From: Rhizobium sp. NRK18
GTDB lineage: Bacteria; Pseudomonadota; Alphaproteobacteria; Rhizobiales; Rhizobiaceae
Assembly: GCF_024385575.1 (NCBI RefSeq)
Contig: NZ_JANFMV010000001.1
Coordinates: forward strand, 3,191,681 to 3,255,680
Reading direction: 5' to 3'
DNA: 64,000 nucleotides
Each line of letters begins with the position of its first letter. The first letter of the stretch is position 1. The notes beneath the pieces were generated by a model. It ran no database searches. It saw nothing but the letters and a program-made list of their open reading frames with translations, and was not told the DNA's origin. Positions 1 through 64,000 of the stretch are shown piece after piece. The position numbers and the translations under genes are program-made.

Positions 1-669
1 GCCGATGACACGCTGTGGCAGAACGAGCAGTTCTACCGGCTGACGGAGGGCGAGTTCGTCAAGATGTTCGGCGACTATGCGGAAGGCGAGCACATCGCCA
101 GCCGGCTGCTGGAGGCCGAGAAGCGCAATCTGCAGCATTACGGTTTCGGCATCAAAGGCTTCACCCTGTCGATGATCGAGACCGCGATCGAGATCACCGA
201 AGGCAAGGTGCCGGCCAGCACCATCGGCGACATCCTCGATATCGGCCGTTCGCTGCTATCCCATCCGGTGGAAACCCTGCCGCATGTGGAAGAGACGCTT
301 GCAGCCCTCGCCGGCAAGTACATGCTGGTGCTGATCACCAAGGGCGACCTGTTCGACCAGGAGCGCAAGCTGGCGCAATCCGGGCTCGGCGAGCTGTTCG
401 ATGCCGTCGAGATCGTTTCCGACAAGACCGCGGTAACCTATCGCCGCATCTTCGCCGAGACCGGCGACGGGCCGGAGCGGGCGATGATGGTCGGCAACTC
501 TCTGAAGTCGGACGTCGTGCCGGCCATTGCCGCCGGCAGCTACGGCGTTTTCGTGCCGCACGAGTTGACCTGGGTGCTCGAACATGTCGAGCCGCCGCGC
601 GAAGCGCCGCGCTTTCGCGAAATTTCCCATCTCGGCGAATTGCTGCCGCTGATCGCCTCACTCGACTGA
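1..669 (+). CDS. HAD-family hydrolase (5' end missing)
   Basis: Haloacid dehalogenase-superfamily phosphatase, cut by the window start. The reading frame is already open at base 1 with ADDTLWQNE, the tail of the DxD nucleophile motif I (usually FDADDTLW), so only a few N-terminal residues are missing. Motif II is seen as LVLITKGD and motif IV as MMVGNSLKSDV, where the acidic residue should bind Mg2+. The cap between motifs I and II is alpha-helical, which fits a subfamily I cap. The substrate cannot be read from the sequence. The next gene starts 16 bp downstream on the same strand, so they may be co-transcribed. The domain call is firm; the specific function is unknown. Confidence 0.8.
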   Translation, partial: ADDTLWQNEQFYRLTEGEFVKMFGDYAEGEHIASRLLEAEKRNLQHYGFGIKGFTLSMIETAIEITEGKVPASTIGDILDIGRSLLSHPVETLPHVEETLAALAGKYMLVLITKGDLFDQERKLAQSGLGELFDAVEIVSDKTAVTYRRIFAETGDGPERAMMVGNSLKSDVVPAIAAGSYGVFVPHELTWVLEHVEPPREAPRFREISHLGELLPLIASLD

Positions 670-685
670 CCGGAGACAAACTCGC

Positions 686-1354
686 ATGCGTTCATTCTCG
701 GCCATCTACGACCTCGCCGTTCAACGCAAGGGAAGCGCCGACGAGATCGAGGCGCATGTCATCCGACCCAAGGAATCAGACGAAATCGCCGCCATGCCGG
801 ACGACCGCTATCTGGCGCTAATGACGAAATGCATCTTTCAGGCCGGCTTCAACTGGAAGGTCGTCGAGGCCATGTGGCCCGGCTTCGAAGCGGCCTTCGA
901 GGGTTTTGACATCGCCTATTGCGCCATGCTGCATGACGAGGATTTCGAACGTCTGGTGAGCGACGAGCGGATCGTCCGCCACGGGCCGAAGATCAAGGCG
1001 GTGCAGGACAATGCCCGCTTCGTGGCAGACCTTGCCGAAGAGCACGGCTCTGCCGGACGCTTCTTCGCCGACTGGCCGGCGGAGGATTATGTCGGACTCC
1101 TCGACATCCTCAAGAAGCGCGGCACGCGGCTCGGCGGCAATACCGGACAGTATTTCCTGCGCTTTGCCGGCGTGGACAGCTTCATCCTGTCGCAAAGCGT
1201 CGTCAACCGGCTGATCGCCGAGGGCGTCGTCGACAAGGCCCCGTCCTCCGCCAGGCAGATGGCGGTCGTGCAGAAGGCCTTCAACATCTGGAAGGAACAG
1301 TCCGGCCGGTCGCTCACCGAAATCAGCCGCGTGCTGGCGGTCAGCATCGACTGA
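686..1354 (+). CDS. 3-methyladenine DNA glycosylase I-like protein (Tag superfamily, divergent)
   Basis: A 222-residue protein of the adenine-glycosylase branch of the HhH-GPD fold. It aligns by eye with the true Tag encoded convergently just downstream: IFQAGFNWKVVE matches the Tag FQSGLSWLTIL stretch, and DERIVRHGPKIKAVQDNAR matches DKGIVRHRGKIVSTINNAR. It lacks the Cys and His residues that form the zinc snap at both ends of Tag, so it may be a base-excision enzyme of altered specificity or a non-catalytic relative. It starts at an ATG 16 bp after the HAD gene and ends 9 bp before the Tag stop codon. Family membership is an alignment by eye; activity is not shown. Confidence 0.7.
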   Translation: MRSFSAIYDLAVQRKGSADEIEAHVIRPKESDEIAAMPDDRYLALMTKCIFQAGFNWKVVEAMWPGFEAAFEGFDIAYCAMLHDEDFERLVSDERIVRHGPKIKAVQDNARFVADLAEEHGSAGRFFADWPAEDYVGLLDILKKRGTRLGGNTGQYFLRFAGVDSFILSQSVVNRLIAEGVVDKAPSSARQMAVVQKAFNIWKEQSGRSLTEISRVLAVSID

Positions 1355-1363
1355 AACGGAGCA

Positions 1364-1993
1364 TCACGGCGTGGCGAGGGCCTGGCGTGCGCCGAGTGCC
1401 TTTTCCCGGCAGCAGCAGCCCTCGATATGATCGTTGACGAGGCCCATGGCCTGCATGAAGGCATAGACCGTCGTCGGTCCGACGAAGGACCAGCCCCGCT
1501 TCTTCAGGTCCTTCGACAGGCGCACAGAGGCGGGTGTCGTCGGATTGGCCTTCAGCGTCGCCCAGTCCATGGTCGCGGGGCGTTCCTCGGGCTTGGGTTC
1601 GAAACTCCAGAAATAGCGAGCGAGCGTGCCGAACTCGGCCTTCAGGTCGACGGCGCGGCGGGCATTGTTGATCGTCGAGACGATCTTGCCGCGGTGACGG
1701 ACAATGCCCTTGTCGGCAAGGCAGCGCTCGATGTCGGCATCGTCGAAGAGTGCGACCTTGTGGAAGTCGAAGCCGGCGAAGGCAGCTCGGAAATTGTCGC
1801 GCTTGCGGAGGATGGTGAGCCAGGAAAGCCCCGACTGGAAGCCTTCCAGGCAGATCTTCTCGAACAGGCGGATATCGTCGGTCACCGGATATCCCCATTC
1901 CTCGTCGTGATAGCGCATATAGTCGGGGAGACCGCCATACCAGAAGCAGCGGTGATTGCCATCGTCGCCCATGATCAAGCCGTCGTCCGACAT
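1364..1993 (-). CDS. tag: DNA-3-methyladenine glycosylase I
   Basis: Base-excision repair glycosylase that removes 3-methyladenine from alkylated DNA. The start is taken at the ATG at 1993, preceded by AGAGGGAAC as a ribosome binding site; the same frame is open a further 20 codons upstream but without such a site. The N-terminal Cys in NHRCFWYG and His in MRYHDEEWG, with the C-terminal His and Cys in NDHIEGCC, match the four zinc ligands of E. coli Tag. The core FEKICLEGFQSGLSWLTIL is characteristic. Length (209 residues) is slightly above the E. coli enzyme. Convergent with a divergent paralogue. Confidence 0.92.
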   Translation of the reverse strand: MSDDGLIMGDDGNHRCFWYGGLPDYMRYHDEEWGYPVTDDIRLFEKICLEGFQSGLSWLTILRKRDNFRAAFAGFDFHKVALFDDADIERCLADKGIVRHRGKIVSTINNARRAVDLKAEFGTLARYFWSFEPKPEERPATMDWATLKANPTTPASVRLSKDLKKRGWSFVGPTTVYAFMQAMGLVNDHIEGCCCREKALGARQALATP

Positions 1994-2212
1994 AATTGTT
2001 CCCTCTTTGTTCGATGTGTTGCCGGATTTACCACTGGTTAACACAGTTTGCAAACCCCACGGTAACCTTGCCCAAAGGTTTCAGCCTTCGGTGGCATTTT
2101 ATGAACGGCCCTTAACGAATGTATTGACCAAAAACCGGCAGTATCGGGCTTTGAAGGAACCTTGGTTCCCCTGTCGCATTGAGATCATCGAACAACAAGT
2201 AGCGAGTATCCG

Positions 2213-2971
2213 ATGAAGAAGACCATTCTGTGTTTGATGGCAAGCGTCGCTTGCGCCATGTCCGCCCCGGCGAACGCTGACGACCGTTACCAGAGCCGGC
2301 CTCCGGTGATCGTCAGCCCCGACCTCGCCGCCCCGTGGCTGGTGCAGCTCGGCGGCCAGGGCGTGCAGCGCCCGCGGGTCTATGCGCGCCAGCCGCAGCG
2401 GGCGATCGTCTACAGCAACTCGCTCTACGGCCGGCCGATGAACCGCCAGCCTGCCGCCGTCGCGCCGGTGCAGCAGGTCGCCATGCAGCCGCAAAATCCG
2501 GCCCGCGCGCAGATCGCCCCGCAGTTCCTGCCCCAGACAGTGTCCTACCAGACACATGAAAAGCCCGGCACGATCGTCATCGATACGAGCCAGCGCTTCC
2601 TCTATCTGGTGCTCGACAACGGCATGGCCCGCCGCTACGGCGTCGGCGTCGGCAAGGAAGGCTTTGGCTGGAACGGCACCGAGCACATCACCCGCAAGGC
2701 CGAATGGCCGCAGTGGAACCCGCCGAAGGAAATGATCGACCGCGAGGCGAAAAAGGGACACTACCTGCCCGCCCACATGGAAGGCGGCCTTGCCAATCCG
2801 CTCGGCGCGCGCGCCATGTATCTCGGCTCGACGCTCTACCGCATCCACGGTACCAACGCGCCCTGGACAATCGGCAATGCCGTCTCGTCTGGCTGTATCC
2901 GCATGCGCAACGAGGACGTCACCGACCTCTACGAGCGCGTCCCGGTCGGCACCAAGGTCGTGGTCATCTGA
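2213..2971 (+). CDS. L,D-transpeptidase (YkuD domain), copy 1
   Basis: Periplasmic enzyme of the ErfK/YbiS/YcfS/YnhG family, which makes 3-3 peptidoglycan cross-links or attaches proteins to peptidoglycan. Residues 1-22 form a signal peptide ending in an Ala-rich site (ANA-DD). Residues 23-115 are a Pro/Gln-rich linker. The YkuD domain runs from about 117 to 252, with catalytic His212 in HGTNAPW and Cys228 in SSGCIRM. A paralogue with the same domain follows at 3150 on the same strand. A hairpin lies between the two, so they may be separately transcribed. Which reaction it performs cannot be told from the sequence. Confidence 0.9.
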   Translation: MKKTILCLMASVACAMSAPANADDRYQSRPPVIVSPDLAAPWLVQLGGQGVQRPRVYARQPQRAIVYSNSLYGRPMNRQPAAVAPVQQVAMQPQNPARAQIAPQFLPQTVSYQTHEKPGTIVIDTSQRFLYLVLDNGMARRYGVGVGKEGFGWNGTEHITRKAEWPQWNPPKEMIDREAKKGHYLPAHMEGGLANPLGARAMYLGSTLYRIHGTNAPWTIGNAVSSGCIRMRNEDVTDLYERVPVGTKVVVI

Positions 2972-3007
2972 CGCGGCCAACCGCCACTATTTCCGGCATC
3001 CGCCCTT

Positions 3008-3037
3008 CAATATCCGGCCGCTTTCGACCGGATATTG
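3008..3037 (+). terminator. Hairpin between the two L,D-transpeptidase genes
   Basis: Perfect 10-bp inverted repeat, CAATATCCGG at 3008-3017 and CCGGATATTG at 3028-3037, with a 10-nt loop. Only a weak T-rich stretch (TGGTCTTTG) follows, so it may be a partial terminator or an mRNA-stability hairpin. Confidence 0.45.
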
Positions 3038-3149
3038 TGGTCTTTGCGCCGCTTATTGCGTTCACATCTGCTTTATCGCGGCCGTCAAGACTTGAATTGC
3101 CTGCCTACATCTGCTGTTTTTTCATGATCAACTGGAGAGGGATTTCATC

Positions 3150-3848
3150 ATGCTGAAGCTATCGACGCTGCTGGCAGCGGCCGCGTTCACCGTAACCAGC
3201 CTGTCGGGCATATCGTCCGCCAACGCCCTGACGTCGACAACGCGCACCGCAAGCCCGAAGCCGCCGGCCGATGTGGTCATGGTCGCGACCAACCGCAAGG
3301 AAGTGAACCCGAAGTTCAAGAAGCAGATCGTGCGGTTCTCGACCACCGAAAAGCCAGGAACGATCATCGTCGATACCAACAACAAGTTCCTCTATTATAC
3401 GCTCGGCAACAACCGCGCGATCCGCTATGGCATCGGTGTCGGCCGCGAAGGCTTCGGCTGGTCTGGCGTGGTGAAGGTGCGCCGCAAGGCCGAATGGCCC
3501 GGCTGGACGCCGCCGCCGCAGATGATCGCCCGCGAGCGCAAGAAGGGCCATATCCTGCCGGCCTACATGCCCGGCGGCGAGGACAATCCGCTCGGAGCCC
3601 GCGCGCTCTACCTTTACAATGGCGGCGGCGATTCCGGCTTCCGTATTCACGGCACCAACCAGCCGTGGTCGATCGGCCAGAACATGTCGTCGGGCTGCAT
3701 CCGCATGATGAACAAGGACGTCACGGATCTCTACGAACGCGTCGCGCTCGGCACCAAGGTCATCGTCGTCGGCCCCGGCAACCGCCAGGGCAATGTCCAG
3801 TACGACGACAGGGGCGTGGACATCCTGCGCACGCTGTTCGGCGGCTAA
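3150..3848 (+). CDS. L,D-transpeptidase (YkuD domain), copy 2
   Basis: Second secreted YkuD-domain enzyme, 232 residues, paralogous to the gene immediately upstream. Signal peptide at residues 1-26 (ends SSANA). The domain starts near residue 70 with EKPGTIIVDTNNKFLYYTLG and carries His167 (HGTNQPW) and Cys183 (SSGCIRM). It has a shorter linker than copy 1 and an extra C-terminal tail of about 25 residues after the domain. An AGAGAGG-like ribosome binding site (GGAGAGGG) lies upstream of the ATG. A strong terminator follows. The two enzymes probably share a role in cell-wall cross-linking or outer-membrane protein anchoring; this is family knowledge, not shown here. Confidence 0.9.
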   Translation: MLKLSTLLAAAAFTVTSLSGISSANALTSTTRTASPKPPADVVMVATNRKEVNPKFKKQIVRFSTTEKPGTIIVDTNNKFLYYTLGNNRAIRYGIGVGREGFGWSGVVKVRRKAEWPGWTPPPQMIARERKKGHILPAYMPGGEDNPLGARALYLYNGGGDSGFRIHGTNQPWSIGQNMSSGCIRMMNKDVTDLYERVALGTKVIVVGPGNRQGNVQYDDRGVDILRTLFGG

Positions 3849-3877
3849 ACCCGTCATTTTCTGACGATTGTCAATTT

Positions 3878-3913
3878 AATGCCGCGGCCTGAAGCTCAGA
3901 CCGCGGCATTTTT
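3878..3913 (+). terminator. Rho-independent terminator after L,D-transpeptidase 2
   Basis: Stem of about 10 bp (AATGCCGCGG at 3878-3887, CCGCGGCATT at 3901-3910) followed by a T run to 3913, 30 bp after the stop codon. Confidence 0.85.
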
Positions 3914-4028
3914 GCAACCATGGCGCAATTATGTCCTAAAGGTGGCGAAGTCTTTGTTGCTCCTGCGGAAGGTGAAACCTAAAAATATCTTGAGATTCGA
4001 TTCACCATAAAGACGAGACATCGCGGCC

Positions 4029-4709
4029 ATGACGACATCTTCCCTTCTGCGCAAGGCTCTCCCGCTTCTCTGTTCGACGATGATCCTGCTCCCGGCAAGT
4101 CATGCCGCCTTCGCCGAGATGCAGTTTTCGGCTTACGGCGGCATTCAGGGCGCTTTCGACAGCAACGTCGAGGTTACCGGCCAGTCTGACTTCGACGCCA
4201 AGTGGGAAGGCAAGTCCGTCACCAAGTTTCCGCCCTACTGGGGTGTCCGCGGCCTCTACTGGCTCGACGATTTCGGCTACTCCAACTGGGGTGTATCTCT
4301 CGACTATACCCACGCCAAGGTCTACGCCACCGACAGCACCATGGCTGCGGCTGGTGACTGGACACACTTCGAGTTCACCGACGGCCTCAACCTGCTGACG
4401 GTCAATGCGATCTACCGCTTCACCAACTTCTCGCCCAGCTGGACGCCTTATGTCGGCGTCGGTGCCGGTATCAACGTGCCGCATGTCGAGGTCACCCGTG
4501 GATCGGGCAGCACGTTCGATTACCAGTTCGGCGGCGCCGCCTTCCAGGTGCAGGCGGGCGTGGATTACAAGCTGACCGACAAGTGGTCGATGTTTGCCGA
4601 ATACAAGGGCAACTATTCGATGGTCGACGTCGACATCGACAACAATGCCTCGCTGAAGACCAACATCTGGACCAATGCGGTCAACGTCGGCGTCACCTAC
4701 CACTGGTAA
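4029..4709 (+). CDS. Outer-membrane beta-barrel protein, possibly LpxQ-like lipid A oxidase
   Basis: A 226-residue exported protein. Residues 1-30 are a signal peptide (ends AAFAE). The mature part alternates polar and aromatic residues, ends in an aromatic residue (VGVTYHW) as expected for BAM-assembled barrels, and resembles the small OmpA/Opa-type eight-stranded barrels (YGGIQGAFDSN, PYVGVGAGINVPHVE). The start MQFSAYGGIQ after the signal and PPYWGVRGLYWL recall the rhizobial lipid A oxidase LpxQ, but that match is from memory and not tested. It stands alone between two terminators. The barrel call is solid; the enzymatic assignment is tentative. Confidence 0.75.
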   Translation: MTTSSLLRKALPLLCSTMILLPASHAAFAEMQFSAYGGIQGAFDSNVEVTGQSDFDAKWEGKSVTKFPPYWGVRGLYWLDDFGYSNWGVSLDYTHAKVYATDSTMAAAGDWTHFEFTDGLNLLTVNAIYRFTNFSPSWTPYVGVGAGINVPHVEVTRGSGSTFDYQFGGAAFQVQAGVDYKLTDKWSMFAEYKGNYSMVDVDIDNNASLKTNIWTNAVNVGVTYHW

Positions 4710-4731
4710 GATCGCCCGAAGTTTCAAGAAG

Positions 4732-4767
4732 AAGCCCGTCCGCAAAAAGCGTGACGGGCTTTTTTTA
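4732..4767 (+). terminator. Terminator after the outer-membrane protein gene
   Basis: Nine-bp stem AAGCCCGTC (4732-4740) and GACGGGCTT (4753-4761) followed by a run of T to about 4767. It lies at the convergence with the next minus-strand gene, whose stop codon falls within the T run. Confidence 0.9.
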
Positions 4768-5226
4768 TCGCTTGGAACAGAGCAGCTTGCCGTCCGCCTC
4801 GAACACCGTCGAATAGCGCTTCAGGCGCTTTTCGTTCGTCTTGCGGATGGTGACATCATAGGTTCCGGCCATGCGCTGGCCGAGCCCCTTCGAGACCGCC
4901 ACGGTGAAATCGACGATATAGAACGGGGAATCGCTGTAGCTTTCCTGCACGAAGCGCAGCCGCAGGTCAGAGCCGTCGAACCAGTATTGTTTCAGCAGGT
5001 TGCTTTCGAGACGGATGGTCCGGATTTCATCGGGCGCATTGACGCTGAAGCTCGCAGCGCCGCGCAGATGGATCAACCCCTGCCCCGGCTCTTCTGAAAA
5101 TCCGACATCGAGCGTCAGACGCAGGTTCTTGTCATCGTTGGCGCAGTTGAAACGGTCGTCCGCAAAGGCCGGTCCCGGTCCCAGAACCAGACATGCGAGC
5201 AGAAATGTGAGCCAGAATCGTGTCAC
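4765..5226 (-). CDS. Secreted hypothetical protein
   Basis: No family recognised. The chosen start is the GTG at 5226, which has GGGAGGGA at the right distance; an in-frame TTG six codons upstream is less likely. The protein (153 residues) begins with an N-terminal signal peptide (TRFWLTFLLACLVLGPGPAFA, cleavage before DDRFNC), then an all-beta-looking region with two Cys, one near the new N-terminus and one in the C-terminal CSKR, which could form a disulphide. Probably periplasmic. It is monocistronic, with glcF ending about 50 bp upstream. Confidence 0.65.
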   Translation of the reverse strand: MTRFWLTFLLACLVLGPGPAFADDRFNCANDDKNLRLTLDVGFSEEPGQGLIHLRGAASFSVNAPDEIRTIRLESNLLKQYWFDGSDLRLRFVQESYSDSPFYIVDFTVAVSKGLGQRMAGTYDVTIRKTNEKRLKRYSTVFEADGKLLCSKR

Positions 5227-5275
5227 GCTTCTCCCTCCCAGCAAGTTAGAGCGTCAGACTGATACACTGGCTATA

Positions 5276-6577
5276 TCACGATTTTCTTAATCTTTCCGGA
5301 CTTTTACCACCATAGGCCCAGTCCAGCAACTCTACCGTGTGGAGGATCGGGATATCCGCCGCAGATGCAATCTGCGTGATGCACCCGATATTGCCGGCGG
5401 CGATGACATCTGCCTTCAGAGCCTGAAGATTACGTACCTTGCGCGCCTTCAACTTTTCCGAGATATCGGACTGCAGGATATTGTAGGTACCGGCCGATCC
5501 GCAGCAGAGATGCGCTTCCGCCGGATCGCGCACGGCAAAGCCCGCACGCTTCAGCAATGCCTTGGGCGCAACGGTCACCTTCTGGCCGTGTTGCAGTGAA
5601 CAGGCCGAATGGTAGGCGACCGTGACGCCGGATTGCGGCCGCTCGGGCAGATCGAGCGTCGCCAGATATTCCGTGATGTCCTTGGCAAGCGCGGAGACCT
5701 TCGCCGCCTTCTCGGCGTAAGCCGGATCAAGGCGGAGCATATGGCCGTAATCCTTGATCACCGTGCCGCAGCCAGACGTGGTGACGATGATGGCATCGAG
5801 CCCGCCCGCGTCGATTTCCCGCGTCCAGACATCGACATTGCGGCGGGCATCGGCAAGGGCGGCTTCCTCGCGACCCATGTGATGGACGAGGGCGCCGCAG
5901 CAGCCCTCGCCTTTGGGTTCGACGACCTCGATGCCGAAACGCGTCAGAAGGCGGATCGCGGCGGCGTTGATGCCGGGATCGAGAACCGGCTGGGCGCAGC
6001 CGCCGAGGATCGCCACGCGTCCGCGCGTCACGCCGGCAGCAGCATGATTGCCGCGCAAAGGAGCGGATTTCGCGCCGGTTGTCTCCGGCGCCAGCCGCAG
6101 CATTGCCGCCATCGGCTTCAGCGGGCCGATGCGATCGAACAAGCCGGCAAACGGACGCGCCAGCCGGGCAAGGCTCAATGCTGCGCGAAACCGGGCCGGA
6201 TAGGGCAGCACGAAGGCGAGCAGCGAGCGGATGAGCCGTTCGGAGAGCGGCCGCCGGTAGGTGTTTTCAATATGGATGCGCGCATGATCGACCAGATGCA
6301 TGTAGTCGACGCCGGAGGGACAGGTCGTGGTGCAGGCAAGGCAGGAGAGGCAGCGGTCGATATGGGTGACCAGATCCTTGTCCGCCGGCCGGCCATTCTC
6401 CAGCATGTCCTTGATCAGGTAGATGCGGCCACGCGGACTGTCGAGTTCATTGCCCAGCGTGACATAGGTCGGACAGGTCGCCGTGCAGAAGCCGCAATGC
6501 ACGCATTTGCGCAGGATGGCTTCGGATTCGGCGACATGCGGATCCAGCAACTGGTCGGGCGTGAAATTGGTCTGCAC
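5276..6577 (-). CDS. glcF: Glycolate oxidase iron-sulfur subunit
   Basis: Electron-transfer subunit of the membrane-associated glycolate (D-2-hydroxyacid) oxidase, which passes electrons from GlcD/GlcE to the quinone pool. The N-terminus carries two 4Fe-4S ferredoxin motifs: CVHCGFCTATC with Cys25, 28, 31 and 35, and CLSCLACTTTC near residue 75. Two CCG domains follow, with GEGCCGALVHH and HLCCGSAGTYN. Length (433 residues) is typical. It is the last gene of glcD-glcE-(membrane protein)-glcF. The intervening small membrane protein is unusual compared with the E. coli glcDEF order. Confidence 0.95.
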   Translation of the reverse strand: MQTNFTPDQLLDPHVAESEAILRKCVHCGFCTATCPTYVTLGNELDSPRGRIYLIKDMLENGRPADKDLVTHIDRCLSCLACTTTCPSGVDYMHLVDHARIHIENTYRRPLSERLIRSLLAFVLPYPARFRAALSLARLARPFAGLFDRIGPLKPMAAMLRLAPETTGAKSAPLRGNHAAAGVTRGRVAILGGCAQPVLDPGINAAAIRLLTRFGIEVVEPKGEGCCGALVHHMGREEAALADARRNVDVWTREIDAGGLDAIIVTTSGCGTVIKDYGHMLRLDPAYAEKAAKVSALAKDITEYLATLDLPERPQSGVTVAYHSACSLQHGQKVTVAPKALLKRAGFAVRDPAEAHLCCGSAGTYNILQSDISEKLKARKVRNLQALKADVIAAGNIGCITQIASAADIPILHTVELLDWAYGGKSPERLRKS

Positions 6578-6607
6578 GATAACTCCGGTGTTGGAGGACT
6601 GCCCCTT

Positions 6608-6979
6608 TTAAAGGATCCAGGATTTCGGATTGGCGATCGGCTCTTCGTTGCCGGACTTCTGCAGCCCGACGATGCAGCGGGCGATCATCCAGACGGCGGT
6701 CGCCACAAAGAGCAGGATGCCGATGAAGACGAAGGTCAGGACCAGCGAGACGAGGCTGAACAGGAGACCGATCCAGAAGGTGCGGATCAGCCAGTCGTAG
6801 TGGCTCTCTACCCAGCCGCCGGCCTTGCCTCGGTTGAGATAGGCGATCACCACGCCGATCAGCGGCGTAATGCCGACGATGAAGCCGAAGAGGTAGAGAA
6901 CATAGATCAACTGCACATTGGTCTTGCCCGGTTCGAGAAGACCTTTGGAGTCCGGGAAGGACTGTCCGTTTTCACTCAT
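6608..6979 (-). CDS. Small membrane protein, DUF4870-like, inside the glc operon
   Basis: A 123-residue protein with three or four predicted membrane helices (VQLIYVLYLFGFIVGITPLI; TFWIGLLFSLVSLVLTFVFI; ILLFVATAVWMIARCIVGL) and a short soluble N-terminus. It resembles DUF4870/TIGR-type small membrane proteins with the pattern around YLNRGKAGGWVESHYDWLIRTFW. It sits between glcE and glcF with short spacers (about 25 and 30 bp), so it is probably co-transcribed. A role in anchoring or electron transfer for the glycolate oxidase complex is possible but purely positional. Confidence 0.75.
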   Translation of the reverse strand: MSENGQSFPDSKGLLEPGKTNVQLIYVLYLFGFIVGITPLIGVVIAYLNRGKAGGWVESHYDWLIRTFWIGLLFSLVSLVLTFVFIGILLFVATAVWMIARCIVGLQKSGNEEPIANPKSWIL

Positions 6980-7004
6980 CGCAAGTCTCCCCTTCCGCTG
7001 TCCA

Positions 7005-8231
7005 TCACGCCGCCACGAGGCCGGATTTCAGTGCCATCTTGCCGGGATTGAAGATGCCGGCGGGGTCGAATTTCAGTCGAATCGCCTCCTCCAGCGCCGC
7101 GACCGCGCTGTCACGCGGCTCGAACGCGGCGATGCCGGCGCGCATCCCTTCGGCGGCGCGCACAAGTGTCGCGTGACCGCCGCCGACGCTGCGGACGCCG
7201 GCGCGCACGAGATCGGCCTCGATGCCCGCTTCCATCCGCATCCAGACGAGACCGCCCTGCCAGTCGTAAAAGGCGTCGATACCGGCTTCGAGGCGAAGGG
7301 CTGCGACCAGTTGATGACCCCTGGTCGGCGCAACGGAGACCCGCCAGACGGGCTTTTGCGAACCATCCGCATAGGGCGCGACATCGGCGATCGCCTGCCA
7401 AAGCGCCATGCTCTGGTCCCGGTTCAGCCGCCGTAAGGCACCCAGACCGGCCATGGCGGAGACAAGCTTTTCCGCCCGCGCCTCGACGGAGCTTTGGAGA
7501 CCCTCCAGACGCAGGACGGTCGCGCCGCCCGAAGACAGGCCGAACTCTCCGTAGCGCCAGGAAACGGTCGGCGGCAGATGGGCGGCGCCGGAGACTTCGA
7601 CCGGCAGCGCCATGGCGCTCGCCATCGCGGACGTCGCCTGCTCGTCGTCCAGATCGTCCACGATAATGGTTTCCACGGCCTGCGGACGCGGTAGAACCTT
7701 GAACGTGACTTCGGTCATGATGCCGAGCGTGCCGTAGGATCCGGCCATCAGCTTGACGAGATCAAGGCCCGTGACGTTCTTCATCACCCGCCCGCCGGCC
7801 TTGACGATTTCGCCGCGGCCGTTGACGAAACGAACGCCGAGCAGCGCATCACGCGCGGCACCTGCCACGAAGCGGCGGGGACCAGAAACATTGGCGGCAA
7901 ACAACCCACCGATCGTCGGCTCGCCATCGGTCCCCATCAGCGCGCGATGGTCGACCGGTTCAAAAGCCATCATCTGGCCTGCCTCGGCGAGCGCCGCCTC
8001 GATTTCGGCCACAGGTGTGCCGGATTTCGCGGTCAGCACCATTTCGGATGGATTGTAGGAAACGATGCCGGAAAGGTCTGACGTCGTCAGCGACGTGTCG
8101 GCGCGGACCGGATTGCCGAAACCGGAGCGGGTGTTGCCGCCGCAAATCGAAAGGGGCTCGCCACGGGCGGCACGGTCACGAACGATATCGGCGACTTCGC
8201 TTTCCGTTGTCGGTGTCAAAGGCAGGCTCAT
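7005..8231 (-). CDS. glcE: Glycolate oxidase FAD-binding subunit
   Basis: Second flavin-type subunit of glycolate oxidase, 408 residues. It holds an N-terminal FAD_binding_4 (PCMH-type) domain: SICGGNTRSGFG, then GLFAANVSGPRRFVAG, then MKNVTGLDLVKLMAGSYGTLGIMTEVTFKVLPRP. The C-terminal part ends in KFDPAGIFNPGKM, typical of this family. The start is the ATG at 8231, which overlaps the glcD stop codon as ATGA, so translation is coupled. The frame is open far upstream of this ATG, but that extension overlaps glcD and has no glcE-like sequence. Confidence 0.94.
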   Translation of the reverse strand: MSLPLTPTTESEVADIVRDRAARGEPLSICGGNTRSGFGNPVRADTSLTTSDLSGIVSYNPSEMVLTAKSGTPVAEIEAALAEAGQMMAFEPVDHRALMGTDGEPTIGGLFAANVSGPRRFVAGAARDALLGVRFVNGRGEIVKAGGRVMKNVTGLDLVKLMAGSYGTLGIMTEVTFKVLPRPQAVETIIVDDLDDEQATSAMASAMALPVEVSGAAHLPPTVSWRYGEFGLSSGGATVLRLEGLQSSVEARAEKLVSAMAGLGALRRLNRDQSMALWQAIADVAPYADGSQKPVWRVSVAPTRGHQLVAALRLEAGIDAFYDWQGGLVWMRMEAGIEADLVRAGVRSVGGGHATLVRAAEGMRAGIAAFEPRDSAVAALEEAIRLKFDPAGIFNPGKMALKSGLVAA

Positions 8232-9667
8232 GCCGCGCTCCTTCCATCCAGCGGGAAGACCTTGGACGGATTGAGCAGCCAATCCGGGTCGAAGGCGGCG
8301 CGCACGGCCATCTGCTGGTCGAGATCGATATCCGTATACTGATGGCGCATGAGGTCGCGCTTTTCGATGCCGACTCCGTGCTCGCCGGTCAGGCAACCGC
8401 CGGCATCGACACAGAGTTTCAGGATCTGATTGCCGGCCTGTTCGGCGCGGGCGGCATCCTCGGGATCGTTGATGTTGTAGAGGATCAGCGGATGCATGTT
8501 GCCGTCGCCGGCGTGAAAGACGTTGGCGACGCGCAGACCCAGGCCATCGGTGATTTCCGAGGTCTTCTTCAGCACGTAGGACAGCTGGCTCAGCGGCACG
8601 GTGCCGTCCATGCAGATGTAGTCGGCGATGCGGCCGGTGGCGCCGAAGGCGGATTTCCTTCCCTTCCAGATCAGCGCCGCCTCGGTCGCCGACTGGCATT
8701 CCTTGACGACCTTGACGTTGTGCCGGCCGGCAATCACCACGATCTCGGCGAGCATGGCGTCCATTTCCTTCTCGGACCCCTCGACCTCGATGATCAGCAG
8801 TGCGCCGACATCGAGCGGATAGCCGGCATGGGCGAAGGCCTCGCAGATTTCCACCGCCTGCTTGTCCATGAATTCGATCGCGACCGGAATGATGCCGGTG
8901 CCGATGATGTCGGCGACGCAGGACCCGGCCTCTTCAGATGTCTCGAAGCCGAAGAGAACCGGACGGGCGCCTTCCGGCTTGGCAATCAGGCGAACCGTCG
9001 CCTCGGTGACGATGCCCAATTGGCCCTCCGAGCCGCAGACGAGGCCCAGCAGGTCGTAACCGCCGGAGTCCAGATGCTTGCCGCCGAGTTCGATGACGGT
9101 GCCGTCGACCAGCACCATCTTGACCCCGAGGAGATTGTTGGTGGTGACACCATATTTCAAACAGTGCGCACCGCCGGAATTCATGCCGATATTGCCGCCG
9201 ATGGTGCAGGCAAGCTGCGAGCTCGGATCCGGCGCGTAGAAGAAGCCTTCCGCAGAGACGGCCTCGGAAATGTTGATGTTGGTGACGCCCGCCTGCACCG
9301 TCGCCGTGCGGTTGGCAAGATCGACGTCGAGAATGCGGTTCATCTTGGAGAGACCGAGAACGACCGCGTCCTTCTGCGGGATCGCCCCGCCGGAGAGCGA
9401 CGTGCCTGCGCCGCGCGGAACGACGGGGATGCCGTAACGGTGGCAGTATTTCAGCACCGCGGAGACGTGCTCGGTGGTCTGCGGCAGCGTGACGGCGAGC
9501 GGCACGCGGCGATAGGCGATGAAGGCGTCAGTCTCGAAAGGCACGAGCTCGCGCGCCTCATGCACCAGGCATTCCGGCGGCAGGAGATCGGCAAGGTCGC
9601 CGACGATGATGTCGCGCCGCGACAGCACCGACGCCTTCGGCTCCAGAAATCCGATTGCGCCTGTCAT
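8228..9667 (-). CDS. glcD: Glycolate oxidase subunit, FAD-linked
   Basis: Catalytic FAD subunit that oxidises glycolate (or D-lactate) to glyoxylate (pyruvate), 479 residues. FAD-binding motifs are seen as VPRGAGTSLSGGAIP and TIGGNIGMNSGG, and the FAD-oxidase C-terminal domain as NVFHAGDGNMHP and GEHGVGIEKRDLM. It is the first gene of the operon, with glcE starting inside its stop codon. It diverges from a LysR-type regulator with a 174-bp intergenic region holding a clear LysR box, so glycolate-responsive control by that regulator is likely. Confidence 0.95.
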   Translation of the reverse strand: MTGAIGFLEPKASVLSRRDIIVGDLADLLPPECLVHEARELVPFETDAFIAYRRVPLAVTLPQTTEHVSAVLKYCHRYGIPVVPRGAGTSLSGGAIPQKDAVVLGLSKMNRILDVDLANRTATVQAGVTNINISEAVSAEGFFYAPDPSSQLACTIGGNIGMNSGGAHCLKYGVTTNNLLGVKMVLVDGTVIELGGKHLDSGGYDLLGLVCGSEGQLGIVTEATVRLIAKPEGARPVLFGFETSEEAGSCVADIIGTGIIPVAIEFMDKQAVEICEAFAHAGYPLDVGALLIIEVEGSEKEMDAMLAEIVVIAGRHNVKVVKECQSATEAALIWKGRKSAFGATGRIADYICMDGTVPLSQLSYVLKKTSEITDGLGLRVANVFHAGDGNMHPLILYNINDPEDAARAEQAGNQILKLCVDAGGCLTGEHGVGIEKRDLMRHQYTDIDLDQQMAVRAAFDPDWLLNPSKVFPLDGRSAA

Positions 9668-9759
9668 GATCTTCCTCCCTTGCCTGCCTGCCGCAGATTG
9701 CCCCGAAGCTGCCGTGGTGACAACCGCTCAATAAAGCGATAACAGTTCAGTGGCACGAT

Positions 9760-9778
9760 TGGTAATCTTTGTTTACCA
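9760..9778. promoter_or_regulatory. Candidate LysR operator between glcD and the LysR gene
   Basis: Perfect inverted repeat TGGTAA (9760-9765) and TTACCA (9773-9778) with a 7-bp spacer. Within it T9763 and A9775 form the T-N11-A core of LysR-type boxes. It lies 64 bp before the regulator's start and 93 bp before glcD, the usual arrangement for autorepression plus activation of the divergent operon. Confidence 0.6.
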
Positions 9779-9841
9779 CTTCACTCAATCCCCCACAAAT
9801 GCTAATCATTTTTTCCACTCTGGAAAAGATGGCGACGATTG

Positions 9842-10738
9842 ATGACAAACCTGGAAGACCTCGACGTGTTCGTCCGCGTCGCCGCAACGGGCAGCATGTC
9901 GGCGGCGGGCCGCATTCTCGGGCTTTCGCCGGCGGTGATCTCCAAGCGCATCAAGCGGCTGGAAGAGCGGCTCGGCACGAGGCTCTTCCAGCGTACCACC
10001 CGGCAGATCGCCCTGACCGAGGCCGGCAAGGGCTATCATGACCGGGTGACGGCGATCCTTGCCGACCTCGAGGACGCCGAAGCCTTCGCCTCGGGCCGTT
10101 CAAGCGAGATGCACGGCACGTTGAAGATTTCCGCACCGACCTCCTTCGGGCGCATGCACATCGCACCGCACCTGAAGACCTTCATGGAGCGCCATCCCGG
10201 CATCTCGATCCAGCTGATGCTGACCGACGAATTCACAGATATCGTCGGCGGCGGTTTCGATCTCGCCATCCGCATCGCCGAACTGACGGATTCGAGCCTT
10301 GTCGCCCGCCGGCTGGCGCCGGTGCGCCGCATCCTCTGCGCGTCATCGGAATACATTGCCGCTCATGGCGCACCGCGATCGATCGAGGAGCTGAAGACGC
10401 ATATCTGCCTGCCGGCGCACAACAATGACAGCTGGCGGCTCGAAGGGCCGGAAGGGCCGGTGGTGCTGCGGCCGGAGGGCAAGCTCATCACCAATTCCAG
10501 CGAGGTGATCCGGGAGGCGGTAATCGGCGGGCTCGGCATCGCACTCCGATCCACCTGGGATATCGGTCCGGAACTGAAGGCCCGCCGGATCGTGCAGGTG
10601 CTCCCGGCTTACGAAAGCTCGCGCAATGTGGCGCTGTCGGCGGTCTATCCGAGCCGCGAATTCCTGCCGCAGAAGGTGCGCGCCTTCATCGACTATCTGG
10701 CTGGGCTTTACGGCCCCTCGCCCTATTGGGACCGATAG
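9842..10738 (+). CDS. LysR-family regulator, probable regulator of glcDEF
   Basis: Transcription factor of 298 residues. The winged-helix HTH occupies residues 2-60 (LEDLDVFVRVAATGSMSAAG, then SPAVISKRIKRLEERLGTRLF), and the rest is the periplasmic-binding-like effector domain. The sequence after the HTH (GTLKISAPTSFGRMHIAPHL) fits the large CrgA/DsdC-like branch that often regulates by small acid ligands. The ATG at 9842 is preferred to the TTG directly before it. Divergent transcription from glcD, with a LysR box between, suggests it controls glycolate oxidation; the effector is not known from the sequence. Confidence 0.88.
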   Translation: MTNLEDLDVFVRVAATGSMSAAGRILGLSPAVISKRIKRLEERLGTRLFQRTTRQIALTEAGKGYHDRVTAILADLEDAEAFASGRSSEMHGTLKISAPTSFGRMHIAPHLKTFMERHPGISIQLMLTDEFTDIVGGGFDLAIRIAELTDSSLVARRLAPVRRILCASSEYIAAHGAPRSIEELKTHICLPAHNNDSWRLEGPEGPVVLRPEGKLITNSSEVIREAVIGGLGIALRSTWDIGPELKARRIVQVLPAYESSRNVALSAVYPSREFLPQKVRAFIDYLAGLYGPSPYWDR

Positions 10739-10879
10739 GCGAGCGGCAGACGCGGTGGCTGTCCTGGCGGTTGTCCCGCAGGCTTGAAGCGACTAAACAG
10801 GTCCGGCCTTTCGCCGCGCCCTGCCGCGACCATTTCCATGACGGCGGCCTGCCACCGGCCGTCCCGCAATCACGGTTCC

Positions 10880-11992
10880 ATGCCCATGCCTGCCATTCCC
10901 GATCAGCTCCCGACCATCAGCGCCCCTCGCGAAGGCATCTGGCTCAAGGGCGACTGGCACCTGCATTCGCGCCACAGCACGGATTCGACCAACAACCCGA
11001 TCGGCAAGATCATCGCTTTCGCCGAGCGCATCGGCTTCGATTATCTGGTGGTGACGGACCACGACGTCCACGTGGACGGCGCTGTCGCGCAGCATACCTG
11101 GGCCGATCCGGAGTATCGGTCGGACAGGCTGCTCCTGCCCTATGGCGCCGAACTGACGGCACCTCGCGGCCATATCAACATTCTTGCGACCGAGCCCTAC
11201 GACCACCAGGCGGTGTTCGATGCCCGCAACGCCCGTGACTGGGATCTTCTGGCGCTGAAGAAGAAATTGGGCATTCACTTCTCCGCGAATCACCCCAGCA
11301 CCAAGAACCACTATGGCTACTCCTTCGATATCGCCGACTCGGTCGAGATCTGGAACGGCAGCACTTGGGCCAAGAACATTCCGGGGGTGCGGATTTGGGA
11401 CGATATGCTGCTGTCAGGCCGCATGCTCGGCGCGCGCGGCGGCAGCGATGCCCATCACGGCATCCCGGACCGTCCCGAACTGACGACCGCCTGGAGCGCC
11501 GAGGCGACCGCGAACTATGTCGGCACGCCGACCACCTGGATCCTTGCCCGCGAACGCACGAAGGAAGCGCTGTTTGAAGCGCTGGTGGCGGGCCATGCCT
11601 CCGTCAGCGCCAACCCGTTCAATCCGCGCGTCGAACTCCATGCCGATCTTGACGGTGACGGGCACATGGAACTCGGCATGGGCGACAATGTGAAGCCGTC
11701 CGGCGGACCGGTCACCTTCGAGGTCCGGCTGATCGGCGGCGGCATCGAAGGCGTGCGCTACGGCGTGAAGGTCGTCAAGAACCGCCAGGATTTCGCCGTT
11801 CTGACGACGGACCCGCAAACCCAGACGGTGCGCTTCACCGATTCGCCCGCCATCGGTGAACGAAGCTACTATCGCGTGGAGATCGAAGGGCCGCAGACCC
11901 CCTATCCGGACGTGCCCTATTCCATGGCGCTGAGCGGCTCCATGGTAGCGCTCTCCAATCCGATCTACTTCAACTACAATCCGGCATTCTGA
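10880..11992 (+). CDS. PHP-type / CehA-McbA family metallohydrolase
   Basis: A protein of 370 residues with a PHP fold. Metal-ligand motifs are visible: GDWHLHSRHSTDS near residue 20 (HxH), VVTDHDVHVD (DH), GAELTAPRGHINIL (E and H), then SANHPS and GGSDAHHG (DxH). These form the trinuclear metal site of PHP phosphoesterases. The C-terminal part, from about 240, is a beta-rich domain. No signal peptide is evident. The ATG at 10880 is chosen because the upstream extension is not protein-like, but no strong ribosome binding site precedes it. Substrate is unknown; CehA/McbA relatives hydrolyse carbamates or phosphoesters. Confidence 0.75.
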   Translation: MPMPAIPDQLPTISAPREGIWLKGDWHLHSRHSTDSTNNPIGKIIAFAERIGFDYLVVTDHDVHVDGAVAQHTWADPEYRSDRLLLPYGAELTAPRGHINILATEPYDHQAVFDARNARDWDLLALKKKLGIHFSANHPSTKNHYGYSFDIADSVEIWNGSTWAKNIPGVRIWDDMLLSGRMLGARGGSDAHHGIPDRPELTTAWSAEATANYVGTPTTWILARERTKEALFEALVAGHASVSANPFNPRVELHADLDGDGHMELGMGDNVKPSGGPVTFEVRLIGGGIEGVRYGVKVVKNRQDFAVLTTDPQTQTVRFTDSPAIGERSYYRVEIEGPQTPYPDVPYSMALSGSMVALSNPIYFNYNPAF

Positions 11993-12005
11993 GGCTCGCC
12001 CGACC

Positions 12006-13280
12006 TCAATGCCCGTCTTCCGCATGGCTCTTGCGGATGCGCCGCACCGTCCACCAGATCAGCGCGACGACGAAGGGGACGGCAATGGCGGTCACCGTCG
12101 TGTAGTGGAACGGCGCGCCCAGCTCCTCCGCACCCTTGGCGAGGTAACCGACGAGGCCGATGACGTAATAGGAGACCGCGGCGACCGACAGCCCTTCGAC
12201 CGTCTGCTGCAGGCGCAGCTGGAGATTGGCGCGACGGTTCATCGAGGCGAGCAGGTCGCTGTTCTGGCGCTCCAGCTCGACGTCGATCCAGCTTCGGAGC
12301 AATCCGGTGGCGCGGTAGAGCTTGTTGGAAATGCTTTCCTGCCGGTCCTCGACCGAGCGGCAGGTTCGCATGGCCGGGGCGAGCCGCCGTTCGAGGAAGG
12401 AGCCGAGCGTCTCGAAACCGGACACCGGGCTCTCGCCAAGCACCTTCGTCCGCTCCTGCACGATGCCGTAATAGGCCTTGCTGGCGCCGAAGCGGTATAG
12501 GCTGAGGGCCGCGTTCGCCTCGACCTCGGAGGCGAGCCCGGTTATCTCCCCGAGCATCTGGTCGGCTTCCTCGCGCGCGTCGGTCTTCATGCGCTGGGTT
12601 ATCGCCGTCAATTCATCCTCGATACGGCGGATCTCGCCCGACAGGGACTGGGCGAGCGGCAGGCCGAGCATTGCCAGCGTGCGGTAGGTCTCGATATCGA
12701 GCAGGCGCTGGACCAGCGCGCCGCGGCCGGCTTCCGTCAGCCCCTTGTCGATCACCAGGATTTGCGTGAGCCCGTCGCCGTTCTGACGGAAGTCGGTCAG
12801 GATCGTCGCCTGGCCGTCCTTGACCTCGCTGTAACAAAGGCTGGCAGGATCGAAGATCGCCAGCGCCTGTTTCAGCGCTTCGCCTTCGGGGCGCAGTTCC
12901 AGCCGGATACCGGAAATCAGCGAGCCGGGCGCCGTGAAGCCGTCGCCGAACGGATGGACCGGAACGTCCGCTCCAAACGAGTCAGGCACCGGACAGTCCC
13001 AGAACCAGGTGGAAAACTCCGTGTGCTTTTCCCAGCGCAGCGTGCCCTGCCCCCACGGCATGGCGTAGTGGCTGGCGTCGCGCACCGGAGGCGTGGCGCC
13101 GCGGCTTTTGGCAAGCTCGCTCAGCGCCGTGTGGTGGACTGCCGATCCACCGTCCATCATGAAGGCGAGCTGGAAGATGACCCGTGGCGAGCTGACAAGC
13201 GCATAGGGCCGGGCGTGGATCTCGCCCAGCGCCCGGGCACGCTCCGGCGCGGCCGGAAAGGCGAACTTGCGGTCGGCCAT
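12006..13280 (-). CDS. DUF3422 family membrane protein
   Basis: A 424-residue conserved protein of unknown function (DUF3422). The start at the ATG 13280 follows a GAGGGG ribosome binding site; the longer open frame upstream is rejected. Family hallmarks are FPAAPERARALGEIHARPYA at the N-terminus, HTEFSTWFWD near residue 80, and a long helical region of about residues 170-350. Two C-terminal membrane helices follow: AAVSYYVIGLVGYLAKGAEEL and TAIAVPFVVALIWWTVRRI. The general plan recalls CorA-like or coiled-coil membrane proteins, but no function is known. Confidence 0.88.
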   Translation of the reverse strand: MADRKFAFPAAPERARALGEIHARPYALVSSPRVIFQLAFMMDGGSAVHHTALSELAKSRGATPPVRDASHYAMPWGQGTLRWEKHTEFSTWFWDCPVPDSFGADVPVHPFGDGFTAPGSLISGIRLELRPEGEALKQALAIFDPASLCYSEVKDGQATILTDFRQNGDGLTQILVIDKGLTEAGRGALVQRLLDIETYRTLAMLGLPLAQSLSGEIRRIEDELTAITQRMKTDAREEADQMLGEITGLASEVEANAALSLYRFGASKAYYGIVQERTKVLGESPVSGFETLGSFLERRLAPAMRTCRSVEDRQESISNKLYRATGLLRSWIDVELERQNSDLLASMNRRANLQLRLQQTVEGLSVAAVSYYVIGLVGYLAKGAEELGAPFHYTTVTAIAVPFVVALIWWTVRRIRKSHAEDGH

Positions 13281-13411
13281 GAATGTCCCCTCATTGGCTC
13301 TTTGATCCTCCCCTAGCACAATTGTGTGGCGGCGCAATTCTCTGTTTTGTTTTCAATCGATTAGCCCATTTTCTTTGTTGCGGGACCGCATTCCGGAGCC
13401 ATCATTCGCCA

Positions 13412-13436
13412 AAGTGGACAAAAAGATTGACCACTT
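13412..13436. promoter_or_regulatory. Candidate operator upstream of the FadR/GntR regulator
   Basis: Inverted repeat AAGTGG (13412-13417) and CCACTT (13431-13436) separated by 13 bp, about 43 bp before the regulator start. TTGACC within it could be a -35 element. Autoregulation by the downstream FadR-family protein is an inference. Confidence 0.35.
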
Positions 13437-13478
13437 CTGCAATCTGCTGTTACTTCTGTCGGCATCAGGAAGGATGCC

Positions 13479-14300
13479 ATGCCGGATACCGGACCCTTTG
13501 CCCGCATTTCGCCGATGAAGACCGCCGACGAGGTGGTGCAGCAGATCGAGCTTCTGCTGCTCGACGGCGTGCTGCGCGATGGCGACAAGCTTCCGGGCGA
13601 GCGCGAACTGGCGCAGATGCTCGACGTGTCGCGGCCGATCCTCAGGCAGGCGCTGAAGGAACTCGAGGCCCGCAGATTGCTGGTCAGCCATCACGGCGGC
13701 GGCACCTATGTCGCCGACATCATCGGCGAAGTGTTCTCGCAGCCATTGATGGACCTGATCGGCCGGCACAGCCGGGCGGCGCTGGACTATCTCGAATATC
13801 GCCGCGAACTTGAAGGGCTGACGGCGGAACTTGCGGCCAAGCGGGCGACGGCGACCGACCGTGCGCTGCTGGAGCGCATCGTCGCCGACATGCGGGAAGC
13901 GCACGAGCGCGGCAATTTCGACGACGAGCTGCACGCCGACGTGGAATTCCATTCGGCGATCGGCGAAGCGGCGCACAACCTCATCCTGCTGCACACGCTG
14001 CGCGCCTGCTACAAGCTCTTGAACCGCGGGATCTTCTTCAACCGGCAGGCCGTCTTCGCCTTCGCCGACTATCGGGAAAAGCTTCTCGGCCAGCACGTGG
14101 CGATCTGCGACGCCATTCTCGCCGGACGGCCGGATGACGCGAAGGCGGCGGCTCAGGACCACATTGACTTTGTGATCGGCGCGGTCCGCGAAAGCGAGCG
14201 GGCCGGCGAATGGGACCGAGTTTCGCGCCTGCGCATGCTCTCGCGCGGCACGGGACACGACACGCAAGACGGAAAAGGACGGATGACCAGCGATGGCTGA
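13479..14300 (+). CDS. FadR/GntR-family regulator, likely LldR/LutR type
   Basis: Transcription factor of 273 residues. The GntR winged HTH spans residues 14-75 (DEVVQQIELLLLDGVLRDGD, then LPGERELAQMLDVSRPILRQ). The FCD ligand domain follows at about 95-235, with metal-ligand candidates in DADVEFHSAIGEAAHN and an H in LGQHVAICDAI. It overlaps the start of lutA by 8 bp, so it is the first gene of the lactate operon and is almost certainly its regulator, with L-lactate as probable effector by analogy with LldR. The effector is not proven by sequence. Confidence 0.88.
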   Translation: MPDTGPFARISPMKTADEVVQQIELLLLDGVLRDGDKLPGERELAQMLDVSRPILRQALKELEARRLLVSHHGGGTYVADIIGEVFSQPLMDLIGRHSRAALDYLEYRRELEGLTAELAAKRATATDRALLERIVADMREAHERGNFDDELHADVEFHSAIGEAAHNLILLHTLRACYKLLNRGIFFNRQAVFAFADYREKLLGQHVAICDAILAGRPDDAKAAAQDHIDFVIGAVRESERAGEWDRVSRLRMLSRGTGHDTQDGKGRMTSDG

Positions 14301-15084
14301 CACGCATGACATGCAAGCGGATGCACGCAAACCGCAGGTGGGACTTTTCGCCACCTGTCTCGTCGACCTGTTCCGCCCGACGGTCGGCTTTTCCGCGGTC
14401 AAGCTGATCGAGGATGCCGGCTGTGACGTGCATGTGCCGATGGCGCAGACCTGCTGCGGCCAGCCGGCCTACAATTCCGGCGACCGGGCCGATACGCGGG
14501 CGATCGCCGAGCAGGTGATCGAAACCTTCGAAGGCTTCGACTACATCGTTGCGCCGTCCGGCTCCTGTTCCTCCATGCTGAAGAAGCACTATCCGGGCCT
14601 CTTCAAGGGCGACGCCAGGTGGGAGGCGCGCGCCACCGCCTTTTCGGCAAAGGTTTTCGAGCTTGTCTCCTTCCTCGCCGACGTCATGAAGGTGAAGGCT
14701 GTCGACGCGGCCTTCGATGGTTCCGTCACCTATCACGACAGCTGTTCGGGCCTGCGCGAGCTTGGCATTTCCAAGCAGCCGCGCGATCTCCTGAAGTCGG
14801 TCGACGGACTGGCGATCAAGGAAATGAAGGACAGCGACGTCTGTTGCGGTTTCGGCGGCACGTTCTGCGTGAAATATTCCGATATTTCCAACGCCATCGT
14901 CTCGAAGAAGACCACCAATATCGACGCCTCCGGCGCGGACGTGCTGCTTGCCGGCGACATGGGCTGTCTGATGAACATGGCCGGCAAGCTGAAGCGGGAG
15001 GGCTCGAAGATCGAGGTCCGCCACGTCGCCGAGGTGCTCGCCGGAATGACCGACACGAAACCGATTGCAGGACAGGCCAAATGA
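14293..15084 (+). CDS. lutA: L-lactate utilization protein A (Fe-S oxidoreductase, LldE type)
   Basis: A 263-residue protein with two CCG domains. The cysteine clusters are seen as TCCGQPAYNSG near residue 50, PSGSCSSML, SCSGLRELG and VCCGFGGTFCVKYSD in the C-terminal half. LutA/LldE works with LutB and LutC to oxidise L-lactate to pyruvate. It overlaps the upstream regulator by 8 bp, and its stop codon overlaps the lutB start (ATGA). The first residues (MADTHDMQADARKPQ) are a poorly conserved lead. Assignment is supported by complete lutABC synteny. Confidence 0.93.
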   Translation: MADTHDMQADARKPQVGLFATCLVDLFRPTVGFSAVKLIEDAGCDVHVPMAQTCCGQPAYNSGDRADTRAIAEQVIETFEGFDYIVAPSGSCSSMLKKHYPGLFKGDARWEARATAFSAKVFELVSFLADVMKVKAVDAAFDGSVTYHDSCSGLRELGISKQPRDLLKSVDGLAIKEMKDSDVCCGFGGTFCVKYSDISNAIVSKKTTNIDASGADVLLAGDMGCLMNMAGKLKREGSKIEVRHVAEVLAGMTDTKPIAGQAK

Positions 15085-16517
15085 AGCTGACTTCGCCGCA
15101 ATTCAAGGAAAACAGCGCCAGGGCGCTCGCCGACCAGCAGCTGCAGAAGGCGCTGCTCAACGTCCAGAAGGGCTTCATCGGCAAGCGTGCTGCGGCTGCC
15201 GCAGACCTGCCGGAGTTCGACGCGCTGCGCGACAATGCTCGCGAGATCAAGAACCACGTGCTCGGCCATCTCGACCTCTATCTCGAAGCCTACGAGAAGA
15301 AGGTGACCGAGGCCGGCGGCCATGTGCATTGGGCCGAAACGGCCGAAGAGGCGCGCGAGATCGTTCTCGGCATCTGCCGCAAGCGCAATGCGAAGACGGT
15401 GACCAAGGGCAAGTCCATGATCACCGAGGAGATCAACCTCAACGAATATCTGGAAGAAAACGGCATCGTCCCGGTCGAGACCGACCTTGGCGAATACATC
15501 ATCCAGCTGCGCGGCGAGCATCCGAGCCACATCATCGCCCCGGCCGTCCACCTGAACAAGGAGCAGGTCGAAGGCGACTTCCGCCGCGTCCACACGCACC
15601 TGCCGCAGGCGCGCGACCTGACCGAGCCTACCTCGCTTCTCTCCGAGGCGCGGGAGGTTCTGCGCAAACGCTATTTCGAGGCCGATGTCGGGATCACCGG
15701 CGCGAACTTTCTGATCGCCGAGACCGGCTCTTCGGTGATCGTGACGAATGAAGGCAACGGCGACCTCACCCAGTCGCTCGGCAAATGCCATATCGCCGTC
15801 GCCTCGCTCGAAAAGATCGTCCCGACGCTCAACGACTGCGCGCAGATCCTGCGGCTTCTGGCCCGCTCCGCGACGGGTCAGGACATGTCGGTCTACACGA
15901 CCTTCTCCACCGGCCCGAGACGTCCGGAAGACGAGGACGGGCCGGAAGAATACCACGTCGTCCTCCTCGACAACGGTCGCTCGGCCATGCTCGGCACCGA
16001 GTTCCAGGAGATGCTGCGCTGCATCCGCTGCGGCGCCTGCATGAACCATTGTCCCGTCTATCACGCCGTCGGTGGCCACGCCTACGGCTCGGTCTATCCC
16101 GGCCCCATGGGCGCGGTCCTGACACCGTCGCTGAACGGCATCGACAAGGCCGGCCACCTGCCGAATGCATCCACATTCTGCGGACGCTGCGAAAGCGTGT
16201 GCCCGATGCGCATTCCCCTGCCGAAGATGATGCGCAACTGGCGCGAACGCGAGTTCGAGCGGCATCTGACGCCGTCGGCCGCCCGCTACGGCCTCGGCCT
16301 CTGGGCCTTCTTCGCACGGCGTCCGAAGCTTTACCGCTTCGCCGTCTCCTTCGCGATGCCCGCGTTGTCGCTTCTCGGCGGCACCGGCCGGCGAATTCGC
16401 TCGTTGCCGCTTGCCGGCGGCTGGACGAAATACCGCGACTTCCCCGCGCCGGAAGGCCGGACCTTCCTGCAGGAATGGGCGCAGCGCGAAAACAGGAAAC
16501 AGGGAGCCGGCCGATGA
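15081..16517 (+). CDS. lutB: L-lactate utilization protein B (LldF type, 4Fe-4S)
   Basis: Iron-sulfur subunit of the LutABC L-lactate oxidase, 478 residues. The N-terminal LUD domain (residues 1-300) contains VTKGKSMITEEINLNEYLEE. Two 4Fe-4S clusters are bound by CIRCGACMNHC (Cys314, 317, 320, 324) and CGRCESVC (Cys367, 370, 374). The start ATG overlaps the lutA stop codon, so translation is coupled. The frame is open well upstream, but that part lies inside lutA and has no meaning. The end overlaps the lutC start as ATGA. Confidence 0.95.
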   Translation: MKLTSPQFKENSARALADQQLQKALLNVQKGFIGKRAAAAADLPEFDALRDNAREIKNHVLGHLDLYLEAYEKKVTEAGGHVHWAETAEEAREIVLGICRKRNAKTVTKGKSMITEEINLNEYLEENGIVPVETDLGEYIIQLRGEHPSHIIAPAVHLNKEQVEGDFRRVHTHLPQARDLTEPTSLLSEAREVLRKRYFEADVGITGANFLIAETGSSVIVTNEGNGDLTQSLGKCHIAVASLEKIVPTLNDCAQILRLLARSATGQDMSVYTTFSTGPRRPEDEDGPEEYHVVLLDNGRSAMLGTEFQEMLRCIRCGACMNHCPVYHAVGGHAYGSVYPGPMGAVLTPSLNGIDKAGHLPNASTFCGRCESVCPMRIPLPKMMRNWREREFERHLTPSAARYGLGLWAFFARRPKLYRFAVSFAMPALSLLGGTGRRIRSLPLAGGWTKYRDFPAPEGRTFLQEWAQRENRKQGAGR

Positions 16518-17185
16518 ACGCCAGGGCCAACATTCTCGCCAAGGTGAAGAAATCGCTCAGCGCACCGGCGGACGATGCCGCACGCGCGGCAACCGTTGCC
16601 GCACGCATCAAGGATGCGCCGACGGGCATCCTGCCAGCCCGCGCGCAATTGCCGAACGAGGAGCGCATCGCCGTCTTCGTCAAATATGCGGAAAAATATA
16701 ATGCCACCGTCGCGCGGATCGCCTCGATCGACGATCTGCCGAAGGAAGTCAGCACCTATCTGAAATCGCGCAATCTGCCGGCCTCCGTGCGCATGGGCGC
16801 CGATCCCATGTTGACCGGCGCGGGCTGGGAGAGCGAAAGGACGCTTGAGATCAGGACCGGGCCGTCGGATGGCTCCGATCTCGCCGGCGTCAGCCATGCG
16901 CGCGCCGGCATTGCCGAAACCGGAACGCTCGTGCTCGCCTCTGGGCCGGACAATCCGGTGACGATCACCTTCCTGCCAGAGCACCATATCGTCGCCGTCA
17001 AGGCGAGCGATATCGGGGCGACGATGGAAGAGGCCTTCGAGGGTATCCGCCAGACTTATGGCAAGGGCACGATGCCGCGAACGGTGAACATGGTGACGGG
17101 TCCGTCGCGGTCCGGCGACATCGAGCAGACCATCCTGCTCGGCGCCCATGGCCCCCGCGCCCTGCACATCGTCATCGTGGACTAG
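16514..17185 (+). CDS. lutC: L-lactate utilization protein C (LldG type)
   Basis: A 223-residue LUD-domain protein, the third component of the LutABC complex. It shows the family pattern GVSHARAGIAETGTLVL and a C-terminal MVTGPSRSGDIEQTILLG(A)HGP. The start is the ATG at 16514 within the lutB stop. It completes a regulator-lutA-lutB-lutC operon with overlaps at every junction. LutC has no redox cluster itself; its exact part in the complex is not resolved in the family. Confidence 0.94.
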   Translation: MNARANILAKVKKSLSAPADDAARAATVAARIKDAPTGILPARAQLPNEERIAVFVKYAEKYNATVARIASIDDLPKEVSTYLKSRNLPASVRMGADPMLTGAGWESERTLEIRTGPSDGSDLAGVSHARAGIAETGTLVLASGPDNPVTITFLPEHHIVAVKASDIGATMEEAFEGIRQTYGKGTMPRTVNMVTGPSRSGDIEQTILLGAHGPRALHIVIVD

Positions 17186-17217
17186 CCGGGTCGAATTGCC
17201 GCGTCTTTTTGGTCAAT

Positions 17218-17247
17218 ACAGTCCTTTTTTGTCAAATTGCGGACTGT
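17218..17247 (+). terminator. Weak hairpin after lutC
   Basis: Inverted repeat ACAGTCC (17218-17224) and GGACTGT (17241-17247), 16-nt loop, followed by only TTTG. It lies 33 bp after the lutC stop. It could end the operon or be a regulatory dyad for the NUDIX gene that follows. Confidence 0.35.
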
Positions 17248-17352
17248 TTGTATCTGAAGCATTGATTATATACGCCAGTGTCACACAATCTCTGCACAAT
17301 AGAGATGCTTGTGACGATGATTCGTCACGTCAGCACTGGAAGGCAATCAAGA

Positions 17353-17859
17353 GTGAACCTCTGGGAACGCATAGCGTCCGATATCCATCTGATGGTGCGC
17401 CGTCCGGCGCGTCTGCAATTCGCTGCGCTATGCTATCGATGGAAGAAGAAGAAGCCCGAGCTTGAAATCCTGCTGATCACCAGCCGGGATACCGGACGCT
17501 GGGTCATTCCCAAAGGCTGGCCGATGGCCGGCAAGAAGGCGCATACGGTTGCCGAACGGGAAGCCTTCGAGGAGGCCGGCGTGTCCGGCAAGGCGCGCCG
17601 CGAGCCTCTCGGCTTTTACACCTACATGAAGGGCCTCAACAGCGGACTGAAGGTCAGCTGCAAGGTGCAGGTGCATGCCGTCCAGGTGGACGACATGCTG
17701 AAGAGCTATCCTGAAAAAGGCAGCAGGACCCTGGAATGGGTCAGCTGCAGCGAAGCGGCGACCCGGGTTCAGGAACCCGAGCTGAAAAAGCTGCTGCTCG
17801 ACTTCGAGCATGACATCACAGAGCGTACGGCACCGAAAAAGCGTGCAATGCAAGCCTGA
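17353..17859 (+). CDS. NUDIX hydrolase
   Basis: Small NUDIX-fold pyrophosphohydrolase of about 168 residues. The start is uncertain: the GTG at 17353 has GGAAGG at good spacing, but in-frame ATGs at 17305 and 17317 and a GTG at 17278 also exist. The NUDIX box reads GWPMAGKKAHTVAEREAFEE then AGV; the catalytic REAFEEAGV part is intact, while the position usually Glu after Gx5 is Lys, as in diphosphoinositol-polyphosphate-hydrolase-like relatives with GWPM. It stands alone upstream of the phosphate transporter. Substrate (nucleoside diphosphate derivative, inositol or polyphosphate) cannot be told. Confidence 0.8.
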   Translation: MNLWERIASDIHLMVRRPARLQFAALCYRWKKKKPELEILLITSRDTGRWVIPKGWPMAGKKAHTVAEREAFEEAGVSGKARREPLGFYTYMKGLNSGLKVSCKVQVHAVQVDDMLKSYPEKGSRTLEWVSCSEAATRVQEPELKKLLLDFEHDITERTAPKKRAMQA

Positions 17860-17948
17860 TACGCGAAAATCAGCACTGTCACAAAACTGTCATATTGCGC
17901 TTTGGCGTCACTGACGGTAGGCGGAAGCCTCACTTTTGGAGATGCCGG

Positions 17949-19448
17949 ATGGCCAATTCTAAGCCGCGACTGGAAAAACTGACCCTCGACAAGGATCTCG
18001 ACAAGATCACCCATGTCGAGGCGGCGACGCATTTCGTTTCCAAGTCACTGGTCGCACCCGGCATCGGTCTCATCTTCCTGATCCTGGCCATGCTGTTTGC
18101 CGCCGTGTTCGTCGGCAAGGGCGAAAGTTCGCTGATCATGATCGCGGCCGCCGCACTTGGCGCCTACATGGCGATGAATATCGGCGCCAATGACGTGACC
18201 AACAATGTCGGCCCGGCCGTCGGCTCCCGCGCCATGACGATGACGCTGGCGCTCGTCGTCGCGGCCATCTTCGAGACCGCCGGCGCGCTGATTGCCGGCG
18301 GCGATGTCGTGTCGACCATTTCCAAGGGCATCATCGATCCGTCGCTGATCCCGTCCGCAGACATGTTCATCTGGGCGATGATGGCGGCGCTGTTGTCGTC
18401 GGCGCTGTGGGTGAACCTGGCGACCTGGATCGGCGCGCCGGTCTCGACGACCCACGCAGTCGTCGGCGGCGTCATGGGGGCCGGCATCGCGGCATCCGGA
18501 TTCGGAACGATCAACTGGCAGTCCATGTCGGCGATCGCGGCGAGCTGGGTCATTTCGCCCTTCCTCGGCGGCATCATCGCCGCGCTGTTCCTCGCCTTCA
18601 TCAAGGAATTCATCATCTACCGCGAAGACAAGATCGCGGCCGCCAAGAAGTGGGTTCCGGTATTGATCGCGATCATGACCGGCGCATTCACCGCCTACCT
18701 GTCGCTGAAGGGTCTCAATCATCTGATTTCGATCTCGCTCGCCGGCGCGGCGTTGATCGGCCTCGTCGCCGGCGGCATCGGCTGGGCGGTTTCGGTGCCG
18801 CTTGTCGCCCGCCAGGCTCGAGGTCTCGAGAACCGCAACCAGTCGCTGCGCAAGCTCTTCCAGATTCCGCTGATCTTTTCGGCCGCCCTGCTGTCCTTCG
18901 CCCACGGTGCAAACGACGTGGCGAACGCGATCGGACCGCTTTCCGCCGTCGTCCATGCCGCCGAAGCGAACGAAATTTCCGCGAACGTCAACATTCCGCT
19001 GTGGGTCATGATCATCGGCGCCATTGGCATCTCGCTCGGCCTGCTGCTGTTCGGCCCGCGCCTGATCCGCCTCGTCGGCGAACAGATCACCAAGCTCAAC
19101 CCGATGCGCGCCTATTGCGTGGCGCTGTCGGCGGCATTGACGGTGATCGTCGCGTCCTGGCTCGGCCTGCCGGTTTCTTCCACCCACATCGCCGTCGGCG
19201 CCGTGTTCGGCGTCGGCTTCTTCCGCGAGTGGTACACGAAGAATTCCAAGCGCCGCGCCGCCTACATCCAGATGAAGGCCGGCAAGCCCGAAACGGTCAA
19301 GCAGCCATCGGAAGAGGAAATCCGCCGCCGCTATCTCGTGCGCCGCTCGCATTTCATGACCATCGTCGCCGCCTGGATCATCACGGTGCCGGCATCGGCC
19401 TTGCTTGCGGCGGTCATTTACTGGATACTCGGCTCCATCGCCGTCTGA
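17949..19448 (+). CDS. pit: PiT-family inorganic phosphate transporter
   Basis: Inner-membrane low-affinity phosphate permease of 499 residues. The two inverted PHO-4 repeats carry the signatures [17 protein letters not shown] (about residue 75) and [18 protein letters not shown] (about residue 320), each followed by a PVSTTHA / PVSSTHI motif. Around ten to twelve membrane helices are evident. The soluble N-terminus (residues 1-35, Lys/Asp-rich) is longer than in E. coli PitA. The chosen ATG has GGAG 8 bp upstream. No PhoU-like pit accessory gene precedes it; a NUDIX gene does. Confidence 0.92.
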
Positions 19449-19482
19449 ACCAGACACCCTTCACCGATCGCCGGAGCATCCC

Positions 19483-20220
19483 ATGCGCGCCAATTTTCGC
19501 ATGCAGAGGCTGTTTGTCGACGCTCCGCTTTCCGCCGGAGCGCCGGTCGAAGCCGATTCCGCCCAGTTCAACTATCTCGCCAATGTGCTGCGGATGGGTG
19601 ACGGGGCGGAGATCCTGCTCTTCAACGGCCGCGATGGCGAATGGAGGGTCGACCTGAGCTTTCCGACCCGCAAGCGCATCCTGCTTACGCCCCGTGAACA
19701 GACCCGACCGCAGCCGGACGCTCCAGACCTCCATTATCTCTTCGCGCCGCTCAAGGTCGGGCGGATGGACTATCTCGTGCAGAAGGCGGTCGAGATGGGT
19801 GCCGGCACGCTGGTCCCGGTCATGACCCAGCATGTACAGGGCAAGATCCATTCGACCGACAAGCTCAAGGCCAATGTTATCGAGGCCGCCGAACAATGCG
19901 GCATCCTCTCCATTCCGGCGGTCGAGGAGCCGGTGAAGCTTCCGGACCTGCTGGAGGGCTGGGACAGGAGCCGGCGCATCATCTATTGCGACGAGGGGCA
20001 CGACGGCCAGAACCCGCTGCCCGTGCTCTCTGCAATCAGGGAAACGAAGCTTGCCCTGCTGGTCGGCCCGGAAGGCGGCTTCTCGGAGGCCGAGCGCGCA
20101 ACGTTGCGTTCGCTCGACTTCGTGACGGCCATCCCGCTCGGCCCGCGCATATTGCGGGCGGATACCGCGGCCGTTGCAGCACTCGCCGTCATACAGGCAG
20201 CCGTCGGCGACTGGCGATAG
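19483..20220 (+). CDS. rsmE: 16S rRNA (uracil(1498)-N(3))-methyltransferase
   Basis: SPOUT-class rRNA methyltransferase of 245 residues that modifies U1498 in the ribosomal decoding centre. The PUA-like N-terminal domain covers residues 1-75 ([16 protein letters not shown]-like [16 protein letters not shown]). The trefoil-knot C-terminal domain has [13 protein letters not shown] and [17 protein letters not shown] as SAM-binding elements. The start ATG is preceded by CGGAG. It lies 34 bp after the phosphate transporter gene and 167 bp before gshA, on the same strand. Confidence 0.94.
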
Positions 20221-20387
20221 AAGCCGCCAGCCACGGCAACCCGCTTTCCAAATTTTGAACGCGGGTTGAAAGAAATTCACTTGCGCCGATGTGGTTTCCG
20301 GTCCAATCAGCGCAATGGTGTCCGAAGCCGGAGCGCCCTATCCCGGCGGCTTCGCCGGTTCCAGTTGACCAAAGCAGGATGGACCTG

Positions 20388-21761
20388 ATGGCCCGCGATA
20401 CGACCGACGATACACCGATCACCTCGATCGATGAGCTGACCGACTACCTCGCCGGCGGCTGCAAGCCGGAAGCCGATTTCCGCATCGGCACCGAGCACGA
20501 GAAATTCCCCTTCTTCGTCGGCACGAACGAACCCGTTCCCTATGAGGGAAAAGCCAGCATTTCCGCACTGCTGAACGGCATGCAGGAGAAGCTCGCCTGG
20601 GATCCGATCATCGACGAAGGCAAGATCATCGGGCTCGCCGAGCAGCATGGCATGGGGGCGATTTCTCTGGAGCCGGGCGGGCAGTTCGAGCTGTCGGGCG
20701 CACCGCTGAAATATCTGCACGAGACCTGCAAGGAATCCAACCAGCATCTGGCAATGCTGCGCCAGATCGCCGAGCCGCTCGGCATCCGCTTCCTCGGCCT
20801 TGGCGGCAGCCCGAAATGGACGCTCGAAGAAACCCCGCGCATGCCGAAATCGCGCTACGGCATCATGAGCCGCTACATGCCGAAGGTCGGCAGCCAGGGC
20901 CTCGACATGATGTACCGGACCTGCACGATCCAGGTGAACCTCGACTTCTCCTCGGAAGAGGACATGGCGCGCAAGATGCGCGTGTCGACGAAGCTGCAGT
21001 CGGTCGCAACCGCCCTCTTCGCCTCCTCGCCCTTTACCGACGGCAAGCCGAACGGGCTCGTCTCCTGGCGCGGCGATATCTGGCGCGACACCGACAACCA
21101 GCGCGCCGGCCTGCTGCCCTTCATCTTCGACGAGGACTTCGGTTTCCGGCGTTACGTCGAATGGGCGCTCGACGTGCCGATGTATTTCATCGTCCGTGAC
21201 GGACGTTACCGCGACTGCACCAACATCACCTTCCGCCAGTTCATGGCCGGTGCGCTGAAGGGTGAAATCGACGCCTGGGCGCCGACGATGGGCGACTGGA
21301 CCAATCATCTGTCGACGCTCTTCCCGGAAGTGCGGCTGAAGCGGTTCCTGGAAATGCGCGGCGCCGACGGCGGCCCGTGGCGGCGCATCTGCGCCCTGCC
21401 CGCCTTCTGGACCGGCCTGCTCTATGACGCCAGTGCGCTCGACGCCGCCGAGGCACTGACCGCCGACTGGTCGTTCGAGGACGTCCGGGCAATGCGTGAC
21501 GCGGTTCCCTCGCAGGGGCTGAAGGCGACGATCAAGGGACGGTCGGTGCTGGATACGGCCCGCGAGGTGATTTCCATCGCCCGAACTGGTCTGAAATCCC
21601 GTGCCAATCTCAACAGCGACGGCGAGGACGAGAGCGTCTTCCTGGCGACGCTCGACGAGATCATCGCCAAAAAGGCAACGCTCGCCGACGACCTCCTGAT
21701 GCTCTACCACGGCCGCTGGAACGGTTCGGTCGAGCCTGTCTTCTCCGAGTATCAATATTGA
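20388..21761 (+). CDS. gshA: Glutamate-cysteine ligase
   Basis: First enzyme of glutathione synthesis, joining L-glutamate and L-cysteine with ATP hydrolysis. This is the plant/alphaproteobacterial class (GCS2), distinct from the E. coli enzyme. From the ATG at 20388, which follows AGGA at 8 bp, the length is 457 residues, the usual size for the class. Core motifs include FRIGTEHEKFPF (ATP and Mg binding), SLEPGGQFELSGAPL, and MYRTCTIQVNLDF. An earlier in-frame ATG at 20379 is possible. It probably belongs to the redox-stress neighbourhood (LsrB-like regulator, katG and oxyR) that follows. Confidence 0.95.
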   Translation: MARDTTDDTPITSIDELTDYLAGGCKPEADFRIGTEHEKFPFFVGTNEPVPYEGKASISALLNGMQEKLAWDPIIDEGKIIGLAEQHGMGAISLEPGGQFELSGAPLKYLHETCKESNQHLAMLRQIAEPLGIRFLGLGGSPKWTLEETPRMPKSRYGIMSRYMPKVGSQGLDMMYRTCTIQVNLDFSSEEDMARKMRVSTKLQSVATALFASSPFTDGKPNGLVSWRGDIWRDTDNQRAGLLPFIFDEDFGFRRYVEWALDVPMYFIVRDGRYRDCTNITFRQFMAGALKGEIDAWAPTMGDWTNHLSTLFPEVRLKRFLEMRGADGGPWRRICALPAFWTGLLYDASALDAAEALTADWSFEDVRAMRDAVPSQGLKATIKGRSVLDTAREVISIARTGLKSRANLNSDGEDESVFLATLDEIIAKKATLADDLLMLYHGRWNGSVEPVFSEYQY

Positions 21762-21884
21762 AGGCGGAGGAAGGGGCGGCTCCCGCAAAATAAGCGGGCG
21801 CTTTGGCATTTTGCAGTTGTGCCGTAAGATGAAGCACTTATGCTTCGTCGATATGACACGAATGTCCAAGCGAGAGGGTCCTGC

Positions 21885-22751
21885 ATGCTGCCACTGTTCG
21901 ATATGATGATGCAGGCGCAAAACGGCGCCGCAGTCGAAGCCATGGCGAAGCAGTACAACATCGCCCAGGAGCAGGCGGCCAAGGCGATGGCCGCCATGAT
22001 GCCGGCCTTCTCATCCGGCCTGCAGCGCAAGGCAGCCAACCCCTACGATTTCACCGCCTTCCTTGCCGCCATGCACTCGGGCAATTACGCGGAATATTTC
22101 GAGGATATCGGCAAGGCCTTCACGCCGAAGGGCATCGCCGACGGCAATGCGGCACTCGAAACCATCTTCGGTTCGAAGGACGTGTCGCGGGCGATCGCCG
22201 CGCAGGTGGCGCAGATGACCGGCATCGGCCAGGAAATCGTCAAGCAGATGATGCCGGCGACCGCCAGCACGCTGATGGGCGGCATCTTCAAGCAATCCAT
22301 GGGTCAGGTGCAGCAGGCGAACGCCGCCTTCGCCAGTTCACCGATGGGAAGCATGATGCAGCAGTGGCTGGAAAGTACCGGCTTTGCGCCGAAACCGCAG
22401 CCTCAGCCTAATCCGTTCGACAATCCCTTCACACAGGCGATGCAGTCGATGTTCGGCGGGCAGCAGCAGGCCAAGCCTGTCAACCCAGCCGACATGTTTG
22501 CCGCCAACCCGTTCATGAAGATGTTTTCAGACATGATGAAGCCGGCAGAGGACAAGAAGCCGGATCCCAAGCCCGAGCCGAAACCGGAGCCGCCGAAGGA
22601 AAGCGCTGCAAGCGCCGACATGAAGCAGTATTCGGACATGATGAGCGCGATGTTCGACAGCGGGCTGGAAGTGGGCAAGGCCTACCAGAAAAGCATCGAA
22701 TCCATTCTCGACGGCTACATGAACAACGGCGCGAACGCGGACAAGGGCTGA
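21885..22751 (+). CDS. DUF937-like hypothetical protein
   Basis: A 288-residue protein of unknown function. Its N-terminal half (PLFDMMMQAQNGAAVEAMAK through LMGGIFKQ) resembles DUF937, with repeats of the type QVAQMTGIGQEIVKQMMPAT. A Pro/Lys/Glu-rich linker (about residues 205-245, KPDPKPEPKPEPPKES) joins a helical C-terminus rich in Met, Ala and Gln. No signal peptide or membrane helix is seen, so it is probably cytoplasmic or cell-envelope associated. The start has GAGAGGG upstream. It stands alone, ending near a terminator shared with the DUF1127 gene. Confidence 0.7.
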   Translation: MLPLFDMMMQAQNGAAVEAMAKQYNIAQEQAAKAMAAMMPAFSSGLQRKAANPYDFTAFLAAMHSGNYAEYFEDIGKAFTPKGIADGNAALETIFGSKDVSRAIAAQVAQMTGIGQEIVKQMMPATASTLMGGIFKQSMGQVQQANAAFASSPMGSMMQQWLESTGFAPKPQPQPNPFDNPFTQAMQSMFGGQQQAKPVNPADMFAANPFMKMFSDMMKPAEDKKPDPKPEPKPEPPKESAASADMKQYSDMMSAMFDSGLEVGKAYQKSIESILDGYMNNGANADKG

Positions 22752-22783
22752 CCGCCCTTCCGTCTCACCACAGTCCAGGACGC

Positions 22784-22817
22784 AAAAAAGCCCGGTATCC
22801 GAAAACGAATACCGGGC
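22784..22817 (-). terminator. Terminator between the DUF937-like and DUF1127 genes
   Basis: Nine-bp stem GCCCGGTAT (22790-22798) and ATACCGGGC (22809-22817). On the minus strand it is followed by six T (complement of 22784-22789), so it terminates the minus-strand DUF1127 gene. It may also stop the plus-strand gene. Confidence 0.85.
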
Positions 22818-22853
22818 AAAGGCAGGGCTATTGGCTCTCACCCTGCGGGGAAA

Positions 22854-23153
22854 TCAATCTCGCGGCAGATAGACGATCGACCGGCGGGCGCGGGCCCTCG
22901 CCTGACGGGTCAGGTAGCCGGACGGATCGTTGAACAGATCGGTCGTTGCCAGAGCGCGATGAATGTCGCGCCTGTCGATGCCGATGTCTTGCAGCATATG
23001 ATCGTCCAGTTCGGTCATTTTCGTCACGATGATACGATTGCGCAGCGTACGATAAACGGATGCCACAGCATTCCAGGCCCGGGCGGCAATCGGCTGGCGT
23101 GCGGGGCGCAGGGCGGCGAGGTCGAGGTCCAGTGTCCGTTCAATCGTGCTCAT
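22854..23153 (-). CDS. DUF1127 domain small protein
   Basis: A 99-residue basic protein with the DUF1127 (YjiS-like) signature TELDDHMLQDIGIDRRDIHR at about residues 47-66, preceded by the typical RNRIIVTKM. DUF1127 proteins are small, basic, widespread in Rhizobiales and are linked to RNA or phosphate and carbon metabolism regulation in Agrobacterium; that is family knowledge. It is longer than the 40-50-residue short class. It has its own terminator and is divergent from the LysR-type gene at 23333. Confidence 0.85.
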   Translation of the reverse strand: MSTIERTLDLDLAALRPARQPIAARAWNAVASVYRTLRNRIIVTKMTELDDHMLQDIGIDRRDIHRALATTDLFNDPSGYLTRQARARARRSIVYLPRD

Positions 23154-23261
23154 CGGATCATCCTTTCACAAGGCACGAGATAAACCTTCCCTCCAGAGGG
23201 CGGCCCTGGAGGGTGCGGTCGATGTCGTTTAGAGGGAGGAGCTATCGCTCCGTGGCGTCTA

Positions 23262-23288
23262 CAATGTCAGATTGTCAAAAAGACATTG
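23262..23288. promoter_or_regulatory. Inverted repeat upstream of the LsrB-like regulator
   Basis: CAATGTC (23262-23268) and GACATTG (23282-23288), 13-bp spacer, in the divergent region between the DUF1127 gene and the LysR-type gene, about 45 bp before the latter. Candidate operator for autoregulation; not tested. Confidence 0.4.
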
Positions 23289-23332
23289 ATCAGTCCAACG
23301 AATGTTTCTAATGATTAACATCAAAGCTTCTT

Positions 23333-24298
23333 ATGAGTACGGACATGAGCGCGCCACTCGATATCGATCAGCTACAAACCTTCGTTTCCATCGTCGACAC
23401 CGGCAGCTTCACCAAGGCCGCCGACCGGGTCTACAAGACGCAATCGGCCGTCTCCATGCAGATGCGGCGACTGGAGGAGCGGATCGGAAAACAGCTGTTC
23501 GCCAAGGACGGACGCGGCGTCCGCCTGACGATCGAGGGCGAGAAGCTCCTGAATTACGCACGGCGGATGATCCGGCTCAACAACGAGGCGATGGCCGCGT
23601 TCGACGACAACCGGCTTGAGGGTACGGTCAGGATCGGCACGCCGGACGATTATGCGGACCGATACATGCCGGAAATCATCGGCCGCTTCGCCAAGACCCA
23701 TCCGAACGTGGAACTCTACATCGCCTGCGAGCCTTCCGTGACGCTGATCCAGAAGATGTCGCGCGGCGAGCTGGACATCGCGCTGATCACCCACGATCCG
23801 GCCACGGCAATCTCGACGGTGGTGCGAACGGAACCGCTCTGCTGGGTCGCCTCGGCCAACCATCCGCTGAGGGAAAGCGCGCCGGTGCCGCTGGCCGTCG
23901 GTCGCATGGACTGTCGCTGGCGGCAGCTTGCCTGTTCGGCGCTGGACGCCGGCAATCGCGACTACCAGATCCTGTTTACCAGCTGGTCCTCGACCGTGGT
24001 GGCCGCCGCCGTTCTCGCCGGCATGGCGGTCTCCGTGCTGCCGGAATCGGCGTTGCGGTCCGGAATGCGGGTGCTGACGCAGGCGGACGGCTTCCCGCCC
24101 CTGCCGCCGGTCCAGATCGGCATCATCAAGCGCCCCGGGGCACCGGTGTCGCTGATCAATGCGCTGTCGAACCATATCGTCGCCTGTCTCGACAACATGA
24201 CGCCGGCCCAGGCGAGCGACGACGGGCTGGAAGGCGATATCAGGGTGATGGGGCGCCTGCCCCGGTTGCGTCCGGGGCATATCCTTCCCGGCTGGTGA
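23333..24298 (+). CDS. LysR-family regulator, LsrB-like
   Basis: Transcription factor of 321 residues. HTH at residues 9-68 (LDIDQLQTFVSIVDTGSFTK, then QSAVSMQMRRLEERIGKQLF), then a substrate-binding domain starting LEGTVRIGTPDDYADRYMPE and ending with a short C-terminal tail (LRPGHILPGW). The overall pattern, with PDDYADR, FTSWSSTVVAAAVLAGMAVS and a C-terminal PGW, is what is recalled for LsrB of Sinorhizobium, which senses oxidation and controls gshA and LPS genes. Cysteines in ACEPS, LCWV, MDCRWRQLACS and VACLDN could be redox sensors. Assignment to LsrB or a paralogue is by resemblance. The start ATG lacks a strong ribosome binding site; 23345 is an alternative. Confidence 0.8.
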   Translation: MSTDMSAPLDIDQLQTFVSIVDTGSFTKAADRVYKTQSAVSMQMRRLEERIGKQLFAKDGRGVRLTIEGEKLLNYARRMIRLNNEAMAAFDDNRLEGTVRIGTPDDYADRYMPEIIGRFAKTHPNVELYIACEPSVTLIQKMSRGELDIALITHDPATAISTVVRTEPLCWVASANHPLRESAPVPLAVGRMDCRWRQLACSALDAGNRDYQILFTSWSSTVVAAAVLAGMAVSVLPESALRSGMRVLTQADGFPPLPPVQIGIIKRPGAPVSLINALSNHIVACLDNMTPAQASDDGLEGDIRVMGRLPRLRPGHILPGW

Positions 24299-24332
24299 GC
24301 CCCTCCGCCGCAAGATGACGACCAGACAAGCG

Positions 24333-24358
24333 AAAGGCCGGGACATGTCCCGGCCTTT
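24333..24358. terminator. Bidirectional terminator between lsrB-like gene and katG
   Basis: Perfect 26-bp palindrome with central ACATGT, arms AAAGGCCGGG and CCCGGCCTTT. It lies between two convergent genes and can serve both strands. Confidence 0.8.
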
Positions 24359-24417
24359 CCTCATTCACGCGCGGGCAGCTTGGGGCCTCGCGCCATGCGC
24401 ATGAATTCCGTTGCGGC

Positions 24418-26592
<2,175 letters not shown>

Positions 26593-26820
26593 CTATCATT
26601 CTTCGTTGCGATTCCGCCCATCCTGCACCCGAGATGTGAAATCCGTTTGTCCTGCGCGAAAACTCGGCGGAGCGGCCTTTGAAAAAGGCATCGCGGATGT
26701 GTTCATCTTTCAGGTCGCGACAGCGGACCGTTGTCCTTGCCGGGAAATGATTTTATCCGGCGGAAGAAGCTTATCACACCGCATATCGATAATTTCCAAT
26801 TGCATTTTCTGTTTTTCATC

Positions 26821-26835
26821 ATAAGAAAAACCTAT
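26821..26835. promoter_or_regulatory. Candidate OxyR/LysR box at the oxyR start
   Basis: ATAAGAAAAACCTAT fits ATA-N9-TAT with a T-N11-A core and ends one base before the oxyR ATG. This would be an autoregulatory site. It covers only one half of the extended OxyR tetranucleotide pattern, so confidence is low. Confidence 0.3.
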
Positions 26836-26836
26836 C

Positions 26837-27736
26837 ATGCTGACACTCAGGCAAATGCGCTATTTCGAGGCCCTGGCCAGTACCGGACATTTCGGCCGGG
26901 CGGCCGAACTCGTGCATGTCAGTCAGCCTGCCCTCTCGGCACAGATCGCCGAAATGGAGAAGGAACTGGGCATGCCGCTGGTCGAACGGCGGCGGGGCGC
27001 GACCATCCTGACGCGCGAGGGCGAAGACCTCCTGCCGCAGATCCGCCAGATCCTGGCCATGACCGAAGAGCTGCACGGACGGGCGCGGCGGCGGCGGGGC
27101 GTGCTCGAAGGCCGCATCCGCATCGGCATCATTCCGACGGTGGCGCCCTATCTGGTGCCGCGATTGATCCCGCACCTGCGCGAGCACCATCCGGCGATCG
27201 AGATCGAGCTGAAGGAAGCGGTCACGGACCGGCTGATCGGCGAACTGCTGGAGGGCAAGGTGGACGTGATGGTCGCCGCCCTGCCCGTCGATGACGAACG
27301 GCTGGACACGATGGCGCTCTTTGCCGACCGGTTCTTCATGGCGGTGGCCAGCAACGACACGGACGTGCTCATGTCGCCGCTGACGGAAACGGAGATCGAC
27401 GCCGACAGGCTGCTCCTTCTGGAGGAAGGCCATTGCCTGCGCGACCAGGCGCTGGCGGTCTGCACGATGGCGGGCAAGCGCAGCCTCGTGAATTTCGGGG
27501 CAACCTCGATGGCGACACTCCTGCAGATGGTGTCCCACAACATGGGCATGACGCTCATTCCGGAAATGGCGATCGAAACCGAGACCGGCCGCAACGACAT
27601 CCGCATCATTCCCTTTGCGGCCCCGCAACCGGCGCGGCAGATCGGCCTTGCCTGGCGGCACCGAGGCGCCTCGCGCGCCGATGTCGAGGCGCTTGCCGAG
27701 GCGATCCGCACGTGCAGCGACGGGAAAAGCGCCTGA
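26837..27736 (+). CDS. oxyR: Hydrogen-peroxide-sensing regulator OxyR
   Basis: LysR-family activator of 299 residues. HTH at residues 2-60 (LTLRQMRYFEALASTGHFGR, then VSQPALSAQIAEMEKELGMP). The redox cysteines are in place: Cys200 in EEGHCLRDQ and Cys209 in LAVC match Cys199 and Cys208 of E. coli OxyR, which form the disulphide on peroxide oxidation. It diverges from katG, its expected target. No other gene follows in the same transcript before the chemoreceptor. Confidence 0.95.
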   Translation: MLTLRQMRYFEALASTGHFGRAAELVHVSQPALSAQIAEMEKELGMPLVERRRGATILTREGEDLLPQIRQILAMTEELHGRARRRRGVLEGRIRIGIIPTVAPYLVPRLIPHLREHHPAIEIELKEAVTDRLIGELLEGKVDVMVAALPVDDERLDTMALFADRFFMAVASNDTDVLMSPLTETEIDADRLLLLEEGHCLRDQALAVCTMAGKRSLVNFGATSMATLLQMVSHNMGMTLIPEMAIETETGRNDIRIIPFAAPQPARQIGLAWRHRGASRADVEALAEAIRTCSDGKSA

Positions 27737-27884
27737 TTTCGGCGGAAGTGGCGGCTTTTCTCCACCACAAGTACACGCTTTGGTAAAAAACTCGCCTCTA
27801 TAGTCGTCCCCATAATCAGTTTCAGAACGGCCAGCGCTGAAGCGCATGCCGGATTTGTGCTTTAAAAATATCGGGGACATCACC

Positions 27885-30080
27885 GTGAAGTCGATCAATC
27901 TGGGCGTTTCTCACCGTCTTTCCATTGCCATCATATTTCCGCTGCTCGGGCTCCTCTGCTTCGCAGCGATTGCATTGACCAATACCTACACATCGATGAG
28001 CGGGTATCGCAGCCTCGGCGAATTGCAGCAGGCGCTGAACAAGATCAACGTGCTGAACGGCAGCCTGCGCGAGGAACGCAGCGCCGCCGGGCGGTTCCTG
28101 ACCGACGACAAGGCGACCGACCCATCCGCTCTGTCTGCCTCGCGACAGCAGACCAATGCGGCGCTTACGGATCTCGATGGTGCGGTGGCTGTCCTGAAGA
28201 AGACCGACGGCGTAATCAAGGACGATGTGCTTGCCAATCTGAACACGGCGATCGCCGGCCTTGGCGACATCCGCAAGAAGGTCGATCAGCGCGAGCTTTC
28301 CTTCACCGGCGCCATCTTCGCCTATACGGCGCTGATCGAACCGCTCCTCGACTTCGAGCAGGCCAGCAGCCGCGCCAGCAGCGACGTCAACATCGCGCTG
28401 AAATCCGCCGCGATTGCCGACATTGCCCTGGTGATCGAAGACGCAGCCCAGGAGCGGGCGATGATCGACAGCGCGATCGCCGCCGAAAAGCTGACCACCG
28501 TCCAGTTCGAAAAGTTCCTCGATTATACGGTTTCGCAGGACCTGCACCTCGGCCTCTTCATGCGCGCCCAGGACACCGACCTCAAGGCGGCTTTTGAAGA
28601 CATCCTGAAGTCCGACGACGTCGTCGGCCTCAAGCGGTTCGACGGCAAGCTGCGCCGGGTCGGCCCGGACGGCAAGATCCGCGGCAAGGCCTTCGATGGC
28701 TGGTTCGAAACGACCACCAAGCGCATCGACAAGCTGGTCGAGATGCAGCACGCCTCCGAGCAGCGCATCACCGAACTTTCGACCGATCTCTATGAGTCGG
28801 CGAAGCTCTCCACCATTCTCTGGTCGCTTGCCACCGTGCTTGTGGCCGGCATCACCATCGTGCTCGCCGTCATGCTCGGCCGCTCGATCACCCGACCGCT
28901 TGCCGCACTGACCGGTTCGCTGCAGGCGATTGCCGGCGGCAATTATGACGCGGACGTTCCCGGCACCAGCCGCAAGGACGAGATCGGCGTCATGGCCAAC
29001 GCGGTCGCGCATCTTCAGGAAGGCGCGCGCGAGAAGATCCGCCTCGAGGAGCAGGAAGAGGCAAATCGGATCGCAACAGCGCGCGAACGGGAAGCCAACG
29101 ATTTCGAGAAGAATGCCCGCGCCGAAGAGCTGTCGTCTGCCGTCTCGGCGCTAGCGAACGGCCTCGGCCGGCTGGCCGCCGGCGACATTTCCGAGGACAT
29201 CGGCGAGACCTTCACCGCCGACCTCGATCGCCTGCGCCTCGACTTCAACGCCGCCCAGGCGCATCTGCGCAGCGTTCTCTCCGTCGTCGACGCCACCGCC
29301 CGGTCTATCCGGCTCAACGCCGCCGAGATGGAAAGCGCATCCGGCGACCTCTCGCACCGCACCGAACAGCAGGCCGCCTCGCTCGAGGAGACCGCCGCGG
29401 CGCTCGAGGAGATCACCGCCACCGTCAAGTCCTCCTCCGAACGGGCGAGCGAAGCCGGTGAAATTGCATCGCGGACCGTCCAGGCGACATCACGGTCCGC
29501 CGCCGTCGTCGGCAATGCCGTCGAGGCCATGGGCCGGATCGAGAGTTCGGCGGCAAAGATCAGCCAGATCATCTCGGTGATGGACGACATCGCCTTCCAG
29601 ACCAACCTCCTGGCGCTGAATGCCGGCGTCGAGGCGGCCCGGGCGGGCGAAGCCGGCAAGGGCTTTGCCGTCGTCGCACAGGAAGTCCGTGAACTGGCCG
29701 GCCGGTCCGCCAATGCCGCCAAGGAAATCAAGGCACTGATCAACGCATCGAATGCGGAAGTGAAGGCCGGCGTGTCTCTTGTCACCGAGACCGGCGAAAC
29801 GCTTGGCGAGATCGAGCACTTCGTCAACGACATGCTGCACCGTATTCAGTCGATCGCCGGCTCCTCGCAGGAGCAGTTCGCGAGCCTCTCGGCGATCAAC
29901 GGCTCTGTGACCTCGATGGATCAGATGACGCAGCGCAACGCGGCCATGGTGGAGCAGACTTCCGCCGCCACCGCGCAGCTTTCCACGGAAGCGCAGACGC
30001 TGGCGGAAGGGCTGGCAAGCTTCAACCTGTCGCCTGGCGGAAACCGTAGCCAGATGAGCAGGGTGCGAAGCGCCGCCTGA
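27885..30080 (+). CDS. Methyl-accepting chemotaxis protein with NIT sensor domain
   Basis: Transmembrane chemoreceptor of 731 residues. A first membrane helix at residues 12-35 ([20 protein letters not shown]) leads to a periplasmic region of about 270 residues that resembles the nitrate/nitrite-sensing NIT domain ([15 protein letters not shown] motif, then [19 protein letters not shown]). A second helix ([20 protein letters not shown]) precedes a HAMP domain ([21 protein letters not shown]), then a signalling domain with the conserved tip [20 protein letters not shown]. The GTG at 27885 follows GGGGA and is preferred over the ATG at 27846. No CheR/CheB tethering pentapeptide is visible at the C-terminus (RVRSAA). 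Confidence 0.9.
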
Positions 30081-30101
30081 CCGGCTTCAACGTGATAACG
30101 C

Positions 30102-30134
30102 AAAAGGCCGGCGGCTCATCACCGCCGGCCTTTT
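30102..30134. terminator. Bidirectional terminator between chemoreceptor and adhP
   Basis: 13-bp stem AAAAGGCCGGCGG (30102-30114) and CCGCCGGCCTTTT (30122-30134) with a 7-nt loop, between convergent genes. Confidence 0.9.
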
Positions 30135-30168
30135 CATGTAATTGTATCGTCGCTGTAAGTCAGCGCGG

Positions 30169-31197
30169 TCAGGAAGCCAGATCAAGAACGATGCGGCCGT
30201 CGATCTTGCCTTCCTCCATGCGGGCGAAGATCGCGTTGATGTTCTCGATCTTGTCCCAGGTGAAGTGCGAAGCGACCTTGCCCTCGCCGGCGAACTGCAG
30301 CGATTCCTCGAGGTCCTGTCGCGTGCCGACGATAGAGCCGCGCACGGTGATGCGCTTCAGCACGGTGTCGAAGACCGGCAGGCTGATCATCGACGGCGGC
30401 AGACCGACCAGCGCCATGGTGCCCTTCGAGCGCAGCATGTGGAACGCCTGCTCCATGGCCTTGGGCGAAACCGCCGTCACCAGCGCACCATGCACGCCAC
30501 CGACCGCCTTCTGGACCTCCTCGACTGCTCCCGCGTCGCGGGCGTCGACAATCAGGTCGGCGCCGAGCGACCTGGCGAGATCAAGCTTGTCCTTGAAGAT
30601 ATCGACTGCGGCGACATGCATGCCCATGGCCTTGGCGTACTGGACCGCCATGTGGCCGAGGCCGCCGATGCCGGAGATGAGCACCCATTCGCCGGGGCGC
30701 ACTTCGGTTTCCTTCAGCCCCTTGTAGACAGTGACGCCGGCGCACAGCACGGGCGCCGCCGGGCCAAATTCGAGCTTGTCCGGCAGGATGCCGACGTAAT
30801 CGGGATCGGCAAGGCCGTACTGGGCGAAGGTACCGTTGACGGAGTAGCCGGTATTCTGCTGCTTGCTGCAGAGCGTTTCCCAGCCGGTGCGGCACGGATT
30901 GCAGCAGCCGCAGGCGGTGTGCAGCCACGGTACGCCGACGCGGTCGCCCTCCTTGACGCTCGTGACCCCGGCGCCCAGTTTCGCGACGTAGCCGACGCCC
31001 TCGTGACCCGGAATGAAGGGTGGATTGGGCTTCACCGGCCAGTCGCCATGGGCGGCGTGGAGGTCCGTGTGGCAGACTCCGGTCGCCTCATACTTCACCA
31101 GGATCTGGCCGGGTCCGGGCTCGGGCACCGGCACCTCCTCGATGACAAGAGGCTTCTTGAACTCGCGCACCACGGCTGCTTTCATGGTCATTGCCAT
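30169..31197 (-). CDS. adhP: Zinc-dependent alcohol dehydrogenase, propanol-preferring type
   Basis: Medium-chain NAD(P)-dependent alcohol dehydrogenase of 342 residues. Catalytic-zinc ligands: Cys in GVCHTDLHA, His-Glu in GHEGVG, Cys in VLCAGVTVYKG. Structural-zinc cysteines: CGCCNPCRTGWETLC. Rossmann motif GIGGLGHMAVQYAKAMG. The start ATG at 31197 (MAMTMKAAVVREF) has GGGAG upstream; the open frame before it is rejected. This is the AdhP/AdhA class used for ethanol and other short alcohols. It is monocistronic, upstream of a long AT-rich gap. Confidence 0.93.
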   Translation of the reverse strand: MAMTMKAAVVREFKKPLVIEEVPVPEPGPGQILVKYEATGVCHTDLHAAHGDWPVKPNPPFIPGHEGVGYVAKLGAGVTSVKEGDRVGVPWLHTACGCCNPCRTGWETLCSKQQNTGYSVNGTFAQYGLADPDYVGILPDKLEFGPAAPVLCAGVTVYKGLKETEVRPGEWVLISGIGGLGHMAVQYAKAMGMHVAAVDIFKDKLDLARSLGADLIVDARDAGAVEEVQKAVGGVHGALVTAVSPKAMEQAFHMLRSKGTMALVGLPPSMISLPVFDTVLKRITVRGSIVGTRQDLEESLQFAGEGKVASHFTWDKIENINAIFARMEEGKIDGRIVLDLAS

Positions 31198-31862
31198 TTC
31201 AATCTCCCAAATTTGCCAACAGGTCGACGCCGCCAAAACCCGCGAGAGCGGACGACGCATGCGTTGGGGAAAAACGTGTCTGTTTAAACCACAGGGCTGG
31301 ACGGTAGTCCGAAATGGACACTAGCCGAGAGATCACACGCACAAATTGACCTGCGTCAATCGGGGTCTCACGCACTCGAAAATCAATACTTGAAAGTATA
31401 TTATATGGAGGTTTATCAGCTCCAAACACAGCGAAACGTTGTCACAGTCAAGGGTTGTGCTCTCGACGACGCGCCTCCGCGAAATAGCTCAGTTTGCGCT
31501 TCATATGAGCGCGCTCAATTTATAAAAATCCGAAAAAGACTCAATAATATATCTGATTTACCTTTTAAATCTCAGCTTATTTTCTGTATATTTTTTCTAT
31601 ATCAAATTTTAATAACTTTTATATTTCATTCATCCCTTCATAATTGATCGTTCGATTATAAATATTAGTGCGCTAACGACAATATACAAACAAAATTCCG
31701 CATTTACACCGAAATATTCACCAAATTTTTTTGGCTTCGCCATGATAGAGCAAGCCCCTGATTGCATTAGCGATTTTTAATGTACCCGGAAAACTCAGGC
31801 CAAAAGGATGACAATCGAAGCGATTCGATAAGGCAATCTTAATATGTCCGGCAAAGCATATC
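31198..31862. other. AT-rich intergenic gap (665 bp) between adhP and the TadE gene
   Basis: Long non-coding stretch, much richer in A and T than the rest of the core part of the window, especially 31380-31720. It must hold the promoters of the divergent adhP and TadE genes. One weak open frame (31390-31647) looks non-coding. No tRNA, repeat or transposase remnant was seen. Confidence 0.6.
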
Positions 31863-32309
31863 ATGGAAACAGCGAGTATCATGACCATGATAGACGTACA
31901 AACGATCAAATCCGACAATAAAGGCGCCGCAGCAATAGAGTTCGCCATTCTGGCCCCAGTATTCATTCTGCTTCTTCTCACCTTCGTGGCCTATGGCATA
32001 TATCTCGGCGCAGCGCATGCAGTTCAACAACTGGCCGCCGACGCCTCGCGGGCGGCAATTGCCGGGCTTGACGCAAACGAGCGGCAAACGCTCGCAACGG
32101 CCTATATCCGCTCCTCTTCGCTCGACGGCACCTTCCTTGATCTCGACAAGCTGTCGGTCAAGGTCGAGACCGACCCTTTGGACGCCAAGCAGTTTACCGT
32201 GGCGCTATCCTATGACGCATCCAGCCTGCCGATCTGGTCTCTTTATTCCTTCGTCATGCCCGGCCAGGTGATCCACCGCTATTCAACCATTCGCGTGGGA
32301 GGCATATGA
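31863..32309 (+). CDS. TadE-family pseudopilin-like protein
   Basis: A 148-residue protein with the TadE pattern: a short positive N-terminus, then KGAAAIEFAILAPVFILLLL and a membrane helix to about residue 50 (the E in AIEFA mimics the pilin Glu5), then a small soluble domain. TadE-like minor pseudopilins help assemble Flp/Tad pili. Its stop overlaps the start of the TadG-like gene, so the two form an operon. No other tad genes (tadA, tadB, tadC, rcpA, flp) are visible within the window. Several in-frame ATG starts exist; the first is used. Confidence 0.82.
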   Translation: METASIMTMIDVQTIKSDNKGAAAIEFAILAPVFILLLLTFVAYGIYLGAAHAVQQLAADASRAAIAGLDANERQTLATAYIRSSSLDGTFLDLDKLSVKVETDPLDAKQFTVALSYDASSLPIWSLYSFVMPGQVIHRYSTIRVGGI

Positions 32310-34045
32310 TGGGCAATTCGGCATGGCCGCTGGCCAGGTTCGCCAAGGACAAAGCCGGCAACATCGCCATCATGGCGGCGATCAGCATGCCGGTCGTCAT
32401 CGGCGCCGTCGCACTCGGTGTCGACTACGGGGCGCTGACCCTTCAATACCGCAATGCGCAGACGACGGCGGATCTGGCCTCCATCGAGGCGACCTGGGAC
32501 GCGGCGCATGCGCAGGAAGCCGTGCGCAAGTTCCTCGCGAACAACCAGCTGAATTACGCGATCGAAACGGAAAACGGCGCAGTGCTGCCGGACGGAACGC
32601 AGATCACCACCGAGCAGCTCTCCGACCTCGGCCTGACGGTGCTCAAGGTGGAGCCCGGCATGTATCAGCCGGATCCTTCTCTCGCGGTCGAAGACCGCTT
32701 CAGCCCCACCTCCTTTGCCCCCGACGCCGTACTCGTCACGGCGAAGCAGAGGGCCGAGCTCTATTTCGCCTCAACCTTTGCCAAGCGCTTCGATTTTCAG
32801 GTCTCCGGCACAGCCGCCGCCTCGAAACAGGCGTCGTTCTGGATCGGCAGCCGGCTGGCGTCGCTGAATGGCGGGATCATCAACGCCGTGCTCGGCGCTC
32901 TTGTCGGGGCGAACGTGTCGCTTCAGGTCGCGGACTATCAGGCACTGGTGGATGCCGACGTCGATCTATTCGCCTTCTCCGAAGCCCTGGCAACCGAGTT
33001 GCGGCTGACCGGCGTCACCTATGACGACATCCTGAAGCAAGAGGTCAGTCTGCCACAGATCCTGTCGGCGATCGCGGCGACAAAGGGCGTATCGAGCAAA
33101 GCGCAAAACGCGCTGCGGGCGCTTGAAATTGCGCTCGGTGCGGTGAAGGTTCGCGTCAAGCTCGCCGACCTCATCGACTTCGGCGCGATTGGCGCCAACA
33201 GGCTCGGCAACCATCAGTCACTGGCTGCTTACGGCAACATCATGCAGCTTGTCACAAGCGCTGCGGCGCTTGCGAATGGCGAGCGGCAGGCTGACATTTC
33301 CCTCGCGCTGACGGTACCGGGTCTGGCAAGCACGAAACTTCGCCTTGCCATCGGCCAGCCGGCGCAACATTCCCCCAACTTTGCCTCCGGCGGTCCGGAA
33401 ACCTTCGTACGGACCGCGCAGGTCCGCCTGTCGCTGGTCACGGAGATTGCCGGACTTGCCGACCTGCTCGGCACCAGGATCAGACTGCCGGTCTTTATCG
33501 AGGCGGCGGATGCACATGCAAATCTGGCGTCCCTGTCCTGCAACGGCTCGATGGGAAGCACCGGCGCCGTTGTGCTCGCCGTGACCCCGGGGCTTGCGCA
33601 GGCCGCCATCGGCGAGTTCGACGAGAACCGCTTCGACAGCTTTTCAAGCGCGATTTCGATCAGCAGGGCGACGCTGGTGCAAACGCCACTTTTGAAGATC
33701 GATGGTTCTGCCGATGTCGACATCGGCAACCAGTCGGCAACGCGCATCCACTTTTCGGCCAACGACATCGCCAACCGGACTGTGAAGACGGTTTCGACAC
33801 ACGACATCGCCGGCTCGCTGACAAGCACGCTGATCGGCAGGCTGTCGCTGGATGTGAAGACGCTCGGCCTTACGCTGTCGACGCCAACGACCCTGCAGGC
33901 GGCTCTGGCGAAGACACTCTCTTCGGCCGCAGCTCCCATCGATGCCGTCGTCTACAATACGCTGCTGACGCTCGGCGTCAGGGTCGGCGAAGCGGATGTC
34001 GGTGTGACCGGGTTGAAATGCGGCGCGCCGGTTCTCGTCCAGTAG
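32306..34045 (+). CDS. TadG-family pilus-assembly-like protein
   Basis: A 579-residue protein. The N-terminus (FAKDKAGNIAIMAAISMPVV, then GAVALGVDYGALTLQYRNAQ) is the TadG-like/TadE-like membrane-anchor motif, followed by a large extracytoplasmic region rich in Ala, Ser and Thr with no recognised domain (no von Willebrand factor domain seen). It overlaps the TadE gene by 4 bp. The pair may belong to a Tad/Flp pilus whose main operon is elsewhere, or form an independent envelope system. The C-terminal segment has two widely spaced Cys (LSCNGS, LKCGAP). Confidence 0.8.
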   Translation: MMGNSAWPLARFAKDKAGNIAIMAAISMPVVIGAVALGVDYGALTLQYRNAQTTADLASIEATWDAAHAQEAVRKFLANNQLNYAIETENGAVLPDGTQITTEQLSDLGLTVLKVEPGMYQPDPSLAVEDRFSPTSFAPDAVLVTAKQRAELYFASTFAKRFDFQVSGTAAASKQASFWIGSRLASLNGGIINAVLGALVGANVSLQVADYQALVDADVDLFAFSEALATELRLTGVTYDDILKQEVSLPQILSAIAATKGVSSKAQNALRALEIALGAVKVRVKLADLIDFGAIGANRLGNHQSLAAYGNIMQLVTSAAALANGERQADISLALTVPGLASTKLRLAIGQPAQHSPNFASGGPETFVRTAQVRLSLVTEIAGLADLLGTRIRLPVFIEAADAHANLASLSCNGSMGSTGAVVLAVTPGLAQAAIGEFDENRFDSFSSAISISRATLVQTPLLKIDGSADVDIGNQSATRIHFSANDIANRTVKTVSTHDIAGSLTSTLIGRLSLDVKTLGLTLSTPTTLQAALAKTLSSAAAPIDAVVYNTLLTLGVRVGEADVGVTGLKCGAPVLVQ

Positions 34046-34049
34046 ACCA

Positions 34050-34475
34050 TCAAGCGACAGCAAGATGATAGGCGAGCAACGCCCACATCAGCACGGTCAT
34101 CAGCACGCCGACCATGAAGGCCGGCTGGCGATAGCGGATGCGGTTGCTGGTGATGTGGATCCAGGCGTGAACGTAGCGGCTTGCGACAAAGATCCAGGCG
34201 AGCAGCACGGCCGGCAGCGTCGCAGCTCCCGTCACATAGAGCGCCAGGCACGTGATGTGGAACAACACCGGCAATTCGAACTGGTTTTCCAGGTTGTTGC
34301 GCACGAACAGGCTTTCGGCCGGCTCGTCCCGATTTTCACGGAACTGCGAGATCCTTGCCGAGCCAGCCTTGACTGCATCCGCGCGACGGATGCCGAGCAG
34401 GACATAGACGATCGAGACCAACAGGAAATGGCCGATCATCGGCCAGAAGATGGCGGGATCATAGTGAGGGGTCAT
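34050..34475 (-). CDS. MAPEG-family membrane protein
   Basis: A 141-residue inner-membrane protein with four predicted helices (FWPMIGHFLLVSIVYVLLGI; LFHITCLALYVTGAATLPAV; LAWIFVASRYVHAWIHI; AFMVGVLMTVLMWALLAYHL). The pattern NRDEPAESLFVRNNLENQFE then RYVHAWIHI matches the MAPEG family (eicosanoid and glutathione metabolism) as found in Proteobacteria. The ATG at 34475 is chosen; the longer frame upstream overlaps the next gene and is a shadow. It probably forms an operon with the membrane protein and guaB upstream. Confidence 0.8.
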   Translation of the reverse strand: MTPHYDPAIFWPMIGHFLLVSIVYVLLGIRRADAVKAGSARISQFRENRDEPAESLFVRNNLENQFELPVLFHITCLALYVTGAATLPAVLLAWIFVASRYVHAWIHITSNRIRYRQPAFMVGVLMTVLMWALLAYHLAVA

Positions 34476-34480
34476 GCGTC

Positions 34481-35053
34481 TCAGCCTTCCGTTGGCGTGC
34501 TCGGTCGAAGCACGGTGAGGCGCAGAACGATGACGCCTGTGATGGTTACGAACATCAGCTTCAGCCGGATCATCCAGGGCAGCAGAAAGGCGAGAAGCGA
34601 CGCGAAGGCGGCGGATGGTTCCGCAGGCGGAAAGAGCAACAGGCAGGAGACGTTTTCGGCATAGTCGCTCGCCATGTAGAGAAACGGCAAGGCGAGCAAG
34701 GCCGATGCGAGCCAGCCCGGAAGATGCGCGCCGCGCCATCGGGCGGCCGGAAGAAGTTGGCGCAGCAGAAGGAAGAGAAAGACGGCAAAGACGAGCGGAA
34801 AGACCATGTCGGTCGTCAGATGCATGGTCTTCAGCAGGGAGGCAGCCGCCTCGTTGCCGGCCAGGCGTTCGCGCAGGTAAAGCAGGCTTTCCGGCGTGGC
34901 GAAGACGTCCTTGTCCGGCATCACCGCATGCGGCAATTCCGAACCGAAGCGCCACGGAAACCAGAGACCGTTGATCGCAAAGAGAACGGCGCTGGCGAGC
35001 CCCGTCAGCCACAGGGCTCGCCGATTGTTCACATTATCGCCGTCCGGCAACAA
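34481..35053 (-). CDS. Hypothetical membrane protein
   Basis: About 183-190 residues with four predicted helices (ALWLTGLASAVLFAINGLWF; MVFPLVFAVFLFLLLRQLLP; GWLASALLALPFLYMASDYA; AAFASLLAFLLPWMIRLKLM). No family recognised, though the overall form recalls small DUF membrane proteins found next to MAPEG genes. The frame starts with a TTG directly after the guaB stop codon at 35054; a GTG at 35032 is an alternative. The 5-bp gap to the MAPEG gene implies co-transcription. Confidence 0.65.
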   Translation of the reverse strand: MLPDGDNVNNRRALWLTGLASAVLFAINGLWFPWRFGSELPHAVMPDKDVFATPESLLYLRERLAGNEAAASLLKTMHLTTDMVFPLVFAVFLFLLLRQLLPAARWRGAHLPGWLASALLALPFLYMASDYAENVSCLLLFPPAEPSAAFASLLAFLLPWMIRLKLMFVTITGVIVLRLTVLRPSTPTEG

Positions 35054-36559
<1,506 letters not shown>

Positions 36560-36724
36560 TTAGAATAGGATCGTCACCGGCCTGATGATGTGAGTCGCTC
36601 AGTACGGAACCTTGCAAGAGATTCTTGGAAGTTGGCGAGGGCTGGTAACATGTTCATGACGGGAAGGGAAGAAGGCATTCCATTTTTCTGCCCTCCCCTC
36701 CTTTCCGTAGCCAGGAGCCCGGTA

Positions 36725-37015
36725 GTGGACGACAGACATATGATGCGCAACATCGGACCGAAATCTCGCAAGCTCCTGGAAGAGGTCGACATCTTCTCCC
36801 TCGAGAATCTGGCGGAGCTCGGCTCCGTCGAGGCCTATGCCCGCCTCCGTTTCCGTTTCGGCCGGCAAGTCAATCGCAACATGCTGCATGCGCTGGATGC
36901 CGCACTTTCCGGATGCCGGTGGACGGACCTGTCTGCCGAACGCAAGGCCGAACTCGACGCGGCTGTCGCCATACGCACGACCCAGATCGCCGGTCCGACC
37001 TTACCGGCGGATTAA
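36725..37015 (+). CDS. TfoX/Sxy C-terminal domain protein
   Basis: A small protein (96-97 residues) consisting almost wholly of the TfoX C-terminal helix-hairpin-helix-like domain: NIGPKSRKLLEEVDIFSLEN then LAELGSVEAYARLR and a CRWTDLS stretch. The GTG at 36725 has AGGAG 7 bp upstream, and ATGs at 36740 and 36743 are alternatives; the frame further upstream has no domain. In gammaproteobacteria Sxy/TfoX controls competence; stand-alone C-domains in alphaproteobacteria have no assigned role. It is divergent from guaB. Confidence 0.75.
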   Translation: MDDRHMMRNIGPKSRKLLEEVDIFSLENLAELGSVEAYARLRFRFGRQVNRNMLHALDAALSGCRWTDLSAERKAELDAAVAIRTTQIAGPTLPAD

Positions 37016-37096
37016 ATTCGTAAGCCAGCCATTCCATTTTCTGCAACTTCCGCTACTTTCCCCTCAGCTTCTCAACACCTTCGATCCCGCTCCGTC

Positions 37097-38488
37097 ATGA
37101 ACCGCTCCATTCCGCTGATCCTCGCCGTTGCCCTGTTCATGGAGCAGATGGATTCGACCGTGATCGCGACGGCGCTGCCGGCGATCGCCCGCGACCTGCA
37201 GGTCGAGCCGATCACGCTGAAACTGGCGCTGACCTCCTACATGGTGTCGCTCGCCACCTTCATTCCGGTCAGCGGCTGGATGGCCGACAAGTTCGGCGCC
37301 AAGCGGATCTTCCGCACCGCCATCGCCGTGTTCATGCTCGGCTCGATTGCCTGCGCCTTTTCCGGCAGCCTCCTCGCCTTCGTCGTCTCGCGCTTCCTGC
37401 AGGGCATGGGCGGCGCGATGATGACGCCGGTCGGCCGCCTCGTTCTCCTGCGCACCACCAAGCGCAGCGATCTCGTCTCCGCCATGGCGCTTCTGACCAT
37501 ACCGGCGCTGATCGGCCCGCTCACCGGGCCACCGGTCGGCGGCTTTCTCACCACCTATCTCTCGTGGCACTGGATCTTCTGGATCAACATTCCCTTCGGC
37601 ATCGTCGGCATATGGGTCTCCGGCCTCCTGCTTCCCGACATTCCGACGCGCGGAACGCCAAAGCTCGACATACTCGGCTTCCTGCTGATCGTGATCACAA
37701 CATCCGGAATCGTGTTCGGCCTGTCGGTGATCAGCCTGCCGGCGCTGCCGACCGCGGTTGGCGTGGTCGCGACGATCGCGGGGATTGCCAGCGGCGTCGC
37801 CTATGTCTTCCACGCAAGGCGGCACCCCGCCCCGATGCTCGACCTCAAACTGTTCGACAACAAGGTCTTTCGCGCGGCGGCATCAAGCGGCACGATCTTC
37901 CGGATTTCCACCGGCGCCGTCCCCTTCCTGATGCCACTGATGCTGCAGCTCGGTTTCGGGCTCAATCCATTCCAGTCCGGCATGATCACCTTTGCCGGCG
38001 CGATCGGCGCAATCATGACGAAGTTCATCGCCAAGCGCGTCTATGCCGCCGCCGGCTTCAAGGCGACGCTGATCACCGCGGCCATCACGGCGTCGATCGC
38101 AACGGCGGCCAACAGCCTGTTCACCGCCACGACGCCTTATGCCGTGCTGTTTTGCTTCCTGCTGATGACCGGCTTCTCCCGGTCGTTCTTCTTCACCGGC
38201 AACAATGCGATGAGCTATTCGGAGATCGAGGACGACCGGGCGAGCCAGGCAACGTCGATCTCCTCCGTCCTGCAGCAGGTGAGCCTGGCGCTCGGTGTCG
38301 CGGTGGCGGCGATGATCTTGGAGACGGCGACTTATTTCCGAGGCGAGGCCTTGTCGGTCTCCGACTTCCACCTCGCCTTCCTGCTGATTTCGATCTGGTC
38401 GCTCTGCGCCATCCTGCCGATCCTGAAGCTTCCCGGCGATGCGGGTGCCGCAGTTTCCGGCCACAGACGTCCGGCGGCAGGCGAATAG
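37097..38488 (+). CDS. MFS drug:H+ antiporter-2 family transporter
   Basis: Inner-membrane exporter of 463 residues with 12-14 predicted helices, DHA2 family (EmrB/QacA type). Motif D1-like MEQMDSTVIATALPAIA near the N-terminus, motif A-like GWMADKFGAKRIF, and motif C region ALIGPLTGPPVGGFL are visible. Its function is probably export of toxic compounds; the substrate cannot be inferred. It stands alone, with no adjacent periplasmic adaptor (EmrA) and convergent with rlmE, ending 6 bp from its stop. Confidence 0.88.
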   Translation: MNRSIPLILAVALFMEQMDSTVIATALPAIARDLQVEPITLKLALTSYMVSLATFIPVSGWMADKFGAKRIFRTAIAVFMLGSIACAFSGSLLAFVVSRFLQGMGGAMMTPVGRLVLLRTTKRSDLVSAMALLTIPALIGPLTGPPVGGFLTTYLSWHWIFWINIPFGIVGIWVSGLLLPDIPTRGTPKLDILGFLLIVITTSGIVFGLSVISLPALPTAVGVVATIAGIASGVAYVFHARRHPAPMLDLKLFDNKVFRAAASSGTIFRISTGAVPFLMPLMLQLGFGLNPFQSGMITFAGAIGAIMTKFIAKRVYAAAGFKATLITAAITASIATAANSLFTATTPYAVLFCFLLMTGFSRSFFFTGNNAMSYSEIEDDRASQATSISSVLQQVSLALGVAVAAMILETATYFRGEALSVSDFHLAFLLISIWSLCAILPILKLPGDAGAAVSGHRRPAAGE

Positions 38489-38494
38489 CCGGCG

Positions 38495-39217
38495 CTAGTC
38501 TTCCCCGGCGCCATCATCTTCGACCTGCCGGCCCTTGAAGCCCTTGGCAAGCAGGAACATCTCCACCGATTCCGAGCGCGACGCGCCGGGCTTGACGTGG
38601 ACGACCTGACGGAAATTCTGCTTGAGGAAATTCAGGAGATCCCGCTCCGTGCCGCCCTGGAAGGTCTTGGCAAGGAAATGCCCGCCTTCGGCGAGAACCT
38701 CGACCGCGAAATGCGCGGCGACTTCGCAGAGATGCATGGTGCGCAGATGGTCGGTGCGGTGGTGGCCGGTGGTCGGCGCCGCCATGTCCGACATGACCAG
38801 ATTGGGTGCGCTGCCGATCGCTTCCAGCAGCTTGGCCGGCGCCTCGTCGTCGAGAAAGTCCAACTGCAGGATGGTGACGCCGGGGATCGGCGTCATTTCC
38901 AGGAAATCGATCGCCGCGACGCGGATGTCTTCTTGCGTCGAATTGGTCACCTTGGCGGCGATCTGCGACCAGCTTCCGGGTGCTGCACCCAGGTCGATGA
39001 TGCGCTTGGCACCTTTGAGGATCTGGTGCTTCTCGTCGATCTCCAGCAGCTTGAACGCCGCTCGGGCGCGATAGCCCTCGAGCTTGGCCCGCTGCACGTA
39101 GGGATCGTTGATATGGCGCTCCAGCCAGCGGCGCGACGAGGCCTTCAGCTTCGTCTTCTTGACCTTCTGGCCAAGCTTGCGACCGGTGCGATTGCCGCCT
39201 GTCGGTGGTTTCGTCAT
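38495..39217 (-). CDS. rlmE: 23S rRNA (uridine(2552)-2'-O)-methyltransferase
   Basis: SAM-dependent RNA 2'-O-methyltransferase (RrmJ/FtsJ), 240 residues. The N-terminus is a basic, Lys-rich extension (about residues 1-50), then [17 protein letters not shown] [18 protein letters not shown] motif [13 protein letters not shown], catalytic Asp in [17 protein letters not shown] and catalytic Lys in [10 protein letters not shown]. It modifies the A-loop of 23S rRNA in the assembled 50S subunit. Its start overlaps the stop of the upstream ppx/gppA gene by 4 bp, so the two are co-translated. Confidence 0.95.
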
Positions 39218-40764
39218 CCGTTCCGTCCGCCATTCCTGGGAGTGTTGAAGCGTCTGTTGCGCTGGCGCCGCCAGGCGCCGTCATCGGCCATCATGTCGGT
39301 GAGCAGGCCTTCGCGCAAACCGCGGTCTGCCACCCGCATGCGTTTCGACGGCCAGCGGCGGCGGATCGCCTCCAGAATGGCGCAGCCGGCAAGCACGAGA
39401 TCGGCGCGGTCCGGGCCGATGCAGGGATTGGAGGCGCGCGCATCGAAATTCCACGAGAGGAGCCGCGCCTGCATGGCGGTGACATCGTCGTCATGCATCC
39501 ACAGCCCGTCGACACGCCGGCGATCGTAGCGCGGCAGGTCGAGATGGACGCCGGCGAGCGTCGTCACCGTGCCGGAGGTGCCGATCAGGTGATAGTCGAC
39601 GGCATCGTGGCCGCCCACCGGCGGCGGGCATTCGAAGCGCGACAGCATGCCTTCGACCTCGTCGACCATGGCGCCGAACACTTCCGGCGTGACGTCGCGG
39701 CCGCCGTGCTTTTCCGACAGCGTGACGACGCCGACCGGCAGCGAGGTCCAGTGGGTGATGTGGTTGGCAAGGCGCGTCGAGCGCCGGTCGGTGACGTTGA
39801 TCACGGCAATTTCCGACGAGCCGCCGCCGATGTCGAACAGCACGACCGAGCGCGCGTCACGCTCGACCAGCGAGGCGCAGCCGGAAACGGCCAGACGCGC
39901 CTCTGTCTCGCGGTTGATGATTTCGAGTTCGAGGCCCGCCTCGCGCTTGACGCGCTCGAGGAATTCCACGCCGTTAGCGGCCGAGCGGCAGGCTTCGGTG
40001 GCGATCAGCCGCATCTTGCGGATCTGCTTGGCGGCGAGCTTGCCGGCGCAGATGCGCAGCGCCTCGACCGCGCGGTCCATTGCGTCCTCGGACAGCCTGC
40101 CGCTGGCGGCGAGCCCCTCGCCGAGCCGGACGATGCGCGAGAAGGCATCGACGACGCGGAATTGGCCGGGACGTCCCGGCTGGGCAATCAGCAGGCGGCA
40201 ATTGTTGGTACCGAGATCGAGCGCCGCGTAAAGATGCGACGGAAAGGGTGCGCCCTGTGCCGGGCGCTGGTTCTGGCCGGCCGCGCGCGACGTCGGCGTG
40301 GCAGCGGGCGCGTCGGACGCATCGGGCCGCGGGCTCGCGGCCGGGCCGTTCATCGCCACCGGCGTGTGCGCCGGCATCAGCGGCCGACCCTGCAGGCCGC
40401 GCTTGTGGCGGTTCTTCTTGCGGTTCTTTCCGGAAGGCCCCTGCCCCGGGACCGGCTGCAAGGCCGTCGTGACCGCGAGCGCATCGGCGGTTTCCGGCCG
40501 GGCGCCCGGCGGCTTCTTGCCGCGCGAACGGCGACGCTTCTTGCGCTTGTGCGGCGGTGGTTCCGCGCCATCAAGGCTCTGGACCGGTGTCTGGCGTTCC
40601 TTCGGCCCGTTCTGGCCGGAATGCTCCTGTGACGGCCGACGCTTGCGGTTCTTCGACCGGCGGCTCCGACCCTGGCCCTGCTCCGAGCCTGAAGGCTCCG
40701 CATGACCGGCATTCACGAACGCCCCGGCATCTGACGGCTGTTGGCCGCTCTCGGGGTCTCTCAC
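39214..40764 (-). CDS. Ppx/GppA exopolyphosphatase-family protein with basic N-terminal extension
   Basis: A 516-residue protein. The Ppx/GppA phosphatase domain begins near residue 175 ([19 protein letters not shown]), with [32 protein letters not shown] and [20 protein letters not shown]. It belongs to the exopolyphosphatase / guanosine pentaphosphatase superfamily (polyphosphate or pppGpp hydrolysis). The first 170 residues are low-complexity and very basic ([39 protein letters not shown]), possibly an RNA or polyphosphate-binding tail. The start is a GTG at 40764. It is co-transcribed with rlmE. Confidence 0.9.
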
Positions 40765-41067
40765 GTGTTCAATTCCAGTTACGCCGCGCTCGCCAGGTCT
40801 TCAAAGAGGGAGCTGCAGGCGTTCGTTTGATTTTCGTTGACGTGACAATATCAGGGCAGCACGGGATCGCCAACCGCTTTTTCGTCAACGCCGGCTGGAG
40901 CCGGGATCGCTGCCGATAGCAACACGTCAAAAAAAATCGTTTTGGGTATTTGCAAGCGCAATCGATTTGGTTATAAGCCGGCCACGAAGCGGACACGGTC
41001 GCCCCGGCGACATGCACAGTCTACCCCGTCCGCTTTGCCAGTCCGGGCTAAAACGTCCGCGACACAT
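40765..41067. other. Intergenic region between ppx and tRNA-Gln
   Basis: 303 bp without a supportable gene. It carries the promoter of the ppx-rlmE operon and probably that of the tRNA. No repeat or terminator was clear. Confidence 0.6.
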
Positions 41068-41141
41068 TGGGGAATAGGTTAACGGTAGACCCACGGACTC
41101 TGACTCCGTTAGTCCTGGTTCGAATCCAGGTTCCCCAGCCA
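41068..41141 (+). tRNA. tRNA-Gln (anticodon CTG)
   Basis: Complete cloverleaf. Acceptor TGGGGAA (41068-41074) pairs with TTCCCCA (41131-41137), then discriminator G and encoded CCA. The anticodon stem ACGGA/TCCGT encloses the loop CTCTGAC, anticodon CTG. The T arm CCTGG-TTCGAAT-CCAGG is intact. It is the last core-genome feature; a mobile, low-homogeneity region starts straight after it, so it is the likely integration point of the island. Confidence 0.95.
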
Positions 41142-41586
41142 ATTCATATTTCTTCATAATTTTCAATGACTTAAGCGACCGGAACAAATAGCAACCGGAA
41201 CAGTTTTCCGCATCACTTTTCCGGAGCACGGGTCCGCTGACCCTGCACCGCGGTCGCCTAACTGCACCAGGCATCCGTCGTTCTTGTATCCGCGGCTTCT
41301 GTTGTCTCAGATCGATCTGACACCTCTTTTCGCTCGCCAGCCACCTCTTCGGTTCGGAGCGGATGATGGACGAGGCCGGTCAGCGGCCATGAAATTGCAC
41401 ATAGGCACGGGCGGATCTCGTCAGACCAAACTCTGTTAGGTGCGTCCCTCTCCGCCCGCAATGATATCGATGACAATAGTCCAGATGCTCCAGATCCGAG
41501 CTCACCAATTACAATATGAGGCCGCTTGGGCTATAAGGTAGCTCCGGCGTGGCGAAGATCCGCAAGATCTGGTGATTGAGGATACC
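41142..41586. other. Island left edge, no supportable gene
   Basis: 445 bp directly downstream of tRNA-Gln. Short open frames exist on both strands, but none has a start site, domain or codon pattern that supports a gene. A copy of the tRNA 3' end (expected att duplicate) was looked for in the window and not seen. Confidence 0.5.
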
Positions 41587-41772
41587 ATGGTCAATTCCCA
41601 AAAAGGAAAAGGTGACGAAGATGCAGTCGCCGCTCCGCGTCGAGCAGAGCAGAACCGCACGCCTGAGGAGAACCTGGCCCCTACAAGAGAAGGTGCATTC
41701 GACATCGAGGCCTTTGCCGAAGAGGCCATCGCAAGACACCGCGTCATCTTTGACTATCTCGCGGGCAAATGA
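41587..41772 (+). CDS. Small hypothetical protein
   Basis: Possible gene of 61 residues starting VNSQKGKGDED-like after an ATG at 41587 with GAGGATACC upstream. The product is very acidic at its C-terminus (GAFDIEAFAEEAIARHRVIF), which looks like a real helical end. No family recognised. It is the first possible gene of the island. Confidence 0.4.
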   Translation: MVNSQKGKGDEDAVAAPRRAEQNRTPEENLAPTREGAFDIEAFAEEAIARHRVIFDYLAGK

Positions 41773-42329
41773 CGGAATGACCTATTGCATCGGAATGATC
41801 CTGCGGCGGTCGCCGACAGGCACCAGGAGCCCAACCTAGAGTTCTCATCCCTCAGCCTGGTCTAGGCCTCAAGAATCGAACTCGCACAGCCGGCGATACT
41901 TTCTGTGCGAGAAGCGCGTGCGTGCCCCTCCTGGCTCGTTGACGCACAACGCCAAATGCCAAGCACCCCAGACGCGGTCGCCCTAGCGGCAGATAGCTTG
42001 AGAAACTCGATCCGCCGTTGTTGTGCGTAGTGCCGCTCTCTCGGGCCGACAGGAGGCCGCCTCCTGCCATCAGCTCGGCATATGCCACCAACTTCCTCGA
42101 CATAGCCAGCGCCACCGGACCGGGGAACGGCAGCGATCCTAGGGATCGACCGACTGATCTACGGGTAGAACGGTAGCCACAGCGCCGCCTCGGCAACGAG
42201 GCTTGTTACCAGTTGCACGGCTAGGCATTTAGAGTTGATCACCCGTTGAAAAACTTGATCATCACTAAAGGGTATCGTATAGTCTTAATCACGAATTCCC
42301 CTACCCTTCCTACACGAGACCTACCCCTT
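41773..42329. other. Non-coding gap before the serine recombinase
   Basis: 557 bp with no supportable gene; probably decayed mobile DNA plus the recombinase promoter. No inverted repeats long enough to be transposon ends were noticed. Confidence 0.5.
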
Positions 42330-43079
42330 ATGACCACTTATCGCACATCAAAGCAGGCGATCGCCTATATCCGAGTATCCACTGACAAGCAGGGCGAAAC
42401 GGGAATTGGCCTGGAAGGACAGAAGGCATCCATACGTGCTTATGCTGATGCGGCCGGCGTCGAGATTGTAGAGTGGTTCCAGGATGTGGCCAGCGGACGC
42501 GGCGAAAAGAACCTGGAACACCGGCAGGGTCTCCAGAGCGCACTCGACTTCGCTCAGACCCATGACACTGATCTTCTCGTGGATGGGCTCGATCGGCTGT
42601 CTCGCAGCACCAAGACCATCGAGCACATAATGCGCGAACGCAAGGTCATGGTTGTCTCGGTCTCAGAAGGGCGCACGAACAATCGACTAGTGCTCGCCAG
42701 CCGTGCCGCGCGCGCGGAGCTTGAAGGAAATATGATCTCGGAGCGGACCAAGCGCGCCCTTCACAGAAAGAAGGCTGAGGGCGTGAAGCTCGGGAACAGG
42801 ACCAATCTCTCAGAGGCTCAGAAGCTTGGTGCGGATTCCAACAAGCGCCGGGCAGAGGAGAAGGTCAATGAGATCGCCTCGGCTATTCGGAAGAACGATT
42901 GGCAGGACCTCTCTGTGCCGGCTCTGGTAGACGCACTGAACGGCATTGGCTTGAAGACCAGCCGCGGCGAAGCTTGGACCGCTGCGGCTCTCCGCAAGCC
43001 CCGTAAGGCGGCGCTAGAGGCCATCAAGGCATCCACGCTCGCAGATTATAAGAACCATCCGAACTTTGGTCTTTTCTGA
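42330..43079 (+). CDS. Serine recombinase (resolvase/invertase family)
   Basis: A 249-residue site-specific recombinase. The resolvase domain covers residues 10-150; the catalytic Ser17 lies in AIAYIRVSTDKQ, with GLEGQKASIRAYA and the conserved Arg-rich region LLVDGLDRLSRSTKTIEH. A short C-terminal DNA-binding part (LSVPALVDALNGIGLKTSRG, then WTAAALRKPRKA) is like the invertase and Tn3 resolvase tails rather than the large integrase type. The ATG at 42330 is chosen although the frame is open from 42246. It may be the island's recombinase, or serve resolution of plasmid or transposon DNA. Confidence 0.88.
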   Translation: MTTYRTSKQAIAYIRVSTDKQGETGIGLEGQKASIRAYADAAGVEIVEWFQDVASGRGEKNLEHRQGLQSALDFAQTHDTDLLVDGLDRLSRSTKTIEHIMRERKVMVVSVSEGRTNNRLVLASRAARAELEGNMISERTKRALHRKKAEGVKLGNRTNLSEAQKLGADSNKRRAEEKVNEIASAIRKNDWQDLSVPALVDALNGIGLKTSRGEAWTAAALRKPRKAALEAIKASTLADYKNHPNFGLF

Positions 43080-43214
43080 ACCGTCCCGCGGTCTTCCAAC
43101 AGCGGTCCATCGTCGTTTGGCTAGACGAACCGCTCCTGGCTCATGCTGCACTGGCCCGAGCGCCGGCTCTTAACCGCGTTGCGTCCGGCGACTTGCTAGC
43201 GGCACAAAAATCTT

Positions 43215-43278
43215 CCGTTATCCGTTATGTTGTTATTGACACGGTCCGTTAGGATGAAATACTAACGACTAACAACGG
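43215..43278 (+). promoter_or_regulatory. Promoter with repeated CCGTTA boxes before the 43,288 gene
   Basis: CCGTTA occurs three times as direct repeats (43215-43220, 43222-43227, 43246-43251), with inverted relatives TAACG (43263-43267) and AACGG (43274-43278). Between them a candidate promoter reads TTGACA (43236-43241), 18-bp spacer, TACTAA (43260-43265). The layout fits an operator for a phage- or plasmid-type repressor, with the last box next to the GGAG ribosome binding site. Confidence 0.5.
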
Positions 43279-43287
43279 AGATTGGAC

Positions 43288-43833
43288 ATGGCACTCAGCA
43301 ACGCAGAACGACAACGGCTTCACTACCAGCGCCAGAAGGACAAGAAAAAGAGAGAGCTTAAGCAACCAGACAGCGTGGAACTGGCAATACCCTCGGAAGA
43401 CCCATTTTATGAGTGGTTCCAGGGACAAGCCGGCGGTTTCTCTGACTTCGCGCGGTGCTTCGACATTGCCGGCATGGAAGCACCCGATATTGATGATGAC
43501 AGCGATCCCAAGTCCTTTTCGGGCGAGATCGAGCGCAGTTTCGAAGGAGCGCCGGAACGTAGCCCCTACGCTAACGGTGGCGGATCGCTCGCCAGGGCCG
43601 AGATCATGGTCGGCTGCCTGGTTGACGCGGCCTCAGAGCTCGCCCGCATCATCAACGAGTATAAGCGCAACCAGGTGACCAACCAGCTTCGGGAAATCGA
43701 GAATGCTGACTTTTCCGATCCCAGCGTCAAGAAAAACGCGCTGACAGAAGTGGTCCGGCTCCAAAAGATGATCGAGACCCTCGACAAGCAGGTGCGCTGG
43801 TCCTTTCCTCAATGGAAGCTGACAAGCGACTAG
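43288..43833 (+). CDS. Hypothetical protein of the island
   Basis: A 181-residue protein of unknown function, with no family recognised. The ATG at 43288 has a strong GGAG at 7 bp. The N-terminus is highly charged (SNAERQRLHYQRQKDKKKRE), like phage or plasmid DNA-binding proteins; the middle is acidic (EAPDIDDDSDPKSF); the C-terminal half is helical (LVDAASELARIINEYKRNQV and ALTEVVRLQKMIETLDKQVR). The gene is preceded by a repeat-containing promoter, so it is probably regulated by an island repressor. Confidence 0.65.
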   Translation: MALSNAERQRLHYQRQKDKKKRELKQPDSVELAIPSEDPFYEWFQGQAGGFSDFARCFDIAGMEAPDIDDDSDPKSFSGEIERSFEGAPERSPYANGGGSLARAEIMVGCLVDAASELARIINEYKRNQVTNQLREIENADFSDPSVKKNALTEVVRLQKMIETLDKQVRWSFPQWKLTSD

Positions 43834-44038
43834 CTCGCTTCTGTCAACGGTGAGGCAGTGATGTAACAACAGGGGTCGGCGATCAAGGCACCTGCATCTG
43901 CCAACCATCCCCCAACAATAGCAACGGTTCTCCCTGGCATCACCTGCCGGCTAGCTGCCGCTCGCTTTCACGCCTGACCCAAATCCGCAATCGTTGCGGT
44001 TTGCCCACCGCACACCTATCAACCCAGGAGGCCTGACA

Positions 44039-44911
44039 ATGACTGATCTTCACATTACCAACGACGAACTCAAAGACCTCGACTACACTAACGCTGAAAA
44101 CATCGTGGACGTCGACACTCCGGAGCAATCGCCTGGTTCCGAGCCCTCAGTGCCGGCGAGTCCTGCCGTATTCGGCTTCGACTATTCTGGTGTGTCACTT
44201 AAAGTGGCGCAGGAGGCAGAGGCTGCTGCCATCCGAATCCGAGATCGCCACCGCCTCAGCATAATCGACACTGGACATGACCTGTGCGCTGTAAAGGATA
44301 AGCTTGAACACGGCCAGTTTGGAAATTGGCTAAGCTACCACTTCGGTATGTCTGAGCGCACTGCCCAGAACTATATGAACGCGGCAACTGTCTTTGGTTC
44401 AGCACCCAAGGTGATCGATGTGCTGCCGCCCGTGACCATCTACAAGCTCGCTGCGAAAGGCGCGCCAGAGGAGATCAGGCAGTCCGTCATTGACGCCGTA
44501 GATAAAGGCCTCCTCCTCGACCACAAGGAAGTCAATTCTCAAATTGCAACCGCGCAAAAGGAGGCACGCCAAAGGCGGGAAGAAGAACGCGCGGCGAAGC
44601 ACGAGCAGCGTGCTTGGGAGAAGAATGAAAAGGCGCTGCGGGCTGAAGGCAAGACCGACGAAGAAATTAAGAATGAGCGCAAGCGGTGGGATAGGAAGAT
44701 AGCACGCAAAGAACGTGACGCCGACAAGAAGGCTCTCGAGGCTAGCCAGCGGGAGGAAGCGGCATTGCAGCGGGAGGAGAGGTTGAACGGGATGGCAGCC
44801 AAGGCAGTAAACATCCTCAAGGCTCGGCTTGCCGCGGACTACGAGACGTTCCGAGATGCACTTCTGCAGCTTGATTATGTTCAATTAAAAACTGCGATGT
44901 TGAACGCCTAA
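44039..44911 (+). CDS. DUF3102-family protein
   Basis: A 290-residue protein. Residues 60-130 carry the DUF3102 pattern (HRLSIIDTGHDLCAVKDKLE, then HGQFGNWLSYHFGMSERTAQ), common in plasmid, phage and island genes and thought to be DNA-associated. A long, highly charged coiled-coil region follows (about 175-265, QKEARQRREEERAAKHEQRA and similar). The ATG at 44039 has AGGAGG at 7 bp. It may take part in partition or replication control of the element; this is only inferred. Confidence 0.75.
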   Translation: MTDLHITNDELKDLDYTNAENIVDVDTPEQSPGSEPSVPASPAVFGFDYSGVSLKVAQEAEAAAIRIRDRHRLSIIDTGHDLCAVKDKLEHGQFGNWLSYHFGMSERTAQNYMNAATVFGSAPKVIDVLPPVTIYKLAAKGAPEEIRQSVIDAVDKGLLLDHKEVNSQIATAQKEARQRREEERAAKHEQRAWEKNEKALRAEGKTDEEIKNERKRWDRKIARKERDADKKALEASQREEAALQREERLNGMAAKAVNILKARLAADYETFRDALLQLDYVQLKTAMLNA

Positions 44912-45000
44912 CTGGGTCGGAAAGACCGAGCCCGTCGATACTACCAGATTTCTGTCGACGGGCCGCATTCCGGTCTAGGCAGCCGCACATTCTTCGTGAA

Positions 45001-48000
45001 CTAAAGCTCGCTTCCCAATTCAGCATCCTCCAGAGCCTGGCCGATGGCTCGCGCAAGTTCTGGTCCCAATCTTTGGTAACCGAGGAGATTTGCTACCGCA
45101 CGTGTCAGATCCTCACGTGACATCTCGCCACTCTCCTTTACGATCAGCTCCGCAGCGGTGGTGATCTCCATTGGTGGCAAGTATTCGGCCTTGAGAAGCG
45201 CGCCTTCGACATTGGAACGGTCCCGGATCGGAATATCATCCTGTTGTTGAAGTGTGAATAGAAACTGCTCCTGCCGCCGTAAGTCAGAGCCTTGCCGCAG
45301 AGCATAATTTATCGCCTTGTTGGCGACCTCCTGGATTCGATTGCCGGTGCGGCTCTTGCCAAAAGCTGCAGCGATCCTCCGAGCCACCTCTTCTGCGTGG
45401 ATTGGTCCTTCAATTTCAATTATCTGAGTGACCAGTTTAGCGAGATAGCCGATTGGCGCCTCATGCGGCTCACCGTTGAAATTGGCGATGGGTTCGGCTT
45501 TCCGATAGGGAGTCCCGGCAAGCACAAGATGATCGAGAGAAATCTCTTGTATTCCGCCTCCCGCTTCGACTGAGAAATCATCAGGGCTTTCAACTTGCGC
45601 TCCGGGAGCTTCAAATTTCGCCGAAGCGTCTAATGCCTCCCTCGCCTTAGCCAGAGTTTCCCTCAGTCGCTGAACTTCGCGCTGTCGATCATGAAACCAG
45701 TCTGTGCTCCAGATCCTATGAAATCGCCAACCAAGGCCCTCTAGAACCTCCTGGCGTAGTCGATCACGTTCACGCGCCCAAAGGGCGGAGTGGTAGGCAG
45801 CTCCATCACACTCTACAGCGAGTATGTATTGCGCGGGGCGTTCAGGATGACGAACGCCGATATCAATTCGGAAGCCTGATGACCCAACCTGCGGATCAGC
45901 TTCATACCCCAAAGAGCGAATAACTGCTGCAACATCTTCCTCGAAGGGGCTATCAGCGCCGAGACCAGTCGCAGCTTTCTCGTCCATGATGCCTGTTTTG
46001 GCAAAGTCCAGGAACCGCTTTAGAACTCGAAGCCCGTCGCGACTGGACCGACTTGGGTCGATGTCCGCAGGATCAAATGAAATGAAGACCTCACATCGCG
46101 TGCGTGCGCGACTGAACAAAACGTTCAATCGACGGCCGCCACCTTCTCCATTGATTGGGCCGAAGGCCATGCTGGTCAGCCTACCGCCGGCGACTTGGGG
46201 GCCATAACCCACAGATATCATGATGACATCTCGTTCGTCCCCCTGAACGTTTTCGATGTTTTTCACAAAGAAGTCTTCCGCTCCTCCTGCTAGCAGAAAA
46301 CGATCAAGCGTCCCGTCAGCGCGACGCCTGTTTTCTATGACTTCTGTGATCATATCGGATTGTGCCTTTGAGAAGGCTACGACACCAAGCGACAGCTGCG
46401 GACATGACCTCGCATGCTGAGCAACCGCCGTTGCAATCTCTTCGGCTTCGATCCGATTGGTTCCTGCTCGCCCAAGACCGCTATTTTTGGGAGCGTAGAC
46501 GCCCGCGACACGCTTCAACTTCAGGCCATAATTATCGTCGAGCTGCAGAGGAGACGGCGGAAGTATCAATTCGTCTTCATAAAACTCTGCGTTTGAAACG
46601 CGGATAAGGGACGGGTCTCTTGAACGGTAGTGCCAAGAAAGCATCCGTCGCTTGATACCGCGCGCTTCGCAGAGCGTGAGTATGCTCTCCATATCAGCCG
46701 CGTATGCTGGCGTTCCTTCATCTTCATCAACGTCAGTTTCTGCATCGTCAACCATTCTGTCGAAAAATGATGTGGGCGGCAGCTGCTTCTGGTCACCGAC
46801 GACGACGACTTGCTTCGCCCGGGCTATGCACCCAAAAGAGTCCTCTGGACGAACCTGGGATGCTTCATCGATCACCAATAGGTCGAATTCGACTACCCCA
46901 GCTGGAAGATACTGTGCGACGGAAATTGGACTCATGAGCATAATCGGCTTGATACGCTGCACCATGGACCCTGCATTCTTCATCAGCCACCGAATGGGCT
47001 TATGTCCTTTCTTTCGCCCCACCTCTCCGCGGATGATCCCCATTTCGCCAATGGTCCCTCGCGGCACTCTGTTGCTATGCTCAAGCCGAACCAACTTCCG
47101 GCAATCGGAAATTCGATCTCGTTCCAACTGCGCAAATTCGTCAACAAGCGCATGCCGGTCAAGGTCGCGCAATTTCTCGATCGCGGGATATCGGCGGCGC
47201 GCTTCTGTCCAGCGGGCTTCTGCGCAAGCGAACATGTATTCATTGGTCGCTTCGGTTGGTGTCAGTTGTCCCTGGAGCAGTTTGTCCACGACCGCCTTAG
47301 CGCCAGCAACGGAGGCATTCTCAATGGCACGACACAAACCGACCCACGATGAATATGCTGGGATATCGTTTGCTATCCTCAGAAGATGCGAACTGAAGCT
47401 GGAGAGTTCCAAAACATCGATCTCTTCCTCAAACCCGACAAGACGAAGGTCGAGTTGAAGGCGCGCACAGATTGTCGCCAACGAAGGCCGAACGGAACTG
47501 ACCTGTGATTGCAGCCGAGCTCCGATATCGACAGGATCTCCCAGGACTGAAAGGGCACGAGTTAACTGTGATGCTTCCTGAAAGGCTCCCGCCTTCTGTA
47601 TAGCCGCCAGCCACTCACAGAGGCTCGAAACTTCTCGAAAATCTGTCTTCTCACCTCTCCAGTGTTCCTTAAGTTTAGCACTCAGCCATGCCTCCTCGGA
47701 GGCAAGCAGCGCACGCTTTTGTTGGACGTCAATAAGAATGTCCACTAGCTGGATGCGTTCCTCCGGCTGCTGAGGCAAAGGGCTGGACAAAAGGCTGGAT
47801 AACTCTGCTGATGCTCGTCTATAAGACCCAAACCAGCGCTGCCAAATCGAAGCTTTGCCAGCCACCAGCGAACGGCGAATGGATGAGCATTCCGCTGTCC
47901 AGGCGGCTGCGGAGAACGTTTGCTCTGCTGCTTGGTATGCAGTCTGCCACAGAGAGCCTGTATTCAATGCCTCCTGTAGTCGAGGATCTTCGGCCAAGTC

Positions 48001-49710
48001 GAACAGAACTTCAATGTCGCGCGGCATGTTTACCGGCGCGTCAAGAAGTGTCGTTAGGCCCGTCGCCAATTTCTCAATATCTGAGATCTTGGTTGGGGCG
48101 ATAGTTCCAACCGCATTCGCAATCTTGCTGCTGTCTGAAAGCAAATTTTCAATGGCGACTGCAACCGTTTTTACTTCCGCTTCAAGACGCGCAAGATCTG
48201 TAGGCTGGAGTTGCAGTGCCCTGACGCCGTTGAAAGGATGCCGCCCTGGCGCCCCCGCCTCCAATTGCGCTTGGGCGAGTTTGCCAAGCGCTTGTCGTCC
48301 CCTTTCGCGATCCACCGACCCAAGTTTTTCGAGCCCCTGCAGAGGTATAGACGGGGGACGCACGCCAGCGTTCATGAAGTGGATGATCTCTGCAAGTGCA
48401 CCGAAAGCTGTGTCACCAAACGTGTTCACTGGTGAGTGGAGTAAGTCAGCCAATGCATTCAGTTCGTCGCGAACCTCATGAAGACGGTTCGGACTTGACA
48501 CTCTGGCACCCCCGTGACCGGCTTTCGAAAGCGTGCGCCCTAGTTCCTGAACGACTGCCTTCTTATTTGCAGTTCTGGAATGCAATTCAAGACAGATATC
48601 CCGTAGCCCGCAGTTCACTAGACGGTTGTGAACCACGGATAGTGCCGCCATTTTCTCGGCCACGAACAGAACCGTCTTCCCATCATGCGCTGCGGCAGCA
48701 AGAATATTGGTAATCGTTTGAGATTTCCCAGTGCCTGGTGGGCCCTGCACGACGAGATCGGCACCGCGTCGGACCTCCTCGATGACCTTTGTCTGCGAGG
48801 CGTCGGCGTCGACGACTTGGATGATGTCCGCAGGGCTCAGCAGTTTATCCAGCTTCGCCCCGTCCGGAAAAGTTGGCTCCTCGTGCTCGAAGCCGTTCAA
48901 AAGCAGTCCATTGAGCAGTTTATGCTTTTCGAAAGCATCCCCTGGCCAGTTTTCCAGGTCAAGGTCGTGATGCATGAGCAACTTGGCAAAGGAAAAGAAA
49001 CCAAGTTGCATGCCATCTCGGTCAACCGACCAAGCCAGCTGACCAGAGACCGCCTCTTGAACACTATCGAAATAGCCCGAGGGCAGCCACTCCTCGGTTT
49101 CCTCAATCTCTGGCAGCAGAATGCCAAAGTCTTGTCGTAGCCGCTCCTTCAAAGGCAGGTTCGTCGAGATTTCATCATCTCGCACCCTGAGATCATAGGA
49201 TGAGGTCCGCTCATTGCGCACAAACTCGACCGGCAGCAAAATTAGAGGAGCCTCTCGATAGATCTCAGAAGACGGGCTTTCCTTCCATCTCAAAAATCCA
49301 AGCGCCAGGAACAGGATATTCAGCCCTTGCTCCTCTTCCGCTGTCCGGGCATCCTTCGCCATCCGAAGAAGCCTCCGTGCAAGGCCTTCTGGTCCAAGCG
49401 GAGTTTCCAAAACATCGTCGCGAAGGCGATCATCATCGACCGCATCATCGGGCACATACTCCGCAAGGTGCAGCCCATCATTCTCTTCAGACGACACCCG
49501 GTCCTTGCCCATGGCCTTGAAACGCATGCGCCGACCGCCGGTCTTGAGTATCCGATAGACCTCATCCGACTGCTCGTTGACGATATTGAGACTATTAGAC
49601 CGGGTGTTCGCTCGGTTGACATGGACAAGGCGATTGCGTGTCCCGGTGTCTAGGAGCTTGCGCCTTGCATTGGCGAGAACATTTAGAAGGGACGAGTTTT
49701 CGATGGGCAT
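45001..49710 (-). CDS. DUF4011-type SF1 helicase with Vsr-like nuclease (Hhe-like defence protein)
   Basis: A single giant protein of 1569 residues. It has a DUF4011-like N-terminal part with LLNVLANARRKLLDTGTRNR. The SF1 helicase core is split: Walker A QGPPGTGKSQTITN at about residue 325, then after a long helical insertion Walker B LLVIDEASQVRPEDSFG, VVVVGDQKQLPPTSFF, SWHYRSRDPSLI and NVQGDERDVIMISVGYG. The C-terminal Vsr/DUF559-like nuclease follows (FRIDIGVRHPE, AVECDGAAYHSALWARERDR, GLGWRFHRIWSTDW), then a DUF3320-like tail (EGPIHAEEVARRIAAAFGKS). The order matches the DUF4011-helicase-Vsr architecture reported for the antiphage system Hhe. The ATG at 49710 is chosen over the TTG at 49740. 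Function as phage defence is by family analogy. Confidence 0.9.
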   Translation of the reverse strand: MPIENSSLLNVLANARRKLLDTGTRNRLVHVNRANTRSNSLNIVNEQSDEVYRILKTGGRRMRFKAMGKDRVSSEENDGLHLAEYVPDDAVDDDRLRDDVLETPLGPEGLARRLLRMAKDARTAEEEQGLNILFLALGFLRWKESPSSEIYREAPLILLPVEFVRNERTSSYDLRVRDDEISTNLPLKERLRQDFGILLPEIEETEEWLPSGYFDSVQEAVSGQLAWSVDRDGMQLGFFSFAKLLMHHDLDLENWPGDAFEKHKLLNGLLLNGFEHEEPTFPDGAKLDKLLSPADIIQVVDADASQTKVIEEVRRGADLVVQGPPGTGKSQTITNILAAAAHDGKTVLFVAEKMAALSVVHNRLVNCGLRDICLELHSRTANKKAVVQELGRTLSKAGHGGARVSSPNRLHEVRDELNALADLLHSPVNTFGDTAFGALAEIIHFMNAGVRPPSIPLQGLEKLGSVDRERGRQALGKLAQAQLEAGAPGRHPFNGVRALQLQPTDLARLEAEVKTVAVAIENLLSDSSKIANAVGTIAPTKISDIEKLATGLTTLLDAPVNMPRDIEVLFDLAEDPRLQEALNTGSLWQTAYQAAEQTFSAAAWTAECSSIRRSLVAGKASIWQRWFGSYRRASAELSSLLSSPLPQQPEERIQLVDILIDVQQKRALLASEEAWLSAKLKEHWRGEKTDFREVSSLCEWLAAIQKAGAFQEASQLTRALSVLGDPVDIGARLQSQVSSVRPSLATICARLQLDLRLVGFEEEIDVLELSSFSSHLLRIANDIPAYSSWVGLCRAIENASVAGAKAVVDKLLQGQLTPTEATNEYMFACAEARWTEARRRYPAIEKLRDLDRHALVDEFAQLERDRISDCRKLVRLEHSNRVPRGTIGEMGIIRGEVGRKKGHKPIRWLMKNAGSMVQRIKPIMLMSPISVAQYLPAGVVEFDLLVIDEASQVRPEDSFGCIARAKQVVVVGDQKQLPPTSFFDRMVDDAETDVDEDEGTPAYAADMESILTLCEARGIKRRMLSWHYRSRDPSLIRVSNAEFYEDELILPPSPLQLDDNYGLKLKRVAGVYAPKNSGLGRAGTNRIEAEEIATAVAQHARSCPQLSLGVVAFSKAQSDMITEVIENRRRADGTLDRFLLAGGAEDFFVKNIENVQGDERDVIMISVGYGPQVAGGRLTSMAFGPINGEGGGRRLNVLFSRARTRCEVFISFDPADIDPSRSSRDGLRVLKRFLDFAKTGIMDEKAATGLGADSPFEEDVAAVIRSLGYEADPQVGSSGFRIDIGVRHPERPAQYILAVECDGAAYHSALWARERDRLRQEVLEGLGWRFHRIWSTDWFHDRQREVQRLRETLAKAREALDASAKFEAPGAQVESPDDFSVEAGGGIQEISLDHLVLAGTPYRKAEPIANFNGEPHEAPIGYLAKLVTQIIEIEGPIHAEEVARRIAAAFGKSRTGNRIQEVANKAINYALRQGSDLRRQEQFLFTLQQQDDIPIRDRSNVEGALLKAEYLPPMEITTAAELIVKESGEMSREDLTRAVANLLGYQRLGPELARAIGQALEDAELGSEL

Positions 49711-49902
49711 GCTGATTCCAAATGCTTGTTTCTTACTCAATCAGTGAGAAAGTGCTTTGCAAGTTATCACCCAGAAGACGTATCAATTTCCATGAAAAAT
49801 TTCGGATTTTCACGTCGATCGAAATTGCTTTCATTGGTGATCCATAATGACGGCAGAACCATTACCGCGCGCAGTCTGATTTCCTACTAGCCAACTCTAG
49901 TC

Positions 49903-50646
49903 TTAAGTCGACGCCTCCACCTTCTCCCACCCCAGCAAGTGCTCGTTCTTGTCGAGCCAGGCCTTGCGCTCCTGCCAGTCCGGCAGCACCTTCCCCACAA
50001 GGTCCCAGAACTCAGGCTCGTGGTTGCGGTGCTTCAGGTGGCACATCTCGTGGACCACGGCGTATTCCAGCACTGGCTTCGGTGAGAAAATCAGGTGCCA
50101 GTTGAGATTGATCTGTCGGTCCTGGCCGCAGCTGCCCCACATGTGCTTCTGGTCCTTGATCTGCACGCCGCGGGGCTTGAGCCCATGGCGCTCGCCATAC
50201 CGGCGGACGAAGTCGCGGGCGTCGTCACGCACGCGGCGCTTCAGCCAGAGCCGGAGAGCGCTCTCGATAATGCTGTCGGATGACTCGGGGGCCAAATTGG
50301 CAGGCTTGCGGATCTGGAAGCCGTTGCGGAAGTTGACCTCGACCAGGGAGCCATCGAAGGGTTCTATGGTGAGTCTGGTCATACGCCCACGATAGGGGAT
50401 CTTGGCGCCGGTCACGAACTGGTAGACGCGCGTCTGTGCCCTGGCGCGTTCTGCCATGTGCTGCACAGTCTCGATGATCCAGGCGCGCCTGCGGTCTAGC
50501 ACGGCGCTGATCTGATCGTCTGTGGCAGCCTCCGGCACCAAGAGCTCGAAGGATTTCGGCGTGACGCTGAGGCTCGCCTTGCGGGCCCTGGGCGATCGCC
50601 TCAGCGTGTATTCGATCTCTTGGGCGCCGATGCGATAGACGGCCAT
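49903..50646 (-). CDS. YgjP/SprT-like zinc metallopeptidase (DUF45)
   Basis: A 247-residue protein with the M48/DUF45-type zinc motif HEMCHLKHRNHEPEFW (about residues 203-218; two His and a catalytic Glu) and the preceding RYGERHGLKPRGVQIKDQKH then MWGSCGQDRQINLNW. This YgjP/WLM-type family is often coded inside type I restriction operons. The start ATG lies 2 bp after the hsdR stop codon, so it is the last gene of hsdM-hsdS-hsdR-peptidase. Its role in restriction is unknown. Confidence 0.9.
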   Translation of the reverse strand: MAVYRIGAQEIEYTLRRSPRARKASLSVTPKSFELLVPEAATDDQISAVLDRRRAWIIETVQHMAERARAQTRVYQFVTGAKIPYRGRMTRLTIEPFDGSLVEVNFRNGFQIRKPANLAPESSDSIIESALRLWLKRRVRDDARDFVRRYGERHGLKPRGVQIKDQKHMWGSCGQDRQINLNWHLIFSPKPVLEYAVVHEMCHLKHRNHEPEFWDLVGKVLPDWQERKAWLDKNEHLLGWEKVEAST

Positions 50647-50647
50647 G

Positions 50648-53600
50648 TCACTGCCCTGCGAAATGTTTGAGCGCGTAGGCCTCGACCTCTTCCGGGATTT
50701 CCCTGAATTGCGTCAGCCCTGCCAGATGCGCCATGGAGCGCACCTGCTGGCGCAGGCTTTTGCGCAGGCCATCCTTCTCCCACCAACCGTTGGGAGCGGT
50801 CACCGGATCGGTGTAGAGACCTTCCAGCCGGACCGCCAAATCCTCGCCCTCAGGGCCAGCCGCGAAGCCGTTGAGGATCTGCAGAATACCGTAGGCGCCG
50901 GGAGTAAGGCCTGCTTCAACATGGGCCGCATCCTCGGCCGTGATGTCCTTCGCCAGCTCCTCGGCCGCCTTCAGCTTCTCGCCCCAAGAGAGCTGCGCGC
51001 TTTCCAGCTTTTCCAAGAGCTGCCGTAGCCGCTCCGAGAACTTGCCATACTGATGCGGGCTGTCGTTGATCCGTTCGGTGACGGTCTTGCGCAGCTCCGT
51101 CGTCTTGCGGATCGCTGCCGTCATCAGGTCTTCCTCGGTCTTGCCCTCAGGATCGAAATCCTCCCAGAACTCCGGGTCAGTGATGTGGCGCAGCTTAACG
51201 GTGACGCTTAGACCCGTCGCCTCCAGATGCTTCTCCAGCATCTCGCGGATCTTCTCGCTGTAGTTCATCTGGTCGAAGGCCTGGCGCTTTTCAAAGTGCT
51301 GCGTGCCATAAAGCAGGAAGTTGGCGACCCATTTCAGGTCTGCGGTGAATTCGAGAACGCTTGGGTCCGGGCTCAGCGTCTCGTAGATCGCGATGAAGCT
51401 GCGGGCCTTCGCCTTGAAGTCGAACCATTTGTCTTCCGTGCCGAGCAGCTTCACGAAGGTATCATACTCGGCCTTCAGCGCGTCCTTGTCGCTTGCCTTG
51501 CGTTTCAGCGGCTTCATCAGCGCGGCGACGGCGGAGTGCGCGGCCCGCAGCTGGTTGCGCAGATCGTCCAGGTCGCGCATGGCGTTCTTCACGTCATCGG
51601 CTCGGTAGGAGGAAAGCGCTGCCTCCAGATGACCGGAAACGCCGATATAGTCGACGATCAAGCCGTTGCGCTTCTTCGCGTCGGAAACGCGGTTGGTGCG
51701 GGCGATCGCCTGCAGCAGGCCGTGCTCCTTCAACGGCTTGTCGAGATACATGACGCTTTCGATCGGGCAGTCGAAGCCAGTCAGCAGCTTGTCGCAAACG
51801 ATCAGGAATTGCGGATCGTCGCCCTTGCGGCCAAAAGCCTTCTTCGCCAGCTTTTCCGCCTCGGCATCCAGGTAATGCGCTTTCAATTCGGTGCGGATCG
51901 CCTGCTTGTGGGCATCCTCGCTCGGTTTGCCGTCCTCCTGGTTGATCGAATAGACGCAGGCGGACATGGCATCTGCGCGGGCCAGCGCCTCGGCGGGCTC
52001 CATGCCCTCGGCCTTCAGATCTTCGGCAATGACCTTGGTCAGCGCCTGCTTGTAGAGGATCACCGCCTCGCGATCGATGGCGACGATCTGCGCCTTGAAG
52101 CCATCAGGCAGAGCATACTGCTTGAAATGCGTCCAGATGTCGTAAGCGATCAATGCGATGCGGCGTGGATGCTTGACTAGATCCTCGATCTGCACCCCGC
52201 GCTTCTTGATCTCGTTGAGCTTGTCGTCGTCCAGTTCGGCAAACCAGGTGTCGAACAGAATGTCGATCTTCGCCTCGTCGATATGCCAGTCGGTCTTGCG
52301 ACCGGTATAATAGATCGGCACCGTCGCGCCGTCGGCCACGGCGTCATCGATGCCGTATTTGTCGAGATAGCCTTCGCCTGGCACACCGAAGTTTTCGTAT
52401 GTGTTCTTGTCGTCCTTCTTCACCGGCGTGCCGGTAAAACCGAAGAAGCGGGCGTTGGGCAGCGTTGCGCGCAGATAGGCACCGAGATCCTTTTCCTGGG
52501 TGCGGTGGGCCTCGTCCACCATGACGATCCAGTTTTCCGAGTTGGCAATCGCCTCGTTCGAGCCCTGAAACTTGAAGATAGTGGAAAGCGCCGTGTGCCC
52601 ATCCTTACCGCTGCGGATCAGCGCGTGCAAATCTTTGATGCTCTCGATCGCGGTCGGGTTCGGCAGGCCGCAGGCGACGAATGTCCCGCTGATCTGGCTG
52701 TGCAGGTCCACCCGGTCCGTCAGCACCAGAATATTCGGATTGGTGAGCCGCTCGGACTGGATTGTCCGGTGCGTCTTCAGCTTCAGCGCGGCAAAGACCA
52801 TGGTCAGCGATTTGCCGCTGCCCTGCGTATGCCAGATCAGCCCCTGCCGGTGCTTGCCCTCGATCACGCGCTCGACGATGCGGTTGACGGCGCGGAACTG
52901 CTGGTAGCGGCAGATCTTCTTGATTGTGCCAGTCTCGGTCTTTTCGAACACGACGTAGTGCGCGATCAGGTCCAGCAGGCGGCGCGGCTCCAGCAGGCAC
53001 CAGAGACCCTTGGCGAGCGTGTCGGGAAAATCGGCCTCCGCCTTCGGCCAGGGATCGCGCCACTCGCCAAAATATTTCGAACCGGAGCCGGTCGCGCCGT
53101 AGAGCACCAGGGCACCGTCGGTGACAATGTTGAAGACATTGGAAAAGAACAGGCGTGGAATGTCCCGCTCATATTGCCTGATCTGCTCGAAGGCCTCGCC
53201 AGTCTTGTCCTTCACGTTCAGCGGGCTTTTCGCCTCGATCACGACCAGCGGAATGCCGTTCACATAGACCACGACATCGGGCTTGCGCGTGTTTTCAGCC
53301 TTCACCCTGAGCTGATGCGTAACGGAAAACCGGTTGTTGCCGAGGTCGAGAAAATCGATCACCCGCAGCGTCTGGCGCGTTTCCTGGCCGCTCACCTTAC
53401 GGGCATAATCGCCGCGCAGCAGCTTCAGCCAGGCCTCGTTGTCGCTGATCGCCGCAAGCTCGGCATAGGCAGCCTCGGCAGAAGCGCGGTCGATCCCGTT
53501 GATGCGCATCAGCGCCTCAATCAGATGCGGGCGAAACAGAACCTGGTTCTCGCCCTCGCGCAGTGAGGCATGGTCCGCCGGCGCCACGAAGCCATAACCC

Positions 53601-53662
53601 ATTGCCTGGAGATGCTGGATCGTCGGGCGCTCGGCAAAATGCCATTCGGGGTCTTGGCTCAT
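50648..53662 (-). CDS. hsdR: Type I restriction enzyme, R subunit
   Basis: Restriction and translocation subunit of 1004 residues. The N-terminal PD-(D/E)XK nuclease shows Asp129 (RKPDVVVY) and Glu143-x-Lys145 (VVIEAKSP). Helicase motifs: Walker A IWHTQGSGKSLTMVF at about residue 290, DEAH as MVDEAHRTQEKD, FFGFTGTPVKKDD, and DKLLTGFDCPIES. The C-terminal region from about 800 is helical and binds the methylase core. It resembles the EcoR124 class. It overlaps nothing and lies 7 bp after hsdS. Confidence 0.96.
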   Translation of the reverse strand: MSQDPEWHFAERPTIQHLQAMGYGFVAPADHASLREGENQVLFRPHLIEALMRINGIDRASAEAAYAELAAISDNEAWLKLLRGDYARKVSGQETRQTLRVIDFLDLGNNRFSVTHQLRVKAENTRKPDVVVYVNGIPLVVIEAKSPLNVKDKTGEAFEQIRQYERDIPRLFFSNVFNIVTDGALVLYGATGSGSKYFGEWRDPWPKAEADFPDTLAKGLWCLLEPRRLLDLIAHYVVFEKTETGTIKKICRYQQFRAVNRIVERVIEGKHRQGLIWHTQGSGKSLTMVFAALKLKTHRTIQSERLTNPNILVLTDRVDLHSQISGTFVACGLPNPTAIESIKDLHALIRSGKDGHTALSTIFKFQGSNEAIANSENWIVMVDEAHRTQEKDLGAYLRATLPNARFFGFTGTPVKKDDKNTYENFGVPGEGYLDKYGIDDAVADGATVPIYYTGRKTDWHIDEAKIDILFDTWFAELDDDKLNEIKKRGVQIEDLVKHPRRIALIAYDIWTHFKQYALPDGFKAQIVAIDREAVILYKQALTKVIAEDLKAEGMEPAEALARADAMSACVYSINQEDGKPSEDAHKQAIRTELKAHYLDAEAEKLAKKAFGRKGDDPQFLIVCDKLLTGFDCPIESVMYLDKPLKEHGLLQAIARTNRVSDAKKRNGLIVDYIGVSGHLEAALSSYRADDVKNAMRDLDDLRNQLRAAHSAVAALMKPLKRKASDKDALKAEYDTFVKLLGTEDKWFDFKAKARSFIAIYETLSPDPSVLEFTADLKWVANFLLYGTQHFEKRQAFDQMNYSEKIREMLEKHLEATGLSVTVKLRHITDPEFWEDFDPEGKTEEDLMTAAIRKTTELRKTVTERINDSPHQYGKFSERLRQLLEKLESAQLSWGEKLKAAEELAKDITAEDAAHVEAGLTPGAYGILQILNGFAAGPEGEDLAVRLEGLYTDPVTAPNGWWEKDGLRKSLRQQVRSMAHLAGLTQFREIPEEVEAYALKHFAGQ

Positions 53663-53669
53663 AGGGCGT

Positions 53670-54878
53670 TTACTCCGCAGCCATGGGCAGAGCGTCGGTG
53701 ACGCGCTTGCGACCGGTGAGGAGGTCGGACATCAGGGTGGATTTGAGTTGCTCAAGCACCGTCAGTTCCGCACGCTGGTTCTTTTCAGTCTCATGCAAGT
53801 CTTTTGCCTGCGCAGCGATCGACACTTGTTCCTCCTGTGGAGGCACAGGAACAACAAGTTTACGCAATATATCAAGCGTCAATTGTGGCTGGGCGCTGCC
53901 AAATACCCGCCGTTTGAGTTGATCATCGACCAGTTGCGAGGCGGTCAGAGCAAACAGGAACTCTGGAAGTATGTCAGAGCCCGTCGAGCGCATAACAGCC
54001 ATTCCAGAGTTTATCCGCACGCAGTCGAACGCGATGTTCGGACCGTAGAATGCGAAATTGCCTATGGTTCCTCTCGTCGTGACGACAATGTCAGAGCGCT
54101 GAAGCAGACCGTTGCGAAGTTTCCGGTGCTTCTCCTCGGAGATAAATTGGCACTCCTCAAAAACAAACCCTGATCTGGTTACATTTTTTGCGCTCAGGAA
54201 GAGGCAATAGCCATCATCTTGGTAGTCTTCGGCTTTAGGATATTCCTTGCCTCTGTCACCATCGACGATGGTGACGGAGGCATCGCCCAAGGTTGCTACC
54301 TCCCACCCCTCCGGGATCTCCCCGATCTCCGTCTGCTTGAACCGCGTATGGCCGATGCCTTTGGTGAGCAGGCGTTCCAGCACACCCTGCTTGACCTTTC
54401 TGGTCTGCTCGATCACCGCCCGCGTTGCCGCAATGGCCTCATCTACGCTGAACAGGATTTCGGCAATGCGACGTTGTTCGTGGAGCGGGGGGACAAAAAC
54501 TTGCTCTTTGGCGGCCTTGTCGCGATTAAGTCCTGGGACGCCTGTTGCCTCGTTAAGGCGCTCCAGAGATGCGAATTTCAGAAGATAGGTTAGCCACTGC
54601 CAATCGCTGTTTTCTCTCTGCACCACAAAGTAAGTTGTATCGATAGGCCAGAAGCCGCCCTCGACATAAAAGACGCCTCCAAGTGAGCCCTTGCGGGAAA
54701 TCACAATGCTAGGCCCGGCAGCTACCGCTTTATCGTGATATCCGACAATGCCGCTTGACCCGAAGACCGGAACTGCTCCTTCCCTGCGCTCCGCACCAGC
54801 GAGGGCTTTGCCATATTCGAGTTTAACTAGGTCTCCAAGTTCAGACCGCCGCCATCCCTCCGGCATTTCACGCGACAT
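53670..54878 (-). CDS. hsdS: Type I restriction enzyme, S subunit
   Basis: Specificity subunit that recognises a bipartite DNA target, 402 residues. Two target-recognition domains are seen, each starting with a conserved entry (MPEGWRRSELGDLVKLEYG near residue 5 and EIPEGWEVATLGDASVTIVD near 190), each followed by a conserved spacer helix (EQRRIAEILFSVDEAIAATR and EQVSIAAQAKDLHETEKNQR). The recognition sequence cannot be predicted. The start ATG at 54878 has GGGAG 7 bp upstream and overlaps the hsdM end by 11 bp. Confidence 0.95.
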   Translation of the reverse strand: MSREMPEGWRRSELGDLVKLEYGKALAGAERREGAVPVFGSSGIVGYHDKAVAAGPSIVISRKGSLGGVFYVEGGFWPIDTTYFVVQRENSDWQWLTYLLKFASLERLNEATGVPGLNRDKAAKEQVFVPPLHEQRRIAEILFSVDEAIAATRAVIEQTRKVKQGVLERLLTKGIGHTRFKQTEIGEIPEGWEVATLGDASVTIVDGDRGKEYPKAEDYQDDGYCLFLSAKNVTRSGFVFEECQFISEEKHRKLRNGLLQRSDIVVTTRGTIGNFAFYGPNIAFDCVRINSGMAVMRSTGSDILPEFLFALTASQLVDDQLKRRVFGSAQPQLTLDILRKLVVPVPPQEEQVSIAAQAKDLHETEKNQRAELTVLEQLKSTLMSDLLTGRKRVTDALPMAAE

Positions 54879-56358
54879 AACCAAGCTCCCGCAGAAAGGC
54901 CATCATGCGGGCTTCTGCTGCATCCCGCTCGGCCTGAAGCTCGACGAGTTTTTCTACTTCCGCCGCGACATCGACCTCCTCGGCCTCTTCGCCCAGATGC
55001 ACATATCGGCTGATATTCAGGTTGAAATCATTCGCCTCGATTTCGCTTGATGGCACCACCCGCGCCAGCCGCTCGGCATCGGCAAAGTCGCCATAGGCCT
55101 TGGCCAGCGTGGCAACATTGGCCTCCGACAGATGGTTCTGCGCCTTGCCTTCGACGACATGCTCGGCGCCGTTGACGATCAGGATCTGGCCCTTGCGGGC
55201 CGCCGGCTTTTGTTTGCGTAGGATCAAAATACAGGCCGGAATGCCCGCGCCGTAAAACAGATTGGGCGCCAGGCCAATGACGGCCTCGATCAAATCATCC
55301 TTGATCAGCCCCTCGCGGATCTTGCCTTCCGCACCGCCGCGAAACAGCACGCCATGCGGCAGCACCACGCCGCAGACGCCGTCTTCCTTCAGGCTCGCCA
55401 CCATATGCTGCACGAAGGCGAGGTCGCCATAGGATTTCGGCGGGCAGCCATAGCGGTCGCGACCATAGGCATCGCCCTTCGACCAGACATCATGCCCCCA
55501 GCTTTTCAATGAGAATGGAGGGTTGGCCAGCACCCGGTCGAAGGTGCGGATGGCCTTCACGCTGTCGCCTGTCAGGTGCTTCGGCTCCAGCAACGTATCG
55601 CCGCGCGCCACCTGTGCGTCGTCGATATCATGCAGGAAGAGATTCATTTGGCAGATGGCCCAGGTGTTGAGGTTCCGCTCCTGGCCGAACAGCGACAGGC
55701 TTTTCGGGTTCTTGCCCTGCCGCTCCAGATGATGCACGGCCTCCAGAAGCATGCCGCCCGACCCGCAGGTGGGGTCATAGATCGACATGCCTTCTTCCGG
55801 CTTTAGGCACTCGACGATCAGCCGCACGACCATCTTCGGCGTATAGAACTCGCCACCCTTCTTGCCGGCATCATCGGCAAACTGCGCGATCAGATATTCG
55901 TAGGCCTGGCCCAGCACATCCGGCTCGACATCGGAATTGCGCAGCCGATAGGTCTCGAAATGCTGCAGCAGCTTTTCCAGCATGGCATCCGGAAAGCGCT
56001 CCTTGTTGTTGAAGTCGACATCCTGGAAGACGCCGCGCAGCTTCATGTTCGCGTCTTCAATGGCGCGGAACGCAGCGTTCAGATGCGTGCCGATATCGGT
56101 CGTGTGCTTGCGCACATCCTTCCAGAAATGGCCCTTGGGAATATCGAAGCGGTGCTCGTCCGGATCAGCGGCAAGATCGGCGTCATGATAGCGCGCCAGC
56201 CGCTCCTCATACTCCTCCTCCCAGACGTCCGAGAGGCGCTTGAAGAACAGAAGGCCAAAAATGTAGTGCTTGTAATCGCCGGAATCGATCGATCCCCGCA
56301 GGATATCCGCCGCCCGCCAGAGATGGTTCTCCAGCTGCGAAAGGGTGAGTGTGCTCAC
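54868..56358 (-). CDS. hsdM: Type I restriction enzyme, M subunit
   Basis: N6-adenine methyltransferase of 496 residues. N-terminal helical domain STLTLSQLENHLWRAADILR, SAM motif YDPTCGSGGMLLEAVHHLER, and catalytic NPPF motif VLANPPFSLKSWG. A helical C-terminal tail begins about residue 420 (SEANVATLAKAYGDFADAER). The GTG at 56358 has GGGGGAA upstream at 8 bp and is preferred over the frame opening at 56391. It is the first gene of the operon, with the promoter partly replaced by or containing the 34-bp repeat at 56,397. Confidence 0.96.
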   Translation of the reverse strand: MSTLTLSQLENHLWRAADILRGSIDSGDYKHYIFGLLFFKRLSDVWEEEYEERLARYHDADLAADPDEHRFDIPKGHFWKDVRKHTTDIGTHLNAAFRAIEDANMKLRGVFQDVDFNNKERFPDAMLEKLLQHFETYRLRNSDVEPDVLGQAYEYLIAQFADDAGKKGGEFYTPKMVVRLIVECLKPEEGMSIYDPTCGSGGMLLEAVHHLERQGKNPKSLSLFGQERNLNTWAICQMNLFLHDIDDAQVARGDTLLEPKHLTGDSVKAIRTFDRVLANPPFSLKSWGHDVWSKGDAYGRDRYGCPPKSYGDLAFVQHMVASLKEDGVCGVVLPHGVLFRGGAEGKIREGLIKDDLIEAVIGLAPNLFYGAGIPACILILRKQKPAARKGQILIVNGAEHVVEGKAQNHLSEANVATLAKAYGDFADAERLARVVPSSEIEANDFNLNISRYVHLGEEAEEVDVAAEVEKLVELQAERDAAEARMMAFLRELGYVA

Positions 56359-56396
56359 GATGTGCGTTCCCCCGTCATGCTTTGCGCCCACAATAG

Positions 56397-56430
56397 CAAA
56401 TCGGAGCGCCAGGGCAATTTAGCTGGACAT
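56397..56430. repeat. 34-bp direct repeat, left copy
   Basis: Starts CAAATCGGAGCGCC and ends TTTAGCTGGACAT. An almost identical copy lies at 61614-61647 in the same orientation, with one mismatch (G56403 versus A61620). It sits 39 bp upstream of the hsdM start codon. The reverse complement begins ATGTCCAGCTAAATTGCC, so an insertion-sequence terminal repeat starting TGTCCAGC is a possible source. Confidence 0.85.
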
Positions 56431-56485
56431 CTATAGAGCGTCCAATAGAAGTCGACTCCAATCATTCGTCGCTGGAGGATTCCAC

Positions 56486-57115
56486 ATGAAGAATAGCACA
56501 CTAGAGCGATCTGCACCGGTTTTAACGCTGGCCTTTACGGGCGTTTGGTTTGGCTATTCGCTACATGATGCGGCGTTTCCGTGGGAGCCTATCGTGGTGG
56601 CTGTTGGAGCGTTTATTGGCTGGCTTGTCCTGGATCTACAGTTATCAAGCCATGCGGTAGCTGCCGCGCAACTTCATCCGCACGATAAAGCCTTAGGCAA
56701 TAAGATGCGAAGCCTATTTGACCAGCCAACACGTCGCTTTCTCAAGGAGCAGAATTTTGGCCAGCCCTTCAAAAGCGATTTGCTAGATAAACTGGAGATT
56801 CTTGCTGATGATTGGCACGGGACGAACTACGAATTCGAGGACGCTAGCCTAGACAACATATCGGCGGAAATCGTTCGGCAGGCGATGGGTTTTTGTAGCA
56901 GGATTGCGGAATATGTCGGCGTGGCTGGCAACTGGCCCCCAGGCCACCTTTCTGTTCCCCTGGATCGCGAACGCGCAGAGGACCAATTTTCAGATGCAAC
57001 TTGGGCTCATATTAAAGAATTAAGAACTTTAGCCGATTCGCTGTTGGGCGAGTATGAGAGGTTCGAGAAGGCCTTCCGTCGACTGGCGCCAGAGGAATAC
57101 CGAAAATTGCATTGA
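56486..57115 (+). CDS. Membrane-anchored hypothetical protein
   Basis: A 209-residue protein of unknown function. Two N-terminal hydrophobic segments (APVLTLAFTGVWFGYSLHDA and IVVAVGAFIGWLVLDLQ) anchor it; the remaining 150 residues are soluble and helical, with HPHDKALGNKMRSLFDQPTR and LRTLADSLLGEYERFEKAFR. No catalytic motif was recognised. It is the only plus-strand gene at the left of the repeat-bracketed cassette, diverging from hsdM, with its own promoter in the 56,431-56,485 gap. Possibly an effector of a defence system, but this is only by position. Confidence 0.6.
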   Translation: MKNSTLERSAPVLTLAFTGVWFGYSLHDAAFPWEPIVVAVGAFIGWLVLDLQLSSHAVAAAQLHPHDKALGNKMRSLFDQPTRRFLKEQNFGQPFKSDLLDKLEILADDWHGTNYEFEDASLDNISAEIVRQAMGFCSRIAEYVGVAGNWPPGHLSVPLDRERAEDQFSDATWAHIKELRTLADSLLGEYERFEKAFRRLAPEEYRKLH

Positions 57116-57148
57116 TGGCGGGGCTTCAATGCGCCGACCAGACCCTTC

Positions 57149-57173
57149 GGAGAGGTGGCAGAGTGGTCGAATG
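57149..57173 (+). pseudogene. tRNA-Ser 5' fragment
   Basis: A 25-nt sequence starting GGAGAGGTGGCAGAGTGGTC matches the first 25 nt (acceptor 5' strand plus D arm) of tRNA-Ser, and of the larger copy at 59312 with one difference at position 21. The anticodon arm and everything beyond are absent. It cannot make a tRNA; probably a recombination scar. Confidence 0.8.
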
Positions 57174-57289
57174 TGATTAAGCGCACTGTCAGCGGCTCCG
57201 GCCACGCACTTGTGGAGTGGCTAGGCTTGTCACTAAACCGTGAAGCCCAACGATTTGCCTGAACTCCAACTCAATCGCGACAAATAACC

Positions 57290-57616
57290 CTACGCAGCGT
57301 GAGCCTCACACTGCTTCATCAGCGTATCTAAAAGGGATTTGACCGTTCGATCAGCATGATCATCGCCGGGAAAAAAGACTGCGCGACTGTTGTCTGACAG
57401 AAGTCCAGTCTCCGTTGCTAGAGCCGTTAATGTTTTGCACATATGCGCTATCCGTGTTTCGCTGCAATGGTTACTGACCCGGATTGACCAGCTCTCGATT
57501 GCGGCGGCCGTTAGCCCAGCTAGGCGCTCTTCACGTGCAATACTCGAGGTGTTTACAATCTCAAGCGCTGCGCGTTCTATTTCAATACGCTGCTCAAATC
57601 GTCGAGATCTGCTCAT
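57290..57616 (-). CDS. Small hypothetical protein of the nucleotidyltransferase operon
   Basis: A 108-residue protein, no family recognised. Sequence is mostly helical (RFEQRIEIERAALEIVNTSS and IAREERLAGLTAAAIESWSI), with a C-terminal segment DHADRTVKSLLDTLMKQCEA. Its ATG lies inside the nucleotidyltransferase gene (23-bp overlap), so it is coded in the same transcript as the last gene of three. A partner or antitoxin role is possible but unsupported. Confidence 0.6.
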   Translation of the reverse strand: MSRSRRFEQRIEIERAALEIVNTSSIAREERLAGLTAAAIESWSIRVSNHCSETRIAHMCKTLTALATETGLLSDNSRAVFFPGDDHADRTVKSLLDTLMKQCEAHAA

Positions 57617-58301
57617 CTGTTGCCTCTACTTTTGCGACGGCTCCGGCCACCTCATCACACCATATCAGAAGGTCTCGCTGAACTTCCAGCACTTCCGACG
57701 CAGCGACGTCTGGCGGTATGCTTCCCCTCTGGCTCGCCATTCGGCACTGAAGCATCTTTTCATAGGTCTCCAGTGCAATGGGGAACGGGATTGGAAGTTC
57801 GAAAGGAGAGTAGCGACCGAAAGACGGAGTCCTCCTCAGCCGCCAACTTGCAGCCATCGCAACATTCCGAGCGCAAACGTAAAGAATACCCAGTTCGAAC
57901 ACAGCGTTCGCATGACAAGCTGTTACCCATCGTTCTACACGGCTCGCAATCCCTCTCAAGTCGCAAATATCTGATTGGGCGCTTCTGTAGTCGGCAGGGG
58001 TCCCGAAAAGCTTTTGCAGACTCATTCCGGCGAGTGTTTTGCCTTCCAGGCAAAGATGCCACGCAAAGAGATCACCGGATTCAAAAAGTGCTCTGATCTT
58101 CCGCAGACCATACCATGAGAGAGAGGGCTCCTTACCGAACTCTGCTTTCACGAACTCTCTGACTGGATCCGGTTCGGTCTTACCCGTGCCGTTTTCTACA
58201 ATAACCAATATGTCTAAGTCGCTTTTGGCGTCATTATCGTTGCGCGCGCCTGATCCGAATAGGCTGATGTTAACGATCGAAGGCGGGAGAACAACCGTCA
58301 T
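57594..58301 (-). CDS. Nucleotidyltransferase-domain protein
   Basis: A 235-residue protein with a minimal nucleotidyltransferase core near the N-terminus: ISLFGSGARNDNDAKSDLDI, i.e. GSGAR-N7-DLD, with a further acidic residue in LVIVENGTG. The remainder is helical (SQKLFGTPADYRSAQ-like and WVTACHANAVFELGILYVCA), resembling the KNTase/MNT class with an alpha-helical C-domain. The ATG at 58301 is embedded in the stop codon of the pentapeptide gene (ATGA), giving strict translational coupling. Its target (protein, nucleotide or tRNA) is unknown. Confidence 0.72.
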   Translation of the reverse strand: MTVVLPPSIVNISLFGSGARNDNDAKSDLDILVIVENGTGKTEPDPVREFVKAEFGKEPSLSWYGLRKIRALFESGDLFAWHLCLEGKTLAGMSLQKLFGTPADYRSAQSDICDLRGIASRVERWVTACHANAVFELGILYVCARNVAMAASWRLRRTPSFGRYSPFELPIPFPIALETYEKMLQCRMASQRGSIPPDVAASEVLEVQRDLLIWCDEVAGAVAKVEATDEQISTI

Positions 58302-59161
58302 CTGTGCGACAGCCAACGAAACAAGCCGGAAACCAGAATGCCAAGGCTAACGTAACGAAAGATAACCACTATCCAATCGATCACAACGATATGGTTGAGG
58401 CTTTCTTCATAGGGGGCATCGAGGAAGAGGCTGACATAATATACCATGTAGGACTTAAACACGGTCGTCAGTTGAGAGACCGACGGGTCTGCAATTTGTG
58501 ATGCCCAGACCAGGGATGAAATCAGAGAGAAGACAGCGAGGATTACCAATGCGGAAATAGGGAGGTTCCACAATTTCTCGCCATGTCCCCAGAGAAAGCC
58601 GTCAAGCCACAGGCCGATTCTTTGAATTAATACTGATGCGCGTTTTCGGAAGCCCTTGTATTTGCGCTTATAATAAGCTTCATCCTGCATCCAGGCTCGC
58701 CGTAGGTGTTCCTTTTTAGCGGCGAGTTCGGCGACAACGAAGGCCCTGCCAGCGGACACATCTCCCATCGAAAGAGCATTCTTTCTCAGAATTTGTAAGA
58801 GTTCGCGGCGCACATTTGGCCGTTCAGGAAGGTTCTTGAGAATCTCATCTGTTTCAATCCTGCACCCACTAAAATCTGAGTAGCTAAAATTGCATTCGTC
58901 AAAGTTTGCATTTCGGAAGTTGCAGTCGATGAATCGTGTTCCTGTGAAATTGCATTGCTTGAAAGTAGCTTGATGAAAATAGCCACGGGTAATCAAAGAG
59001 TAAGAGAAGTCCACTTGGTCAAAAGCCTGCGTCTTTCCGCTGACGTCGGTCAGTTGAGCATGCTTGAAAGCAGTGCCTGTCGCATGCTTCAGTTTCTCTG
59101 ATTCAAGTCTGAGCGGCTTAAACGCGATAGTCTGGGTATTGTCAGTTAGGTCGTTAGCCAC
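58298..59161 (-). CDS. Pentapeptide-repeat protein with C-terminal membrane helices
   Basis: A 287-residue protein. Residues 45-105 are A(D/N)LxX-type pentapeptide repeats (YFHQATFKQCNFTGTRFIDC, then NFRNANFDECNFSYSDFSGC), which fold as a right-handed beta-helix. After a basic helical linker (KEHLRRAWMQDEAYYKRKYK), two membrane helices are predicted: PISALVILAVFSLISSLVWA and VVIFRYVSLGILVSGLFRWL, with a region between that may re-enter the membrane. The form recalls pentapeptide-tethered channel-like proteins. GTG start at 59161, weak ribosome binding site. First gene of a three-gene overlapping operon with a nucleotidyltransferase. Confidence 0.72.
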   Translation of the reverse strand: MANDLTDNTQTIAFKPLRLESEKLKHATGTAFKHAQLTDVSGKTQAFDQVDFSYSLITRGYFHQATFKQCNFTGTRFIDCNFRNANFDECNFSYSDFSGCRIETDEILKNLPERPNVRRELLQILRKNALSMGDVSAGRAFVVAELAAKKEHLRRAWMQDEAYYKRKYKGFRKRASVLIQRIGLWLDGFLWGHGEKLWNLPISALVILAVFSLISSLVWASQIADPSVSQLTTVFKSYMVYYVSLFLDAPYEESLNHIVVIDWIVVIFRYVSLGILVSGLFRWLSHR

Positions 59162-59311
59162 GGCTCGCTCATACGTTGATTACCTGAGCAATACACCGGG
59201 AGTGAATGAGGCACAATTGCGCCGCTCAGATATCGCTTTAAAACATGGGTGTGTTCGCCCCGCTCATCGCTATGAGACACCCCGCGCAAATCAAGCGCCG
59301 ACCAGTTATGC

Positions 59312-59403
59312 GGAGAGGTGGCAGAGTGGTCTAATGCACCGCACTCGAAATGCGGCATACGGTCAACCGTATCGGAGGTTCGGATCCCCCCCCTTCTCCG
59401 CCA
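59312..59403 (+). pseudogene. tRNA-Ser (CGA), degenerate
   Basis: Clear tRNA-Ser framework: acceptor GGAGAGG with CTTCTCC, anticodon arm CCGCA-CTCGAAA-TGCGG (anticodon CGA), long variable arm CATACGGTCAACCGTATC and encoded GCCA. But the T loop is TTCGGAT (the near-universal A58 is G), the T stem GGAGG faces CCCCC (a mismatch), and an unbroken run of eight C makes it two bases too long. It may therefore be inactive. The functional copy is probably elsewhere in the genome. It could still be folded and weakly active, which the sequence cannot rule out. Confidence 0.75.
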
Positions 59404-59550
59404 TTGGGAACCATTCGGGTGTAAGGTTTCCAATCTGTTGACTGATAACTCTTCATCTTTGTGACCGGTGCGCAAATCGGTGCGGGCCACGATGGAGGCG
59501 CATATGCTGAGTTGATGCGAAGGCGCACTGCATTGGCGAAGGGCGCTCCG

Positions 59551-60546
59551 CTACCAGTCTCTGAAAGTGAGAACGTCTTCCTTTAGAGTTAAGCTGATTT
59601 CACCGCCTAACTGGTTCGCCCAGAACGGTCCGCGGATGTCATCAAATCCGGCTCCGAGCCATTCTACAACTCTAACTAATTTGCGCCCGCGTTTCTGCGC
59701 GATCAGTTGATTTAAGTGAGTGTCGTTGCCAGAGTAGCCGAAGATCAATATCTCTTCGCTTTCATCAAGCGCCCTTTTTAGAAACTCCCAGTATGTTGTA
59801 AGTATTTCAGATGATGATATTATGTATTTCTTGTGTGTTACGTGCGTTAATACGATATGCCGCCCAACGTTCTTAAGTTTTCTTCCGGGCTTTTCTATAG
59901 ATTCTGGACTTAATTTATGAGGTCTAGATTTATCCCTGTCAACGAATAATGGGCAGCCATGGAGGTGCAGATACCATCCTCCCTGTTCCTTCTGTCTAAA
60001 CATGTTTCTTTTATCAAATTTTTGGTCTACGAACCCGTCCCGAAGAATTTTGTTATTGTCGAGTATGTTCAAGGCCCCAAATGCCGACGAGAGCAGACCG
60101 TCGTAGTTTAATGTTGCGACGTGCGATTGAGTTTCTGTAATCCTCTCGGCTAGACTGTTCGTAAATTCCTCCGGTAAGCAGCATCGTTTTCCAATATTTT
60201 CGCCGTGGCTATGTTTCGCAACAAACATTCGTCGTGCCACTTCAAATCCAAACTGTTGGACAGCGCTGGGGAAATCCAGGCCATGCTGTGATAGCCAATG
60301 GCCAATCTTAGTGGGAGGAATCTCTAGTAGAACCTCACATGCTGCTACAATCTCTTGCAGCTTCGCCAATTGCTCTTCAGATGTCGGCATTTTTGCGCCA
60401 TCTGGAAGGCATGCCAGCATGAGCTTTTTTTGCGCTTCTGTGAGCTGGCCGCTCATCCACGCCGCGGACATTACTGTGTTTAGATTGAACTCGTCGGGCG
60501 CAATTGCCATCCCAAGTCCGTTACCGAATATGAATAGCTTTCTCAT
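59551..60546 (-). CDS. SIR2-like NAD-binding domain protein
   Basis: A 331-residue protein with a SIR2/DUF4917-like plan. The N-terminal nucleotide loop KLFIFGNGLGMAI, the pair HVATLNYDGLLSSAF (residues 142-156, Asn and Asp) and WYLHLHGCPLF (about 191-201, catalytic His candidate), and the C-terminal EILIFGYSGNDTHLNQLI (about 265-282) are all as expected for SIR2-like proteins. Bacterial SIR2-like effectors in Thoeris, DSR and prokaryotic Argonaute systems deplete NAD+ on infection. It starts 1 bp after the upstream gene's stop codon. AT-richer than its neighbours. NADase activity is by family analogy. Confidence 0.85.
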   Translation of the reverse strand: MRKLFIFGNGLGMAIAPDEFNLNTVMSAAWMSGQLTEAQKKLMLACLPDGAKMPTSEEQLAKLQEIVAACEVLLEIPPTKIGHWLSQHGLDFPSAVQQFGFEVARRMFVAKHSHGENIGKRCCLPEEFTNSLAERITETQSHVATLNYDGLLSSAFGALNILDNNKILRDGFVDQKFDKRNMFRQKEQGGWYLHLHGCPLFVDRDKSRPHKLSPESIEKPGRKLKNVGRHIVLTHVTHKKYIISSSEILTTYWEFLKRALDESEEILIFGYSGNDTHLNQLIAQKRGRKLVRVVEWLGAGFDDIRGPFWANQLGGEISLTLKEDVLTFRDW

Positions 60547-60547
60547 C

Positions 60548-61240
60548 TCAGCTATTCTCTATCCAGTTGGCCATGTTCTGCGCAATGCTATTAACAGCTA
60601 ATGGCGCAGTATTGCTTGTTCCAGAATATACCTTTCCCAAAGTTGAATCGAATATCTTGTATGTGTAGTTTGGAGATATCTTCTTAAAGGCTTGCTGCAT
60701 AATATAGCATCCGCAGTTTGCCTTTGATTTATCCAGCTTTGGATTTTGTATTGGCCATATATGGTATACATCCATCCCATTCGGAGTCTCAAGCATGAAG
60801 CTTGGACTTACTCTTACAAGTATTTTTCCATCAGCGAGCTTCAATTGTCCTTTCTTTTCAAACAAAGATATTTTTGTTTTTTTTCCGAACTTAACGTTAA
60901 ACGAATCGAAGGCGGCCTTGTTGTAGCTAATCTCATCCGGCCGTGAAGAACTGTTTAAGATGTAATCTATCTCATCCTTGGACTTCTCCTGGATATGAGC
61001 TGCAATCGCTAGATGCAAATTTCGGTAAAAATCGTATCCGGCTGACGATTGAATTCGTCGCAGCACCTCTGAAATTTGCCGTGCAGGATCCATGGAGTAT
61101 ATTCGTATAAACGAATTCAATGAGAGGGATAGCAACGGTGCTGACATGGAAGCTCTTTGGGCGTTGAATAGGTCAGTTGCGCGTCTTACCGCATTGTTCA
61201 ATTTTGTTTCGTCGAGGTTGTATCCTATTTTGACCAACAA
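60548..61240 (-). CDS. Unknown partner of the SIR2-like protein
   Basis: About 230 residues, no family recognised. The TTG at 61240 is a weak start, so a later start (Met32 at 61147) is possible. The C-terminal part shows a beta-rich region (KKTKISLFEKKGQLKLADGK, ILVRVSPSFMLETPNGMDVY) and a Cys pair in NCGCYIMQQ. It is the first gene of the two-gene AT-rich unit, followed within 1 bp by the SIR2-like gene, so the two are translationally coupled. A sensor or toxin-neutralising role would be plausible. Confidence 0.6.
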   Translation of the reverse strand: MLVKIGYNLDETKLNNAVRRATDLFNAQRASMSAPLLSLSLNSFIRIYSMDPARQISEVLRRIQSSAGYDFYRNLHLAIAAHIQEKSKDEIDYILNSSSRPDEISYNKAAFDSFNVKFGKKTKISLFEKKGQLKLADGKILVRVSPSFMLETPNGMDVYHIWPIQNPKLDKSKANCGCYIMQQAFKKISPNYTYKIFDSTLGKVYSGTSNTAPLAVNSIAQNMANWIENS

Positions 61241-61346
61241 CGTGCGGCTTTTTTGGATTCAGTATCATGGGCAGACTTGACGGATAAGCCTTGGCACCCC
61301 TCCAGGGGCATCCTACGCGTGACCTTTAACATCGTTTGGAGGCTAC

Positions 61347-61612
61347 ATGGCGACGCTCCGGGAGCTCAGAGGACGCGCGCGAGCGCAGGTGCGTCGTCGT
61401 GGTATGAAACCTCGGTGCAATCGTTCGACGGCAAGCTCGAAGCTGAGAAATGGGCCCGCGATCTGGAAGTCCAGGTTGACCGGTTCGGCGCTGCACCTGA
61501 CACGAAGATCCTTGAAAGCACGACGCTGGGGCAGCTCCTAGAGCGCTACCAGCGCGAGATCTCGCCTACCAAGCGCGGGTAGGCTCAAGAGATCCAGCGG
61601 ATCGACGTGTTG
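61347..61612 (+). pseudogene. Tyrosine-integrase N-terminal remnant
   Basis: Broken gene. An ATG at 61347 after a good GGAGG opens MATLRELRGRARAQVRRRGM, the start of a phage-type integrase; the frame then slips (by one base near 61400-61420) into SFDGKLEAEKWARDLEVQVD then RFGAAPDTKILESTTLGQLL, the usual SAM-like N-domain. A stop at 61580-61582 interrupts SPTKRG and is followed by AQEIQRIDVL in the same frame. The catalytic domain is gone: the 34-bp repeat begins two bases after the last recognisable codon. The former integrase of the mobile element, or of an element truncated by its insertion. Confidence 0.75.
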
Positions 61613-61613
61613 C

Positions 61614-61647
61614 CAAATCAGAGCGCCAGGGCAATTTAGCTGGACAT
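61614..61647. repeat. 34-bp direct repeat, right copy
   Basis: Second copy of the repeat at 56397-56430, same orientation, one mismatch at 61620. It abuts the truncated integrase. Between 61648 and 61800 no gene is supportable. Confidence 0.85.
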
Positions 61648-61800
61648 AATGCTGCAGGCGAATAGAAATTCGCATGCAATCAAAAGCGTGATGATCGGCC
61701 CGGGGCGTGAGCGATATCAAACTGTTTCAGTTCGGCGAGGAAGGCTTCGTTACAGACAACCACGCGTCACTTTGTTTACAGCAGATCAGGTGAGGGACGA

Positions 61801-62367
61801 ATGCCGCAAGACAAGACCAGAGTTGAAGCCCTCTATCGTGGACACAAGATAATCGCTGCCGCCTTCCGTGGAGAACCCACTTCTGCAATATATCTAGGGA
61901 AGTCGCTTGCGACCTCCAATCGCTTCAAGGGCAAGACAATTGAGGAAGCCCTATCTCTCGCCAAGCGATGGGTTGATGAAAAGTATAGCGTGACCGCGGC
62001 AAATCGGCCGGAAGCCCACATTGCGACAATCCAGGAGTATGTGGACGCTTTGACGGCACGCCCGCCTAAGGACAATGAGATTGCAATGCTCAAGGCACAT
62101 GCCACGCGTCAGATAATGACCGCAACCGAACTGGCAGAAGCCGCAGGCTATCAAAGCTTCAGCAGCGCGAACTTGCACTACGGCACATTCGGGCGGGACA
62201 TCAGCGAAATTCTTCATCTCACGCCCAAGAAACGCAAGGATGGGACGACTATTTGGACGAGCGTTCTCGCTGATGGAATGGACGCCGATAGTGACCTTTC
62301 TGCAGAATATCGGTGGCAGATACATTCCGAACTCGTCGAGGCGCTTAAACGCCTCGGGATCCGTTGA
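61801..62367 (+). CDS. Hypothetical DNA-binding-like protein
   Basis: A 188-residue protein. The N-terminal half (EALYRGHKIIAAAFRGEPTS, then AIYLGKSLATSNRFKGKTIE) looks like the small domain of an uncharacterised rhizobial family. The C-terminal half, MTATELAEAAGYQSFSSANL then HYGTFGRDISEILHL, resembles the N-terminal head seen in ScoMcrA-like restriction proteins that read modified DNA. The ATG has GAGGGACG upstream. It may be a remnant or a relative of a modification-dependent restriction system. The link is tentative. Confidence 0.6.
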   Translation: MPQDKTRVEALYRGHKIIAAAFRGEPTSAIYLGKSLATSNRFKGKTIEEALSLAKRWVDEKYSVTAANRPEAHIATIQEYVDALTARPPKDNEIAMLKAHATRQIMTATELAEAAGYQSFSSANLHYGTFGRDISEILHLTPKKRKDGTTIWTSVLADGMDADSDLSAEYRWQIHSELVEALKRLGIR

Positions 62368-62383
62368 ACCGGATTTATGTCCA

Positions 62384-63010
62384 GTGAAAAAGTCCTGGTC
62401 AGTTGCAACGCTCACAGACTTCGGACGAGTGCGGTTGTCGAAGACCTTGTTCATGCGCGATTTCCTGTTTTCGGACATCGCTTCGATCCATGGCTTCAAC
62501 AATTTGCCCGACGATCCCGATCTGGCGATCGCTGCCGGCACGCGGCTGTGCGAGGACTTGCTTGAGCCGCTGCAGGATGCTTTCGGCCGCATCGCCATTC
62601 GCTCGGCCTTTCGCTCTGCCGAAGTCAACGGTTTCGGCAACCAGATGCAGCGTGCAGGCAACAAGGGATACACCTGCGCTGCAAACGAGGCGAATTACGC
62701 GGGGCACATCTGGGATCGTCGTGATGCGGACGGCTTTATGGGCGCCACAGCCTGCGTCGTCGTGCCCTCGTTCTGGGACCGGTTCCAGGGGGAAGGCGAA
62801 TGGCAAAAGCTCTCCTGGTGGATTCACGATCACCTGCCCTACTCGTCTCTCTATTTCTTTCCGACCTATTGGGCCTTCAACATCAGCTGGCACGAACGAC
62901 CCGAGAGACGCATCGATAGCTACGCGACACCAAAAGGTTGCCTGACGAAGCCGGGAATGGCAAACCACGCTGGCAGCCATTCCGGTGAATGGTCAGGGAT
63001 TTTGCCGTAG
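62384..63010 (+). CDS. Conserved hypothetical protein
   Basis: About 208 residues. The sequence MRDFLFSDIASIHGFNNLPD, then AIRSAFRSAEVNGFGNQMQR, GHIWDRRDADGFMGATACVV, IHDHLPYSSLYFFPTYWAFN and ISWHERPERRIDSYATPKGC reads as a complete, well-conserved rhizobial protein of unknown function; HDHLPYSS and ISWHERP hint at a metal-dependent or peptidase-like fold, but no catalytic set could be confirmed. The start is uncertain: GTG at 62384 or ATG at 62453. It is alone on its strand. Confidence 0.65.
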   Translation: MKKSWSVATLTDFGRVRLSKTLFMRDFLFSDIASIHGFNNLPDDPDLAIAAGTRLCEDLLEPLQDAFGRIAIRSAFRSAEVNGFGNQMQRAGNKGYTCAANEANYAGHIWDRRDADGFMGATACVVVPSFWDRFQGEGEWQKLSWWIHDHLPYSSLYFFPTYWAFNISWHERPERRIDSYATPKGCLTKPGMANHAGSHSGEWSGILP

Positions 63011-63255
63011 CCAGCAAAAGGAGCCTACAGCACCTACCCCAAGAACTATCGAAGCCCCTCCGTCGTTACAAATTTTGGGTAGCCCTCGCCAAACAGCACC
63101 GATCTGGCTTGTTACCGCCGTCAGCTCTTGCAAGCCGCGCCGGAGGCGTCTCCCTGAAGACAAACAGATCCAGAGGCTTCACGAGTGTCATCGAGCGATG
63201 TTCCGGGCGGCAGAGTGCTTACCGGAATTCATCAAACAAGCAGCTCAAACTCCGG

Positions 63256-64000
63256 TCAACTAGCCTGAGGAGCGGCACCAGGCGATGTCTCCAGCATCTG
63301 CAAAATTGGATCAAAATGGTCGAAGATTTTACGCGCGAATAGCGAAACAGACTGCATCATCGTCTCAATGGAAGCATCAATATCTGTTTCGTCATCTGGT
63401 TGTTTTTGATAAATTTCCTTTTTCGCGAGGCAAGTCCAATCCCTGCCCGGCCGGGATGTCGGGCGATGCAGACGCTTCTCATCCAAAATTGTGACGTATC
63501 GTTGGCGGATCTGCTCATCTCCTGGACCGAGGTATAGATAAGCAGCTATCTTCGGACCTTCGCGCTTGAGCTCCAGTAAGATAAACCTCTTGGATTCAGT
63601 CCATCGCGAATTCTTGAAACCGGGAAGGTCATCCCATTGTTCAAACGCCAGTCGAAGAATGGTTTTATAATCGACGTCAAGCATCATTTTGACGCCTGTT
63701 TCCCTGATCGCCGCTAGAAGATCACTTCGTCTATCTTTCAAAGCTTCGAAGAGGTTGCCTGTTTCATCTGGTCTTCGATCAGCAAGAAATTCGAGCGCTT
63801 CGCTGTGCTGTGCCCAAAGCTTTCGCGCAATGTCTTCCAAACGACGATCTTCCAAGTGGTGTCTCCTGAGCATTCGAAGATAGGACCGCAGCATCTGTGC
63901 CGACTGACTGTTGTTGGACTGATCCGCCAGGGGCTGCAGATGTTCAACAAGGTCGCGAATTCGCAGCGGTTCCCAGTGGTCAACATCGGTCGGGGCCTCC
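63256..64000 (-). CDS. PD-(D/E)XK nuclease-superfamily protein (5' end missing)
   Basis: Runs off the right edge: the frame is open to base 64000, giving about 247 residues of C-terminal part. The section RIRDLVEHLQPL, then RSYLRMLRRHHLEDRRLEDI, and KLWAQHSEALEFLADRRPDE is typical of the C-terminal half of the PD-(D/E)XK nuclease family found in defence islands; the usual nuclease core lies upstream, beyond the window. The 3' part (IETMMQSVSLFARKIFDHFD) is helical. The family call rests on resemblance only. Confidence 0.6.
   Translation of the reverse strand, partial: EAPTDVDHWEPLRIRDLVEHLQPLADQSNNSQSAQMLRSYLRMLRRHHLEDRRLEDIARKLWAQHSEALEFLADRRPDETGNLFEALKDRRSDLLAAIRETGVKMMLDVDYKTILRLAFEQWDDLPGFKNSRWTESKRFILLELKREGPKIAAYLYLGPGDEQIRQRYVTILDEKRLHRPTSRPGRDWTCLAKKEIYQKQPDDETDIDASIETMMQSVSLFARKIFDHFDPILQMLETSPGAAPQAS

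Follow-up and report, generated by a model that had tools for sequence, protein, structure and literature searches.

A conserved partner gene travelling with a SIR2-like gene in Rhizobium sp. NRK18: a possible antiviral alarm-and-effector pair

In a 64,000-nucleotide stretch of the Rhizobium sp. NRK18 genome (contig NZ_JANFMV010000001.1, positions 3,191,681 to 3,255,680; hereafter the window), a short gene is followed almost immediately by a gene for a SIR2-like protein, and the locus raises the question of whether the two belong together and what they would do for their host. Judged from gene neighbourhoods and predicted structures, the pair (1.6 kb) has the appearance of an antiviral alarm-and-effector system not described before. 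The coordinates of the pair and of the features around it are collected in Table 1.

Table 1. Features of the locus; positions are those of the window unless stated otherwise.
Feature	Position	Strand	Remarks
DUF4011/DUF3320 helicase	45001-49740	-	1579 aa; MTES_1575 nuclease domain; PADLOC PDC-S37, Hhe-like
Metalloprotease-like ORF	49903-50646	-	HExxH-type, motif only; adjoins type I restriction operon; no PADLOC match at E 1e-5
Hydrophobic ORF (own reading)	56486-57115		Between type I restriction operon and pair
tRNA-Ser(CGA) 5' fragment	57149-57173	+	25 bp
Hailong-like pair	57594-59161	-	HalB-like nucleotidyltransferase overlaps HalA-like pentapeptide-repeat protein
tRNA-Ser(CGA), diverged extra copy	59312-59399	+	ARAGORN; 94% to copy at contig position 130092; left edge of pair
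SIR2-like gene	59551-60546	-	331 aa; SIR2_2/PF13289; probable NADase effector (from sequence)
Gap between partner and SIR2	60547-60547	-	1 bp, partner stop to SIR2 start
Partner gene, likely start	60548-61147	-	199 aa; first gene of pair; start from family alignment
Integrase remnant	61253-61582	+	tblastn, 42-72% identity to four plasmid records; right edge of pair
PDDEXK_4 protein	63256-64000, on to 64497 in genome	-	PADLOC candidate PDC-S26, 1.1e-107

Linkage, distribution and composition of the pair

The two reading frames and the 1-bp distance between them were confirmed as originally predicted. The first frame, called at 60548-61240 (minus strand) in the ORF list and upstream of SIR2 in transcription, was present, but the predicted length of 230 residues did not stand: 13 of the 16 first-found relatives have 200-204 aa and start at about residue 28-30 of this frame (the remaining three have 181, 181 and 167 aa), which ruled out a start at the TTG at 61240. 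The nearest ATG in the window is residue 32 of the longer frame, the likely start by comparison with the family; the database copy on the window's own contig (P0001) and P0002 start at residue 50 (181 aa). Promoter and terminator scans gave counts similar to those in shuffled sequences. With a profile of the partner, 72 proteins were found at E ≤ 0.001, including P0001, the record of this genome itself. The protein is therefore not confined to this genome, whereas such confinement had been named beforehand as a finding that would weaken the case; together with the conserved residues described below, this ruled out an orphan or mispredicted ORF. Matches with organism names were alphaproteobacterial. 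Three distant homologues (P0192-P0194) showed 33-37% identity.

DNA was examined at four loci whose SIR2 belongs to the close subfamily, namely the window, Erythrobacter sp. QSSC1-22B (L002), Qipengyuania (L003) and a genome of the same family (L020/L028). Partner and SIR2 follow each other in this order on the same strand in 4/4, with a 4-bp overlap in L002, a 1-bp overlap in L003 and a 9-bp gap in L020/L028, and the partner profile matched 4/4 of these loci versus 0/14 loci of the distant subfamily (best spurious E 0.95). Identical longest-contig sizes served as a proxy for linkage, the best 120 of 445 SIR2 clusters being compared with 74 partner clusters (72 from the profile search plus P0011 and P0014); 69 of these 120 were classed as close (50% identity or more) and 51 as distant. 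A size was shared with a partner cluster by 30/69 close clusters (0.64 expected from shifted lengths; equality is not proof of one contig) and by 1/51 distant clusters (0.47 expected). The latter, P0123 (42%), shares the size 3631 with partner P0003, where about 0.5 such coincidence is expected, and may represent chance or real linkage. No size match was seen for 39/69 close clusters within the best 120, nor in the lists for 9/17 partner clusters on contigs of 10 kb or more; two of these nine, P0001 (window contig) and P0015 (L003), have SIR2 in the DNA, and the others may reflect clustering, the extent of the lists or true solo copies. Adjacent locus tags were found for three partner/SIR2 pairs (Hoeflea, Roseibium and HT1-32).

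Distances among partners and among SIR2 proteins correlated (r 0.876; 0/2000 permutations; host descent uncorrected) over 31 pairs, comprising the window and the 30 size-matched pairs. In a quick tree of 128 rows, 90 of them unlabelled, all 32 partner-labelled rows fell into one 68-row clade (support 95), which indicates that the partner has been kept over long divergence; six of the 14 partnerless loci were included, and all of them lay in the second main group, which has a weak root branch. On these sequence comparisons, the first gene is conserved and accompanies this SIR2 subfamily as its partner. The partnerless relatives (L006-L019; about 35-39% identity) comprise 13 loci on viral contigs (prophage-like) and one on a Marinobacter plasmid. 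The version in L006 was found in 45/5426 E. coli genomes, and in L013, L014, L015 and L017 the stand-alone SIR2 follows a small ORF which we take to be H-NS/MvaT-like.

The partner was detected in 1/297 genomes of the order (E ≤ 0.001) and SIR2 in 1/297 genomes of the order (E ≤ 1e-20), 1/385 of the class (E ≤ 1e-30) and 2/394 of the family (E ≤ 1e-30), the window's own genome being counted each time. A search of genome contigs with the single SIR2 sequence was insensitive (0 loci, though L002 and L003 carry SIR2), and the same search with the partner alignment gave 2 loci. No confirmed partner was found in viral contigs and no SIR2 match in phage records, and a phage-borne pair was dismissed on these grounds; plasmids yielded no confirmed partner. 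The GC content of the pair is 0.44 versus 0.598 for the window, and of 625 segments of 1597 bp the only one as AT-rich overlapped the pair, in agreement with the expectation that it is AT-richer than everything around it; the adjoining 58500-59250 is also low in GC (0.46-0.47). All four loci showed lower GC in the pair than in its surroundings (0.44/0.60, 0.49/0.64, 0.49/0.62 and 0.43/0.54; at the window locus the comparison was with the whole window, pair included). Being rare and AT-rich, this genuine and conserved pair is probably mobile and probably moves horizontally.

Properties of the two proteins

The motifs FGNGLG, LNYDG, HLHG and FGYSGND, on which the SIR2 assignment had been based, were found in the protein with their core letters conserved in the family, and PF13289 (SIR2_2) matched with 40.9 bits versus a curated cut-off of 24.5; a YwhD match (15 bits, cut-off 25) was dismissed. 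Asn147, Asp149, His196, Gly270 and Asp275 are invariant in the family alignment. Loss of the NAD-binding His and Asn would have spoken against the prediction, and these residues, Asn147 and His196, were unchanged in 121/121 aligned sequences and lie on a confident structure model with a sirtuin Rossmann fold, a single domain and no extra sensor domain; their counterparts in DSR2, equated via the NYD and HG motifs, are N133 and H171. The best fold matches of the model were antiphage NADases, and the top PADLOC sequence match was Aga_SIR2 (E 1.6e-8). By its sequence, the second gene codes for a SIR2_2-type protein whose NADase site is intact, probably an NAD-destroying enzyme, and this half of the pair is of a known kind.

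The partner had been described as belonging to no recognised family, which holds for its sequence (labels such as HicB, E 0.17, PUF, 0.2, LPD16, 0.037, and others were below cut-offs or not significant and were dismissed) but is incomplete in view of its predicted fold. The AF2 model (pLDDT 92.2, pTM 0.87) matched PD-(D/E)XK nucleases of the Cas4/RecB type across the whole protein. A PD-(D/E)XK exonuclease of the Cas4/RecB/lambda-exonuclease type requires a catalytic Asp plus (Asp/Glu)-x-Lys, and the partner appears to lack this arrangement as mapped from motif spacing and a non-significant alignment with an AddB PDDEXK_1 profile (28 sequences), which pairs Tyr41, Pro115, His129 and Trp131 with His, Asp, Asp and Lys; a Cas4 profile alignment (5 sequences) was not significant and gave nothing useful. 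Asp and Glu are absent from positions 115-117 and 127-134 in 74/74 partner sequences, Trp131 occupies the presumed Lys position in 74/74, and three invariant residues map to the presumed former active site. The catalytic His, Asp, Asp/Glu and Lys positions thus appear in the model to be taken by Tyr41, Pro115, Asn/His129 and Trp131 and, with these positions substituted, the partner is expected to bind without cutting. Judging by the libraries and literature searched, this half of the pair is new; the pairing with SIR2 was not found in open-licence PMC literature, where narrow queries make this weak evidence of absence.

Surroundings and comparison with known systems

According to the original prediction, the pair was packed between a type I restriction operon, a degenerate tRNA and a broken integrase. 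The last two do form its edges, but between operon and pair lie the hydrophobic ORF, a small ORF and the Hailong-like pair. The tRNA is a diverged extra copy, although ARAGORN still calls it as tRNA-Ser(CGA), and a better-paired copy lies at contig position 130092; together with the 5' fragment the diverged copy brackets the Hailong-like pair, and it is perhaps an integration footprint. No tRNA 3'-end repeat bounding an element was found in L021 besides the copy itself, and a search of the window for the standard tRNA 3' end, allowing up to 3 mismatches, found nothing. The prediction of a broken integrase was supported, two of its four matching plasmid records being annotated as site-specific integrase and two matching in two pieces; a full-length integrase gene also lies to the right of the pair. 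The Hailong-like proteins scored far under the NCBIfam cut-offs (HalB 43.1 bits, cut-off 190; HalA 38 bits, cut-off 250), the C-terminal part of the HalA-like protein is hydrophobic in our own reading, and the two genes are best described from their sequences as a putative divergent Hailong relative. A NOV_C protein (PDC-S36, 7.2e-127) lies beside the PDDEXK_4 protein outside the window. With the helicase, the restriction operon, the Hailong-like pair and the PDC-S26 and PDC-S36 candidates around it, the pair sits in a defence island in the window. Its neighbours in L002 and L003 are a divergent HNH gene on one side and lepA on the other (lepA by own reading; the HNH domain was scanned in L002), whereas in L028 it lies among transposase-like ORFs (own reading) and a gene for an exonuclease that has a PDC-S48 match.

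For comparison with known SIR2 systems, 16 of the ORFs between window position 42246 and the position equal to 69602 were scanned (for two of the restriction subunits, the best 25 families were considered). Matches to HerA, pAgo/APAZ, Thoeris TIR (ThsB) or SLOG, which type I Thoeris carries on its SIR2 protein, were not found among the ORFs scanned, and these SIR2 systems were dismissed as the identity of the pair since their partners were not found. SIR2-HerA (Nezha; PMC11559045) is a precedent for SIR2 with a DNA-processing partner, but that partner is a HerA ATPase/helicase, whereas the gene adjacent here encodes a 199-aa PD-(D/E)XK-fold protein without a motor domain. SPARSA (SIR2-APAZ with short pAgo) shares with the pair the best PADLOC match and is a precedent for a nucleic-acid-sensing partner (PMC10781750), to which the proposed role of the partner here may be likened; it has short pAgo and APAZ, however, and the single-domain SIR2 here comes with neither among the ORFs scanned. 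Thoeris ThsA (473 aa; with SLOG, PMC12948488) and DSR2 (about 950 aa) carry further regions in the same chain, DSR1/DSR2 being proteins of about 1000 aa with a large C-terminal sensor region, in contrast to the short SIR2 chain and separate partner here.

The third gene of Kongming (KomA, KomB, KomC) is absent from the pair. KomB is HAM1-like and probably differs in fold from the partner, for which HAM1 was not among the model matches listed, these being PD-(D/E)XK folds; the 2023 library used may lack the family. In Kongming, dITP binds KomB and thereby activates KomC (PMC12948488). The predicted fold is shared across the whole partner with ACE1 (the Argonaute-associated Cas4 family; PDB 9iac, 9iab) and Cas4/RecB/Dna2 nucleases, but the partner is coupled to SIR2 instead of Argonaute or Cas1/Cas2 and has apparently lost the catalytic motifs. 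The SIRim class and human FAM118 are likewise SIR2_2 sirtuins, without zinc module and proposed in PMC12700824 to be NADases, but FAM118A/B are two sirtuins, and the partner here is not one.

Proposed function and alternatives

That the two genes form a defence pair is supported by their linkage and by the island around them; we infer that they act against phages by NAD+ depletion. A probability of about one half is given to a horizontally moving two-gene antiphage module in which the partner senses, SIR2 depletes NAD+ and the infection aborts. Partner and SIR2 would bind each other, and at rest the partner would keep the NADase inactive. Infection would be signalled to the remodelled nuclease cleft of the partner, most probably by the end of a phage DNA molecule or by a single-stranded intermediate, perhaps by a nucleotide; the SIR2 oligomer would then be switched on, NAD+ depleted and the infection aborted. 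The logic would resemble that of SIR2-HerA, SPARSA and Kongming with a different sensor. More tentatively, the pair may represent an undescribed SIR2 defence class in which a catalytically dead Cas4/RecB-fold sensor with a rebuilt cleft (Tyr, Pro, Asn/His, Trp) triggers NAD+ depletion, for example by gripping phage DNA ends without cutting.

In a toxin-antitoxin type of arrangement, the partner would directly inhibit a constitutively active SIR2 NADase, and its loss, without a cue, would trigger NAD+ loss, defence being secondary. The position of the partner gene first with tight spacing in 4/4 loci is compatible with this, as is a rare, AT-rich and probably mobile pair. The arrangement is nevertheless unlikely, as SIR2 relatives persist without a partner and such SIR2 proteins therefore need not be toxic alone, and the three invariant residues at the presumed former active site of the partner point to a site for a ligand in addition to any inhibitory surface. 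Those partnerless relatives on viral contigs and a plasmid, with one version recurring in E. coli, would fit a SIR2 that senses phage itself, with the partner confined to an accessory part, either stabilising SIR2 or countering an inhibitor from the phage. The single-domain model offers no extra sensor domain for such a role, all 32 partner-labelled rows share the 68-row clade, a sign of long retention of the partner, and this explanation is rated as distinctly improbable. Still a little less probable is a function outside defence, in housekeeping or in a mobile element, with the SIR2 acting as an ADP-ribosyl transferase or deacylase; against this speak the patchy presence and foreign composition of the pair, the antiphage NADases among the best fold matches and the island setting in the window. 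Least probable is a dual effector, in which the catalytic site of the partner would have migrated, leaving it active as a nuclease, and SIR2 would be a second effector, since every presumed canonical position is substituted, in spite of the PD-(D/E)XK fold, invariant Glu72 and Asn76 (74/74) and Glu/Asp at position 120 in 82%.

SIR2 NADases recur as antiphage effectors, and the sensors that go with them vary by system. If the reading of the partner as a sensor that triggers SIR2 is true, a pseudonuclease would join these sensors as a new input module, and a fold known for DNA-end processing, that of Cas4/RecB, would serve in alarm signalling and not in cutting. Since the pair is small and self-contained, the idea is directly testable.
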